From Mesaphorura yosii (taxonomy: Eukaryota > Arthropoda > Collembola > Poduromorpha > Tullbergiidae): 64,000 nt of DNA. Of the stretch, positions 1 to 64,000 are shown in pieces. The translations under genes were made by a program, and so were the position numbers. The notes under the pieces were generated by a model. It was not told the origin of the DNA. It saw only the letters and a list, made by a program, of their open reading frames with translations, and did not search any database. The stretch is from assembly GCA_009869945.1 (NCBI GenBank), contig WIXG01000220.1, forward strand, positions 62,001 through 126,000. The letters run 5' to 3'. Position 1 is the first letter of the stretch; the number at the start of each line of letters is the position of its first letter.

Positions 1-327
1 CATGTTAAGTAATTATTCTGGGGACGCTTCCTCGCGAGACTTCAACTCGACCTGCCTCTCCTTTATGACGTCTCGCCTTCTTGCCGTACCAATTAATTAG
101 GCTTTCGTTCAATCATTCTTTTAGCTCCCTCGAGAATAATTGGCCTCGAGATGTTTTTAAAAATTGTCAGTCAATTGAAAATTCAAGTCATCTTCGCAGC
201 AAGCTGTTGATGTGTGTCCTTTGTCGTTACAGCACGCCATAAATGATTCTTGTTCGATATCCTGTTTGCCTTTGCTCTTTTGGTTTGCATCACTTCATTT
301 TCGCCTGTTCCTTAATTGCTGATACAG

Positions 328-452
328 TTTGACTTCTGTCGACTCTTAATTTATTATGCTCATGTTTCGAAAGATATAATTATTTGACGTGAACTTTCAC
401 TCTTCTAATTTAATGGGTCTCACTTTACAACTGCTCAATTTCATGACACCAA
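328..452 (+). repeat. Diverged direct repeat, copy A
   Basis: This stretch aligns by eye with 2653-2773 in the same orientation. Shared blocks in the same order include CTTCTG/TTTCTG followed by (C)GACTCT or CAACTCT, a TTTATTAT block, TAATTATTTnACGTGAAC, a CAC-CTTTCTAA-like block, and TCATGACACCA. Rough identity is 70-80% with small gaps. The spacing between copies is about 2.3 kb. It may be an old mobile-element remnant or a duplicated non-coding element. No target duplication was recognised. Confidence 0.55.
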
Positions 453-2652
453 AGAGAAATTCAACTCTAATGCATGCAAATCAGTTTCAGCACATTGCTT
501 GTGCAGTTACAATGCCATACTGCTCGCGAATTCTCTCGTCTGCATGCATACATTCATTCATGTGTACGCAGAATTAATGGTTGCAATTTCGTTGAATAGA
601 GTAGTGAGTAGATTACTAAAATTCCCTCCCGTGTTATTCTTAGGGGGTGAGAAGAGGAGGAGGATTTTCCTCCGGGCAGATCGGGAAATGAACGTAATTT
701 TCTTTAAAAATTCGCTCAGTTTACATTTCCGTGTTAATCTTATGGAATTCATGTCTGAAAACGTTAAAATACTTTTAAAAATTCAAGTTTAAATTACAAA
801 ACGTTGGAGGAAGTCGGAAGGCTTTTCCTCCATCTTTTAGGTCTCATTCCCATATTATTTCTATGGCGTGGGAGGGAGAATGCAAAATTAATCCTGAAAA
901 ATTTCAATTTCCTCTAAAAACATTGAAATTGCCAAAAATTGAGAAAAACGTCTTGGAAGAATTAGCGCTATTTGGGAAAAGCGGGGCTGCAAATTTGACA
1001 CTGAAATTGAGAATTCTCGATTATTTGTACGATTCGGGGCAACTCGAGACAGGTGGTTCTGACGCAAATCACACTTGACGCATAGATTTCCTGCTTTCTT
1101 CCAAAATGATAAGTTTTAGTGTCAAACTCGATTTTGACATGTTGGGGGCAACATGAGACACGCGCATGGGCTATTTTGCAACGTGCGCGGTATTTGAAAA
1201 ATTTGTAAAAGATTTGACATTCGGAAATTTTGCATAAAGTTGGCGAAATTTGATGAATCGAGTCATTAATTTGCATACAAGAGTCATGCTACAACTTGCA
1301 ATACAGAAGCGGGTCACTGCACATATGCCAAGAACAGTACATAGGCTTATGTACTGCAGGACGGTTTCATGCTTGAAATGAAATCCGTAGATAATGACAT
1401 TTCTGTGATGTGAGGGCTCCCCGTAATAATATTATGGAGCGCATTCCTCGTCCTTCTGAACCCTTCATCGCATTGTTTCGAATTCATTGTTCATGCGAAG
1501 GACGTGCGCCCCCCTCATATGATCCCTTCGTCAGTTTAAGTGACAGCATTCATGCGCACGACGATGATATATTCGAACCTCGCGGCAGCCCCGAGCAATT
1601 GCCCCTACGCCGCCTTAATTAAAGCTCCAGCTATTGTCGGCAGCCGCCAAAGGGGCTTAGGTTGCCGGGATTTTACTAATCTACTTACTACTTACTATTT
1701 TGGGGTCGTACAGGTATAAATTCCTTTTGCCAAAAATCATATCAGTCTACGGCTTGGCAGATGCAATACTCGAGATAAGCACATGCGTATGGGATTCAGC
1801 TGTGTGAGCAGGAGCGTTTCAAATTTAATTTTTGTTTTTACGTACTTGCACCTCGATTTTCTACTTCAACAGAAGATTTTTTAAACAATGTTGGCGGGAG
1901 TGTTGGGAAGGTGAAGAATGGTTCCATCTCTTCATGTCCTGCGATTAAGCGGTTGACCATACCATAGCGGGTAGAAGTAGTTCACGATCTATTTTGAAAC
2001 GTCAAATGTGTGAGAATAGAAGGCGAGCGTAATGCATTTCAGACATCGTCGTTTTAAGAATCTCTACCTTACCCGGTGCTCGGACTGCTTCTTACCACTT
2101 AAACGCCCTTCAAGTGGGCTAGTAAATTCATAATGTCCCTATTTAATGCTAATGTGTTTTGATTAATCCAGCAGTTAATGCGTACTAACAAAAGCAGATT
2201 TCCCACAAATCACGGAACGTCGCTTAAACAAAGATACTTTGCGCTGTAGAATATGGAAATATCCAAGGTCCTTCAAACTAAAGTTGAATCATGTGTGTTT
2301 ACTCTGAATGACTGTCCATTTTTCCAAAACTACTCTGTAAGTAATCAAAATGGAGTCAAACGTCCTAGTAACGAGTAGAACATAAGGGGAAAGGTAAGGC
2401 CGCGGAGAAATTTTTCCCCAGCCGAATTCCAAAAAATGAACACTTTTGTTTGAATGCGCATGACTCAACCTTATTAAGAGCATTAGTCCTAAGCAACCTT
2501 GAAAATATCCACATCAGGCCAGATTGTCATTGTCATGTGTTTATGCTTAGGAGACAGACAAATATGGAGATGCTTAGTAGTGTCTGGGATCCTGACTGAC
2601 AAATATTGAAAAATGATAAAATGGGACACCTAATTGAATTGAGTCGCTGGTA

Positions 2653-2773
2653 CTTGATTTCTGCCAACTCTAATTTTATTATTCTAGGTCACATAATGTA
2701 ATTATTTCACGTGAACAGTCACCTTTCTAACTAAATTTATCTCATCTACGACTGCATATGCTCATGACACCAT
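2653..2773 (+). repeat. Diverged direct repeat, copy B
   Basis: This is the second copy of the repeat at 328-452, sharing the TAATTATTTCACGTGAAC core and the CTCATGACACCA end. It ends about 190 bp before the HGH1 stop codon (HGH1 is on the minus strand), so it could overlap the HGH1 3' flank. The copies differ by many substitutions, so the duplication is not recent. Confidence 0.55.
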
Positions 2774-2834
2774 TCAATTCTCCTTCGGTAATTAAGATTT
2801 AATTATTAAATGTTGGAATAAATATGCACCTTCA

Positions 2835-2840
2835 TTTATT
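2835..2840 (-). terminator. Polyadenylation signal of HGH1
   Basis: AATAAA on the minus strand, about 125 nt beyond the HGH1 stop codon. It is the first canonical signal downstream. Confidence 0.5.
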
Positions 2841-2963
2841 ACTCTAGCCACGTTGAGTTTATCAAAGTAATCATAGCAACAAATTTACCAAAATATAAAC
2901 CATTTCACAAGCTTTAAAGTTAAGCAGAAGGATGTTTGAAATCACTGGTTTAAGAAATTAAAG

Positions 2964-4720
2964 CTAAGGACGGGTTGTCGCACCAGTCGAGCCTTCTGTG
3001 GAATCAATAGTATGGAGTTTTAATGTTCTGGCTAATTCTTCATCCTGTATTTCATTGTAGTCCGACACGCCAATCTCTTCTTCGGTTCTGCAAAAAAGTA
3101 TAGCTGTATGATAGCACTGCGAACAAAATCATGCGAAAATCCAGCATTGATATCAGTCAAGTACCTAATAAGAATATTTATAATGTCTTCAAGAATTTGC
3201 GTAGCTTCATCATAGCCTTCAAATTTATGATATTCCCGTAAAATCACATAGATGTTGTTCTCCCGTAGAAGTTCTCTCATTTCGCGAGTCTGGCACAACT
3301 GAATAGAAAAGTTATACGTAAGGTTCAGGGAAGGATGTTTTAATTATTTCTAGAGACAACCTACATTAGAAATTTACCTGTAGGAGACTTTCAAGAAGAC
3401 ACACTCTTACTCTCTCACACGGCTCTCGCTGTTTGTTTTCAGGCAGATATTGCAATTCAACAGGAAGTCGCTTAATATCCTCAGGAGGGAACTGCTCCCC
3501 TCCTGCTAATGGTTTTAACAGTGTGACCAAGATATCAGCTTCCTCAACCAATACTTTGTGGTGTTCTGGAACAAATATGTTTTACTAATACATGTAGGTA
3601 CGCCCTCAACTATCAACTCACCTTTGTTGAACAGGCAATTCTTGATCGTTCCAGCTAAATAATATCGCGAGAAATCGGAAGCACATGACATGAGGCAACC
3701 AACACGGAATAGGGGGATGCCAATCTCCTCGTCGATCAAAAACCTAGCAAGCACAATTAAAAATTGGGGAAATTAGGAACAAGACAAGCTGTACTTACTT
3801 TTGGAAAAAGTCAATCCTTGACAGATTGCATAATACCATTGCCGTACTATCCAAATATGGAACGCTTATCCCGTGGGTTTGCCACACATCGTACGGAAGT
3901 CGATCCATCAGAAGTTTTATGATATTAGGTTTTTGGCGCTTCAAGTAGTTACAAACTTCGACTTCTCTAGTCAAGTTGACGAGAATACTGTTGCTCAGCA
4001 TGTCATATCTGTGGAACTCGGGTTCAAACCAGAATTTGTACATGGACTCAATCAAGCGATGATTCATGACAGCCTCCAGCATGCTGGGTTTGAACCAACT
4101 GCTGAGCAGGTTTAGCACCTCAAATACTAGAAGCTCTGGGTAGTGTTTTTGGCCCCCAAACCAGGACATGTAGATTTCTTTATCAAACTCGCCAGTCAGG
4201 ATACAAGGAATAACCGCGCGCTGGTCCCTCATGAAGAACTTGGTTCGCCCATCCCTATCCATATCCTCAGTAATTTCCTTGACCAGTTCTTTTACAACCG
4301 GCGTGAATTCTTTCATGTAATCTGTATCATCCTCCTAAAAATATTTCATATTGATATATCTGTATATTTGGCCACAAATCAAACTATGGAGGTGTGAAAA
4401 TTAGGTCTTACCAACCAAACCGATTCATCGCCTGCGCACAAGCTTGGTTCCGCATAGTTATTCAGAATTCTTATTAGCCACTTAATGACGCGAGTAGTTT
4501 CAACCTTGAACATTGCATGAACCAGACGTGATCCATAGCCATCTTTAGTGGAAGCTATCAGAAACGTTTATAGTGACTGACATTCAACACATACTCGAGG
4601 CCAGAAAAAAGGCTCCGTGCCTAAGTTCTTACCATGAAACAGCATCAGCAATTGTGCTCTAGTCAATGAAAATGTATCTTCAGATTGATCCGCTTTAACA
4701 GGGGCACCGACTTGACTCAT
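2964..4720 (-). CDS. HGH1: HGH1 homolog (FAM203/BRP16), eEF2-folding cochaperone
   Basis: There are seven coding exons: 4720-4633, 4542-4412, 4334-3799, 3743-3622, 3565-3378, 3298-3165 and 3087-2964. All phases fit and give 440 residues. HGH1 is an armadillo/HEAT-like cytosolic protein that works with the TRiC chaperonin in folding translation elongation factor 2. The C-terminal half carries the family signature (DUF383/DUF384): LVNLTRE, VLCNLSR, a KNCLFNK turn, then LKPLAGGE followed by RLPVELQYLPENKQREP, and VILREYHKFEG near the end. The N-terminal 75 residues are weakly conserved, and the protein is somewhat longer than the human one (about 390). The start is the ATG beginning MSQVGAP, the only one in the first exon. 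The 5' end lies about 270 bp from the 3' end of the next minus-strand gene, so the two are in tandem. The last exon encodes an acidic tail (TEEEIG, QDEELAR). Confidence 0.92.
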
Positions 4721-4992
4721 CTTCGTTCACTCTATCAGTACAGCTGTAAAGCAGTAGAAACCCATCTAATCCTGAAATAAAATATGAATTAAGCACAAAC
4801 CTACCTGGTTACTTCCTTTAATGATGCTTTCCACTTTTGCCAAGTTGTCAGTAGATAAACTAACAAACTTCGGGGACGAGAAACAGGAGAGTTGTGAAAT
4901 GCAGCACGGAACCCAGCTCAGTGAAAAAGTATAAAAGAGAACATCCAAAGTGTTGAGGCTCACTCGTACCACCGCATGTATATTTCCCACAA

Positions 4993-6865
4993 TCACAAAA
5001 CGAGTAACAGCAGAGGCAAGGATGCCGGAAGCAGAGAAGGTTGGCATGTGCAACGTTCAGGAATCGTGAATTTCGGCAAATCTTCCAAGTTGTTGCAAAC
5101 TCCGGCTCCGCTGTCCAGTACAGTGCCGTCTTAACAACACAAATATGACGATTGTTCCGGTACTCATGATTTTAAAAATACATGATTGTACCTGCGCTTG
5201 TGGCCGTGGCGAAAGTAAGACTAGTAATTTTATTCAATGAGATTTTGATTCTTCCTTTTACATTTTGAGACGCATGTAATGCTTCTAAGATAGAAATTCC
5301 GCTTGCCTTGTCATCTGTGATAAGGGGAATGGAGATCTGAATATTAGAAGTGCCTATCAGCATTCTGAAAGTGTCACTAAGATTGCAAGTTAAGAATTGT
5401 AGAAGAGTCCGTCTATTCCACGACCAAATCCACGAGCTAGAAATCGACATTAACAAGACCAAATAAGTCATTGTCAAATCAATCTAAAAGAATCTAAGAT
5501 CAAGATAATGGTATACGGCTTACCACTGCTACACGTATGTGAACCTGAAATATGGCAATCAATATGGGTACTGTAATTCCGGTAGGACTACGATAAGAAT
5601 GAAACATGTTTCAACTGCTTATATTCATAAAAGTTTATCACTAACTACCTCATGATTGACATCGTGTTGCTTTCCTAGGCTGTCAACTGCTTTTCTCCTA
5701 AGATCTGCTTCGGAAACAGATGGGCCGACAATTATTTGAGGAGTCAAACAATATGAAACCCTTAGAACTTACGCCCAGGTTCCCAGGAAAGGCCATTGGT
5801 GGTTGTCAGTTTGTACAGGCGTTGTTGGCATCTGCAACATGATACAATATGTACAAGTAACCCTCCACGCTAATCAGCAGGAATTTTAGCGAGTGATGAA
5901 ATATACCTTCCCAGTGGGAAAACTAGATGCGCTGGACGTTGCTAGTAAAAAGAAATACATCCCATCAGATAAAATGCATCATGAAACTAAACAAACTACA
6001 GTGATCTTACAATTTTAGTTGTCGCGGGATGAGCCCAAAACTGACAATGATGATCGTAACAAGAAGACAAGGACAAATCTAACGAATCCTGCCAAAAATT
6101 CTGATGCAATATAATTTGTACAAGAGCACTGATGTAATCACAACTACCTTCGGAGCACCTGGAGTGCCACCACGTTCTCTTGCTGCAACCGAGATTGTAT
6201 GTGCAGAAAACAGTCGAACGTGTGGATTATAATTCTCGACGCTTCGTGGAACATCAGGAGGGGCCTGAAATATTCATTAGCATAAGGATGGTCGGTCATT
6301 TCATTGTCAACTACCAGCAGCTTCACCTTCACTGAATGTGTTGTTACCTCTTTCGGTGCATCGCTGGAAGTTTGATTGGCGAGGAAAGGGAAAGGCACTG
6401 GATATCTGCCTAAAGTGATAGGCATCTTGATTTTGTCAGTAGGACTTGTAGGACCAACCGCAAACCCAATAGATTGTGGTTGCAATTTCGTTATAATCCT
6501 AAAAATTTATTTAAGATTTTTTACAAGGCAAAGTGGACTAAGAGTCACAGGAAAGTCATGGTCGAGGTTGGAAAAAAAGGCATCAAAGCGTTTAGGACAC
6601 ACGGTACGATTGGCTTTGTAAAAGGAGTCTTAATCCTCTTAACATGCTTATCTTTCTGAGAAGGAACAATGGGTAACTGTCGAAACTGGAACTTTCTCTC
6701 TTCGTGTACGTTTCGTGGTAACAAAACCGCAACCTCAGATTAATCCAAGCGGATCCGTACTGAATCTTCAGCAATACATTTAGACTTAGGAAAGACTGCG
6801 GGTACGGGTGAAAGCAGCGTGCACGTAGCGCAAGTGTACTCTTGTCGGATCAATACTTTCGCCAT
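4993..6865 (-). CDS. Unrecognised multi-exon protein with hydrophobic C-terminus
   Basis: Exons that chain in phase are 6733-6549, 6498-6348, 6264-6148, 6088-6011, 5941-5907, 5831-5773, 5707-5649, 5544-5524 and, after one unresolved junction, about 5373-5192 and 5129-4993. Introns are 40-100 bp. The middle of the protein has paired cysteines (CYDHHC, GRCQQR). The end has three more cysteines (VCNN, ERCTC) followed by a final 15-residue hydrophobic run (LLPASLPLLLLVL) and stop, the layout of a GPI-anchor signal or tail anchor. The stretch DKIKMPITLGRYPVPF resembles the last strand of an arrestin C domain, but only weakly. Two problems remain. An upstream ATG at 6865 opens a frame closed by TAA just before exon 6733, unless a 27-nt intron is spliced. 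The junction 5524 to about 5373 also does not keep frame with the sites I can see. The 5' end faces ELAPOR. I do not recognise the family. Confidence 0.55.
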
Positions 6866-7192
6866 ATGCGACCGTTCATATTCCTTTCACAATGTGTATC
6901 CAGCATAGAATTCCATGAATCCACACTGGAAATTATTCCAAGAGCAGAGCAGTTTTAGAATACAAAAGTGTTGGAATGAGAGCAACAGTTGTGACAGACT
7001 CTTGTACTGCAATATTTCTACGCGGAATATTTTCTGCACAGAATCACAAGGTCAAGTTTCTAACGGTGCAAACCCGTCGCTCGTAGAAATTGTAGTTATT
7101 CTTTAATTCGGAAGTTAATTTTATAATCTTGTTCTTGAAGGTCATTTCAACTTTTGAATGCCTGAAAATGTGAACATTAACGTCGGGCCAAG
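6866..7192. promoter_or_regulatory. Divergent promoter region between the unknown gene and ELAPOR
   Basis: About 330 bp separate the outermost candidate start of the minus-strand gene from the ELAPOR ATG. No TATA box was identified with confidence. The inference of a shared bidirectional promoter rests only on the head-to-head arrangement. Confidence 0.35.
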
Positions 7193-10100
7193 ATGAAGTC
7201 ACTGTGCGCACCTGTTACGTTAGCAACTTTTGCACTAGTTTTGTCTTTAGCTAACTGCAAGCGCAGCCGCAAGTTGGAAGACAGTGGCTGTGGATCGGTG
7301 AGCTCTTTCTCTTGGAAAATCTCAAGCGTGAGAATGTGTGATTAATTAATACGATTCTCATTTATCGTTTGCAGTCTGCCTATCATTACGAGTTTACAGA
7401 ATGTGATGCTACTGGTGGCAGATGGCGAGTTGCCATTCCTTCGAAAGGGTGCGAGGGGATTCCTCCAATTCCACCGTTACGGCTGGATGAGTGCTGTGAG
7501 TTAAATCTGAAGCTTCATACACATAGTAAACTTATAAATAGGGCAACGCAATAAAATTTAAATCGTTTCAATGCCCAGACAAATCCTGTGAAGCCGGGCA
7601 ATTCTTGAACATAACCTCAATGAAATGTGAAGAGTGTGAACCTGGTACGTACTCAATGGGCGGTGGAATCCGATACGACGAGTGGGATCCTCTTCCCAGC
7701 GGATTTGGAACTAGCGTCGAAAAATTTCATAGCATATTCTCTCCGATTAGTCGACAATATTCTTCTGTAAACTGTACAAAGTAAGGCTGTGCCATGTTTT
7801 AATCAAATCGCGTTTAATTATGATGTGATGGTATTGCAATCTGAGCTTCGATTGAAGGTGGGGATGGAGAGCTCGCGGTGACGTGCTGCTAAGTCAAGGC
7901 GGTCCCTGTGTGGCTACGCTGACGCTAAGTACTGAACTAGTAAAATCTGGAAATATAAAGTTTACATATCAGTACCCGGATGACAGCCTACTGTTTCAGT
8001 TTCAAGTAATTGCCACCTTTCTTTCCGTGCATTTATGGCAAGAATTTGAAAGAATATTTTCCCCACATATAGGCGAACAGTGATAAGTGTGAGAGTGCTG
8101 AAGGAAGTCGATGGCCTGCATTAACTGGTGAAGGAATTTGGAGGACCGAGGAAGTACCTTTGAGACGTGGACTCAACACAATAAAATTTCTCACTATGGG
8201 CATTGACGACCATAAACCGAAACCAATTCTTATACGAAAGATTGAGATTGAAGGTACGCTTTATATGAATTCGACGCTCTACGGTCGAAATTGAACAGGA
8301 CCCTGGAATGTGCTGTAATCAATGCAATGTTTAGGAATTGGTTACGCATCTTCATGCAACGCGTGCCCACCTGGGACGAAGTCTTCGCGGAACGCCAACG
8401 AATGCGATAAGTGTCCAAGAAATACTTTTTCGCTGCACAAATCGAACATTTGTTCACCTTGCCAAAGTAATTATTACTCAGAACCGGGGTCCAGAAATTG
8501 CACTGCTAAACCACCTTGCGGGGTTGGAGATTACTATCAAGTGCATAGTCCTTGTGACAGGAATAACAAGGTTCGGTTCTCTGCTCTAGCCAGCACTAAA
8601 AGTTTCTTGTAAGTTGTAAAATTAAATCTAAATTACATCCAGACGAGAATTAAGTACGAGTGGATTCAGCCGAAGATTTGCTTAGACGATCACGCAGATG
8701 CCGTTCAGCTCCCACTGCCTGGACCATCTGAAGAATGTCCACCATGGTGCGTAAATTCGATCGATCAATTCATTACGCTTTATAATGAGGAGTGCCTTCA
8801 AACAACAGTAACAACAATTTGTTTCTATAAACCAGTAACCCGGGCACCGAGTACCGTGATAAAGGCTGCCAGCCGTGCCCATCTGGCTCATACTCAGACG
8901 GACTCAGCCCTTGCACGCGATGTCCGAGCATGACAATACCCGATACAAGCCACCACCTCCTTCAATGGGTTCGTTTGCAATAAGACGCATTTTTCGTTGA
9001 TTGTTTATGTTAATTCTTATTTTCATGCAAAATTCAGTACTCCTGGCCGTACAACGTACACATCACTTGCATCAGTCCTGAAGGTAAAGAGTAGACTATA
9101 AGAAGTTTCCAGTCTTGGCCACGCCTTTTCTTAAATATGTTGAATGTTGTAATTACAGATCGAGGATGCAATCAATCGCCTGCATGGCAATTGAATAGCA
9201 ACTATGTCAGCAACGGAAAGGGCCACGCTGACTGGGTGTACCTCGTCATGACATTGAGCATTGGTGGGTTTCGAAGCGTTGGTGGAGTTATTAATGGAGA
9301 GCCTTTGGAAGTGGGACGTCTAACCTTCTCGTTTGAAACAAAGTGTCCACAAGATTGTGAACTTCTTCTCATGCAGGTTTGCCACTTCACTGCCCTTTGA
9401 CTTCATATCCTTCCTGTTCATTCATAAAAATTTTTTCTTCCCGTTTTCGAATATCAGAGCACCAGCACGAAGAACGCAACTGTTGTGCAACAATGGATTG
9501 GATCCAACGTGTTCCAAGAAGTGACTCACATTGTTTTAAGAAACGACTCGTACAATTTCAGCTGGGCTTTTCAAAAAGTTGCGTGGGAGTCCACAAGCAA
9601 TGTTGACGAGAAGAACAGCTGGTCCGACAGCTTCTGGCCCAGACAACCTCTGGAAGAAGAAACATTTGTCAAAATATACTCCATAAATGTGACAAACACG
9701 ATTGACGGTGGTGCAAGTTCCTGTATCGAGTGCCAGGACGGACTTTCATTAATGGACTTCAACAAGAACAAGGGATCGTGTCCCACTTGTCGTCCAGGAC
9801 ATTTTCGAACCACGATTCCTGCGTGAGTTATAAGAGCCATGCTCACTCAGTTAATTTCCCACGCAGTTAGGGGATCATTAGTCCCGCTTTGAATATTTCA
9901 GAAAACCTCGCGATGCTAATGGCACTAGCACGAGCACCGAAGCACCAATCGTTAAGTGCGAAAAATGTCCTGAAGGAACCATTACCCTTTCCAGCTTCGC
10001 AACAAACGCCAGTGCGTGTAAGCCATGTGGACCTGGGCTAATTTCTAAGGACGGTCTGACGTGTACAACCAATTGTTTGCTTAAACTTGGTGGATACTCC

Positions 10101-11806
10101 TACGATTTGACACCACTCCAGGGGTAACTTTATCCTTCAAACGTCTCACTCAGACTGAATGAATTGCACGTTTACCAACTCTGTTCGTTTCAAGGTTTCA
10201 CATGGTCCGAGGCAGCAGTTTGTTTACTGCGAGTGGCACACAATACTACCACGTGTACAACGTCAGTTTTTGCGCAAATGGAAACGCGAGGTGTGACAAG
10301 AACGTTTCCTTGCCGCACGGATACGACACCCAGCAAAATCCTACGGTGGAAGCTCTTGTGTGTCAAAGCACAATTTTCCCAGCAACATCTAGCTTAAACA
10401 TGGAGATGAATTCAAATGATGAGTACCCAGTGAGTTCACCAAAACCACTGTCGACTCACGCTGGTTCTCTCGGTGACCATCTTGTTGGTACGTCTATTAA
10501 GACACACACTTTAGCGTTTATTTGGAAGTCATAAGGCGATTTCTGCCAATACAGGAATAAGCCATTCACCTTCAATACTGGGAACTGATGTGGCGCATGC
10601 ACTTGACAACAAAATGCAACATCCCCACCAATTTCACTTCTTTTATTCAACTCCAGAGTAAGCACGTGCATAATTCGCCATATTTGAGATGAAATGTGAC
10701 AGAACTCATTTTAATCTTTGAACAGTCCGACACCTGCATGTAGCAATGGTAGAAGTACAGTTATCACATTTCGCTGTCGGATGCCAACCGCATCATGGAC
10801 TGTCGATCACAGTAGTAGCTTTGGCGCACAAATCGATGAAATTAAAATTCCACAGAAATGTCCAGATGCTACTTGCGATGGCTGTAATTATCAATTCCTT
10901 TGGGAAACTGTTTACGCTTGCCACTTGTGCTCGTATGACGAACTAACGTAAGTATTTAGTGTGCTGCGGCAAATGTATAATAGTGGTGCTCGATAAAATT
11001 TAGTACTTAATTTCTAGAATCGTTCGAGGCGAGTGCAAGAATGGATTACAGGAGATACATTACTTAAACTCAGCTAACTCAATGTGCTTATTGAAGTTCA
11101 ACGAGTCCTGGCCGATGACTCAAAATTGCGAGAATCACCTGCCGCTAATAGCCGAGGTAAGACTATTGATGTGTTGCTTGTCTTCAAACTCAGATGGGAT
11201 AATTTTCTCTTTAACCTTTCCAGGTTGCTATTCAGGGTGCAGTCGGATTGACATCGCTTCTTACGCTTCTCCTCATTTGTTTCTGGCGTCGCCACCGCAA
11301 GCTGGAGTACAAATACATGAAGTTGGTGGCATCTGGTGTGAACAGCAACCCAGGGTACTCTGCCGCGTCAGGCGAATCTTCACATAACGAAAATAATTTG
11401 CTTCCGGCGCCTGAAACGTGCGGGATAGATTCAGCGGAAGACGACGACGAAGACGAAGAACATTATTCATACAATGGTAATTTGATTCGCTCAACTAGTA
11501 AGTTTAGTCGGAAAATCTTAATAGGATTTATTTCTCATGAATGCGCAGGTCGTGCTGATGCGAACATGTCCGGCCAAATGCGAGAAGTTGGATTTTACTC
11601 CGAAGGTGGACTGAAAGGATTTGTGTCAAAGTTTTCAGTGTTTAACAAATTGAAGTCAATGTCAAGGAAAACGGTACAACCAATTTCGCCATTTTATTCA
11701 TGTTTGAAGCATATAATGTTTACTAAATTATACTTTGTTCATACAGAACGAAACGGGTAACAACATGGAAATCATGAACCTGACAGACAAGGAAGCCGTT
11801 TCATGA
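7193..11806 (+). CDS. ELAPOR: ELAPOR (EIG121/KIAA1324-like) endosome-lysosome membrane protein
   Basis: Nineteen coding exons give 1098 residues in frame: 7193-7297, 7375-7495, 7579-7780, 7858-8005, 8073-8253, 8335-8570, 8643-8746, 8836-8968, 9038-9083, 9159-9376, 9458-9822, 9902-10123, 10195-10487, 10555-10657, 10726-10947, 11018-11156, 11224-11497, 11549-11673 and 11747-11806. Vertebrate ELAPOR1/2 are type I membrane proteins linked to autophagy and the endolysosome. Visible here are a signal peptide (MKSLCAPV to about residue 22), growth-factor-receptor-like cysteine repeats (CNACPPGT, CDKCPRNT, CQPCPSGSYS), conserved KIYSINVTN, a mannose-6-phosphate-receptor-homology region (about 675-925, with CDGCNYQFLWE), one transmembrane helix (about 947-967) and the family's juxtamembrane EYKYMKLV. 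The acidic cytoplasmic tail has a DDDEDEE run. Two introns start with the weak donor GTTCG (after 8570 and 8968), but only these keep the family alignment. The 3' end converges with the Thr-rich gene. Confidence 0.95.
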
Positions 11807-11895
11807 TCAAGTTAAGCCTTTACAAACTCCGAGGTGTATCATTCCATTACATTACACGCTTCTAGTACCTAATTTAACTGAACTGTATTTGTCAA

Positions 11896-11901
11896 AATAA
11901 A
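11896..11901 (+). terminator. Polyadenylation signal of ELAPOR
   Basis: AATAAA 90 nt after the ELAPOR stop codon. The next signal for the convergent gene lies only about 150 bp further on. Confidence 0.7.
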
Positions 11902-12047
11902 GAATCTTGTATTTTGTAAAGTGTTCGATTCACGCCAATTTCCGCTGTAATTTATGCTTCCAGTGCCCAGACACTTGATTTTGTGACAAAAGAGGCATAA
12001 CGGAAGCAGAATGCTAGGGATAGAAACAGAGACAGAAGAAGTCATAA

Positions 12048-12053
12048 TTTATT
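12048..12053 (-). terminator. Polyadenylation signal of the Thr-rich gene
   Basis: AATAAA on the minus strand, about 255 nt beyond the stop codon at 12308. Confidence 0.5.
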
Positions 12054-12307
12054 GAGAACCAACCTAGAAATTTGTTATTAAGAATAAATTATATATACAC
12101 ATTAGTTTTGGACTCAGGCGGTGAGTTTTCTCGAAGCTCCTACTTGTGCTTCCAAAATTAGGACTCACGATTGAAAGTCCTCACGTTCACTGACACTAGT
12201 ATTCCTGGTAAGATGTGGTTCAAGATTCACGCCTATGACATAACACCATGTTGGCCCCCATTAACACGTTTTTTGTACAACAGCGACATCGCATTCAACT
12301 CCGTCAT

Positions 12308-15300
12308 TTACTCTGGTTTTTGTACTTTCAAGTATATTCGTCGGACAAACCCGCGTTGTCTGGGCTCACCATTTTTACGCTTTAACAATATGCGAATTCT
12401 CCTTTTCTTCATCCTTTTACTGTTCACCACTCTTTCGGTAACGTTCTTGCTCTCTGTGCTTGAAAGGACTCTATTGTAGTTGTCTTTGGTTGGGATTGAA
12501 CTCATAATACTGTTGTAGACCTGCCTGGCCCAGTGACCAGCACCTTTCATTTTTGGAGTACCAATTTTCTTCTCATACACAAACAATCTTTGTGGAACGT
12601 CCCCATCTATCGAGTTTGATGTGGTGGAAATTGTTCCAGCCCGCGAGCTTAGCGTCGTACTTGATATGGCGTAGGATCTCGGCGAAGAGGCTGGAATTTC
12701 AGGAAGCTGCTCCAAACTATAATCGTAATTTACAGGCGCCGCAGTTGATGTTGAAGTGGGGCGCGTATTGTACCTCTGAGCGCTTGGTCTTCGTGATGCC
12801 GGAGCCGCTGACTGCTGAAGCTGTAGAGAAAGCAGAAGCTGTTGTGTGGCTCGTCTGAAGGTTGGGGATTCTCTCAATAGGGAAAGCATGTACTGCTCAT
12901 TGGGAAATGGCACTTGCTCAAACCGAATGTTCTGCGTTTCTGACGCAGCAAGGTCGCCGTACGGGAATTCGGGTAGGGCTTCAGTAGTGGTGACAGCAGG
13001 TGGTTGTGTAGTTGTCGTCGGGGTAGTTGTTGTTGGAGTCGTAGTCGTAGTCGTAATTGACGCTGTAGTGGCCATAGTTGTTTTGGTCGTTGGAGGCGGG
13101 GTAGTAGTGGTCGTGGTCGTGGTTGGAGCAGTAGTTGTTGGAACCTCAGTCGCTGTGGTTGCTATTGTTATAGGTTCAGCCGTCGTTGATGAAGGAGTGG
13201 TTGTTGTTGTAGGCTCTGTCGTCGTTGAAGTGGTTGTTGTCGAAGGAGTTGTGGTTGTGGTCGTAGGCGTAGTTGTTGTTGTTTCCTGTGTTGTGGTGCT
13301 AGACGGAGTTGTCCACATACTGGCGGTAGTGGTGAATTCTGTTGTCGTTGTCGTCGAAGTCGTGGTAGGCTCAATCGTCGTTGTTGTAGTGGAAGGCGTG
13401 GTGAATTCAGTCAGTGTTATTGTGGATGGAGCCGTGCTGGTGGGTGTAGTCTCAATGCTTTCAATGGAATGTGGGTACACTGGCGTAACTAACACCCAGC
13501 TATCTCTTGTAGGAAGTCGTTCGCTGGAATGCCTGGTGTCAGCTTTTGTTCCTTGGCTAGTTGCCAAGTTCCGTGTAATCACATCCAGAATGCTGGACAC
13601 TGTTGTGGACGTTTGAGGTATGGCTGGCTTCGAGTACCTCTCGATGAGATTAAAAGCTGGGTCTCTTAGCAGGTATGACCGAAGTTTCAGCTGCTGGCCA
13701 ATTGAGAGTTGTTTCGAATTGTGAAATCCTGCCAAGTTTATGAAGATTAAGGTTTGATTCAGTCAAAATTTTAAAACCAGAGTCTGATAATTAAATAACA
13801 GGGTCGTAAACATGTTACCTCGCTCTTCAGAAGAAACGCTCCCACTACTGCTGTCTGAACCATCAAGTAAATGATTGGCTAAACTTTGAGCATTTGCAAA
13901 ATTAGTGAGTCCCAATCCTGGACTTTTCGCTTCTGGCCGGATTGCACCCACCTCGCCATTCCGTTCGAAGGTAGTCAGCTTATTATTAGCATGAACATTG
14001 ACGGTAGCTTCATTAATTTTGCGAGATGTGTTCGTGGCCAACTTTGAAATGGAGAATGTATCAATCAGCTCGGCTAATTCAATTTCAGTGTTGCTACTTG
14101 GTGGCACAGGCGCGGTGACGGTGTGATTGGCGATGCTGTACACAGTGTTGGAACCAGTCACGGAGTTGTCTCCCAAGGACATCACGTCATCAATGTAGAA
14201 TGGTTTCTGTTTCTGTATCATTGAAATGCATCAGACGCCTCTTGCTTGCAAGCAAGCACGCGCGCAGTATGTTCTGTATGATTCTCACCTGTATGAGAGA
14301 AGCCGGTCCATGTTGTGCACCAACTCCAAGATGAATGTTGTCTTCACGTCTTATATTTACCGGTTCAGTACCGTTTTCGTGGTGATGAAAGACTTCAATG
14401 GACTTTACAATTTCTGCAGCCATCGCTGGCGAGGCGGGCTTGCTCGCTTCCAAAACGTGTTGAATGATTTTGGCAAGGTCCTCACGCCTGATCGATTTGC
14501 TTGGGTTACTTGGCAAAGGCGAGACAAGTTTGTGGTCATTACTCGCGATAGAGTACGCCTGACCGGCAAAAACTGGCTCACGATCACGTTGATGATCTGC
14601 ATAGTGAGATTGACGTAGGCATAAATGTAGCGGCAAGAATGGGCTTACAAATGTACATGTTCAACGGGCTCATACTTGAGAATCCAGTCGCCAATGTTGA
14701 CGGCGTAGGTTCCAGGTGAGCTACATTCGGCTGAGTCTGGTGTGTCCGAACCGGCATTGGCGTTGTCACCGCCATTGGAATGTGCATTGGTTGCTGAAAC
14801 GCTTGGTGATGGAGAGCTTGCTGAAGCAGTAAATGCTGCTGCAGTGCTTGCTGCTGCAACTGTTCCTGAAGCGCTTGGAAGGGTCGTATCACTTTCGGAA
14901 ATTGCATCACTTGAATGAACTTTGGTGGATTCCCGGAGAATGCTTTTGGGACGGGAATTGTTGGATGTAAAATGTGGAGAGGTGTCTCGTTTTGCTGACT
15001 GAGGGGAACCGGATGGTGAGTCGTTTGCTCTGGCGTGAGAGTTGGAGGCTCATTTTGAGCCGGCCGGTAAATGTTACTTAATAAGTTATGATTATTTGGA
15101 ATTGGCAATATTAATTTTTGAACCGCGTTTGAAGCGCCATGGAAGGCTGTCTCTTTGACGAGAGTTGAATGATTAGGGGCATACGCAGCAACGGGTGTGT
15201 GGGTTGGCTGGAGCTGTAACTGGTAAGGAGGTAGGATGGAGGAAAATACGAGAGGAGTATGAAGTGGAGGGAGTCCTCCGACTGTATTGTACATCGGCAC

Positions 15301-15527
15301 ATGTCCAAGCCTTTGCATAAAGTAGTTCTGGCTCATGATTAGAAGGGGCAGAGTTGACAAGACGGCACACAGGCTAACCTGCGGTCGGAAATACGTTTCG
15401 ATGGAATAAATTATTGCTTCATCAGAAATTCCCGCTAATTGACATGTCCCGAACAGGACGCACTTGCAAGATGTGGTAAAGTATGGCTGTGGCTTACCTG
15501 TGCGCTCAGGTCTCGACGATGCCCCAT
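12308..15527 (-). CDS. Secreted Thr-rich (mucin-like) protein, family unknown
   Basis: Five coding exons, 15527-15498, 15378-14649, 14596-14289, 14212-13819 and 13728-12308, join in perfect phase into 960 residues. The tiny first exon plus the next one give a signal peptide: MGHRRDLSAQ followed by a hydrophobic VSLCAVLSTLPLLI core. After it come a Pro/His/Gln-rich region with a Gln run (LQEQLQQQALQQ, about residues 180-210), a mixed charged region with NxT/S sites, then a Thr/Pro/Ser block at about 581-736 that is more than half Thr. The protein ends in a highly basic tail (KRMKKRRIR, LLKRK). Cysteine is almost absent after the signal peptide. The Thr block is expected to be heavily O-glycosylated, as in mucins and in peritrophic, cuticle or eggshell matrix proteins; which of these applies is not shown. 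The Thr codons are mixed rather than a pure triplet repeat. The antisense Val-rich open frame at 12846-13616 is a shadow of this block. Confidence 0.85.
12983..13452 (-). repeat. Degenerate Thr-codon (ACN) low-complexity tract
   Basis: The coding strand runs through long stretches of ACN codons broken by Pro, Glu, Ser and Ala. All four third bases are used, so the tract is maintained at the protein level rather than as a simple DNA microsatellite. It is the Thr-rich block of the secreted protein. Confidence 0.85.
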
Positions 15528-18500
15528 TTTCACTCTGGAGGCCACTTGTGCAGCTGCAACCAAACGAACTGCAACTAACGACTGCTATAAATCAGAAATC
15601 GGAACATACTTCCTTGTGAAGGCGAAATGCAGATTTTTGTGTTTTCACTTTTATTTGATTTACCAATTATAATTTAATATAAAGGCGAATTTGAGAATTT
15701 GACTTAAAATTACACTTTTGTGTGCACTGTGTATGTTGAACTTGTTGCACGATGATGTGCACCTTTCGGAATCAGTTTAGGTCACTCACGGCACGAGATG
15801 AGATGTTTCGCTCTTTCTATTTTCACTTTATCCCTTTGAGAAGTTTGAAGAAGCTGTTCAGGTTTATTGGTCATGTTCACGACTGACGACTGTCTTTCAA
15901 GAATCAAGATTCAGCTGCGAAACAAAAGCGAGCCTGCATCAGTATCAGTACTTTACATCACCCATGAAACTAAAATCACATTAACTCACAATTCAAGTTT
16001 CGACTCCAACTGGTTTCCTTTTCCTTTTAACTAAATTGAGCATCTCCTTCGCCTCATCAATTAATATCTATAAAAACCTGACTGTTAAGTATTGATGAGC
16101 AGTTACCTTTTGTAGTATCAAATATTCCAATCTCGAGTCAGTGGCTTGCTCTTGCAATGAGAATGCAGTTCACAAATCATGCAGCTGCAGGATCACTACT
16201 ACACATTTCTTATTATTTATTCATTATTCATCACAATTGCGTGCCAGCATGCATATCTTGTTACAGATTTAATGGCCTTTTGCATTGAGAGAGGTAAGAC
16301 TTGTCATACTGTGTTCATCTACTTTTGTTTTCTCTGATCAGTGCAAATGTTTGTTTGGGTCGCACGTTCTTCCAAACCAGAACTAGACCAATCGCCTCAC
16401 TCCTCATTGTAAATTTCAGCACACTATATAAACATATAACCAATCACAATCTCAAAATGCTCTTGTTTACATTTAGACAAAACTGTCATTTTATTAGGTA
16501 TTAATTTTATTATTAATAGGTTATCATTGATTGATTCCGACTCGTTAAATTCATCAACTTATTCTGTCAGAGAAAATATTTTTGACGAATTTCAGTTAAA
16601 GATTCCAGTTGTGTCCTCATTTCTGGTGTTGAGTGGTCATACTACAGGCGCAAATCCTTTGTGTGACTAATTGAAAGAAATCCACCAGAATTTCATTCAA
16701 TGAATTTCCAAGCTCGCATCGTCTAAGCTAGAGATATATGAAGTAAAGTATGCAGTTATGCCCTTGGTGGTGCGTCGCCGAGCATTGCAATTTGCAATCC
16801 GCGTGAAATGAAAGCAAAAACCGCCCGATTCTCCTTCAGGTGATCACTTCTTTGTGAAAACGCTCTCCTGCAAGTTGTGCCGATGGTGACATGCATGACC
16901 CAGATCATCGATCCTGTTCTTGTTAGCCTAGGAAATAACTCAAGAGCCAATATCGATGGAAGAGCAATGATTCAGATCTGCACTGCCTCTTGCATACAAA
17001 CTAACCCGCTAAATGGTTAACAAAGTTTCAACTTTTGATTTCTTGAAGGAACAACTTTTCTGTTTACTGCATTTCGAAATTGTAACAATGTTGTGTCCGT
17101 GAATAAAAAGCGAAATAAAATTTAGTACCACATTGTGTTTATGTAATTTTGTGAGCATAGTCCACCTCGGCCTTTCGAAGGAAGCTTATAATTAAATGGC
17201 CTAGACCTTTAATGATGAGATCTTCGATAAACCTAACTTCGTATTTCCTTCTCGTCTCATTCCTAATTAAGGAAGAAAAGGTGCCGAACACATTTGGAAT
17301 ATCTTGCGAGTTTTATTTATTTTACCAAATTAACCATTAATGAGTATAAATGTAACATTATCAACCAATTAAAAAGACAATAAAGATTAGCTGAAAGTAG
17401 GTTTTCTTAGTTCCGCCGAGGTTCTTTTGCTCACTTAACCTGAAATTTGAGAGAGTAATAATAAGCATTACGAACAATTTACCAATAACAAGTAAATGTC
17501 GCTGCGTTCACCTGCCTTTCTTATCTGAATGTTAATCACTTCGCGCCTGACCCCGGACTTTCTGACTTAACCGAAGAATGAACGCTGACTGATGATAAAC
17601 GCTTGTTTGGTGTGTATTTCTTCACCAAATCTGGAAATTCACGGTCCAGTAGAACGATAATTCTTTTCTTTCTTTCTTTCATGCTGAGTTTTTCGATCGT
17701 TTCTACTCCATTTCCATTACTGGTTGCGGTAACCTAAAATTCGAATAAAAGAAACTCCTTCGAAACAAAGCCCGGATTTGGGCGAAGATTTAGCGAAAGG
17801 CCCGCTAAAATTGTTGATAGAAATTTAATTTAATCAAGTTGAATCTTGAATTACCCTATTATCTCGACACCCATGGCCGCACAACAACGTTCCTAAATGT
17901 TGGCCCATGATATTTCAAGCTTTGCACAGTTTGTAGTATTTCCTAGGATTTAATGACACCTCACGTAGCACGAATGAAAGTAGAATGTACACGGATAATT
18001 GGGGAAAGCTTTGGAGTTTGGATATGGCTTCCGACGGCGGCTCTAATTTCAATTTCTTTTGCTTCGGTTTGACAAAGATGAAAATAAAGGCAGAGCGATC
18101 GAGACAGCCTTGGATTGTTACTTCCATCGGAATCGAAAAGGATGCAACAATATTTTCATCAACGTATCGAAATATTTATTCCAAGACTTGCAAGTAACAG
18201 AAACTAGTACAACAAAGCTTGTCATTTTATAGGAGTTGTGCTTAACGAGCTTAATATTTAGTACTAAATGTGTTTCAAAGAGTTTCTTTGTGTAAATGTG
18301 AGTCATTTCCCATCTGAATGATAAGGGTTTCATTTCGACGTCATAACTGCACCTTCCTCCAATTCCAGCAGACTCAGCTTCCGTCGATTTCGTACTTGAC
18401 TCTGTGTAATAAAATTATGTACCTATTAGTAGTAAGCTACAATATTTACAAAGAATCATCAACGGAACAAGCAATTTCTCCAGCTATAGGGTCAGCCCTC

Positions 18501-19148
18501 AAGGTTCCAAATAATCCCCATCTCAATAATTATGGTCAGCTAGAATATCGATTTAAGCTGATCTTTTGTTTTTACGAATTGCTAATTTGCAAAATCAATT
18601 AGTTCTAAATAATCAGTGTGGTACAGTTAATGCATTAGCTAAGACAAAGCTGATTTAGAAACTACTCACAGAGCCTTCGTTTTGAAGTCGTTCATAGCCC
18701 TTCCTCGTCCGGTAAATTCATTAGGCATTAATTAAAATTACACCTTAACTAATCAGTTTTGAAGGCAGTCGACTTTAGAACAACAGAACCACCGAAGTTA
18801 TATTAACATGGTTACGTTTACCTGAGCGGCAGCGTCGATTGTACAAAACTCTAAGACTCAGCATAGCAGTTCTAAATTTAATGGACTTTACAGACCCGAC
18901 GAAGATGTCGATCGATGACATCGATTTAATTTAGCACCTAACTTCATGCGAAGGCCATGATTTAAGTTTCGTAAAGTGCTTCCGAGCATACGAAAAAAGT
19001 GTTGATTCCCCACACCTTTGCGTATCAAAAACGTCAACACCAAAATCCTAAATTGGGCCAACTTGAAAATTACAATGGTTTCAGATTATCAGTTCGACTC
19101 ATAGAAATATGGGCCATTTTTGTCCATTGATCTCTTTAACGTGAACAA
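15528..19148. other. Intergenic, no gene recognised
   Basis: This AT-rich stretch lies between the start of the Thr-rich gene and the stop of the PTB adaptor, so both flanking genes are on the minus strand. It holds the upstream region of the Thr-rich gene and the 3' flank of the PTB gene. A short TTTC repeat lies near 17664-17680. Open frames are short and show no supported exon chain. Confidence 0.5.
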
Positions 19149-22100
19149 TTAGTTTTTCCAGAATGCGAAAGAAAATTTCTTGGACTTTGCATTTTGTTGA
19201 GAGCCAGGAACCAGAAGCGAAGTTTCGAACGATGGCTCCGAATAGATGTGTTGGTGACTCAAGTTCAAGTTGCTGCTGTGAAGCGTTGTTCGTGCAGTCT
19301 CACGATCCAGTCCAGGAAAACGTTCCTGCTCAGTCAACTCGCGGTATCCCTTCCCGATAATCGCCCTCTTCGACGATGACGCGGAGTCCAGTCGACTAGT
19401 GCTGACATTTGTAGCAGTCCTTGTCAGCAGCGGAGTGTTCTTGCCAGTTCCGTGCTCTCCCAGTTTGCGACTGGCTGAGTTCATTCGATGGGCCTTGTAC
19501 GGAGTCGCCAAGTGCTCCACCGAGTTGCTGTTCTCGTGGCTATAATAGCCTCTGCCATTTACTCGCGTATTTCCACAAAGCCCAGCCGGTGGAATGGCAA
19601 CTGAAGGCGGTGGTGGCAAAGGATCCTCCTCCAGTTTTCTCCAAATGCCACGTGAACGAATTCCGTTTTCAACCCAGCGATCCAAACTATCCCTGGAATC
19701 GGAAGTTTTCGCGCGACTTGCGGATCTCAACAAACTCTCGCGTGAAAGCTGCCGCCTGCAAAGTCAAAGAACGCAATTACCTCTACTTATTCGGAAGCAT
19801 GCGTATTAAAGCTATGAAAGTGCTTGCCTGTAGTCTGCATCAATGGGCTCCTTAGGGCGATAGTCGTCCAAGCCAATGTCTTGTCCCTTACTTTGTTGCT
19901 TCACATATTGATGGTCAAGCCGTTCCCATTTCTGTCTCACGCCCTCAAACCTCTCTTTCGAGAAGACTGGAAGCGGCGGAGTTGATGAGGACGCTTTTGG
20001 AGCACGTTGACGGAATTCCGGTCTCTTCGGAAGAGGTGGAGGAATTGGTGAATTTGAAGAGCGTCGTGGAATCTGAGGGCTGACATTTGCTGGCCAAATT
20101 GGTCTTACGAGATACTGTGAGCTTTCAGTCACCACAACTTGATTAGAGTTCCAGTCTTCGTCTGTAAACAAAGTACGCGAATTAGTCATCATAGAGGCTA
20201 ACACATTGCATGACAGAGCACAATGAATGGGAGAACACATGCGGGATCAACTAAAACAGTTCATGTTGGCAAATTGAAGTTCAAATTGTGTTTGCCACAA
20301 TTAACAATTAGTTCATTGTAACACGAGACACAAAGGGAATGAAGCTGAGTAGAGCGAAATGCCTAACTTGTTTGTCTTTGTTATTTCTTAATTTCACGCT
20401 CCAAGAAAATGGCTCCTCATTGTTCGTTGGCTTTATTTTTTTATCATGTCAACCTTCTCATTTAATTAGGATCTTCGTAGGAAAAACCAACGCAGTATGC
20501 AGGCTGCTCGTGATTGTGGGCGGAAACGTAGACAGCGCATTCTTCACCGCCTCACAACCTAATTTCCATTGCGAGGTGGTTGTCTATCAAAAATACGAAC
20601 GGTCAAATCTGGATTCTAATCTGGTGTCCTCGAGATGCTCATCTTTTATGTATTTATGACACAAAATGACACTTTGTAATTACGAGCACGATAAAACAAT
20701 TGCAACAATGAAAATTCATTATGATGGCATTCTAATAAAATCTTCCATTTCGGGATAGCATGCAATGCACATGCAGGCAGTGGTTGTTCTGCAACGAGCG
20801 CAGCAGCAACATTATTTCTATTGTAACACGTAATTGAGGTTGACTTCTTCTGATTCGCACACCTTGAGATGGACTAATTTACAGTAAAACAATTGACGAA
20901 AAGTGACTGGGAAGACCTTGTCACTCGCACAGGCACCGATGAACAGCTGACTTTTATGCCAATCTCAGAGTCCCATCCGTCGCAACGAAAATGCTCAACT
21001 TATGACATATGACGAATCAAATTTGCAATTTCAGCACCAAATGTAAGCAAGATGGAAACGCATCATTTGCATTCTGAGGCTCACAGGCTCGTTTTCCCAT
21101 CGTAACTCACCAAAATACGGCGCAGACCCAAAAAGAGTAATTATTTATGCCGAAATTGGGTCGTTTTTTCGTTCACACACAAGATTGCACTTTTTCATCT
21201 CTATTTCATGCTTTGTTATGGCGGACTCACAACACTCTATCTTGTTTCAAAAATAAAATCCCATAAATTAACCGTTTACGATTTTTCTTGGATTTCAAAA
21301 CCCTTGATATCATCACATTCTCGCTTACAAACCGTACCAACTGCATTACACGAATTAACTCGTCCATCTCAGCCGAGAACAAGCAACTCGTCTTTTCCTC
21401 TGCCTGTGCCTTGCCTTCTTGATTCGTGTGCATGATGACACAGGAATGCATTATGCAAATGCACTCCTGGTCCCATACAAAGTAGTCCACCCCAATTCTG
21501 CAAGATGCAATTGCATCAGTGTCAGTGCAAGATGAGGCCGCCTAACTGTGCATAAATAATGTAATTCGATTAACCCACAATTATCGTTTCGAATTTCTAT
21601 TTGATTCATCGCGTCGTAATGGAGCCGAGAGCCAGCTTGCAAGCAATCTCCAAACAAGGAGCGAAATAAAAATAATAAATTTTGACGTATTGTCTCAAAA
21701 TATTTTATCATTCGCTCTACCCCATCAGCCATCGAGCCGTTGGTCTGCACCAAAGCCAAGACTACAATCGCAGAACGCTGCTTTACTTTCACAAAGTGAG
21801 CATTGACAACAAACGCCACTCGACAAAGCACAGTTTGGTGCAAACACACGAACGACACGGTGGACAAGGCCACTGCGTCAAGCTAGACGAGATGTTGGAC
21901 TTACAAGAAAGGAAAGAGGCATAAATCAGGCGAGAATTGGGCATTGAAAATGATTAGCAATTGTTGCTCGTGTTGCGAGTCAGTCCCCAACAATGGACGC
22001 TGACTTTGAAATAATGTGTAACAGAATCACAATTAATCGATTTCGAAGCTAATTAAAATACAGAGCAATATTTGAACAAGTGAAAGGAGTTCAACTTGAG

Positions 22101-25100
22101 TCTCGTAAATGTCAAGACGCCGGCCAGCACTGTATCGCGCATTGCTTTTGCAGAGGTAGAAAGAGAGATTTATCTGAACCAGATTGCAGGCTGGTATCGA
22201 CTTCAATCACAACAACAAATGATCTCAAACTGTGGCTTCGCTGAAATCTAATTTATCGGTACAGAATGTGGTCGCGAGAACTTAATTACAAATTCAGTGC
22301 GCGCGTCTCGCACCAACAGTCGTTTCCCTTTATGCCATTTACGAACGCGAGCACGTCACAGAGCATCATGATCTGAGAGTCAACCTACTTTCCTAGGCGC
22401 CCAATCTCTTCTTGCTTTGCTCTTGAACTGTGTACGCCGACACGGTGCTCATAAAAGGATTAGCAGTAACTGCTAATTCGATTGACTGTTTTCTATTTAT
22501 GACAGTCGGTGACAAATTTCTGCTCGTCCACTCACGGCATGCAGATGCAGGCATGTGCTACGTGCTCTTATGCAAAGAGCAATTAAAGGTTAAGGAACTG
22601 CGCACAAACGGATCTCGACTTCAGTCACCTCAGCGGCGATAATGACGATGAAATGAAGAAATTGAGGTCCACTAAATCACATTGCCTTCTTGTATCACCA
22701 AAAACTAGTTGGTAAGTGAAAGTTTCTCCTTCGACTGCACATCACACATGCGCATGTGCGCATGTGCACTTCTGTCTCTGACTTGTCTTTGTTCCCAACA
22801 CGTACTTAGACAAGAAGTGTCCGCTTCTTTCATTCAAAATAATCACACGTCCTCGGCTGAATTACATGTGAGCAAATTACAAGTTGTGCTACGGTCAAAT
22901 GATTTCACCGACTCTTCACTCTTACGAAACTGAACATGACGAAAACAAGAAACAGGAGTTGGCAAGTCGCAAACACACGGGCTTCAGTTGACTGCTAAGT
23001 CATCCCGCAGTAATTTATGACCACTTCGAACGATGGTCTCAATTAAAGGGAAATTGCCAGAGAGTGTAAGTAGCGATAATTTGGGTTTTATTATTAGAGT
23101 CTGTGCAATTACGAGAATCTTTCCTGATTCTCTGCCTGCAAGCAATAATTAGTGAACACGGCTCAGAATTTTGCAACGTTCATTTAAATACGGTGCTCGG
23201 GAGGGATTATAAATGTTTATGGGTATTTAGCAACAACTAACAGCACCGCACATATTTTCAACAGCACGTGCAGTCGCAGTCGGTAACAAAAGAAGGCTCA
23301 TTTGTGCAGATAAGGAAAGTTTCGATGTAACAAGGAGAAAGACGTGCAAGTCGTAAAATGAAAATGAAGAATTGCAATCTGCAATTATCTCCACAATGCA
23401 CGTACACATGAATCACGATCGTCTTGAGGAAAAAATTGGAGATAAAACGAAATCCCAGCAAGTCAAGGAAAAGGCCAACATACTAATAAATTAAAAATTA
23501 TCGTGCTGCTTCGCTCATTTCCTTTGAAGCTAAAATTTACGATTAGCAATTACAACATCAGCATTTTACAAGTTTACTGATCACTGCGTAACGCAAACGC
23601 AACATGTAACAAGTCGCGCTTCAAGGCTCAGGCAGGAGAATGCAACGACTTAAAATGGCTCAATGACTTCTTGCCTGAGATATTTGCTAATGCTGTTTTA
23701 CGCACAACAAAGTATGTCTCGTAAGTAATTGTCATTTTATTTTCTTCCATAATTTTCCTGCTTTGCTCATCCAAGCATTTCGTTTCACTTTATTCCGCAA
23801 TTGTCCTCGTAAGTTTCCTTTATATGGTCGCACATAACAGATTTCATATTTTAGCTGGCGCTTGTGCGTATTACGTATGCAGTATCACAAAACGAGAATT
23901 AAGTAAAGAATAAATATCGAGTCGACAAAAGAGTTCCATGACATGTGTTCTCTGCATGAGAATGGATGAAATATTTCTTACAATATTTTGACAGCACGCA
24001 TTCATTCATTGAACAGCGTTCTGGTTGACACTATCCTGACGAATAAAGGAAGGAATGCACGTGTGTTTGTCCTGCTTGTCCAAGGGAAAAGGAGTTGCAG
24101 GAGGGTTCAGATCATTTGCTGCGTCTCCAAGCCGGTACTGCCTAATAAGCTTGATTAATATGGCAGAAAGGAAGAAGGAAGATGTTTTCTTAGATAAATT
24201 CTTCATTTTGCAACTGACTTTTATTTGGTGCAGCGCATGGCGCGATTGCGTGTTCAGCGCCTATAATCTGCATTTTGTGTGTCTCGTATGTTGTGTGGTT
24301 TCTACAATCAAAAAATTCATCTAGCCGTGTTTCCTTTCCTTTGAAGCTGCTTGCTTGACTGCCTTGCACATTCCTCTCTGGTGTGAATGTCAGAAAGACG
24401 AGCCTTTTTTCTTAATTTTAATGTGTGTGGTTTTCTGCCTACAACAATAAATAATAACAAAACCCGGACATGGCAAGTGCAGAGTCGAATACAAGCACGT
24501 CGTAAATTGACAGTCCGTAATAATAAGCATGGCTTAATAAAAGAGTGAAGGAACGCGAGAGGAGTAGTCGCAGCAGCCGATTGTTCAAGTCGAGTCTGGT
24601 TAGGTTTTTGTGCAAGAATCGTCTTCATAATTACACAAACAAACAAGTCCAATTATTTTTATGTCTTCTTCTGGTCTTTCTCTTTAATAGCAATGTGGAC
24701 GAACATCATCATCAAACGAAGACGCGGCCGAGTGCATGAGCTTCAGCAGCCAGAAATGATCAAAGCGCCGTGGATTAGGTTTCATGGGACGGAAAAGACC
24801 AGGCAAACGGTCGTCGTGATGAGAGCGTAGATAAAATATTGAGTGCAAAAATGGTGAGCATGCTCCCATTGTGCTGTGGCTTGTACTTTCAGACTACGCA
24901 AACATTTTGTGCTGTGCAGAGGGGACGAGATCCAATAGCACACAACAATCGGAGTTCTATCGCAGTGCATTGTTGTTTCTTCCCATGTTCCTTATAAATA
25001 CGAGCGAGGGAAGAGTGCGATGACCCAGCAAAAGCCTCTTAACCGAATATCTCTTCATTTGCAATTCCTCTGCTCCTTCTTCGTGTCCTTATACGTGCAG

Positions 25101-28100
25101 CATTGTTGTCGTATTTATCTCTTTCATGCTACACCAACGCCTCACTTGACACACTTTGATGCGCTCGACAACTTCTCATTTCCAGTGCGATTATCAGACT
25201 CGCATCGCAATCCGCTCTGGTCTGGCGGAAAAGAGAACTTCTCACCACACGCTCGGTGCAACAATGGGCCCTTGTAATTAGCATCCACTCTTAATTTCAG
25301 CCTGTACGATGCAAATATTAATGCCATTATTTAGCCAACTTGTATGAACTCATTCCTATTGCCAACTACAGGCGTTGCACTTGAAATTCTGCAATTGAGG
25401 TCTGCAACGCTCAACAATCAATGACCATCTTGCAAGTTGTACATTGCACTCTCGTGTTTAATTTAATTGCATCGCATTTTTGCGCGTACAAATTATTAAC
25501 TCCTTGTTTTATTTGTTTCGCTCATCACGAAGTACAAACTGCAGGTTGAAGATCTTTAGTCGGTTCAGTAAATTCTAAAAATAAAAAAGCAATCCAGATT
25601 TGCTGGTATTGTAAAAGTGAGATGCTGCCAACGATCGGGACGATACAAAAAAGGATGCGAACAGTGAACCCAGTCAAATTTAATGTCTTATGGAATAATG
25701 AACTAATAAAAGAAAGAATGAAGTTCATGCGCTTTTATTGTTAATTTGTACGTTCAAGAGCAAGACAAGAGTGAGTTGCGTGGCGTTTTCAATTTCGCTA
25801 AAAATAAATGCCATACCCACACGCATCGACGAGGGAGTATTGCACTTGTAAAAGTTACAATTGCGAGACGACCAAACTGCGCGAGTGACTTAATCTGAAT
25901 TTTTAATTCTTTTCTTTTCACGGTCTTTGAATTTCTACACGACTGCGTTTTTTGTTTCTGGATGAGTCTGGCTTGTAAGAGAGCAATTTAAAGAGTTAAG
26001 AACCCTTGCATGTTGTAATGAAATGCATCATGAATTAACGATCGTGAATGCGCGAAACGCCAAACATGGATGGCTGCCTTATGCTTTATGAGGTTTCAGG
26101 CCTTGATTCGGGTATGCTGCGCGGAGAGGCTGATGACAGGAAAGCTTTAATTCCTCCTGGATTTATTGCCATTTGTTCGACATAAGTAGCAAGTCATTCA
26201 TTCAAAAACAAATTAAGAATGCCAGGCTCATCAAACATCTGAATCTCTTCAAGCAATTGCAACAGCCATCCGTTTCACGAAGAAGTACAATAATCAGAAC
26301 TCAAGTACATGAAATCTTCTTCGTACGAATTTGAAATGCAGCACAAAGAGAACAAGAAATGCTGAGATGATTCGTGTATATCTCCTTTCAAGCAAATTTA
26401 AAACTAAATATCCAAGAGTGATTAAAAGTCGTGGCCACGCATCCTTCGCTGTACTCCAAGATGCAGATGATTCGTCACATAATACCTTACGCAGACACGT
26501 ACCACATGTTCACATTTCTTAGACACGCTTCCGACGTGATTTTGAGAAGAAATGAGCAATTTAACACAAGTCTCTCGCTAGTGTAGTGATCCCTTGGCAG
26601 ACGGACAGCTAATTTTCTTGTAATTTAATTTAAATGGTTTGCAAAAATGAGTGGAGTGTTTGCGCTCTCTCCTCAATTCACTTAGCATCAATTCCAACTG
26701 CGCAACACACCTCCTGGGGCAAATGATGCACTTAATGCAGTGTTTAATGTAAATTATGCACACTTACTTAACACCATTCCAAGGCGAGGAAACTCCTTCA
26801 CTTCAGCGTCGTGCCAAAAGTGAGTATCACAAACGAACGCAATTTCAATCTTATTTCTACAAAAGTGGATTTGCAAATCTGCCATTAGGAGAAGCCTTCC
26901 CATTTCGCCTCTTACTCTTCGCAAAACTACTATCCACTTTGCACCTTTACTTTTACTTGTGATTTTCTTTCATAATTCTGACTTAAGTGCCCAAAGTCGC
27001 TTTCAACATCTACTTGGCACAAACACGGTGCATACTTAAGGCTCGAGCACACTTCTCTCGCTAATGTATAATTGAAGAGTTGTCGGAGAATGCGATATAA
27101 TTACAACTGTAGCCTCGATGTAAGTGCGTCACATGGAGATGTAATCAGGTACAGCAGCACTGTGGCGTGAATGACAGAATTGGTGAAATCAATTACTTAT
27201 GTAATCAAATATGCATTAATGCGACAAGAACGTATCACCGCACAGAATCTAAGATGGTGATTAGTTGATTGGTCCAATGCTAATGATACGAAATTGGCAG
27301 GTCGAGAGATGCAAAATTTCTGCCATTAGCCATTGTACGCTGCGGAACCGCCGTCATTAAATAAATGCCACGTAATAAACATAACAGCGACAAAATGAGT
27401 TGTGAATGAATTGCTTGAGAATTGGCACATTTCGCAAAACGCGCTCTAACACTCGCAGAAGGTGCAGCGTAAAGACAGACACGTAAATGGAGATTGATTA
27501 GATAATTTCTGCCAATCCGACTGGCGCGAATGTGATAATTATGCAATTGAAGTCGGATCTCGATATGCTCGTAAAACACAAAAGGAGAAGTTGTGTATTT
27601 GCATTTATTATCAGTCGCTGTGTGCTGACTTTTTGTTTCCTCTCTGTGCCTAATCTTGATCAAGCTGTCAATAAATATACAATATGGTTCTCACGTGTAG
27701 CGCAACTCACAAGTTAACAGGAGAAGTTTACATTCCAACATAAAGCGTAAACGCAGTTTACTTTCATTAGGGTGGCAGTCGGTGACGATGTGAGACTGAA
27801 TTCATATAAACGTGAATAGGAATGTAGTGAATTGGTGTCAAATCAAAGCATGAATGAATTCCGACTTTTAATGTCCGCTGAATACTCAACTAACAATGAG
27901 CACCGTGTGTCGTCGGTCGCTTTGCTTCTGTAATTCGTTCGCAAGGAAGTAAAGACAAATTTTGTTGTTGCGAAATGCTCAACTCTCACTCCGTATCTTC
28001 ATCCGGAGCAAACTTCGTCTCCTAGAAGCAATTTTTAACCGTGTTGAATTGTGTACCGCTGCCGTCGTCATATCGACATCATGGTCCACAAGAAAACAAA

Positions 28101-30903
28101 TTTGACAGAGATGAGCTTCCATTATTGAGCTGAACTGTAAAATAGTAAGTGGAATTTGTGACAATGCAATGATTCCCTAACTTTTCCCGAAACAACCTCA
28201 TCGTGGAAGGCGGACAGCGATTCTATCGCATTGTTTCGCGCTCAGAGTATTTTCCAATACAAGATCCAAATACTTGTAATAACAGTTCTCGGAAGCCAGT
28301 GCAAACAGACGACTGTTGTATGGCTGTTTTACGGTCGGGATAAATTGAACTGAATAATACAGCAGCAGAAGAGCAGTTAGACAAATTTAAATAAAGCGTA
28401 ATGCCAAAATCGCGAATTCAACATTCAAAATTGGCCTCAGCACCGACTGCTCGCTGCGCTTGAAAGGGATGACAGGAGAATCAAGGCGTAAACGAAGATG
28501 CGATGGTAACAGATGAGAGTATGCATAATTCGAAGGAGAATTCAATTAACCACACTTCTCAGCATAATGCTCCGGTACTGTTTGAATTCGGAATCAAATG
28601 CGTGAGGAGCTTCTTTGTCTGACTTTGAAACACCCGACCACAATTATTTGCATTATTAAATTCGACTTAAGTAAGGTTTTTGTAAGGGCAATTTGACAAT
28701 TATTTGGTAATGTGCATTCAGTCCTCAAAGAGCACGTAGAAACTGTTATTCAGTAGCATGGTTCAAAAGACTGTGCGACTAGTAAAAATGTAAATGTGTC
28801 TAATGCACATTTTTAAAACAAAATGGTATATAAAAAGGTTACAACTTCGCAGTTGATGAGCAAAAACAGTTTTTTACGTTCGTGTCTGCCTTTGTAATCT
28901 CCGTTAGTCGGAACTCTGAAACAGTTCGGCTCGGTCGTAAATTTGAGATGACGAAACAGTAACAAGTCACAATTGACAATAATGATGATGGAGTCGGAAA
29001 CGGAACGTTTATGACGAGCGTCACTTTATTAATTGCGGACAATCAATCACGAGAGACGAGAAATCAGGCGTGCCAGACCAGCAATGAATTGTCGCTTGTA
29101 CAATGGGAGCCATTCTGATTGTCAAACAATATCCTTGTCAGAAGGTAACGCTACATTACACCATTGTGCCATCGTTATGAACCAGATCACTCTGAACGGC
29201 AATATTTTAATCCGTTTCTCGTTTATGAATTATGAATGACAACGATTTATGTGATTGAGATTCATGATGAGAAGTAAAATAGCATTGCTTGTTCACGATC
29301 GGAGCATAAGCGAAGACATTGTTTGGAGATTAAAGACGGAACGGGCGGATCATATTCAGCGCTTCATGACTCGATGCTTATTATGACTTGTGGAAATACT
29401 TAATAAATAATCGCATGTCGTCAAAGATGGGCTTACAGAATTGTGACTTACCATCTGAGGAAGATGGCACAGCATGATTGTCAATAACAGGGTCATGAAT
29501 TGGACTGCAATTGTCTTCAGCCGATCCAATCCCACTTGATCGGCCACAAGAGTCTTGTTCCCTTGAGTTGTAAGAGCGCCTCTCACGACGGTTCGGGCCC
29601 ACCACAGCGGGGTTCGAACAACGGCGTCCTTCAATTCCAGCCAAGTTTCCACGCTGACGATGCACCGTGTCGTAGTCTCGGGGCGGAAGCAAAATCGGCG
29701 TGTTTTGTTTCCTTGTGCTCAACTTCTCACGCAGTTCAGCCGCCAGCGAGTCGTAGAGAGAGGCCACACGGTCAGACGTGAGATTCGAAGAGCCGGAGCC
29801 GCCAGACCCAAATCCACGATCAGAATTCTCAGAAGAGTCGGACTTTCGACAGTCAAATTCGTTCAAGCCACCAAGCTGTTCGCGTGAAGCGCTGCCAGAT
29901 CCTTGGGAGTACGGCAGCAGGCCCTTATTCTGAAGTCGTGTCTCAATATCCCGAAATTTCCGTTGATTGTCTTCACGATTAACCAGAGCCTCAAATTGCT
30001 CTCGCAAGGCAGTTGCCGTTTCAGGTGAGTCACATCTAGAGCATAAATTCAGCATTAAAAATTAGGAGTTTCCTTTTCTTAAGTACGTAATCCTATCGCT
30101 TCAGGTATAAAATATCGTATTTCCAAGGCCTGACATACTAGTTTACTTCTTAAATGAATATTACGAAGTAAAAGAAATTAGAATCCAAATCATCAAAATG
30201 CAAGCAACTCACGCAATTGCTGGCATAATTCACGACTTGTAACGCACCGTTAATGTACTCACAGTCTTTACTGATGAAATCTGACGGTTCCAATTATTTA
30301 ACTCGACAATCACACCGAAATAAAACTTAAATTTCATGTGGTCAAATTACATCGAGTTACGTAACGTCCGCACGCACGCTGCATTTCTTATATCGAGCAT
30401 TGCATGCTAAACGGCCATAAAATGTCTACAAATTCTGAGATCTTCGTGACAATATTTTATTATGTAAATTGAGACGAATCCAACGGCAACTACAAAGAAA
30501 AGTAAACTGATGTTAACCTGTAGCAATGCACGTGAACAGGGCATTTGGTGTCTGGATTGTAAATGAGCAGGATGCAAGAAACGATGTCATCGTTCGGTGG
30601 CGGCGCCTGAAACACGCACGTGATAGCATTGTGCGGAATGAAGTGCTTCTCTGACTGGTTGTCCAATGCCGAGCCGTTGGTGATGGTGGTACCGGACCCA
30701 GAAGTCTTCAAGTTGCTCGGAATAATGCGAAGCCCTTTGCTGTTGAGTTGGAGAGTCACTTTCAGGGCCTGCATGCGATGATGATCTTGAGAAATGAAGT
30801 ACTGGAGCACTGGTTCGATGAAGCTGGAACCTCTCAGACCCTGACTCTCTTTGGCACCGAGAAATAAGACGTAGAACGATGACTTCTTCATATCGGCAGA
30901 CAT
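19149..30903 (-). CDS. PTB/PID-domain adaptor protein
   Basis: Four coding exons, 30903-30518, 30035-29452, 20161-19828 and 19755-19149, join in phase into 636 residues. Residues about 8-150 look like a phosphotyrosine-binding domain: YVLFLGAKE as first strand, LKVTLQLNSKGLRII, HFIPHNAITCVFQAPPP, then CILLIYNP and HVHCYRCDSPETA leading into the C-terminal helix (LREQFEALV). The rest is Ser/Arg-rich and low complexity, with an SH3-ligand-like SPIPPPLPKRP (about 362-371), a second PLPPPPS (about 480-486), a Gly/Ser stretch (GFGSGGSGSS) and repeated RxxS sites. This layout suggests a cytoplasmic scaffold reading phosphorylated or NPxY-type receptor tails; that role is inferred. I cannot assign a named family. 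The third intron (after 19828) begins GC rather than GT. The second intron is 9.3 kb, against introns mostly under 100 bp elsewhere. Further 5' non-coding exons upstream of 30903 are possible. Confidence 0.8.
20162..29451 (-). other. 9.3 kb intron of the PTB adaptor gene
   Basis: The intron is bounded by a consensus donor (GATG|GTAAGT at 29451) and an acceptor (TTTACAG|AC at 20162), both in phase 1. No exon chain or gene was recognised inside. It contains a 27-base alternating purine-pyrimidine tract at 22743-22769. Its size, far above the other introns here, makes it a candidate site for enhancers or alternative first exons. Confidence 0.6.
22743..22769. other. Alternating purine-pyrimidine tract (Z-DNA prone)
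   Basis: Twenty-seven consecutive bases strictly alternate pyrimidine and purine, built from CA, TG and CG steps with GCGCATGT repeated in tandem. It lies inside the long PTB-gene intron. Such tracts favour left-handed DNA; a biological role is not shown. Confidence 0.6.
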
Positions 30904-33900
30904 TTTGCAAATTCGTGTCTAATTATTTTGAGTATGTGTATTGAGGGAAAAGGATGCGTTGGTTTGAACTTGTGTTGCCACCGACACAGACTGAACGCAA
31001 GAAGGCTCACAAGAGACTACAAGAGTGCACGACAGAAACTGCGGATATTTATGGCATTTCTTCCTCGAGCAGTACTCCTTGTCCCTGCTTCTGCGAACCT
31101 AAAGAATTGACAAAAAAAGACAAATTTATTAATACGATTATCAAGAGCAGTATAGTAACTAAGGCCAAAGTTAGTCACAATTCAAAGTAAACAAATTTTA
31201 TGAGCTTTTCATTTAATCGGCCGTTGACAAATGGTAATACTCAAGTCATGACTGCGCCACATGGATTCACGAGCCATCGCTTGTACTTATTTACTTACTT
31301 TTAACTTGATAAACTCGTAAAGCCATAGAATGAAAATGGAAGTCGTCCTTTCTGTCTGATTAATTAGTCCGAAATTGTTTACTAGAAAATTCGGAACTTC
31401 AAAGCCACGTGTAGGTAATTCACCTTGACAATAGAGAATACTGACCATTAAATCATGCGCAAAGATGTTAAACAGCATGGCAGTTAAATCTGAACTGCAT
31501 ATAGTAACAAAATGTCATTTGGCTTCCGCGTAACTGGATGCATTATTCGACCTGAATTACATCCACGCATTAAACGAAGTGATTCGACGTACCCAAGTTA
31601 CACAATTTGGCCCGGCCAGTTTATGCTTCTTGAATGTGCCGTGTGAATATTGCCAGTTGTCATGTTACTACAAGGTAGGAAAGCGCATATAGCCTGATGC
31701 TTCAGGTGAGAGCAAACGCACTAAAAGTACCACAAGAAACACAGGCAGGCGAAAATATCTGAGGCCAGAAGAGTACGCCAACTGCGCCAACAACATGTAA
31801 CATGAGCATTTAGTGCGTTGGTGGACGACAAATTGCATGACCAGGACTCAAAAGCTCAAGAAAGTCAGACTTATCGCGTGCAGGGTATTCTGGTCGCAGA
31901 ATCCTCTCAGTTTGTTGGTTTACAGTTTTAATACCAAATATGCACGCTCGGTGACTATAAAATTGCAAACACCGTAATTTTTAGCAGAGAAGAATGTACA
32001 GTTTCAAGATTGACACAACGAGCAGACTCGCATCGTCGTCGTACTTGAGGCTAAGCTTAATTCCTCTGAGGAAGACGTAACGTAGCAATTTTACGAGTTG
32101 ATTCCAAAGTCTATTATTATTTATTTTATTAAATCCTGCAGTACGTTGTATAAGGTAAGCTAATAAGATATAATTTACCACACTCGCATTATACCACACA
32201 AGAGCAGTGCACAAACCATGATTAAGTTTCTTCCAAGAAAAGTACAATGCACTTGAACTGAACCCACAGCAGAATGCCAGCGTCATCAGCATTACCATTC
32301 ATTCCTCCATGCATGCACCGCATTGTCACATCCTATTCTGTTTGTCCTGAACTAAAGAGGATTCCAAATAACGAAGCAAGAAGAGAAATGAAGAAATTCA
32401 TTTTCATCAAAATTTCTCTCGAGAAGTTTTAAATAATTCAGATGAATTGTATGTAATTCAATTCGTCTTCGTAACCACACGAGTTCTGTGAAATTCGACC
32501 AGCTTGTTTGAATTATGTTTCCACCCCGAGGTAAATTACTTTGTATTTTCTGAAGAGATCATCACTGACAGAGAAAAGCTTCTTTACACTTGATTGCATG
32601 CCTGGCATGAGCGCGACTTGCGAACGCCGGCGATCAGGGCGATGTAGTTTGACAGAAAAGTTGTTGGTGGCACAAACACGAGAAATGCGTCCATTGGCAA
32701 GAAATGTCGCATTCAGATTACGTGGCTTGCATGTATTACATAAAACCGGGTTCTTTGTATTGCACAATCACAATTATTAATGAAAAATTAACTTATCTGA
32801 AACCCAAGAACTCGTTTCATTCACGTAAAAAATGAGGGATGATAATGCATTCTTCTGAACAGTTGAACTCCGCGACTTATTCACGCACAGGAATGCAAAT
32901 GCACATATTAAAGTTGTGTACGTGCTCTGATAAGGAAAGAGCACTGCTAACACAGTTACAAAGAGTCGACCAGCCCAATGATCTATGTAGCACAATACAG
33001 TCGTTGCTGTTTGTGTGGTGTTGCTCACACTTCGGAAAAGAATAGTCTTGCCGGCCGTGCAACATAATCTCACCTTGTCTGGTTTCTCAAAACGAGCTTT
33101 TTCGCAAGAATTAAATAAAGGTTGTAAAACGATGCTAATAAAACTTCACCTTTTCACTGCGAAACTGCGATTCCATCTCCCGCAAGCCTTAACCTTTGTG
33201 TCACAACAATGCAAATGAGTTTATAATGAATTGCCTTTGTAACAATATTTTATTGTTGCGTTCGAGTCTCCCATCCACTTTTTCAATTCCTTTGGTCCTT
33301 CTGCAATAAGGAAGCAACAGCAAATAGTAATCTCAAGAACTGAATTCTGCAGAAATCCTCAGCGAAGAATAGCGGAGAGAATTTCGCCTGTATGAGATGC
33401 GAGTTAGCGATTTCCGGACAGCAATACATAGTCTGCTTGCTTAACACGTGTACTTTAAAGAACCCAGAAACTGATACGCATCGCTCAGATCTCAAATCGA
33501 CTGAGGCTGGTGCTACTTTTTTTATCACTGATTTATCATCATCAGGCATCGAGTCGAAGTGCGAAGCGAGAAAGAGCCGTCTTCTAAATTTGTCTTCCTC
33601 TGAATAGAAATTCCATTTGAACATCTCGCGCATACTATTATCTTAATGAGTCAATTGTTTCTTGCCTTTTAAAACTTTGCTTCTTGTATAATAAGAATGA
33701 AACCTACCTTGTGCCAAGTCTTCTCTCATTTGATGGTGGCATTGGCATTGTTGCACCCAAAAAACTAACATTTGTGACGTGGCTCTATCATTATGACTCC
33801 ATATGCGTGTGATGTTCATTATTTATTGAAATTTGTGATTGCGCCTCAGGTTTTCTACACCACTCAATCACGGCACATGGCACTGCCTTTGCCTTTGCCT

Positions 33901-36900
33901 CTACGAGCCTCTTGATTCCAACAATGGGGATTGCAAATGCTCGGTCAATGTCAAGACGAAATGCTGTGTGCCAGCAGCAGCCCCGCATCCGCTTGAGCCA
34001 TTTCGCCCTTCATGGTACAAACGAAACAACCTGTTTCTCTTTCGTAGTGGAAATTCGGTCAAATGTTACTTCATTTCATGGCGAGGCGAGGACCGACATG
34101 TACCTTTCATCACGTTTGTAGTATGCCACAAACTCCACTGCACTGTCGTAGGTTGCTAAGCGAGTTAGTGGCACAAACTCAATTGAATCTCCACAATGCC
34201 TTATTACGCTAAATGACTCTTGTTAATTCCTGCAATTTACACTGCAGGAAACTGAAAACGGAACAAAGACAAATTGTGAAAGGTGATAAACACAAGACAA
34301 ACAAACTGTGCATAAAATCACTCATGAATCAGCATCATCGGAGCTATTGGACTAATTGGACACGAACACCGTTCGCCTTGCACGGATTTAATTTTTGCTC
34401 TGGCTGGTAAAAATGCAATTTTTCTATGATTTAACGCGAAGAAACTGTCGGTCTTGAGTTCGAAGCCTTTGACCACTCAAAAAAGCATAACTGAGGTTTT
34501 TGTGTGTGGAAGGCTGAAGGCGACGCGAATGTAAAGAGAGTCATATAGCCCCAAGGAAAGGGTCAGTCAGTCAGAATTCTTTTCTTTGGGCGTACCACGA
34601 CGAAATCGTTAACCAGCTAAAGCATGGCATAACGTGCTACAACGTATTAAGAAGAGGATGCCGTTTCTTCTTGGTTATCACGATGACGATCAAAATATTT
34701 TTTTCAATTGGTTGTGCGTTGGACCCCTTTTCGTGCTCTCATCAAAACAAAACCGACCTGACGACTACCCGACCGCTTGGGACGAGGCAAGCAGAAAGGT
34801 ATAAGTTTAATGTTCACGTTTTATAGGTTAACAACATCAGCAGCAGTAAATGGCGAATCCTTTTCTTCTGCTGAAACATGTTGTGGTGCCCATAGAATGA
34901 ATTAACACGAAGCATGAACTCACGCTGCAACTGAGCAAATCCCATTATGATAAAAATTAAATTGCACCGCGCATACATGCAGCATGCGTTCTGACATTAA
35001 TTTGTGAAATTCCAAAAATGTCATTAAACCAGCCTGCATGAGAAAAGTAACCGCTGTCCACGATGCGTTTCATCCCTTTAGTCGTTTACGCTTCGCAGAG
35101 GAGGATCGAACTGAACAGAGTCACTTCGACTTTGCCCATATTACCAAGTTACATAATGATACACTCAGCAGGAAGCATTCAAATTACGAATTCATTGTTT
35201 ACTTGCGTCTTACTCGCCGCTTGACAACGAAAGACTGTATTCAATCAAGAGAATTTAATGAGCAATAATTGAACAGTGATTAATTAAAGAAACACCATCA
35301 TTTTGGGCAATGCATATTCAAAATGAGTATCTTTTCTCTTCTCGGGCATTTATGATGCTCAAATTTCGAACGACGAATGGAAAATAGTGAAAAGAGATTG
35401 CCGTCGGGCTGTCGAGAGAAATCTTGTAAATGATTGGAATAATGACTAATTAAAATGGGAATGGCGGTGCCATTCACACTCGCAGCAGCCTCCACGTACG
35501 TGCACGGTGTCAAAAGACTGGTGGTAAACACGGTTGTTGATTTGTGCAATTTAATTATGACTTGCTGCCTAATTCACACGCACCGCACCGTGGTTGCAGT
35601 CGCATTAATGCATGGGATCGTTTTGCAACTCAGTTATTAAGAGAATGTGTGAGAAAGAGAGATTTCAGTGTACGAAAGATGAAAATGAAATTCAAGATCA
35701 TGTGCAGTAACCCAAATGACACGCTGAGACATGCTCATGTGGCTGGCTGAGGTGTCTCATTAATTGAATGTAGGCTGAATGCAATGCAGTGCAACTCAGG
35801 GGAAGTCGTACAATTAAATAGTCATTTTTCATGTTTGAATTTTTAAATCTCTTTTTTGCTAGACTCCTTCTCTTGCACAAACTGTTTAAGGCTATTAGAG
35901 TGCATTTAGCAATTGTGCTCAAGTCATTACCACGTTCGCTGCAGTCAGCCAGACAGCCTTAACTTCGGCTGCTGGCTCGCTGAATGCTTCACATGCAAAC
36001 TCAAATACAGGAAACGAGAGTAGGAGTTTGTTATGGCGCTCATTGGGTCCCATTACCAAAATTAAATCATTTTTTCTATTCATTTCAATATTGGCGGCAG
36101 TGCTGAGAGTTTGCAAGCAGCACGATGATTATCCAAGTTAAACGTCGACATAACAAGCAATTATAAGATGATTATTGTGATTAGTGATTATTATATGCAA
36201 AGGGTGAACGTATTTGGGTGATAATTATTATTGGAGCTTTGGACGTGTGTGCGAGATCAGTGGGCCTTGAAAGTCAAGGCGAACGTTTATTTTGGCAAAA
36301 CGTAACTGCATTTCATGATAATAATTGAAAGGGTGTGAGTGCACACAAAACAATGCACGATCCAAATGTTCCCTGCGTCTTGCCTTTGCTGGTAGCAGCA
36401 TTCGAATTAATTCAAGGTGTCCACACAAATGTATTAGCGTTTGGTTCACTTTCAAGTATTACACTTTGAAATGTGATTTTTGCATCTTACTTCTAAAAAG
36501 AATCGTGATTATTTCTTTGAGCCCAAGTGAGTTTTCGTATATTTGAGAATCATGAAAAAAACATGAAATGGTTTGAAGACTTGACACTTTTGTTGCCGTT
36601 GCTTCGTACACTTCGACGGCGTCGTTTGATTTGTTTTCTGGTTTACTCTTACGCAGCGAGAGTACTTTTGAAACGAAATGACGCTGAGGCTCCGTGTGTG
36701 GGTTGCCCACTTGGTGATACGACAATCCTTATCTTAAGGTCTACTTCCACATTCCGCATGCCTTCTGAATTCTATATTCTTTAAAGCGAGGGTCGCGACA
36801 TACCGGATAACACAGGGCATACTTCTTGCCTGCTTGATTCCTTCATATGCGCATTGTACCTACATGGCCTCATTTCAACAACCCATCGTAGTGCTACGGA

Positions 36901-39900
36901 CACTATTTTCGTTTAAATGAAGTAAATAGGCCTTCGGCTTACTTACTAAAGCATGCGATAGCACGAATTCGTAAAAAAAATCCAAATAATTACAAAGAGT
37001 ACTTGACAGCGAGAAAATCGATTGTCAACGCGGGCCTCTGCCCGAGATCAAACCCGGCGTGCTAAAGCCCGCCGCTAGCTTCGCTAGTACGAGTAGAGGC
37101 AAACACATGGAATCCTGGTTTAGGGAAACTCGTACTTGGCTTAAATCCTTCCTTTGCGTTTCTTGCAACTTGTGCGCTCTTTCTGATTGAGTTTCCTTTT
37201 GTTTTCTCAAATTACAATATGTAATTACTTTTGAAATAGCTTTATCGCCAATCCCGAACAAGCATAGCGAAATACGGCAGGAAGATAATAACGCAATTAA
37301 TTTTAATTCTGGATACGCATGCGTGAGAAGGAATGCTACTACCTGTGCTCAATTTATAATGGCAGCGCAATACGAGCCCAAGGTTCAAAGGAAGAGACAC
37401 GCCCTGTGCTGCTGCCTTCTTAAGCCCACAATCTCTGTGTTCACCAAATTAAAGTTAAGATCGAACTGTGAGGAAGATTAAAATTGGCTTTGAAGGAAAT
37501 CGAACACGTGATCACAAAATTGTTACCCCATTCAAAGTCTTTGAGTGTTTTTTATTCGAAGATTAAATTGAAAAAGCAGAAGACGACCGCTCAATCCTTT
37601 CTATCTCAGGGAGACGCGACTGCGAGATGAAGACGAAGTCAAGTACCTTCCCGAACAGAAGTTTTTAACGCATGAAAATAAAAAGTAAAAGCAACAGGTG
37701 TCCAAGTGCTGTGAGAAATAGAATCTGACTTCAAAACACACACTGAATGCGAAGATATTAATAGCGAGTTAACAAGCCCAATAATAGCGCAGTCGCAGGA
37801 GCTTGGGACTCGTCTCGTCTCCTCGCAGCGTGATAGTCTTCATTCATCCATTTAGTACTAATACGCTGTGCATGATCGTTTCTCTATTCTGAGTCCATTT
37901 CCAGAGGCAGAATTTATCATCTTGAAGCAGCATTCCATTCTGAGAAATTGCTTCCTCGTCTCAAAAGAACTCCACTGCGCCTTTTCCCTTTAAATTAGAT
38001 ACTCTCAGCTGACTTTAATTTAGTTTTTCAAGTGTCATCTTGAAGTGCTGCCCCTCAGCTGTCATTATACTCTATTCATTTCGAGACCAGAAGCCAATGT
38101 GATAATGAGACTTCGAAGGATCTGCCGTGTGGATTGTGGGAGGCAACCGGAGAGACGAAAATTATTGGCAACAGATTTGAATTGCTTTTCAATGTTCACA
38201 TTTTCGCACGTACGAGATCGGAGATTCATCGAGATTTGCGTGGTGGGGAGGCAGTATGCGAATGGTACGCGACGCTCTTGAAGACGTGGTCAGACGACTT
38301 TGTATGGACTCACATGAGATAACATGATTATATATGGGCATGTGCAAGAGATGCACTTGACTAGAATTATTTGCACACGTGTAATGCATAATTTATATCA
38401 GCCATTACCATCACCAATCATCATCATCGTCACCTGAACGACCTTCTCTCCATTTATGAGAAAACAGTTAACGGATCTTCACACAAATCACATTTTTATA
38501 CGGCGAACCACTCGTTGGTTGAATTGCAAGAAGGAAAAGACTCATCATCGTCGATATGTCGAGACTGTACAGCGCACACACCTCGCAGTCCACTCTTGAA
38601 CTGCAGTGACCTGTTTTTCTACTTCTGGCCTGTCTTTAATTCACTTGTGAGTTTTATTACCTTGCAATCAAGTTGACCAATTTCGCTACTTTTATAAGGC
38701 AAGATTATTACGCAGGAACATCACCCCAATTTAACCCCGAGAAACAACCGGACTCCTGTCCCATCACGGCAAGATCATAAGGAACCCACTGAGCTCAAAT
38801 ATCAGCATTAGCATGAACAGTCAATTGCACAATTTTTTACAAATAATAATGTCAAATGGTGAGATTATTAAACTTGCATTATTGCATTCATTCCGTTGGT
38901 GTCTGCTTTGTGGCTGGCTGTCATTATGCTTTTTTATGTAATACAAACCAAATACTACGAGCCTCAGATGACGATCGCCGCGTAATGAGAAAAACGCAGA
39001 TAAATGAGCCCCCAACAACGAGCATACTTTGTACACGATCATTTGCTGCGGTGTGAAAATGCGGCGCGTCAGCACAATACCACAATTGAATTTTTTGCCA
39101 ACCGGCAAGCATATCAGAAGGTAAGCACGAACTGTGCACAACATTTTAATTTTTCATCTTTTTTCTTGAAAAATGAGCTTGAATTTGATGGCGGTGAAGA
39201 TTTGCGCAATAGAATATGTGTCAGCGGCGATGTCATTGTGCGTATAACACGTGTGAAAACTCTAACCACATTATGTTACAGATCTCCTCAGCAGATCAGA
39301 TCAGCCATTGTGATTAATTCAGTAGAGACCACAGTAAACAAATGCACAGGCAGATTGGCTGAGTACATATTTGCGTAAAGTTCGTGAAGTATGAAAGAGA
39401 TCAGAGGAGCATGCAGCATGCGGAGTCGTAACATGACACCCCAGTCAAATTACAAAAGTGCATTTTCCATTTTGCTTCTCCGTTCCGTTGGTGCCAGCAG
39501 CCAAACGAGGGTTGAAGCACACAATTAGCATTCTTTTAGCACTTTGTCAGTACAGTAATAAATCGAAACCACCCCGCAAACTTGCGTTTACGACGTGCGA
39601 ATTGCTTGGGTGGGTTTTACATGGCTCGTCTTTCGTCTCAATTCACAACTTTTCAGCTGACACGATTTGCAACAATCAGCAAAAGGTGGTAACTGCGATA
39701 AGATAATTGCATCTCTGCTCCACTCGACTCTGACTGAGTTACAGGATGATGAATGGAGTGAGTAAATGGAATGATTCATTGAAAATCGTACCCAAAGAAT
39801 GGAATAGCATTTATCATGATAATCCACCGAGTTGACTCGAACAATTGCAATTAACAAAGAGGTTTCAAATTCTCGTAAATTATAAAGCAACGGAAATTGC

Positions 39901-42900
39901 AGAAGTGAGGCCATAAAGCGTACTGCAATTCAATGCAGTACATTTCCTTAATACAGTGCAGCTCGCAACTCAGATGACAAAGTAGCTTTAAGAAATGCAG
40001 CTGCAGTTGCAGCGTACGTGTGATGTGAGTACGCAATCTTTAGACCATATCAATCTGCTTTCCGAATTAACTCCTTTCTCTTTTCTTATTAGTCAACATG
40101 CAGCGCGAACTGCGGGCAGGCCCATGTCAGTGTTGAGCTCGCTCAGTCACCGTGATAATCTGACGTGGTGGCAAGCGCAGCCAATTATTTATACCACAAA
40201 TCATTCGTGGATGCAAGGGATCAGTCGGCCAAAGTTTGCACATAGCGAAAAGGTTCAAGAATACAAACGTGAGATTACGCGATCGCAATTAACTGTACAG
40301 GCTTAACTTTCAACTCGTTAACATCACAGCCATAAATGTCATTGTGTGCTCGTAACCTTTCAGCCCGCCTGGCCACTGGCCTAGTCCATAAGGCGCGTCG
40401 CCCTCTGCAATCTTGATTGAGACGTGGACGAGGAGAAACTGACTGGTTCTAACCGACTGCGTTGAACTGACAGCGACTCGACCAATTAAACCTTCACCTT
40501 GCCGCGTATTCGCCAAGAATGATTCAACTAGGAACTGGTCATTCAAATGCTACGGCAGGCATGATTGTGTTCGTGTTTGCGTTGGCAATGATAATCACGA
40601 TGGTGCAGGTCACATTTCATTATTTTGCCATTAATCGCAAAGAACAAAAGCCAGCCAAGGTGTATGATTAATATTAATGATAGGATGTAGTCACTGCATA
40701 CCTCTGCTTCCAACTTGGCTCGGCGTGCTGTACTGTTCTTCGTCCACCGCAATTCAGATAACAGTTGTTGTATGAATCTGTGTAAAACAAAGTTGAATTA
40801 ACACACCACTCGAATCCTGTCCCTGTGAACTTTGTGGCTAAATTATAAGTTGCAAAAATATAACTGCACACGGAGTCGATTAGAGAAGCAGCAGTGCAAG
40901 AGTCAGTCAGTCAGTTAAACATTAGTACAAGATCATTGTACAAGCCAAATCCGGTAAAACTCGCATCGACGGAAGGTGAACACAAAGGGAAAACAGACGG
41001 ACAGCAAAACTCGAAGCGGATTGGGAAACTGATCACCGACCAGTGCCGATGAATGCAGCTTTTCGTGCTCCACTCCCAATTTCATTTCCATTATCATGAA
41101 TCATACGATTTAAGTATGTGGCAGACCGTCCAGTCGGACGAACGCACGTTAGCACATGTCAAATCACAAAGAGAGCTAAACTCGATTAAATTTTAACCAT
41201 AAATAATAAACGTAATGTACTATATCAATGCGCTTGTCTCGTAAACAACTCACGCTCTCAAGAGTTAATTTAAGAATCTATTTTCAAACTGAAAAGCATA
41301 AAAAACGCTGAAAGCGAGTAATTTGCGCCATGCTTTGATTCGTAGACCTTCAAGCTGCCCTGCAAACCAAAATAACATAAAAACGAGTTCACACAACAGT
41401 CGACTTCTTTAGACTGGCAACTCAACAGACTCGATGGACAAAGAATGACCAACCAAAACACAGACTTTGATTACTAATTGAAGTGTCTCAAAATAAGTGG
41501 AATTTCTCCTTGTAGGTTTTTGTGGAAGTTTTTCGCCGCCAAGAAATCAAGAATGGAATATTTCGCAGCTTACGCTCAAAAATACTTAAACTCCACGTTT
41601 AGTCATTCCTGCCAGCGTCTCCATGTATGGGCCGTTGAGTATAAAAGTGTCAACGAAGCATTTAAAGAAATGAACTGTGCATGCTCTTTGCGATGTCTGA
41701 CTCATTTTATTCCCTGAGCAGATAAAATCGCAGTGCGTGTAATGCGGAATTATTCTACTCACAGTGCATTTGTGCATGAATATGAGACTGTGATACTTAC
41801 TTAATAAACTGCACAATTACTACCCTAATTAACATATGCAGTGCAGCTTTTCTTTTCCATATTCATCACATATCAACTCGTCGCTCCCTTTTCTGCGTAT
41901 ATTCAGTCTCAGCACCGTGCTGACAGGCAGACAGACGTTTCCACTTCAGAATTAACAAGACAATGAGTGGTGGTTGATGACAATGCGGCCAGCACAAACA
42001 CAACGAACATCCTCGCAGCCTCCGTCGAGGCCTAAACAAACAGAGGCTGACTGGCCGCTGCAGACGACGAAAAGAGTGCACGTGTGACGTGTGTACTTAA
42101 AACCGGAAGTATAAACGAGCCAGAAGAAGGCATGGCACACAGACATCTCATGTATATTCAGTTCTCTTCCTACCTCGAGCATGATGCAGCGATTTGCCTC
42201 CTGCGTTTCAGTAAATTAAGTTTCACATTGAAATTTAACACACGCATGTGATACATTTTCATTTACAATGATATTAATAATATCAATTTAAATCGACGGA
42301 GCTGCAGTTGAAATCGCTCATTGTCTTGTTTACTTTCTCATAAGTACATGTCATCATTCTCAGTCTGGCTCTGAAGCACACACACAAATGGGAGCGGTTC
42401 GCCTGCTAGCGATTGAGAATGACCAACTGCGGAAGAGTTTGGCATTTCGCTTCAGAATATAAAATCTGCAAGCCCCCTTTTTTGTACTGCGAATAAATAT
42501 TTGTAAAAATACAGCCATAAAATACGCACACATGAACATGATCTCATATTGCTTTACACGACCATTATTTACAGCACTTTTTCTTCATTGCTGCGTTCGT
42601 TGTTTATTTAAATTGAAATTCTTTTATTAAACAGAGCGCAAAATAATATTAGCGATTAGCGTACACTCGACAGTGAGCTACACACCGTCGATGCTGACAC
42701 GTCAATAAATTCCTTCAAGGGTAATAAATTATTATTTATACGAAAATATTCCACAGTGCATCACGCGCTAAATTGCTAAAATCTGTACGCTGACGTTTGA
42801 ATGGAGACTCATGTTTGATCTAAAGGGTCGTTGACGACTTGAATTACCCTCTCATGCCGTATAGTATGCTAAATATGTTTGTGCTTGTACTTGAAACTCA

Positions 42901-45224
42901 AGCATAGGCATCCGTCGGGCTTGTCAAATGACAACAAATAAGGAAGAAATGCAATTAGTCAACAATAATCCCCCACATCGAGTTTCATTAACACAAATCA
43001 ATAATGCAATTGAGTTATCACTGTGTGCTCAAAACTGCGTTCACGGCTCGCATTTCATTACGGTGAACAAGCGACAATAATTTACGACGTAATTAACGAG
43101 GATTAAGTTTAATGATTTAATATAAAATCCAATTAAGTCGTCAATTCACAAATACCAGCAATCGAGTGGAGGAGCGAGAAGTGCAACCTTGGATCAGATT
43201 CAGCAGAGTTTGCGTGCCAACCGTCTCGCGGCATTCATGAAATCATGATAATGATACTCGACCCATTCCATGAAGATGTGCTTAATGGCGATGACGGCGA
43301 CCAGCAAATCATGTCAAGTTTTTTGTAAATCATACACTCAGTTTTATGATTGTCCTAAATTATTGAATGCTGCTTTACAATTACTTACAGGAGATTACTG
43401 CAATTTATACTCGTAAGGCAGTATACTACATGCATGTAGTGCACGATGTTACCTTGAAAGTATTCATATTTTAATCAAAATTATTCAAACACATATGGCT
43501 GACTCCTGCGCTACTGCAGCGACAGCAGAACACGAGTATTCGCGTCACATTCGTAATGCGTTTTGCATGTCCATTTAAATCAAGTGATATTCGTGAATGG
43601 AAGCATTGAATACAATCTAAAAGTTAACTTGATACCAATGTATTAATCTAATAAATATTGCAATTTAACAGTACCCGCTCAAATTGCAAGTGCAAAATTA
43701 GAATTTAATTAATTATAATTCAAAAATGTAAGTTTTGACAAAAGCCAGCGACGGCACATTTAATTGGAGCGAACTCAACCAGTTATTCCAATCATTAGCC
43801 GAGATGAACACGAATTCAGCGCAGGGATGAAGCAAGAAGCTGTGTGCAGTAATTTGCTCAAACTTAATTACTGGCTCAAATCCTCATTTTTGCTAAGAAC
43901 TCCTGCGCATGAACGCACATAATTGCAGTTTGCGTCTCGTATCACTTTTTACACTGGTTGGTGTGCTTACTAACAATGATAGCTGCAGCAAGAATGCATT
44001 GAATGGAATCGAGAAGAATCGTGCCAGTTGCACAAAAAATGACGAATTTTTGTCAAGAAGGAAGCTTTACGAGCCATTTCGTGTTCGTGCTGAAATGTGC
44101 AGCACTCGTGCAGCAGAAGTATGCCTCAGAAAAATGAGAACTGTCATCTTGTCATCATCGTCTTCATCGCTCTTATTTAATAGAAAATATTTATAATGAC
44201 GCCAATTCGGAAGATGAAGCAAGTCCGCAGCATCACGTACAAAAGTGTCTCATCGCTGGTCCGCAATTTTGGATGAAAAGGAGATCAGCCGCAACAATGA
44301 CTATGACTGAAAAAGTGTGCATCTGCACTCATTTGAAATGTATCCCACATACTCGCCATTGTACAGTCGTAAACACCTTTGAAGCCTCATTAACTGCCAA
44401 TGAAATTATAACACGCCAGTCTCGTCACAGACACAGATCTTTTTAGTCGCTTCGTCGATAATAATGACGCTTGAAACTGGTAAGACTCATTCAGTAAACT
44501 AGCATACGGAGAAGACTCCGAATGGCTAGTTGAATTTAAGTCAGTGCATTTTATGCAGTAATTAGTGGGACGAGCACAAAGCCCACATTTACCGTACTTG
44601 ATTTGTATGTGCCTTGCAGAAAGGAAAAATGTAAACACGAATTTATTGTGACATTGCTTTCATCTTTCATGTATGAATCTGAATGTCTTTGAGTTCCACA
44701 GACAACTAAATGAGGACAGTGACTACAGCACAACTTGCAGACTGTATTGTGACCATTGGGAATATGTCCATGTGTGAGGTGTGCTGATGAGATTAACACG
44801 ATTTGATTGTCATTTTATAATCGTTTGCTTCTTTGTATGCATATTCGAATGTGAATTGTCCTAATATTCAGAATCGTGGACCCGGCCGAGAGTTTAGCAC
44901 AAGGAATCAACAAACACGGTCGGCAATACAATAAAACAAATAAAACCCATTTTGTAATTCTCTTATAAGGCCAAATACTCGCCTGCGCACTGCTCTAGTA
45001 AATTACCTTCACTCAGACGGTATACTGCATTATGCAAATTGTTTGTTTTGCAAAACTCGTGCGTGAGCTGTGACTGATGTGACGAAAATTCCAAATGACC
45101 ACTCAATATTTTATTTATTGCGCAAAGGCAATTGTATTATACAATGACAACGTGCAATTTATCTGTAAAGAACGAACCAATTTAATTTGGGTATCAGAGA
45201 ATGCAACAACATCAGATTTCGTGA
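30904..45224. other. Gene-poor region, no gene recognised
   Basis: About 14 kb of AT-rich DNA upstream of the PTB adaptor. Open frames are mostly under 110 codons, often overlap on both strands, and do not join through consensus splice sites in the places I checked. The short tetranucleotide run GTCAGTCAGTCAG occurs at about 34564 and 40905. TAATTA-type words are frequent, for example around 43700. It could hold long-range control elements or untranslated exons of the PTB gene. Because two genes of short exons were found just beyond it, similar small genes here cannot be excluded. Confidence 0.45.
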
Positions 45225-45825
45225 CTTTAAACTAGTGCTCGGCACGGATCCCATGTCGCGGGATCCGGGTTCGACCGAATCCCGAATCGAAATTATTCGA
45301 ATCCCCAAAGCACGGAATCAGATTCGGATTCGACTGCTCCGAATCTTTAAATGTTTGATTCGAATCAAATATGACGATAAAGCTCTTGTAATGTATTCGT
45401 GTCACAAGTAACTTTTAAAGTAACTTTTATCACGTTCTGGAAAATAGTGCTTAAAATAATCTTCAACAATGATATAATCCAGCGTAAATATTTTTTCCTG
45501 CAGTTCTTTCTGTGACTAAATTCTTAAATTCATCTTGCACGGTGCATTTCGTCCACCTATGAAGGCATAAGCACTCTTCAATAATTCCTCTCCTCTCTGC
45601 CTCCTTTCATTTATGGGCCATGTGAGGCTAATCTTTCAATCGGGCCTCGAATTCATTATTTTGTCACTTATGAAGTGACTTTTACATTTGAAAAATGCGC
45701 TTTACGGAAGGAAATTAAGATTCGAATCCAAAAAGTTTGATCGGATTCGGGTTCGACTTTGTTCGAATCCCATACTTAGGGATTCAGACTCGAGATTCGA
45801 ATCTGTGCCGAGCACTACTTTAAAC
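45225..45825. mobile_element. Non-autonomous hAT-type MITE with 8 bp target duplication
   Basis: The element spans 45233-45817 (585 bp). It begins TAGTGCTCGGCAC and ends with the exact inverted complement GTGCCGAGCACTA. On both sides lies the same 8 bp, CTTTAAAC (45225-45232 and 45818-45825), the target-duplication length typical of hAT transposons. Both arms, about 100-130 bp each, are filled with reiterated GATTCG/CGAATC words in both orientations, so the arms pair as an imperfect long hairpin. No transposase open frame is present. It would depend on a transposase encoded elsewhere. The perfect target duplication suggests it is not very old. Confidence 0.85.
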
Positions 45826-48709
45826 AGCAAAGTGTCGTAGTAGCGTTTTGCAATTTTAGAAACTTTTGTACACTTCCATGAAAATCATTGAACCTTGTTG
45901 TCAATTATCACTGTGCATGTGACCTTCACCACGACAATGACTGGTCAGTCTGAGAAAGCTCCGAGTGATGTTACAATCGTGTACATCAGCGAATGTCCAG
46001 AGGAAGTGAAATGGTCCTTGCCCCGTTTCTATTCTCCGTACTTTGAAGGGAACAATAAAACTCTCTCTGTCCTTTGCTCCGTCTCCAGCCACAACCAATT
46101 GCCAAAACATAGTTACTTTCAGCTTGTAGTAGCCACGAAAATGCGTACATCATTTACTCCACACCTTGCCCATTCAATTAGGGTCGCATTTCATTTGAGA
46201 ATGCATTTATTAAATTGAGAACAAGAATCATTAAAGCCAAGCGCGGACAGTTCCAAAAGCATCAGTACTAATAAATTACTAGGTTGCTGCCAGCCTAATT
46301 TTGACACTATTGCGTTATATTTTCCCCTAACCTATTACAATGAAGGAAACCTGAATGTAGCAACTGGCATTGACCCACCGACCAGAGCAACCCAAGCAAA
46401 CAACCTGTGTCGAACATGGGCCTAACCTTTGAGAAAGCTGTGTCAAATTCCTTTGTAATTTGAACTATTCGAAGGAGCAGGAGAGAAGAAACGAAAAACC
46501 TGTACCCGAAACATTCAAAAGCCTCATAGCATTAGGTCGTGTTGGGCCTTAAGAAATGACAAGAATGAAGGAAATCATTCTAGAAATTACATTTGAGGAG
46601 TACGCAATGAATGGGTTTCTTTTTCTGTGCATTGAATTTGTGAGGGCATCACAATAAGGGCTCGCTGGTAATACCTAAACGGGACAAGAAGCTGCTTGGT
46701 TTGATCTCAACTACTTCTGTCTTCTCAGGTTCAACAATGCACTTTTTTGAGATGTGTATGAGCATTGCACTACAAAGGACAGGGAATGTATAAAATACAT
46801 TTGTAGGAAGAAATATTGAAAGAGCGCAGTAGTAATGGTTTTGCTCGTGATGGTGCAATACTTATGTGTTTTACCGGGCGGGCAACAATTGCATTATGAC
46901 GGCAGTTGATTGTACTACTCGTTACTTTGTTGAGTTTATGCATTCCATAAATCTCATCCATCCAGAGTCTTGTTCCATGTTCTAGGAGATTTTAGTGCCG
47001 AAAAGCTAAAAGCAGCATCTCATTCCTCGCCGGCATACCAGACGAACGAAAGACAAGGTCTTAATAAACGTGAGAAGAACTGTAGCTATCGAAGTAGTCA
47101 ATAAACATATCACTGTTCCGTTTGTTGATGCACTTGCTCAGTACGCTGACAGCGAAGAGAAAGACCACCATCAATGCGCAGGCGCAAATGCACCGGACAA
47201 GTTCACTCGCTGCTCAGGGCTCCTTGTTAGCGACAACAGGAAAATATTGAGGAATGTCAAGAGTTATTTTATTTGTACATTTTATTATGAGGAAGGAAGG
47301 GGAATGAGACGAAAATACTTACACTTTGTGCCCGCCCATACACAAGAGACCGACTTCACATTTTCTTGACTTGAGATAGTTGAACAAAGAAAGCGAGAAG
47401 TGAAAAATGATAACATCTGACCGGACTGCCTTCGGCACAAAAGATAAGGCAACCGTGTTCACAAATCTCTTCATGGATAACAAAAGTGAGGAATAATGTT
47501 ATCAGGGCCAGATCATAATTGGAATCATGACAAATACTTGCACATATTTTCATATAGAAGGAATAGTAATGCCATCAAAATAAAAGTGATTGGTTTTGGT
47601 TTAATGACTCTATTCGAGAGCTCTCGGCGAATATTACAGGCAAAATCCAAACTTGGGAATCGTTTAGCAACGCTTTGAATAGGCGATATATTTTACGACG
47701 ACGAAAGAACTTGTCAGCAAAGCGAACAAGCTCGTAAGTTTTTACGACTTCATGTTCTGCCATTCCGTATCTTATAATTAGAAAGGCAACAATAGGTACA
47801 TCATTTTTGGGCAAGTTTAATTTTTGTGAAATTATGACATCATAAACCGTCTGCACAAACCATTTCTTGGTCTGACAATGAGAAACTACAATAACGGTGA
47901 CTGCCAACAATACCACAATGAATACAGTTTGTTTGTAATACTGAAATCTGTCTTGTCATTTTGTGATATTAGACAAATGTAATATGAGGGAACAAAAGCT
48001 CTAAGCCCAGGTGCAAATATTTTTCGCCAGTTTCAGAAAGACGCTGGACGAAGTTCTAAAGGGTCTAAGCGGACAGACGAGTTGATTCATCCGACCTCAA
48101 TTAAACGCTGTCAAGAAAAGTTTTGCTACGAAGCCCGAAGTCAAGTCTAAAATTACTATCGCAAAATTTTGTTTTTGGGCAATTGACTCATGTTTGATAT
48201 TCGTCGTGTTTTCGCGTTATTTTGCATTGTTAATTCCACCATTAGCCAGATGTTCGCGCTTTAAAACATTAAATATGAACGGAAGAAAATGTAGACGACC
48301 AAACGAAGCTCTTCGTGAATTTGCACATTTCAAAGCTCGTAATATTTGGATGCGGGCTTAGTACGCAGAAAATGTAAAAAAGATGGGTATAAAATAAAGA
48401 CGTGTCATGGTAAAATGTCAACCCAAGTCTACCTCGAACTCTGAAAAGATTTTGTTTTTGTGAGACATGAGCGTCTTGTCTGTAATAAAGTGCCTATTAT
48501 AGCCTGTCTGGGTCCTAATGAGTGTGTCTCATTTCGCCTCCCCGTCTAATCATAATGAAAAGCGTCATCCCGCACACTCCTGTCTTCCCTGTACTTCCTC
48601 AAACAGCGAGGCATGTCCATAAATTCGCAATTTTCAGACAGAAACTCTGAGTTGTTGCACGAAAGCTGACATCACCAATACCTTTCTCAGATTTCTCTTT
48701 CACATTAAT
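45826..48709. other. Intergenic, possible unassigned exons
   Basis: No complete gene was rebuilt. On the minus strand an open stretch from about 47944 down to 47576 follows a reasonable acceptor (GATTTCAG). It encodes one predicted membrane helix and then a basic segment (FADKFFRRRK), but has no ATG and no clear partner exon. The other open frames are short and unconvincing. Confidence 0.35.
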
Positions 48710-49513
48710 TCATGCATATTGAACAAAGGTCATAAGCGGAGGATAATAAGCATTTTGCAAGAAATTATAATGAAACTTTGGAACGACGGTGTTGATTTCA
48801 AGAAAATGAAGCCAAAAGCACTGCAATAGTCACAGAGATAATCAGATCTACTTGGACTTACGGTTCTTGACAGTCTCAGAAATTTCTCCACTTGAGCTTC
48901 GTTTGCTGAGAAAACGCCAAGTGTAGTTTCAACACCAAGAGACACTTGGTCTCGAGATTCACGTCTCTCCGGGTTATTGGGTAGGTTTCTCACAGGGTCC
49001 AGTACGAGGACAGAAGGGCAAAATAAATTATGCACGCAGGACAACTCAACAGTGGCACGAAAATGTACGATTGCAACTTAATTAAGTTCAAGCTATGGAA
49101 ATGTAAACAGTTACTCGGTCCAGATTCTAACGCGTCTATGACACGAGATTCCAGGAGAAATAGAAACTCACTGCAACAAAGACGGGAGATCCATGCGGCA
49201 ATCGATAAGTAAATCGTAAACATTGGCGAACAACACGTCAGAGAATGCGACTGACCGCACAAATACGCACTTCTGCTTCCTACTTGATGCAACTCGAGAC
49301 TGCAACTAAATGGACTTGTGCAGTGTACAAATTTCTCAACTTCATCCCTTATCTTACCCCGTATGAAGCACTTGCTTCAGTAAATACAACGCTCACGCCA
49401 GAAGGTGAATGAGTTGATGTGGATATTGAGCTCAGGTAGTAAACTCGTAAGCTTACAAGCATAATGCAGCCATGCAAAGATTTACATGCAAAGCAATGAT
49501 AGCCAAACAGCAT
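48710..49513 (-). CDS. Unrecognised small multi-exon protein (candidate gene)
   Basis: Five exons chain in phase: 49513-49358, 49305-49172, 49092-49069, 48988-48862 and 48820-48710, giving 183 residues. Donors are mostly strong (GGG|GTAAGA, CA|GTGAGT, ACC|GTAAGT) and introns are 41-80 bp, as in neighbouring genes. The translated pieces have ordinary globular composition: GVSVVFTEASASYG, CVFVRSVAFSDVLFANVYDLL, a charged PNNPERRESRDQ and AQVEKFLRLSRT. I recognise no domain. The start is uncertain: the ATG at 49513 is the first in frame, but a strong acceptor (CTTTTCAG) lies just upstream at 49531, so a further 5' exon is possible. The 24-nt third exon and the last exon are the weakest parts of the model. 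It diverges from the plus-strand gene at 49634 across about 120 bp, suggesting a shared promoter. Confidence 0.4.
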
Positions 49514-49633
49514 CAACCTTCCTTCGAGAGCTGAAAAGCAAAAGCTGCGTCGCCAGATATCACTGAAAGTTTCTCTCACCCCCTCTAACGATCCATCCGA
49601 ATGGCGGACGGTTTACGCCAAAAATAGTAAACA

Positions 49634-50483
49634 ATGCTCAAAATGATAGATTCTGAAAATGAAGTGAGTCTTGCTTGTTAGTGGCATGCCTGTTCCAAGA
49701 TTATATTATTCTGTCTTGTTCTTATCCTTGAGAAGCCAACCCAACGGAACAAATGTTTGAAGAAGCAGGGTCCCTAACTGATTATTGAACAGCTTTTGAC
49801 ACCCATTTCATTGCCATTTGTTCGTGAGGACTATCTGGTATTTAGTCCGAAGTCATTCACTAGACCATATAGGTATAAATTCCAAATTAATCAATAAGTT
49901 GTTCGTTATATTTGTCCAAAAATGAGACAGTCGCTTAGAAAATTCTGGCAGCCAACCCGGCATGAGGTAATTAAAATGAGCAACCACAATTTAGACCTGT
50001 ATCCAACGGTTATTTGATATAGTTGACAACTTTAGCCTAAAACTTCGCTACATCCACGAATTTGTTCCATAAATATTTTTCATAACTTTTCTTGGGTCCC
50101 ATCCCTCTGTTCCAGGGTCAAAACAGTCAAGATTGCGCTGTCGAGATGAGATTAGAAATTTGTCACACTAAAGTCGGAGATTTGTCAGCACGACTGCGCC
50201 TGCTACAACACATTCCTGAAGAGTCTTGTCAAAGATTTCTTTATACTGTTTTCGCCCAACAATGCCGTTTACAGCTTGCTGCTAATATGAGTTTCACCCA
50301 AGTGAACTAGTCATGTTACATGTCTCGTCATACCGCAATTGATAATTAGTAATTACTATTCTGTAGACCTTGCAACATGGCAGTGAAAATCCCGGAACGC
50401 GACAAGAAGTTGAAGTAATGTTACGACAGGTAGAGAAAGTTTGTCGGGTGTTAAATCATCAAATTGATTATATTGCTGCCTAA
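49634..50483 (+). CDS. Unrecognised small protein, five exons
   Basis: Exons 49634-49663, 49829-49872, 49939-49966, 50116-50301 and 50367-50483 join in frame into 134 residues. Acceptors include a long pyrimidine tract before 50116 (CCCATCCCTCTGTTCCAG). An AATAAA lies 9 nt after the stop, as expected for a compact gene. The protein starts MLKMIDSENEDYLVF, has a basic/aromatic patch (RPYRKFWQPTRHE), a probable helical core with four cysteines (residues about 40-95: DCAVEMRLEIC, SCQRFLYTVFAQQC) and a C-terminal helix (QEVEVMLRQVEKVCRVL) that could form a coiled coil. No signal peptide or membrane segment is visible, so a soluble intracellular subunit of some complex is a reasonable guess. I do not recognise the family. 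Its 5' end faces the minus-strand candidate gene. Its 3' end converges with TMEM134. Confidence 0.62.
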
Positions 50484-50491
50484 ATTGTTGA

Positions 50492-50497
50492 AATAAA
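50492..50497 (+). terminator. Polyadenylation signal of the small five-exon gene
   Basis: AATAAA 9 nt downstream of the stop codon at 50481-50483. Confidence 0.5.
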
Positions 50498-50987
50498 ACG
50501 AGTATATGTGTTGGAAATGAATTACAAAATGTGTAATTATTCAGAAATGAGAAAAATACATATTGCAACAAATAAATACTAAAAGTTAGAAGCACAATTA
50601 ACTCACAGTGGAAGTAAATATTTGCACATTTAGACCTTAGGGAGGTCAAAGTAACCGACAGCTATGCCCCTTCCTGGACAGGCGATTGGAAATTTGTACA
50701 ATATTCTGCTACTTTACTATTCTTCGGTGAAGTTGTTCCTTTAACTATTTCAAAATTGACTTTGAATTTTTACAACTATACAGTTACAGTGAGCACTGGA
50801 TTTGAGGAGACTTTAAGCTGGTATTATTGAGGTAGACCATAGTGCGTGCTAGTTGTTGACAATCCTTCCGTATATATTGCAACTGGATTGCTGACTAACA
50901 GCCGAAACTTCATTCTTGGATAGCTTTGCCCCATTGAGATTGGTGCTCTGGGTGACTTCAGGATAAAAAGTTGAGTTCAGGTTGAAA

Positions 50988-52100
50988 TCAATTGAAGAGT
51001 GGAAGGAAATTGAAGTCGTAGCCACGTTTCCCCTTCACAGCCAGATATATATAAATCACGTGATAAGCTCCTGAAAATTTCAACGCAGGCGATTAATTAA
51101 TTGCTTCTGATTTAAGTCTTTTCTTTGAGATTCTCAAAACCTTGAAGCTCAAATCAACGAGTTTCCATGCTACACAAAACTTTCTTTTGTTCACTAAAAT
51201 TGCTAACGACGAGGGCTCGAAACTCGATCAAATGAAAAATTAACAAACCCTGGTCTAAAAATTGCTATTTTTAGACCAATGCTTTCCTTATGGGCAAAAC
51301 TTTCATTGCTTCAGAGGGTTTTTGTGTCAAGCCCATAGTCATATAATTTTGAGATTGTTTTTAACTTTAACTTTTCAAAAATTCTTAATGACTGAGTTTC
51401 GAGCTTTCGGTATTAGGCATTTTAGCGTCATTCTCGGTGGCTCAAATATTTCAATACCTGGAATCAAGCATATTATTCCGGCAATGAAAAAGACGGCGCC
51501 CTGCAGTCCACTGATCGGGAGGCCAACAATGCAGAGTCCAGCAATACACAAACCTGTAAGACAGAAGTTAGTTCAAATTGAGCCAGTTGATCAGTTTCGT
51601 CAGTGGACTGAAATGTTCCAAATGTACCCAGTCCAATAAAGAGAAGTGAGAATGCCGCGAGCACCATTTTCCAGTGTTCCTTTACTTTAGGATGCTGGTA
51701 CCACGGCAGGGACGGATCAAAGTCGAAATCTGAACTCTCAGCGATGAGAGAATCACTATCCTTTGAGGCTGTCTGGAATTTGCAATTAGTACTGCATTTA
51801 GTTTCCTTCTTTCCGAAGTGAAATTTCGGGATTTTAAGTTCAAGTCCTCACATCGTGCTCAGTTTTAATCTCTGCGAGTCCTCTCAGGATGGGTTTTATT
51901 CCTAAAGGATTTCCAGGGTCCTGAATCTGGACCGTAACTGCGTCAGAGGAACCGGAAGGGCCACCCAAAAGCCCATTCCGCGTCGATCTTAGCGGTGACC
52001 GTTCTGTGGTGGTAGTAGCGCCATAAACTCTGATCGCGTCTGTATGCTCCTCTTCGAATGCATCGTCGATGGAGAAATTCTGAGATCGTTTCGAAGACAT
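50988..52100 (-). CDS. TMEM134: TMEM134, two-pass membrane protein
   Basis: Four coding exons (52100-51852, 51772-51628, 51553-51458, 51070-50988) give 190 residues, close to the human 195. The N-terminus has the family's FSIDDAFEEE, followed by a Ser/Thr-rich cytosolic region. Then come WYQHPKVKEHWKMVLAAF (human SWTQHPLIQKNRRVVLASF), a first membrane helix at about 118-140, a second at about 150-175 (GAVFFIAGIICLIPGAYHV), and the ending AVKGKRGYDFNFLPLFN, matching the vertebrate AVKGHRGFQFFYLPYF. TMEM134 is a small ubiquitous membrane protein whose function is poorly known. A consensus donor (CAG|GTAAGT at about 52183) and an acceptor directly before the ATG (TCAGCAG|A) indicate an untranslated first exon. 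The last exon was found from the conserved C-terminus. Confidence 0.93.
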
Positions 52101-55091
52101 TCTGCTGACATGAACCAAAAGTGATAAGTGTCAAACATGAACCATAAAACATTCATTGATATTCGAGTTGCGATCTACTTACCTGCAATTAGTTTTTAAA
52201 CTACCCCTCTGAGAAAAAGATCACTGATGAAGTGCCAAGTGCGTCAGAAGTTGTAGAATCGTTCAAAGAATAGAATCCACGGATCTGGATTTCCCGGATC
52301 AACCTGCTAAGTAAATACAAAAAGGTTTCAAGCGTAATGTAATCATAGGATTCCCAGCAATCAACACACTTTGCTTGTGTCTCTAGTATCTGTGAAGCAA
52401 GTTTCTAAATTGTACTGCCTGCTTCTTATTAACATACAAAAGGTAAGACGAATGAACTTTGAGCAAGGATGGTTCACAGTTAAAATGAAGTGGGGTACTT
52501 CTAACATGATATTGCAATTCTTGTTTACATCCTTCCATAAATGCATAGTCAAACAGTCATCTTTACGTCTATTGTATCAATTTCATCGTTGATATGTGCA
52601 ATCATTAATGCCGGTGTGCGGTGTGGTACACACTGCAATGTCTCAAGTCAACTGATGTCGTATAACGAAATAATTGGCCATTGATAATGCATATAGACTT
52701 CTTTGTGCGAATATTACTAATCTGACGATCACCATTGTGAAAGGGGTGAGTCACACGCACAATCATTCGCTAAGCACAGAAGTGAAAAGGGAATGCAAGA
52801 ACAGAAGGAAGAAACAATCATTAATTTATGAAGGACGTTGAAGGACGCCACAGCACAGGATGACGGTGTTTTTGCATCACAACAGCATATGAATTCGAAT
52901 CAATGACGAATATCATGTATGTATGTAGTATGTGTACGGTGATGATGCGACGAGTCTGACTTTACAAGTATTGCAATCATCGAAGTCTTGTCATTCTGCA
53001 GACCAGAGACGGAGACAGATGTCGGCAGATAAATAGCTTCGTTATGGCGTCTTAATATGGATCGAGTGTGCGAAATGCGACGATCTTGACAATGCTCACG
53101 TAATTCGCATCACAGTCCAGCTAATGTCTCATGTGTACATTCATATTGCCGCTATAAAATGTCAAGAGGCTGTATAAGGAATGTCGGAACGTACTTATGT
53201 CCTTGTTGTGTTTAATCAACCAAGTCGAGCATCCTAATCAAGCCTGTTTACAGACAGAGGCTATTAATATTTACAGTAAACAACCCGTTTAACGTGCTCG
53301 CTCAAGCGCTGGAAGCGGCACTGCCGTCTCGACAACAGACGTTAAGCAGCAATTCAAACACTTGCGAGTGAAATAATGAATAATTTATCGGTGCTTTCGG
53401 TGCACAGAACAAATTACGAGGATCTCGTGAGCAAAGGTTATGAACAAGTGCACAACAACTGAATTGAATATCGACCAAACTACTACATTGAGAGCGGAGC
53501 CCATGAAACCATGATTGGGTTGCAGATATTCCGACGCAGGAGGTACTGTTGAAAGTGCCAACGCGATATACAGTCTGGAATATAATGTAAAACAATGAAA
53601 TGGAATACAGTGTGGAATGTGCATGTTAAGCTTAAATTGAAAACGCCTTGGGAGCTCAAATAGAAATTCCAATTAGGCCTAGGCGTCTAATGCAGATGCA
53701 GATGATTTTTTGTACACGCCGAGGAATTTAGATCAGACTGTGGATTCTACCAGATGAGAAGACTTTTTTTTAAAGAAATGATGAGGTTGCCAAAATCAAG
53801 CCTACGTCCATTATGACCCGACATATCGCAGGACCCGTCGCAATACCTGGCCTGAACAAGCACCGAACTTGAACGAAAAAGCACAATAATGCTATCAATA
53901 ATAATATCAAAAGTTTATGACAATAAGGCCAGCTCCATCACTTCGCTTGTCCAAATTACCTGAAGAAATGAGATTACTTCTCTCGTAATACAAATCCCTG
54001 CAGTTCTAAATTTTCTCGTGTGAGGAGGTGAACCCACGACGAAAGCGTGATTCGGGGAATGCTTATGTAATCGGAGCGGAGACAGAAACACGCTCACGGA
54101 GAGATCAACAGCAAGAAGATTGATATGTTATCAGCAGCAGAGAATTGCACTGACGAATAATTGAAGTCACTTCGAGCAATAAAAAGGACTAACTGCACGT
54201 TTGATGTACAATAGCGAAGTTTAATGAGCTTGTAGGGCACAAACACAACGATTGAAGTTCAACTATCACTGTTTAATGTCGCAGTCATCTTGACCGTCTC
54301 TTTTCACTGTCAAGTGACAATAATCATCTTAAAATGTTGTTCCAGGATTCTTATTTCTTCAAATGCAATTCGATGTGGTTTCTTGTTATCAAACAAGATT
54401 ACTGGCTTCGGACTGCGCACAAAACGAATGTTTTTGTCTTCGTATTGTGTAAATACTGTAGATTCAGTGAACTCTAACTTCACCGGGAGTTAAATGACTT
54501 ATTTTTAGTTGCCTTCTGGTATCTGTGATGGCTTGCAGTGTTGCTTGACCAATTACTTCTAATAAAATAACGCTAGTCAATACATCACACGCGTACACTC
54601 ACACTGAAGAGCAGCGCAGAACAGAGTGCAGATGAATGCAATTTGCCTAAAGGCTGGATGAGGAATAAATATCAATAGCACATCATTATCATGCATGAGT
54701 CACAATGGTGCGATGACGCTCGAGTCGCGGGACGGTACAGACGTGCAAAAAGTTCATTGCAACAAAATCCAAAACACTCGACAGTGAAAGCGGGCTCCAC
54801 AATCTTAAATTAATAAAAATTAAAGGTGTACATATATTTCGTGTTCGTGCACGAACTCGCGGACGAGGCTTCTTGGAGAATTCAAATCAGCACTTGAAAA
54901 TCTAAAGTTGCACTGTCGCCAATGCTGCAAAATTTCAATTCACGGTTCAAACTCAGGAAACACCGCACGCGTGGGTTTTGCAGTTCTGCCAGTCCACGAG
55001 GTCTCTGAAATTGTATATGTCGTGACCCTTGCTGAAAGAGAGGAAGAGACAGGACGGACGATTTTGGCACGCCGAATGTGCAGTCGCAATC
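52101..55091. other. Intergenic, divergent upstream region of TMEM134 and PAGR1
   Basis: About 3 kb. It holds the TMEM134 untranslated exon and intron (near 52101-52200) and, at the right end, the PAGR1 promoter and 5' leader. No other gene was recognised. Open frames at 53302-53672 and 54882-55199 on the minus strand lack exon support. Confidence 0.5.
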
Positions 55092-56345
55092 ATGGTAAAA
55101 ATGGACCCAGATGAGGTAATGGAAGTATGCTCGGACGAGGAAGAGTTCAAGGCCGGAATTGGGGTAAGTGTCGCTAATGCTTGGCGAGATAAGCAGCAAT
55201 AAGTTAAACTCTTCCGACGAAAAGGGGTGGCCGCGAAAGGCTAAAATCGGATACTGATAACCACTTCATTAATCATGCCCCCATCATTTGCATGGCTCGC
55301 GACCCATTCCGTGCTTGAGAGATATTCTAATTAGGCGAACACAATGGCACTATATTTTTAATCCTATTGTGAACCTGCAGAACGGGAGTTTTTGGAGTCC
55401 CACTGCAGAAGAGGTTTCAGAACTGTACGAGAAGATAACAACATCTAAATTCTTGGAACTGTCGTGGCAATGCCCCGGCCGAAGTAATCCAAATGACGAA
55501 GCATCGCTTCAAGAAGTGCAGGCGGAACCTGCTGTGAAGGAGTAAGTTGCTTTTATTCAAAAACAGTTCATTAGGACTATTTTCATGTGCGCTTTAGTAT
55601 AGGCTTTAGGCGCTAGTCGCTGATTTGGCAGGCTAAATTAGTACGAAACTATTAAACGATCCTTTCACTGATTTGAAGGGAGGAACCGGAAACGAAAACT
55701 GAATTTGATTCGAACTTCGACGACGACGACAAGCCAACCCTTCGACCGACACTAAAATCGACGCCGAAAGGGAGTGCGAAGAAGAAAACCACGAGTTTAG
55801 CAGGCATTCTGAATAATATGGAACGTACACGGTACATTGAGGAACTCGGTTCGGAAGGTCGAACTCTTCTTCTTCAGATATCAAAACCCATAACGTCCAC
55901 TCCGGATTCAATCAGTCAATCGATTGATCGGGTACTTGGAAGCCAGGCAGCGCTGGAGCGGACAGAAACGCAGGAAACACCGCCACCGCCAGAGCACAAA
56001 GGTCAAGAAGATTCGAAGGAAGAAATTATTATGGAGACAGACTCATCATGTGTGATGGCACCTCTCCCGGCGTCCACTGCTCCTAATACAACAGAAACAA
56101 CCACAGATGACACGTGCGCTACCATCACCACGGCGCCCGCTATACCACCGGACCCGAGTCCTCCGTCTGGGTCGACCGACAAAGCCACCAATGATATTCA
56201 TCCAATCATAACAGCCACCGCTAAAACTGAGAAATCGGAAAGTGAAAGTGCTGACGCAGTGCCAACTCCACTTGCCTCAACCCCTGACGTGGAAGCTCCT
56301 CCCGCCGCAGAGACGGCGGCTCCGAGCACGTCCGACCCCAATTAA
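55092..56345 (+). CDS. PAGR1: PAGR1 (PA1), PTIP-associated subunit of MLL3/4 complexes
   Basis: Three exons (55092-55163, 55381-55541, 55679-56345) give 299 residues. In animals PAGR1 binds PTIP in the nuclear KMT2C/KMT2D histone H3K4 methyltransferase complexes. The conserved core is seen in order: VCSDEEEF near the N-terminus, FWSPTAEEVSELYEKI with LELSWQCPGR, the TEFDSNFDDDDKP acidic motif (human TEFDFDDEPVTPK), and a helix ILNNMERTRYIEELGSEGRTLL (human [24 protein letters not shown]). Two differences from the human protein stand out. The N-terminal extension before CSDEE is nearly absent. After the core the protein continues for about 150 residues as a Thr/Pro/Glu-rich disordered tail (TETTTDD, PPDPSPPSG, APPAAETAAPS). 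The ATG chosen is the first of three in the first exon (MVKMDPDEVM). Confidence 0.85.
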
Positions 56346-56379
56346 TTTGATCATTCTGGAATAAGAAATTTGAACAAAC

Positions 56380-56385
56380 AATAAA
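56380..56385 (+). terminator. Polyadenylation signal of PAGR1
   Basis: AATAAA 35 nt after the PAGR1 stop codon. The convergent 14-3-3 epsilon gene ends about 0.8 kb further on. Confidence 0.7.
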
Positions 56386-57156
56386 AACTTTGGGAATATT
56401 TTATTTCGAAATTAATAATTCATTCATTTGTTTTGATGATTTTAATCAAGCATACGTACGAAGGACAACTGAATAGACTAAATAAAAGTTTAATCTTCTT
56501 TACATGATCACAAGATTGTGTGCTAGGTGGCCTGTAAGAAAGAAGCCCTTCGAATGACTAATTTTGGTAAAGGTAGCCAATGATAAGCCTTAATTAGCAA
56601 AAGTTGTATAAATTAACATCATCAATCAAAATCAGAATAATTACGGCTAGAGACGGTCAACAATAGCTAAGCAGGATGGATTCTTTGCACTCCTAATTTA
56701 AGGGTTCCCTGCCAGAAAAATGTCGAGGCTACTTGTCGCTGAATGAATGCAAGGGCTACAACTGCAGGAAAAGTAAGCATTAGCGGATTCACTAACATCA
56801 GATCAATGATCAACCACGAATTTTGACTTGTAATATTACACGCCTTAAGCAATTAGATAATTTACATGCTTCACCCCTCTCGTACCATGTTTGTCTACGG
56901 TTTTCCCTACACATGCGTTGATGGAACTCTACAGACATGTCACACGATACGAAAATACCTAAGCCTAAGCACCTAGAGGAGTACACGATACAAACAGTTA
57001 CACAGAGAAAGTTGACGTTATTGTTGAATCGAATTAGTAGTACTGAATTAGCAATGGAAATACATCAACTTACAATCTAAAAATCGCAAACGTTATTACT
57101 TGATGCATCCAACTCTGCCCGGCAACAAAGCAGCTTCCTTACTTTCTTCGGCGTTA
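56386..57156. other. Convergent intergenic spacer, nothing recognised
   Basis: An AT-rich spacer between the 3' ends of PAGR1 and 14-3-3 epsilon. No exon, RNA gene or repeat was identified. Confidence 0.5.
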
Positions 57157-57162
57157 TTTATT
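57157..57162 (-). terminator. Polyadenylation signal of 14-3-3 epsilon
   Basis: AATAAA on the minus strand, about 155 nt beyond the stop codon at 57318. Confidence 0.55.
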
Positions 57163-57317
57163 CACAAATTGTTCGATGCATGCAAACAAACACTACAAGC
57201 GACCAGGGAATTGTTTCACAGTTGTATTAAATTAAGTATTTTATCTGTTTAGAAAAGTTCTGACATCTTATTGGTTAGTCATCATTCCTGACCAACGAGG
57301 ACATCCTCACAGCGTAG

Positions 57318-60300
57318 TTATGACACGTCTTGATCCTCGGCGTCTTGTAGTGGCTCTTTTGGTTCGGCTTCGCCACCTGTGCACATTTAACCCAGTATGT
57401 ATTATAAGACATTGGGAAACAGTAGAAAGAACTCTTCAAGAACTTTTGAACTCTATTCAGTAATTGATCATGTAGGGAACAAACCTTCGCCTTGCATATC
57501 TGATGTCCAAAGAGTGAGGTTGTCTCGAAGAAGCTGCATGATCAGAGTTGAATCCTTGTAGCTTTCCTCAGACAACGTGTCCAACTCGGCGATGGCGTCA
57601 TCAAATGCCGCCTTAGCCAAACGACATGCCCTCTCCGCCGAATTTAAGATCTCGTAGTAAAACACTGAAAAGTTAAGTGCCAAACCGAGACGGATGGGAT
57701 GCGTGGGAGCCAACTCGGACATTGCAATGTCGCTCGCAGCCTTGTATGCAACCAAGGAGTTCTCCGCCGCTTCCTTGCGATCTGCTGCAGTAGCGAACTC
57801 GGCCAAATAACGATGGTAATCCCCTTTCCTATTAACAAACAGAAACAGATTTCACTCGAAGTTTTCTAAAATAGCAGGACAGGAATCGTGACTAAATAAC
57901 TCACATCTTGTAGTAGAAGACCTTCGACTCGCCTGTGCTAGCATTTGCGATCAAATGCTTGTCCAGCACGTTGAGAATGTCAGAACAGATTTCTTTCAAT
58001 TCTTTCTCAACCTAAAAAATCTGGCTTAGTTACACCGCAATTGCGATTCCATCGTATTCCTTATATTAATTAAGTGTTAATTACTTGAGCGCGGTATTGA
58101 CGGATCATCTCCAGCTTCTCGTCGCCGCCTTTGCTTTCCTCCTTCTGCTCAATGCTTGAGATAATTCTCCATGAAGCCCTGCGAGCCCCGATGACGTTCT
58201 TGTACGCAACGGAAAGAAGATTGCGTTCTTCGACTGTCAGCTCAACGTCCAAGCTGGCAACTTTCTTCATTGCATCCACCATTTCTGTAAAGAAATAATG
58301 AGATCATTGCTTTTGCTGGGATACGCACATTGTGTAGGCAAGGATAAGTGAATTCATAGAGGAGGCATTTTATCCTCTTCAATTGTACCGAGTTTCCTTA
58401 CGGTGACAAAGAAGTAAACGGCATCCATAAAATTAGATGGCATTTAGTGAAGAGAAAGCAAGCACATCATAAAGTTCGTAAGCTCGATAATTAGAACTCG
58501 TTGAGGTGGATTGTGCAACTTCAGTGTATTTATGCCCCTAGTTTTGGCCCATTTGGTTCTATTTGCGTAAACAACGGCAATTATGAGGCCGAATTTGGAA
58601 TTTCCCAAATTATTCTATGCCAAATTACCGCAGCACAAATTATAGAAAGGCGAAAGGGCAGGAATAATTTTATTGACTTTCATTCGAACTAGGCAGAAAA
58701 AAGTCCAGGCCAATCGTCCAAGAGCTTTGTGCATCATTAAGGTCACTTTTCAGTTCACAGGTGAATGTCAATACCAAATTCCTGTTAACTGATTTGCATG
58801 CATAAACTCCGATTCTGTCTCATGATTCATGATTACATTACAGAAGAAATAACACAAGTCATATGTGATTTCCATTTTTGCTTGACATTCTTTATTCATG
58901 TAGTGCGCACCGGCAATTTTTGAATTGCAGACCATAAATCATTCTGCTCGGTCTTGTCTCATCAGAAAATAGAGAAAAAATTTGGAATGCACGACTCACT
59001 ACACGAGTGTGCCCGGCCGGCTGGCATTCCTCCCATTTACTAGAACTAAGCTAAACGCTGCGGTTGCACTCCAGAAGATTGCACCCACTCATTCATTTCC
59101 TTTCCGCTTAAAGTGTTTATCGCTCCTTTAAAAAGGCATGATAATAATCGCACATCATTCATTTCATTTAGTACAACTTTAAGTACTTCCACCCATACAT
59201 GCATAGATTTTGAGTCTTGTTTTAATGTGTTGCGCTCAAAAATGGAGACAACGACAAATTGTTTATGGAGAGTCGAGTGGACAATTGCTCTGCCCAGCCA
59301 ACCATTTCTGTTTTCTCTCCATTTCTCGTTTGCAGTACATCCCAGTCATAAAACACAATTATAATGAAATTGGTCCTACTTCCTTCCTTCTAATGAACTT
59401 CCTCTGGGTCTTCAAGAGTCGTACTTTGCTGTAATAAAACTCTCGCTGCGCATTACTCAAAAAGTACGAGGAAAGACATAATGATGCCATCAGCAATGTG
59501 CAGTTCGCAGAGCTGTACAATGCGATGATACGGAAAAGTGCAAATTCAAGCCGAGCTATGCGCTTGCGACAAGTTGCTTCAATCGATAATTCCAATACAT
59601 GCATACAGCCTTGCTCGCTCGCTGTGTTCACCTCTACTATAACAAAGCCGCTCAGCACTCGCTTACGCAGGGAGAGAAGTTAACATAAAACATCAAAAAC
59701 TCTTTTTACAGCCTGCACTCTCCACACATCACCAAGACCAGACCACCACCATAGTCAAAGAATACACGGCGGACTTTTACTTGTGCAATATCATCATCGA
59801 ATTCTCTCCTGCCTCTTGCTTCCTTTCACCTCTTTATTTTCCTCTCGCCGTAATAATACATAATATTAACCCTAGAATTCAAAGACAGATAAAAGCAGGA
59901 TACTGGACGAACGTGAAGATATGAACACGAACTGAGATCTAAACAATCTGAAGACACGCCGGAGAAACTAGCCAATCTCCATACAAGCATAGAGATAGAT
60001 CAAACCCTGTCTATCAGCGCCAGCTTCTTCCACTCGAATGAGGACCAATGCATTAACGAGGAAAGGAAGAGAAAGAAATCCAGTTTGAATAGAAAGAAAG
60101 ACTATTGTTGTAAGAGATGACCAACCATCGCAACACATCACAGATCACCTCATTCCACTTCCATCACCGTCATTTCACAGGTCATATGTACAAATAAAAA
60201 TGATCGGACCCGAATCAACAGGAGAATAATGGCCCTATGTGCGATTATCAGGACGCCATGACACAATGTGGTGAAAATGAATTTATCGCGAAAAGAACGA

Positions 60301-61704
60301 ATTCCGCTCAATTCGAGCAAACAACAAATTTCCTGATGAGTTTTCTTAATCTTGTCTTGTCCTTGTTTATTATTTGTCGTTTGCGTACGTCTTGTAGTTT
60401 GTATTTCAATTTGTCGAAGCTTGTTATTCAGTTATTCTACATTGGAATTCATGTAATGCGCCAAATAATTCATAAAATGTTGTTATCGGAACGTCAGTGA
60501 GAGTTAAGATGAGTCATTTTTTATAATTTTATGTTATAATGTGTGGTTCAGTTAGACATTAATTTAATGTAAGTGCTAGAAAATGATGACGGCGCAAATT
60601 CCACCAACAGCAACTCCGCACTACGCACATAGTTTTGTCTTGTAGCAGGTACAAGGGTCAGCATTTAAAGTCAGTCACACGGTCTATCAGACTCAGGCAC
60701 ATTTTGATTTCTTAATGCGTCAAATTGCGAAGATCTTTGTCTTACAGCTACACAGCTCATGGGAACGCGATTTGACACCACAGATGAATGAAATGTAACG
60801 TAACACCACTTATAATGCTAATATTCATATAAATCAGACATGTGAAGACGTAGCGTAGCCTGCGAGTACGATTGCAAGCAGACACATGAGTACCATGTGG
60901 AAGGGCATGTAACTTCCTTGCTTCTTGCAGAAATATTTAGCAGTTAAGTAAATTATTTGCATTCCTCATTCGTCATCGTTTGTTTTCCCTTCAATACGTA
61001 CTAAATTGTCGCCATTTCCCTCTACATAAACATAGTGTCGTATACTCACCAAATCATCATTATGTCTTATCTTGTGTATATAAGGTTCAACTCTTTCTGC
61101 TGCGATTTCGATGCATTTGCCTTTTACGCATGTTTTTTTTTATTTCTAATAAATCAGTTGACACATGCCATGCCAAATGCATTTACATTTAACAACTTCT
61201 AGAAAACATGCTACATAAACACCAGGATAAGATTCCTCCGCCAGACAGCGGCATGCGTATAAACTTCATTTGCCATTACAATAAGCCGAACGTATAACAC
61301 ATGCATTCGCGTGGCAATTACATTTAACTAGCCAGTTCCTCTCATGCAACGACCGATTGATATCATGGGTTCCGTTCGATCTTCTTGCGCAAGGTGCCAC
61401 GGATAATTTAATCAGTAAAATAAGAACAATCAAACGATGACGATTAACAACCGTTTATCCTGTGACTTATACCATTCGTTCTTACTCTACCTTAGAAAGC
61501 GTCAACAACGCAAATATCTGAGCTAGTTATTCGCGTAATAACTTGACATGTATGTTAAATGAATGCCGGATGAAGCATGGAGTAGGAATCAGAACCCGGG
61601 AAGAGCGCTTAAGCCCCGTACAGAAAAGAAAAGGGCTTACCATCATAGCGCTCCGCCTGCTCAGCCAGCTTGGCTTTGTAAACATTGTCTTCCCTTTCTG
61701 ACAT
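57318..61704 (-). CDS. YWHAE: 14-3-3 epsilon phosphoserine-binding adaptor
   Basis: Five coding exons, 61704-61641, 58284-58085, 58011-57905, 57828-57485 and 57376-57318, give 257 residues, the normal family length. 14-3-3 proteins are cytosolic dimers that bind phosphoserine/threonine motifs in signalling proteins. Hallmarks seen include [20 protein letters not shown] at the N-terminus, [90 protein letters not shown] and the arthropod-like ending DAEDQDVS. The binding-groove basic residues (K in VAYKN, R in RRASW, R-Y in DYHRY) are all present. It is the epsilon rather than zeta isoform by its N-terminus and tail. The first intron, after codon 21, is about 3.4 kb; the others are about 70-110 bp. 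Confidence 0.97.
58285..61640 (-). other. 3.4 kb first intron of 14-3-3 epsilon
   Basis: The intron runs from donor GATG|GTAAGC at 61640 to acceptor TTTACAG|AAATGG at 58285, both in phase 1. No exon of another gene was recognised inside. Long first introns of broadly expressed genes often carry regulatory elements; none is identified here. Confidence 0.7.
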
Positions 61705-64000
61705 GTTGGTATTTTTTCGTAGTAAATGAAACTAAAAGTCGAAGATATAAATATTTCAGACGAGCTTGCCGCACTTAGAACCCTGTGAAAAGAAATCAAA
61801 TACAATTGAAACGTTAAATTAGAGCAAATTGCTTCCAGACAGTAGACTACATAACTTGTAAAAGATCCTTACCTGAACACCTCCTTCTTTCTTCCCTAAT
61901 CACGATTTGAACTCGTTCGCTCCAATGTACGGGAACCGGATTACAGCTCTGCAGCAGAATCAGAATCTACCGGACTGACAAAGTTTAGAGTTGGATACAC
62001 CGACCAAGGTGTCTGATTTAAATAATTGCAGTGGGTCTTATCTCGGATCAGAACCTGTGTTAAGTGAATTATTACTGGATTTAATATGTATATTTCGAGC
62101 AATCAAGAAAGATAAACGAACGAATTGCAAAGCAACAACTGAAGTGGTAGTGCAACGTAGTATCGCGTATTTCTCGTCTTGTGGAATGGACGAGGCGAAA
62201 TCAAATAAGAGGAGAGTCACTCTCCCACTGCAAAGCACGGAGACTCACAACGCAACCCTTTCCTGCACAACTTTGCACTGACTCATTCAACTGTGTGCTT
62301 TTTTGGCTTTCTTGTCCCATACACGACTTGACTACACCGTACAAGCCGATTCCGCTGCTTCTCCTCCTCTCCAATAAAGACTGCTTGAAAAATGGCTGAC
62401 TGAATGACGGACGAGGATGCTCTGCACTCTGCTTTGCTGCCTGGTTTAGCTTTGGTAATCTTCAGAAGTCCAATAGCATACAGTGAACAGCCCAGCGAAC
62501 GGCAGAGCGAAGCCGTAGTGCAATGCAGAGGACGGACTGTGTAAACTGTCAAAAAGCCGGCTAATGCGAGTGCGTACTTTGCACCACTCGATAAGGAGTG
62601 GAGAGTGGGAGAATATAGCAGCAGTCCGACTCCAAAACTGGCTTTAGCGGAGAATCTCGCCTCGTTTCCACACCTTCTTCGTTGCGCTGCGTTCGAACTA
62701 CACGGGCAGAAAGAAACCATTCCGTGATACAAGTTTGCTGCACCCTCGTCCTCACTTGATGCTATGCGACATGCGGGCACGGACTTGAGGCTGTGTACAA
62801 CGTCATGCCATTGCAAAAGCCATGCCCAAGTAAAAGTTCATGGACAGCAAATAGTAGCGAAGAAGAGAGCGGGTCCAAGCAACCTACCATCTTCACGACT
62901 GCCTTCAATGCACTACGCCGTTGTGCTTGCCTGGCTGCTAAATTAATTGAATTTAGATTACAACTCCCTTTCCTTGACGATTGCTTGTGCACTCTGCTTC
63001 CAGATAGATGAAGTTCCCTGCCTTTTTTAGAATAATAAAAGAATGACGTCAAACGGGAATAGAAACCATGAGTTCAGGTAGTGTTCTGCAAAAGCAGAAA
63101 GCACAGGAACTCGCATAGACAAAGATACGACAGACGATTGATATTTGAGACGAACCAAGTGGAGAAACTAAACGCGAGGCTTTAGATGAGTTCACGTACT
63201 ATCATCAAACCGCATTCTTCACCGGCTAATGAAGTAGAAAGAGATGACAAATGAATTTTCGCTCACTTCCACCAAAGCAAAGGTGATGATATGAAGATCA
63301 TAGAAAATATTCATCTGATTAAAGTCCTTCACCGAGGTTTTGCATTTCATCCTGGCCTGAGCGGATGAGTCAGGATTTGTACTTTGTAATCCACGCTTTC
63401 ACTGCGCTCATGTCCTGTTATTCAGTCTCGTCATGCACGCTACATTTCATCTCTTTTATACGCTTTTTTGTTGCTTAGTAATCACACAGGAGACAGATAA
63501 TCGAATAAGATAGGGCTTACGCAATCCAGGACGATAATAGAACGTTGATGCGATGACCTTCGGGTCAAGTGCCAAAGCACTGCAGGCTTCTGTAGGTTGG
63601 AGAAACGCCGATATCGGATTATGTAACATGGGCGCATCAACCTCTAATTTAGTTTTGTTCCGACTTGTGTACTTTCCACTAAGCTGTCTTTGCCGGAAAA
63701 CATTTAGTGAGTCTTCTTGCAGTATTTTACTTTCATTGTTTATTCAATGATAAAATTATCAAGACTTAAATGACCTAAACGTAGAACACAGAATTGCAAA
63801 AACTTGCAATGATTTCAAGATTCGGAAAGATATTAGCATCAAAAGCTCTTCCTTTGCTAGCAGACATTTTAACCCGTTCTTGCTTGATTTTTGTCCTGCT
63901 CTAGTCAAGTACATTCCGTCACATTCACAGTGAGACATTTATGCTCATTAAAATTTTGTTAAAATTAGCTTCTCCCTGGAATTATGTTCCTTTCTGTAAA
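61705..64000. other. Upstream region of 14-3-3 epsilon, no gene recognised
   Basis: It contains the 5' leader and promoter of 14-3-3 epsilon close to 61705. The transcription start was not located. Further right, open frames at 62283-62816 and 62762-63052 on the minus strand lack family resemblance, exon partners and clear starts, so they are not called as genes. Confidence 0.45.

Follow-up and report, generated by a model that had tools for sequence, protein, structure and literature searches.

Within a 64-kb window of the Mesaphorura yosii genome (the window being the whole stretch of DNA that was analyzed), an 850-nt locus raises the question of whether a small protein-coding gene is hidden there and, if so, which parts of it are coding. 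The window originates from contig 220 of a 93-Mb genome (1,127 contigs), and its recognizable genes are animal-like. An original prediction had placed on the + strand of this locus a gene of five exons that would encode a protein of 134 residues. The individual features of the locus and its closest neighbors are compiled in Table 1.

Table 1. Features of the candidate locus and of neighboring genes, in window positions.
Feature	Position	Strand	Remarks
Exons of the five-exon chain	49634-49663, 49829-49872, 49939-49966, 50116-50301, 50367-50483	+	30, 44, 28, 186 and 117 nt
Exons 1 and 2 (49634-49663, 49829-49872)	49634-49872	+	rely on the two acceptors with the lowest scores
Preferred first coding exon, ATG 49922, MRQSLRKFWQPTRHE	49922-49966	+	ends at the best donor nearby, GAG/GTAATT
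Intron 3	49967-50115	+	149 nt; best-supported intron; its donor and its acceptor score highest of the sites listed for the locus
Exon 4	50116-50301	+	likely coding; 62 codons, begins and ends in phase 0; follows the strongest acceptor nearby (TTCCAG)
Intron 4	50302-50366	+	65 nt; weak donor CAA/GTGAAC, fair acceptor TGTAG
Exon 5	50367-50483	+	likely coding; 38 codons and stop
AATAAA, possible polyadenylation signal	50492-50497	+	8 nt past the stop
TMEM134-like gene	50988-52100	-	PF05915 TMEM_230_134, E 8.9e-06, 26.3 bits, slightly below the cut-off of 26.8
14-3-3 gene	57318-58282	-	four coding exons from a simple gene finder

The five exons, which had been described as lying in a single frame and being separated by introns of 65-165 bp, are present to the letter. 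Together they comprise 405 nt, equivalent to 134 codons and a stop in one open frame, and the introns between them measure 165, 66, 149 and 65 nt. Splice sites were scored with donor and acceptor matrices derived from 30 hand-picked introns; the conserved genes of this genome had yielded 46 inferred introns in total. The four donors of the chain obtained scores of 1.14, 1.99, 3.58 and -1.35, which are equalled by 4.5%, 2.0%, 0.4% and 28% of the GT dinucleotides in the window, respectively. The corresponding acceptor scores are -1.16 (a GAG site), -4.34, 3.37 and -0.29, equalled by 21%, 63%, 0.6% and 14% of the window AGs. The earlier wording of consensus splice sites was therefore too generous for the GAG acceptor of intron 1, the acceptor of intron 2 at -4.34 and the donor of intron 4 at -1.35. 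An AATAAA motif does follow the stop codon as had been noted, at a distance of 8 nt where 9 nt had been given. With 0.95 occurrences per kb on each strand of the window, the motif supports a gene only modestly.

How easily such chains arise was determined by starting from every ATG of the window. If splice sites as weak as the worst of the five-exon chain are admitted, a chain that spans no more than 850 nt and has 134 or more codons can be started from 471 of the 2,476 window ATGs, and under the same lax splice rules from 330 of 2,538 ATGs in simulated DNA. With a stricter earlier matrix (16 introns), such a long chain was started by 14 of 300 sampled window ATGs. Under an ordinary codon usage score, 2,389 of the 2,476 window ATGs have a best chain that equals or beats the five-exon chain. 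A chain of this length is expected by chance, and an open chain by itself is no more than chance. The continuous frame through spliceable exons that characterizes a protein-coding gene is found here, yet it is cheap by chance; with approximately one window ATG in five starting a long multi-exon open chain under lax splice rules, such a chain is weak evidence at this locus. The 471 comparable chains favor the explanation that the locus is non-coding intergenic DNA, in which an open path runs via many weak GT/AG pairs and any GC pattern in exons 4 and 5 is a fluctuation.

This explanation can be weighed against the base composition of the individual exons. In the proposed frame, the GC content at the first, second and third codon positions is 0.565/0.387/0.323 in exon 4 and 0.632/0.316/0.289 in exon 5. 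Exons 1-3 are without coding periodicity (0.41/0.35/0.41), as is intron 3 (0.40/0.33/0.34), the exon-type periodicity is missing from intron 4 (0.38/0.27/0.36), and it is gone in the 178 bases past the stop codon (0.30/0.29/0.29). Between exons 4 and 5 the periodicity shifts phase as the removal of the 65-nt intron requires. Frame-specific composition that is present in exons and not in introns or flanks, a hallmark of coding sequence, was found for exons 4 and 5 only and not for exons 1-3.

Background stretches were taken from gene-poor parts of the window (20.5-29, 31-49.9 or 50.9, and 59-64 kb), which may contain undetected genes. With a statistic of GC by codon position that was chosen after a first look at the data, none of 152 open segments with 62 or more codons was as extreme as exon 4 and none of 464 open segments of 38 codons was as extreme as exon 5. 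Both GC differences of the whole five-exon chain were found in none of 739 chance chains from simulated DNA and in none of 170 from the window, a background that takes in the candidate's own region, and the chi-square form of this test was reached by one of the 739 and two of the 170 chains. The values of both exons agree with the means of 49 known coding stretches (GC1 0.55, GC2 0.38). In these stretches GC3 ranges from 0.31 to 0.86, which places exon 4 inside the range and exon 5 (0.29) slightly below it, and five of the 49 have a GC3 of 0.34 or less. The difference between GC1 and GC3 is unusual in comparison to the known coding stretches, as that of exon 4 is exceeded by two of the 49 and that of exon 5 by none. 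Among the separate periodicity peaks of the 64-kb window, that of exon 5 ranks sixth in strength. The peak of exon 4 (9.9) is not outstanding alone, and three separate intergenic peaks of 150 nt are higher (10.5, 10.5 and 10.2), as a chance origin would allow. Against chance stand the two empty background counts and the observation that the pattern occurs in two adjacent exons, in the frame proposed for them, does not extend beyond these exons and changes phase between them as it must. Chance is assigned an appreciable probability, and we rather doubt that it accounts for both exons.

Plain codon usage, on the other hand, speaks for chance. The codon model was trained on 55 of 81 family-matched loci, several of them being exons of one gene, after 26 loci with internal stops had been dropped. 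Per codon, the whole chain scores -0.108 and exons 4 and 5 score -0.084. For comparison, 55 conserved stretches that had been held out gave +0.117 +/- 0.076, and 136 samples of intergenic DNA gave -0.144 +/- 0.046. Both values of the candidate are lower than the minimum of the conserved stretches (-0.035) and close to the intergenic level. The plain model penalizes AT-rich third positions. After adjustment for third-position GC, exons 4 and 5 together score +1.9 versus -9.6 +/- 4.6, and their score is reached by 10 of 1,202 background windows; taken singly, the adjusted score of exon 4 is reached by 12 of 152 segments and that of exon 5 by 14 of 464. The amino-acid composition is intermediate between background and 14-3-3 and is reached by 14 of 300 background translations. 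A simple gene finder that relies on the codon usage of the genome found nothing at the locus beyond short chains with scores of up to 5.5, and the same gene finder proposed the 14-3-3 gene, a DUF383/DUF384 gene, part of the TMEM134-like gene and others. In a codon score trained on this genome's conserved genes, the candidate falls near intergenic DNA; GC by codon position singles out exons 4 and 5.

Gene models that contain these two exons were then compared. Intron 4, at 65 nt, falls in the size range of 63-80 nt that 16 of the 46 inferred introns occupy. Five in-frame joins lead from exon 4 to the stop. The 50301/50367 join used here ranks second among them (-0.42), behind a shorter join at 50184/50384 (1.39) that would leave 55 residues and throw away most of the periodic exon 4. 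Two starts were considered. The exon that begins with ATG 49922 is in frame with exon 4 and has an in-frame stop upstream of the ATG; its composition gives no support (codon score -2.9), the exon being too short to judge. Together with exons 4 and 5 it forms a three-exon model of 115 residues, and a start at ATG 50146 results in a two-exon model of 90 residues. In one scoring scheme, the three-exon model obtained 3.61, the two-exon model 2.22 and the five-exon model -3.80. The respective N-terminal parts, scored separately, obtained -0.37, 0 and -8.35. In simulated DNA scored with the adjusted model, 27 of 5,165 ATGs reach the three-exon score with at least 110 codons and 94 of 5,165 reach the two-exon score with at least 85 codons. 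The whole-gene scores are therefore not significant, and their occurrence in simulated DNA is a further point on the side of chance.

The same comparison bears on the gene as it was originally drawn. Its frame is open across all five exons and its donors 1 and 2 are acceptable, but it requires the GAG acceptor and a second acceptor that more than half of the window AGs equal, its exons 1-3 are without periodicity and it scores 7.4 below the three-exon model. It is very improbable that the five-exon, 134-residue gene is correct in this form, and exons 1 and 2 are probably not part of the gene. A basic aromatic patch, RPYRKFWQPTRHE, had been described in the protein. If coding at all, this segment probably reads MRQSLRKFWQPTRHE instead, because the model starting at ATG 49922 outscores the five-exon chain.

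A gene on the opposite strand, with an open frame at 50359-50661 (-), might lend its codon pattern to exon 5. This minus frame runs for 101 codons without a stop, and its first codon positions line up with those of exon 5. However, the part of the frame outside exon 5 is without periodicity (0.30/0.29/0.29) and has a codon score of -11.1 over 59 codons, and stops are present in all three minus frames across exon 4. An opposite-strand origin of the pattern is considered extremely improbable.

What is observed at the locus is an open frame, a frame-specific composition in exons 4 and 5 that is missing from the adjoining introns and from the DNA past the stop codon, and one intron with strong sites. 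Exons 4 and 5 are probably genuine coding sequence, and on balance we favor, with moderate confidence, the reading that the + strand carries a small protein-coding gene with these two exons as its coding core. To that extent the idea that this strand hides a small gene is retained: such a gene is likely for exons 4 and 5, given their composition and the phase shift between them, and the five-exon model of 134 residues is unsupported. The likeliest start would be ATG 49922, giving three exons and 115 amino acids, followed by ATG 50146 with two exons and 90 amino acids, and we infer from the sequence that the candidate would be transcribed, spliced and translated.

The surroundings of the candidate contain several further features. 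The TMEM134-like gene lies downstream and is convergent with the candidate, the stop codons of both being approximately 0.5 kb apart, and its last exon (50988-51068) reads AYHVIYIYLAVKGKRGYDFNFLPLFN. The top solved-structure matches of the 14-3-3 gene are 14-3-3 epsilon chains. A multi-exon gene at 2964-4720 (-) contains DUF383 (E 1.4e-20) and DUF384 (E 2.3e-15), which we take to be the domains of HGH1. An open frame of 484 codons at 12311-13762 (-) contains long threonine-rich runs and appears mucin-like; its opposite strand yields a valine-rich translation that misleads codon scoring. At 55677-56342 (+), a coding-looking exon was found with a PAXIP1_C match below threshold (E 0.0031, 18.1 bits versus 27). 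Inverted repeats of 24 nt, 92% complementary and with 551 nt between them, were identified at 45226-45824 and resemble a terminal-inverted-repeat element, of which a DNA search revealed no further copy in the genome. A repeat origin of the candidate locus itself was set aside, as the region 48000-50990 has no second copy in the genome according to a DNA search. Rfam searches at the gathering score produced no match within the window. In an exon-by-exon count, the whole genome contains at least 153 Pkinase and at least 158 rhodopsin-type receptor matches, and some of the Pkinase matches span most of the domain and are located in long stop-free frames on small contigs.

The predicted product had been reported to belong to no recognized family, and this was borne out, as none of the collections searched yielded a relative, an outcome that would also be expected of a chance frame. 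The 134-, 115- and 90-residue versions gave no Pfam match above cut-off. When E values up to 10 were admitted, the 90-residue core gave three Pfam matches, the best two being Cep57_CLD (PF14073, E 0.056) and CDT1_C (PF16679, E 0.15). Their scores of 13.9 and 13.1 bits fall below the respective cut-offs (28 and 25), and neither match appeared with the 115- or the 134-residue version; both were read as noise caused by helical composition. The one NCBIfam match (12.7 bits, to a regulator with a 480-bit cut-off) was likewise rejected as noise. Searches of PDB sequences with the 134- and 90-residue versions identified no relative, and a de novo designed repeat protein with an E value of 3.6 was rejected. 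No paralog was identified in the genome itself, where the three matches outside the locus, considering the best candidates only, had E values of 0.465 to 1.81. In viral and prokaryotic contigs, 7 and 25 pattern matches were obtained and none was confirmed in this search, which is sensitive to close relatives only.

The helical core that had been proposed agrees with two AlphaFold models calculated without relatives, both of low confidence. The 134-residue version was modeled with helices at residues 40-66, 69-100 and 105-133 (pLDDT 42), and the 90-residue core with helices at residues 10-20, 25-55 and 64-89 (pLDDT 58). A fold search with the latter, low-confidence model returned no match at E values up to 10. 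The product may thus be a small all-helical protein in which two long helices would follow a short basic start. Twin CX9C (CHCH) proteins contain two CX9C pairs on antiparallel helices. The candidate was rejected as a member of this group, since the spacings of its neighboring cysteines include CX8C, CX21C and CX11C and none is CX9C.

Because the product is short, lacks a domain match and is predicted to be helical, we tentatively suggest that it would serve a larger complex as a helix-packing adaptor or structural subunit and would not be an enzyme; judged from size and helicity only, this role is a possibility to which we give limited weight. Small helical adaptor subunits are known from animal complexes, for example BLOC-1/BORC, Mediator and the kinetochore. 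The candidate resembles such subunits, in a general comparison and not one by one, in having near 100 residues and a predicted all-helical structure. Unlike them, it has no Pfam model above cut-off and no fold match, the latter with a model of low confidence.

The locus represents an ordinary orphan-gene candidate and not a new kind of system. Small orphan genes, which are restricted to certain taxa and in some cases arose de novo, are discussed in PMC12605812, PMC12051474 and PMC7162840. Like the genes treated there, the candidate is short, has few exons, belongs to no recognized family and shows atypical codon usage. The candidate could equally be a divergent member of an old family, however, and its lineage restriction and de novo origin would be hypothetical. 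That exons 4 and 5 encode a real small helical protein which also represents an undescribed family and is absent from the current gene sets of this lineage is, taken as a whole, somewhat unlikely. If real, the candidate would be another short gene of the kind that filters based on exon size and codon usage can miss.
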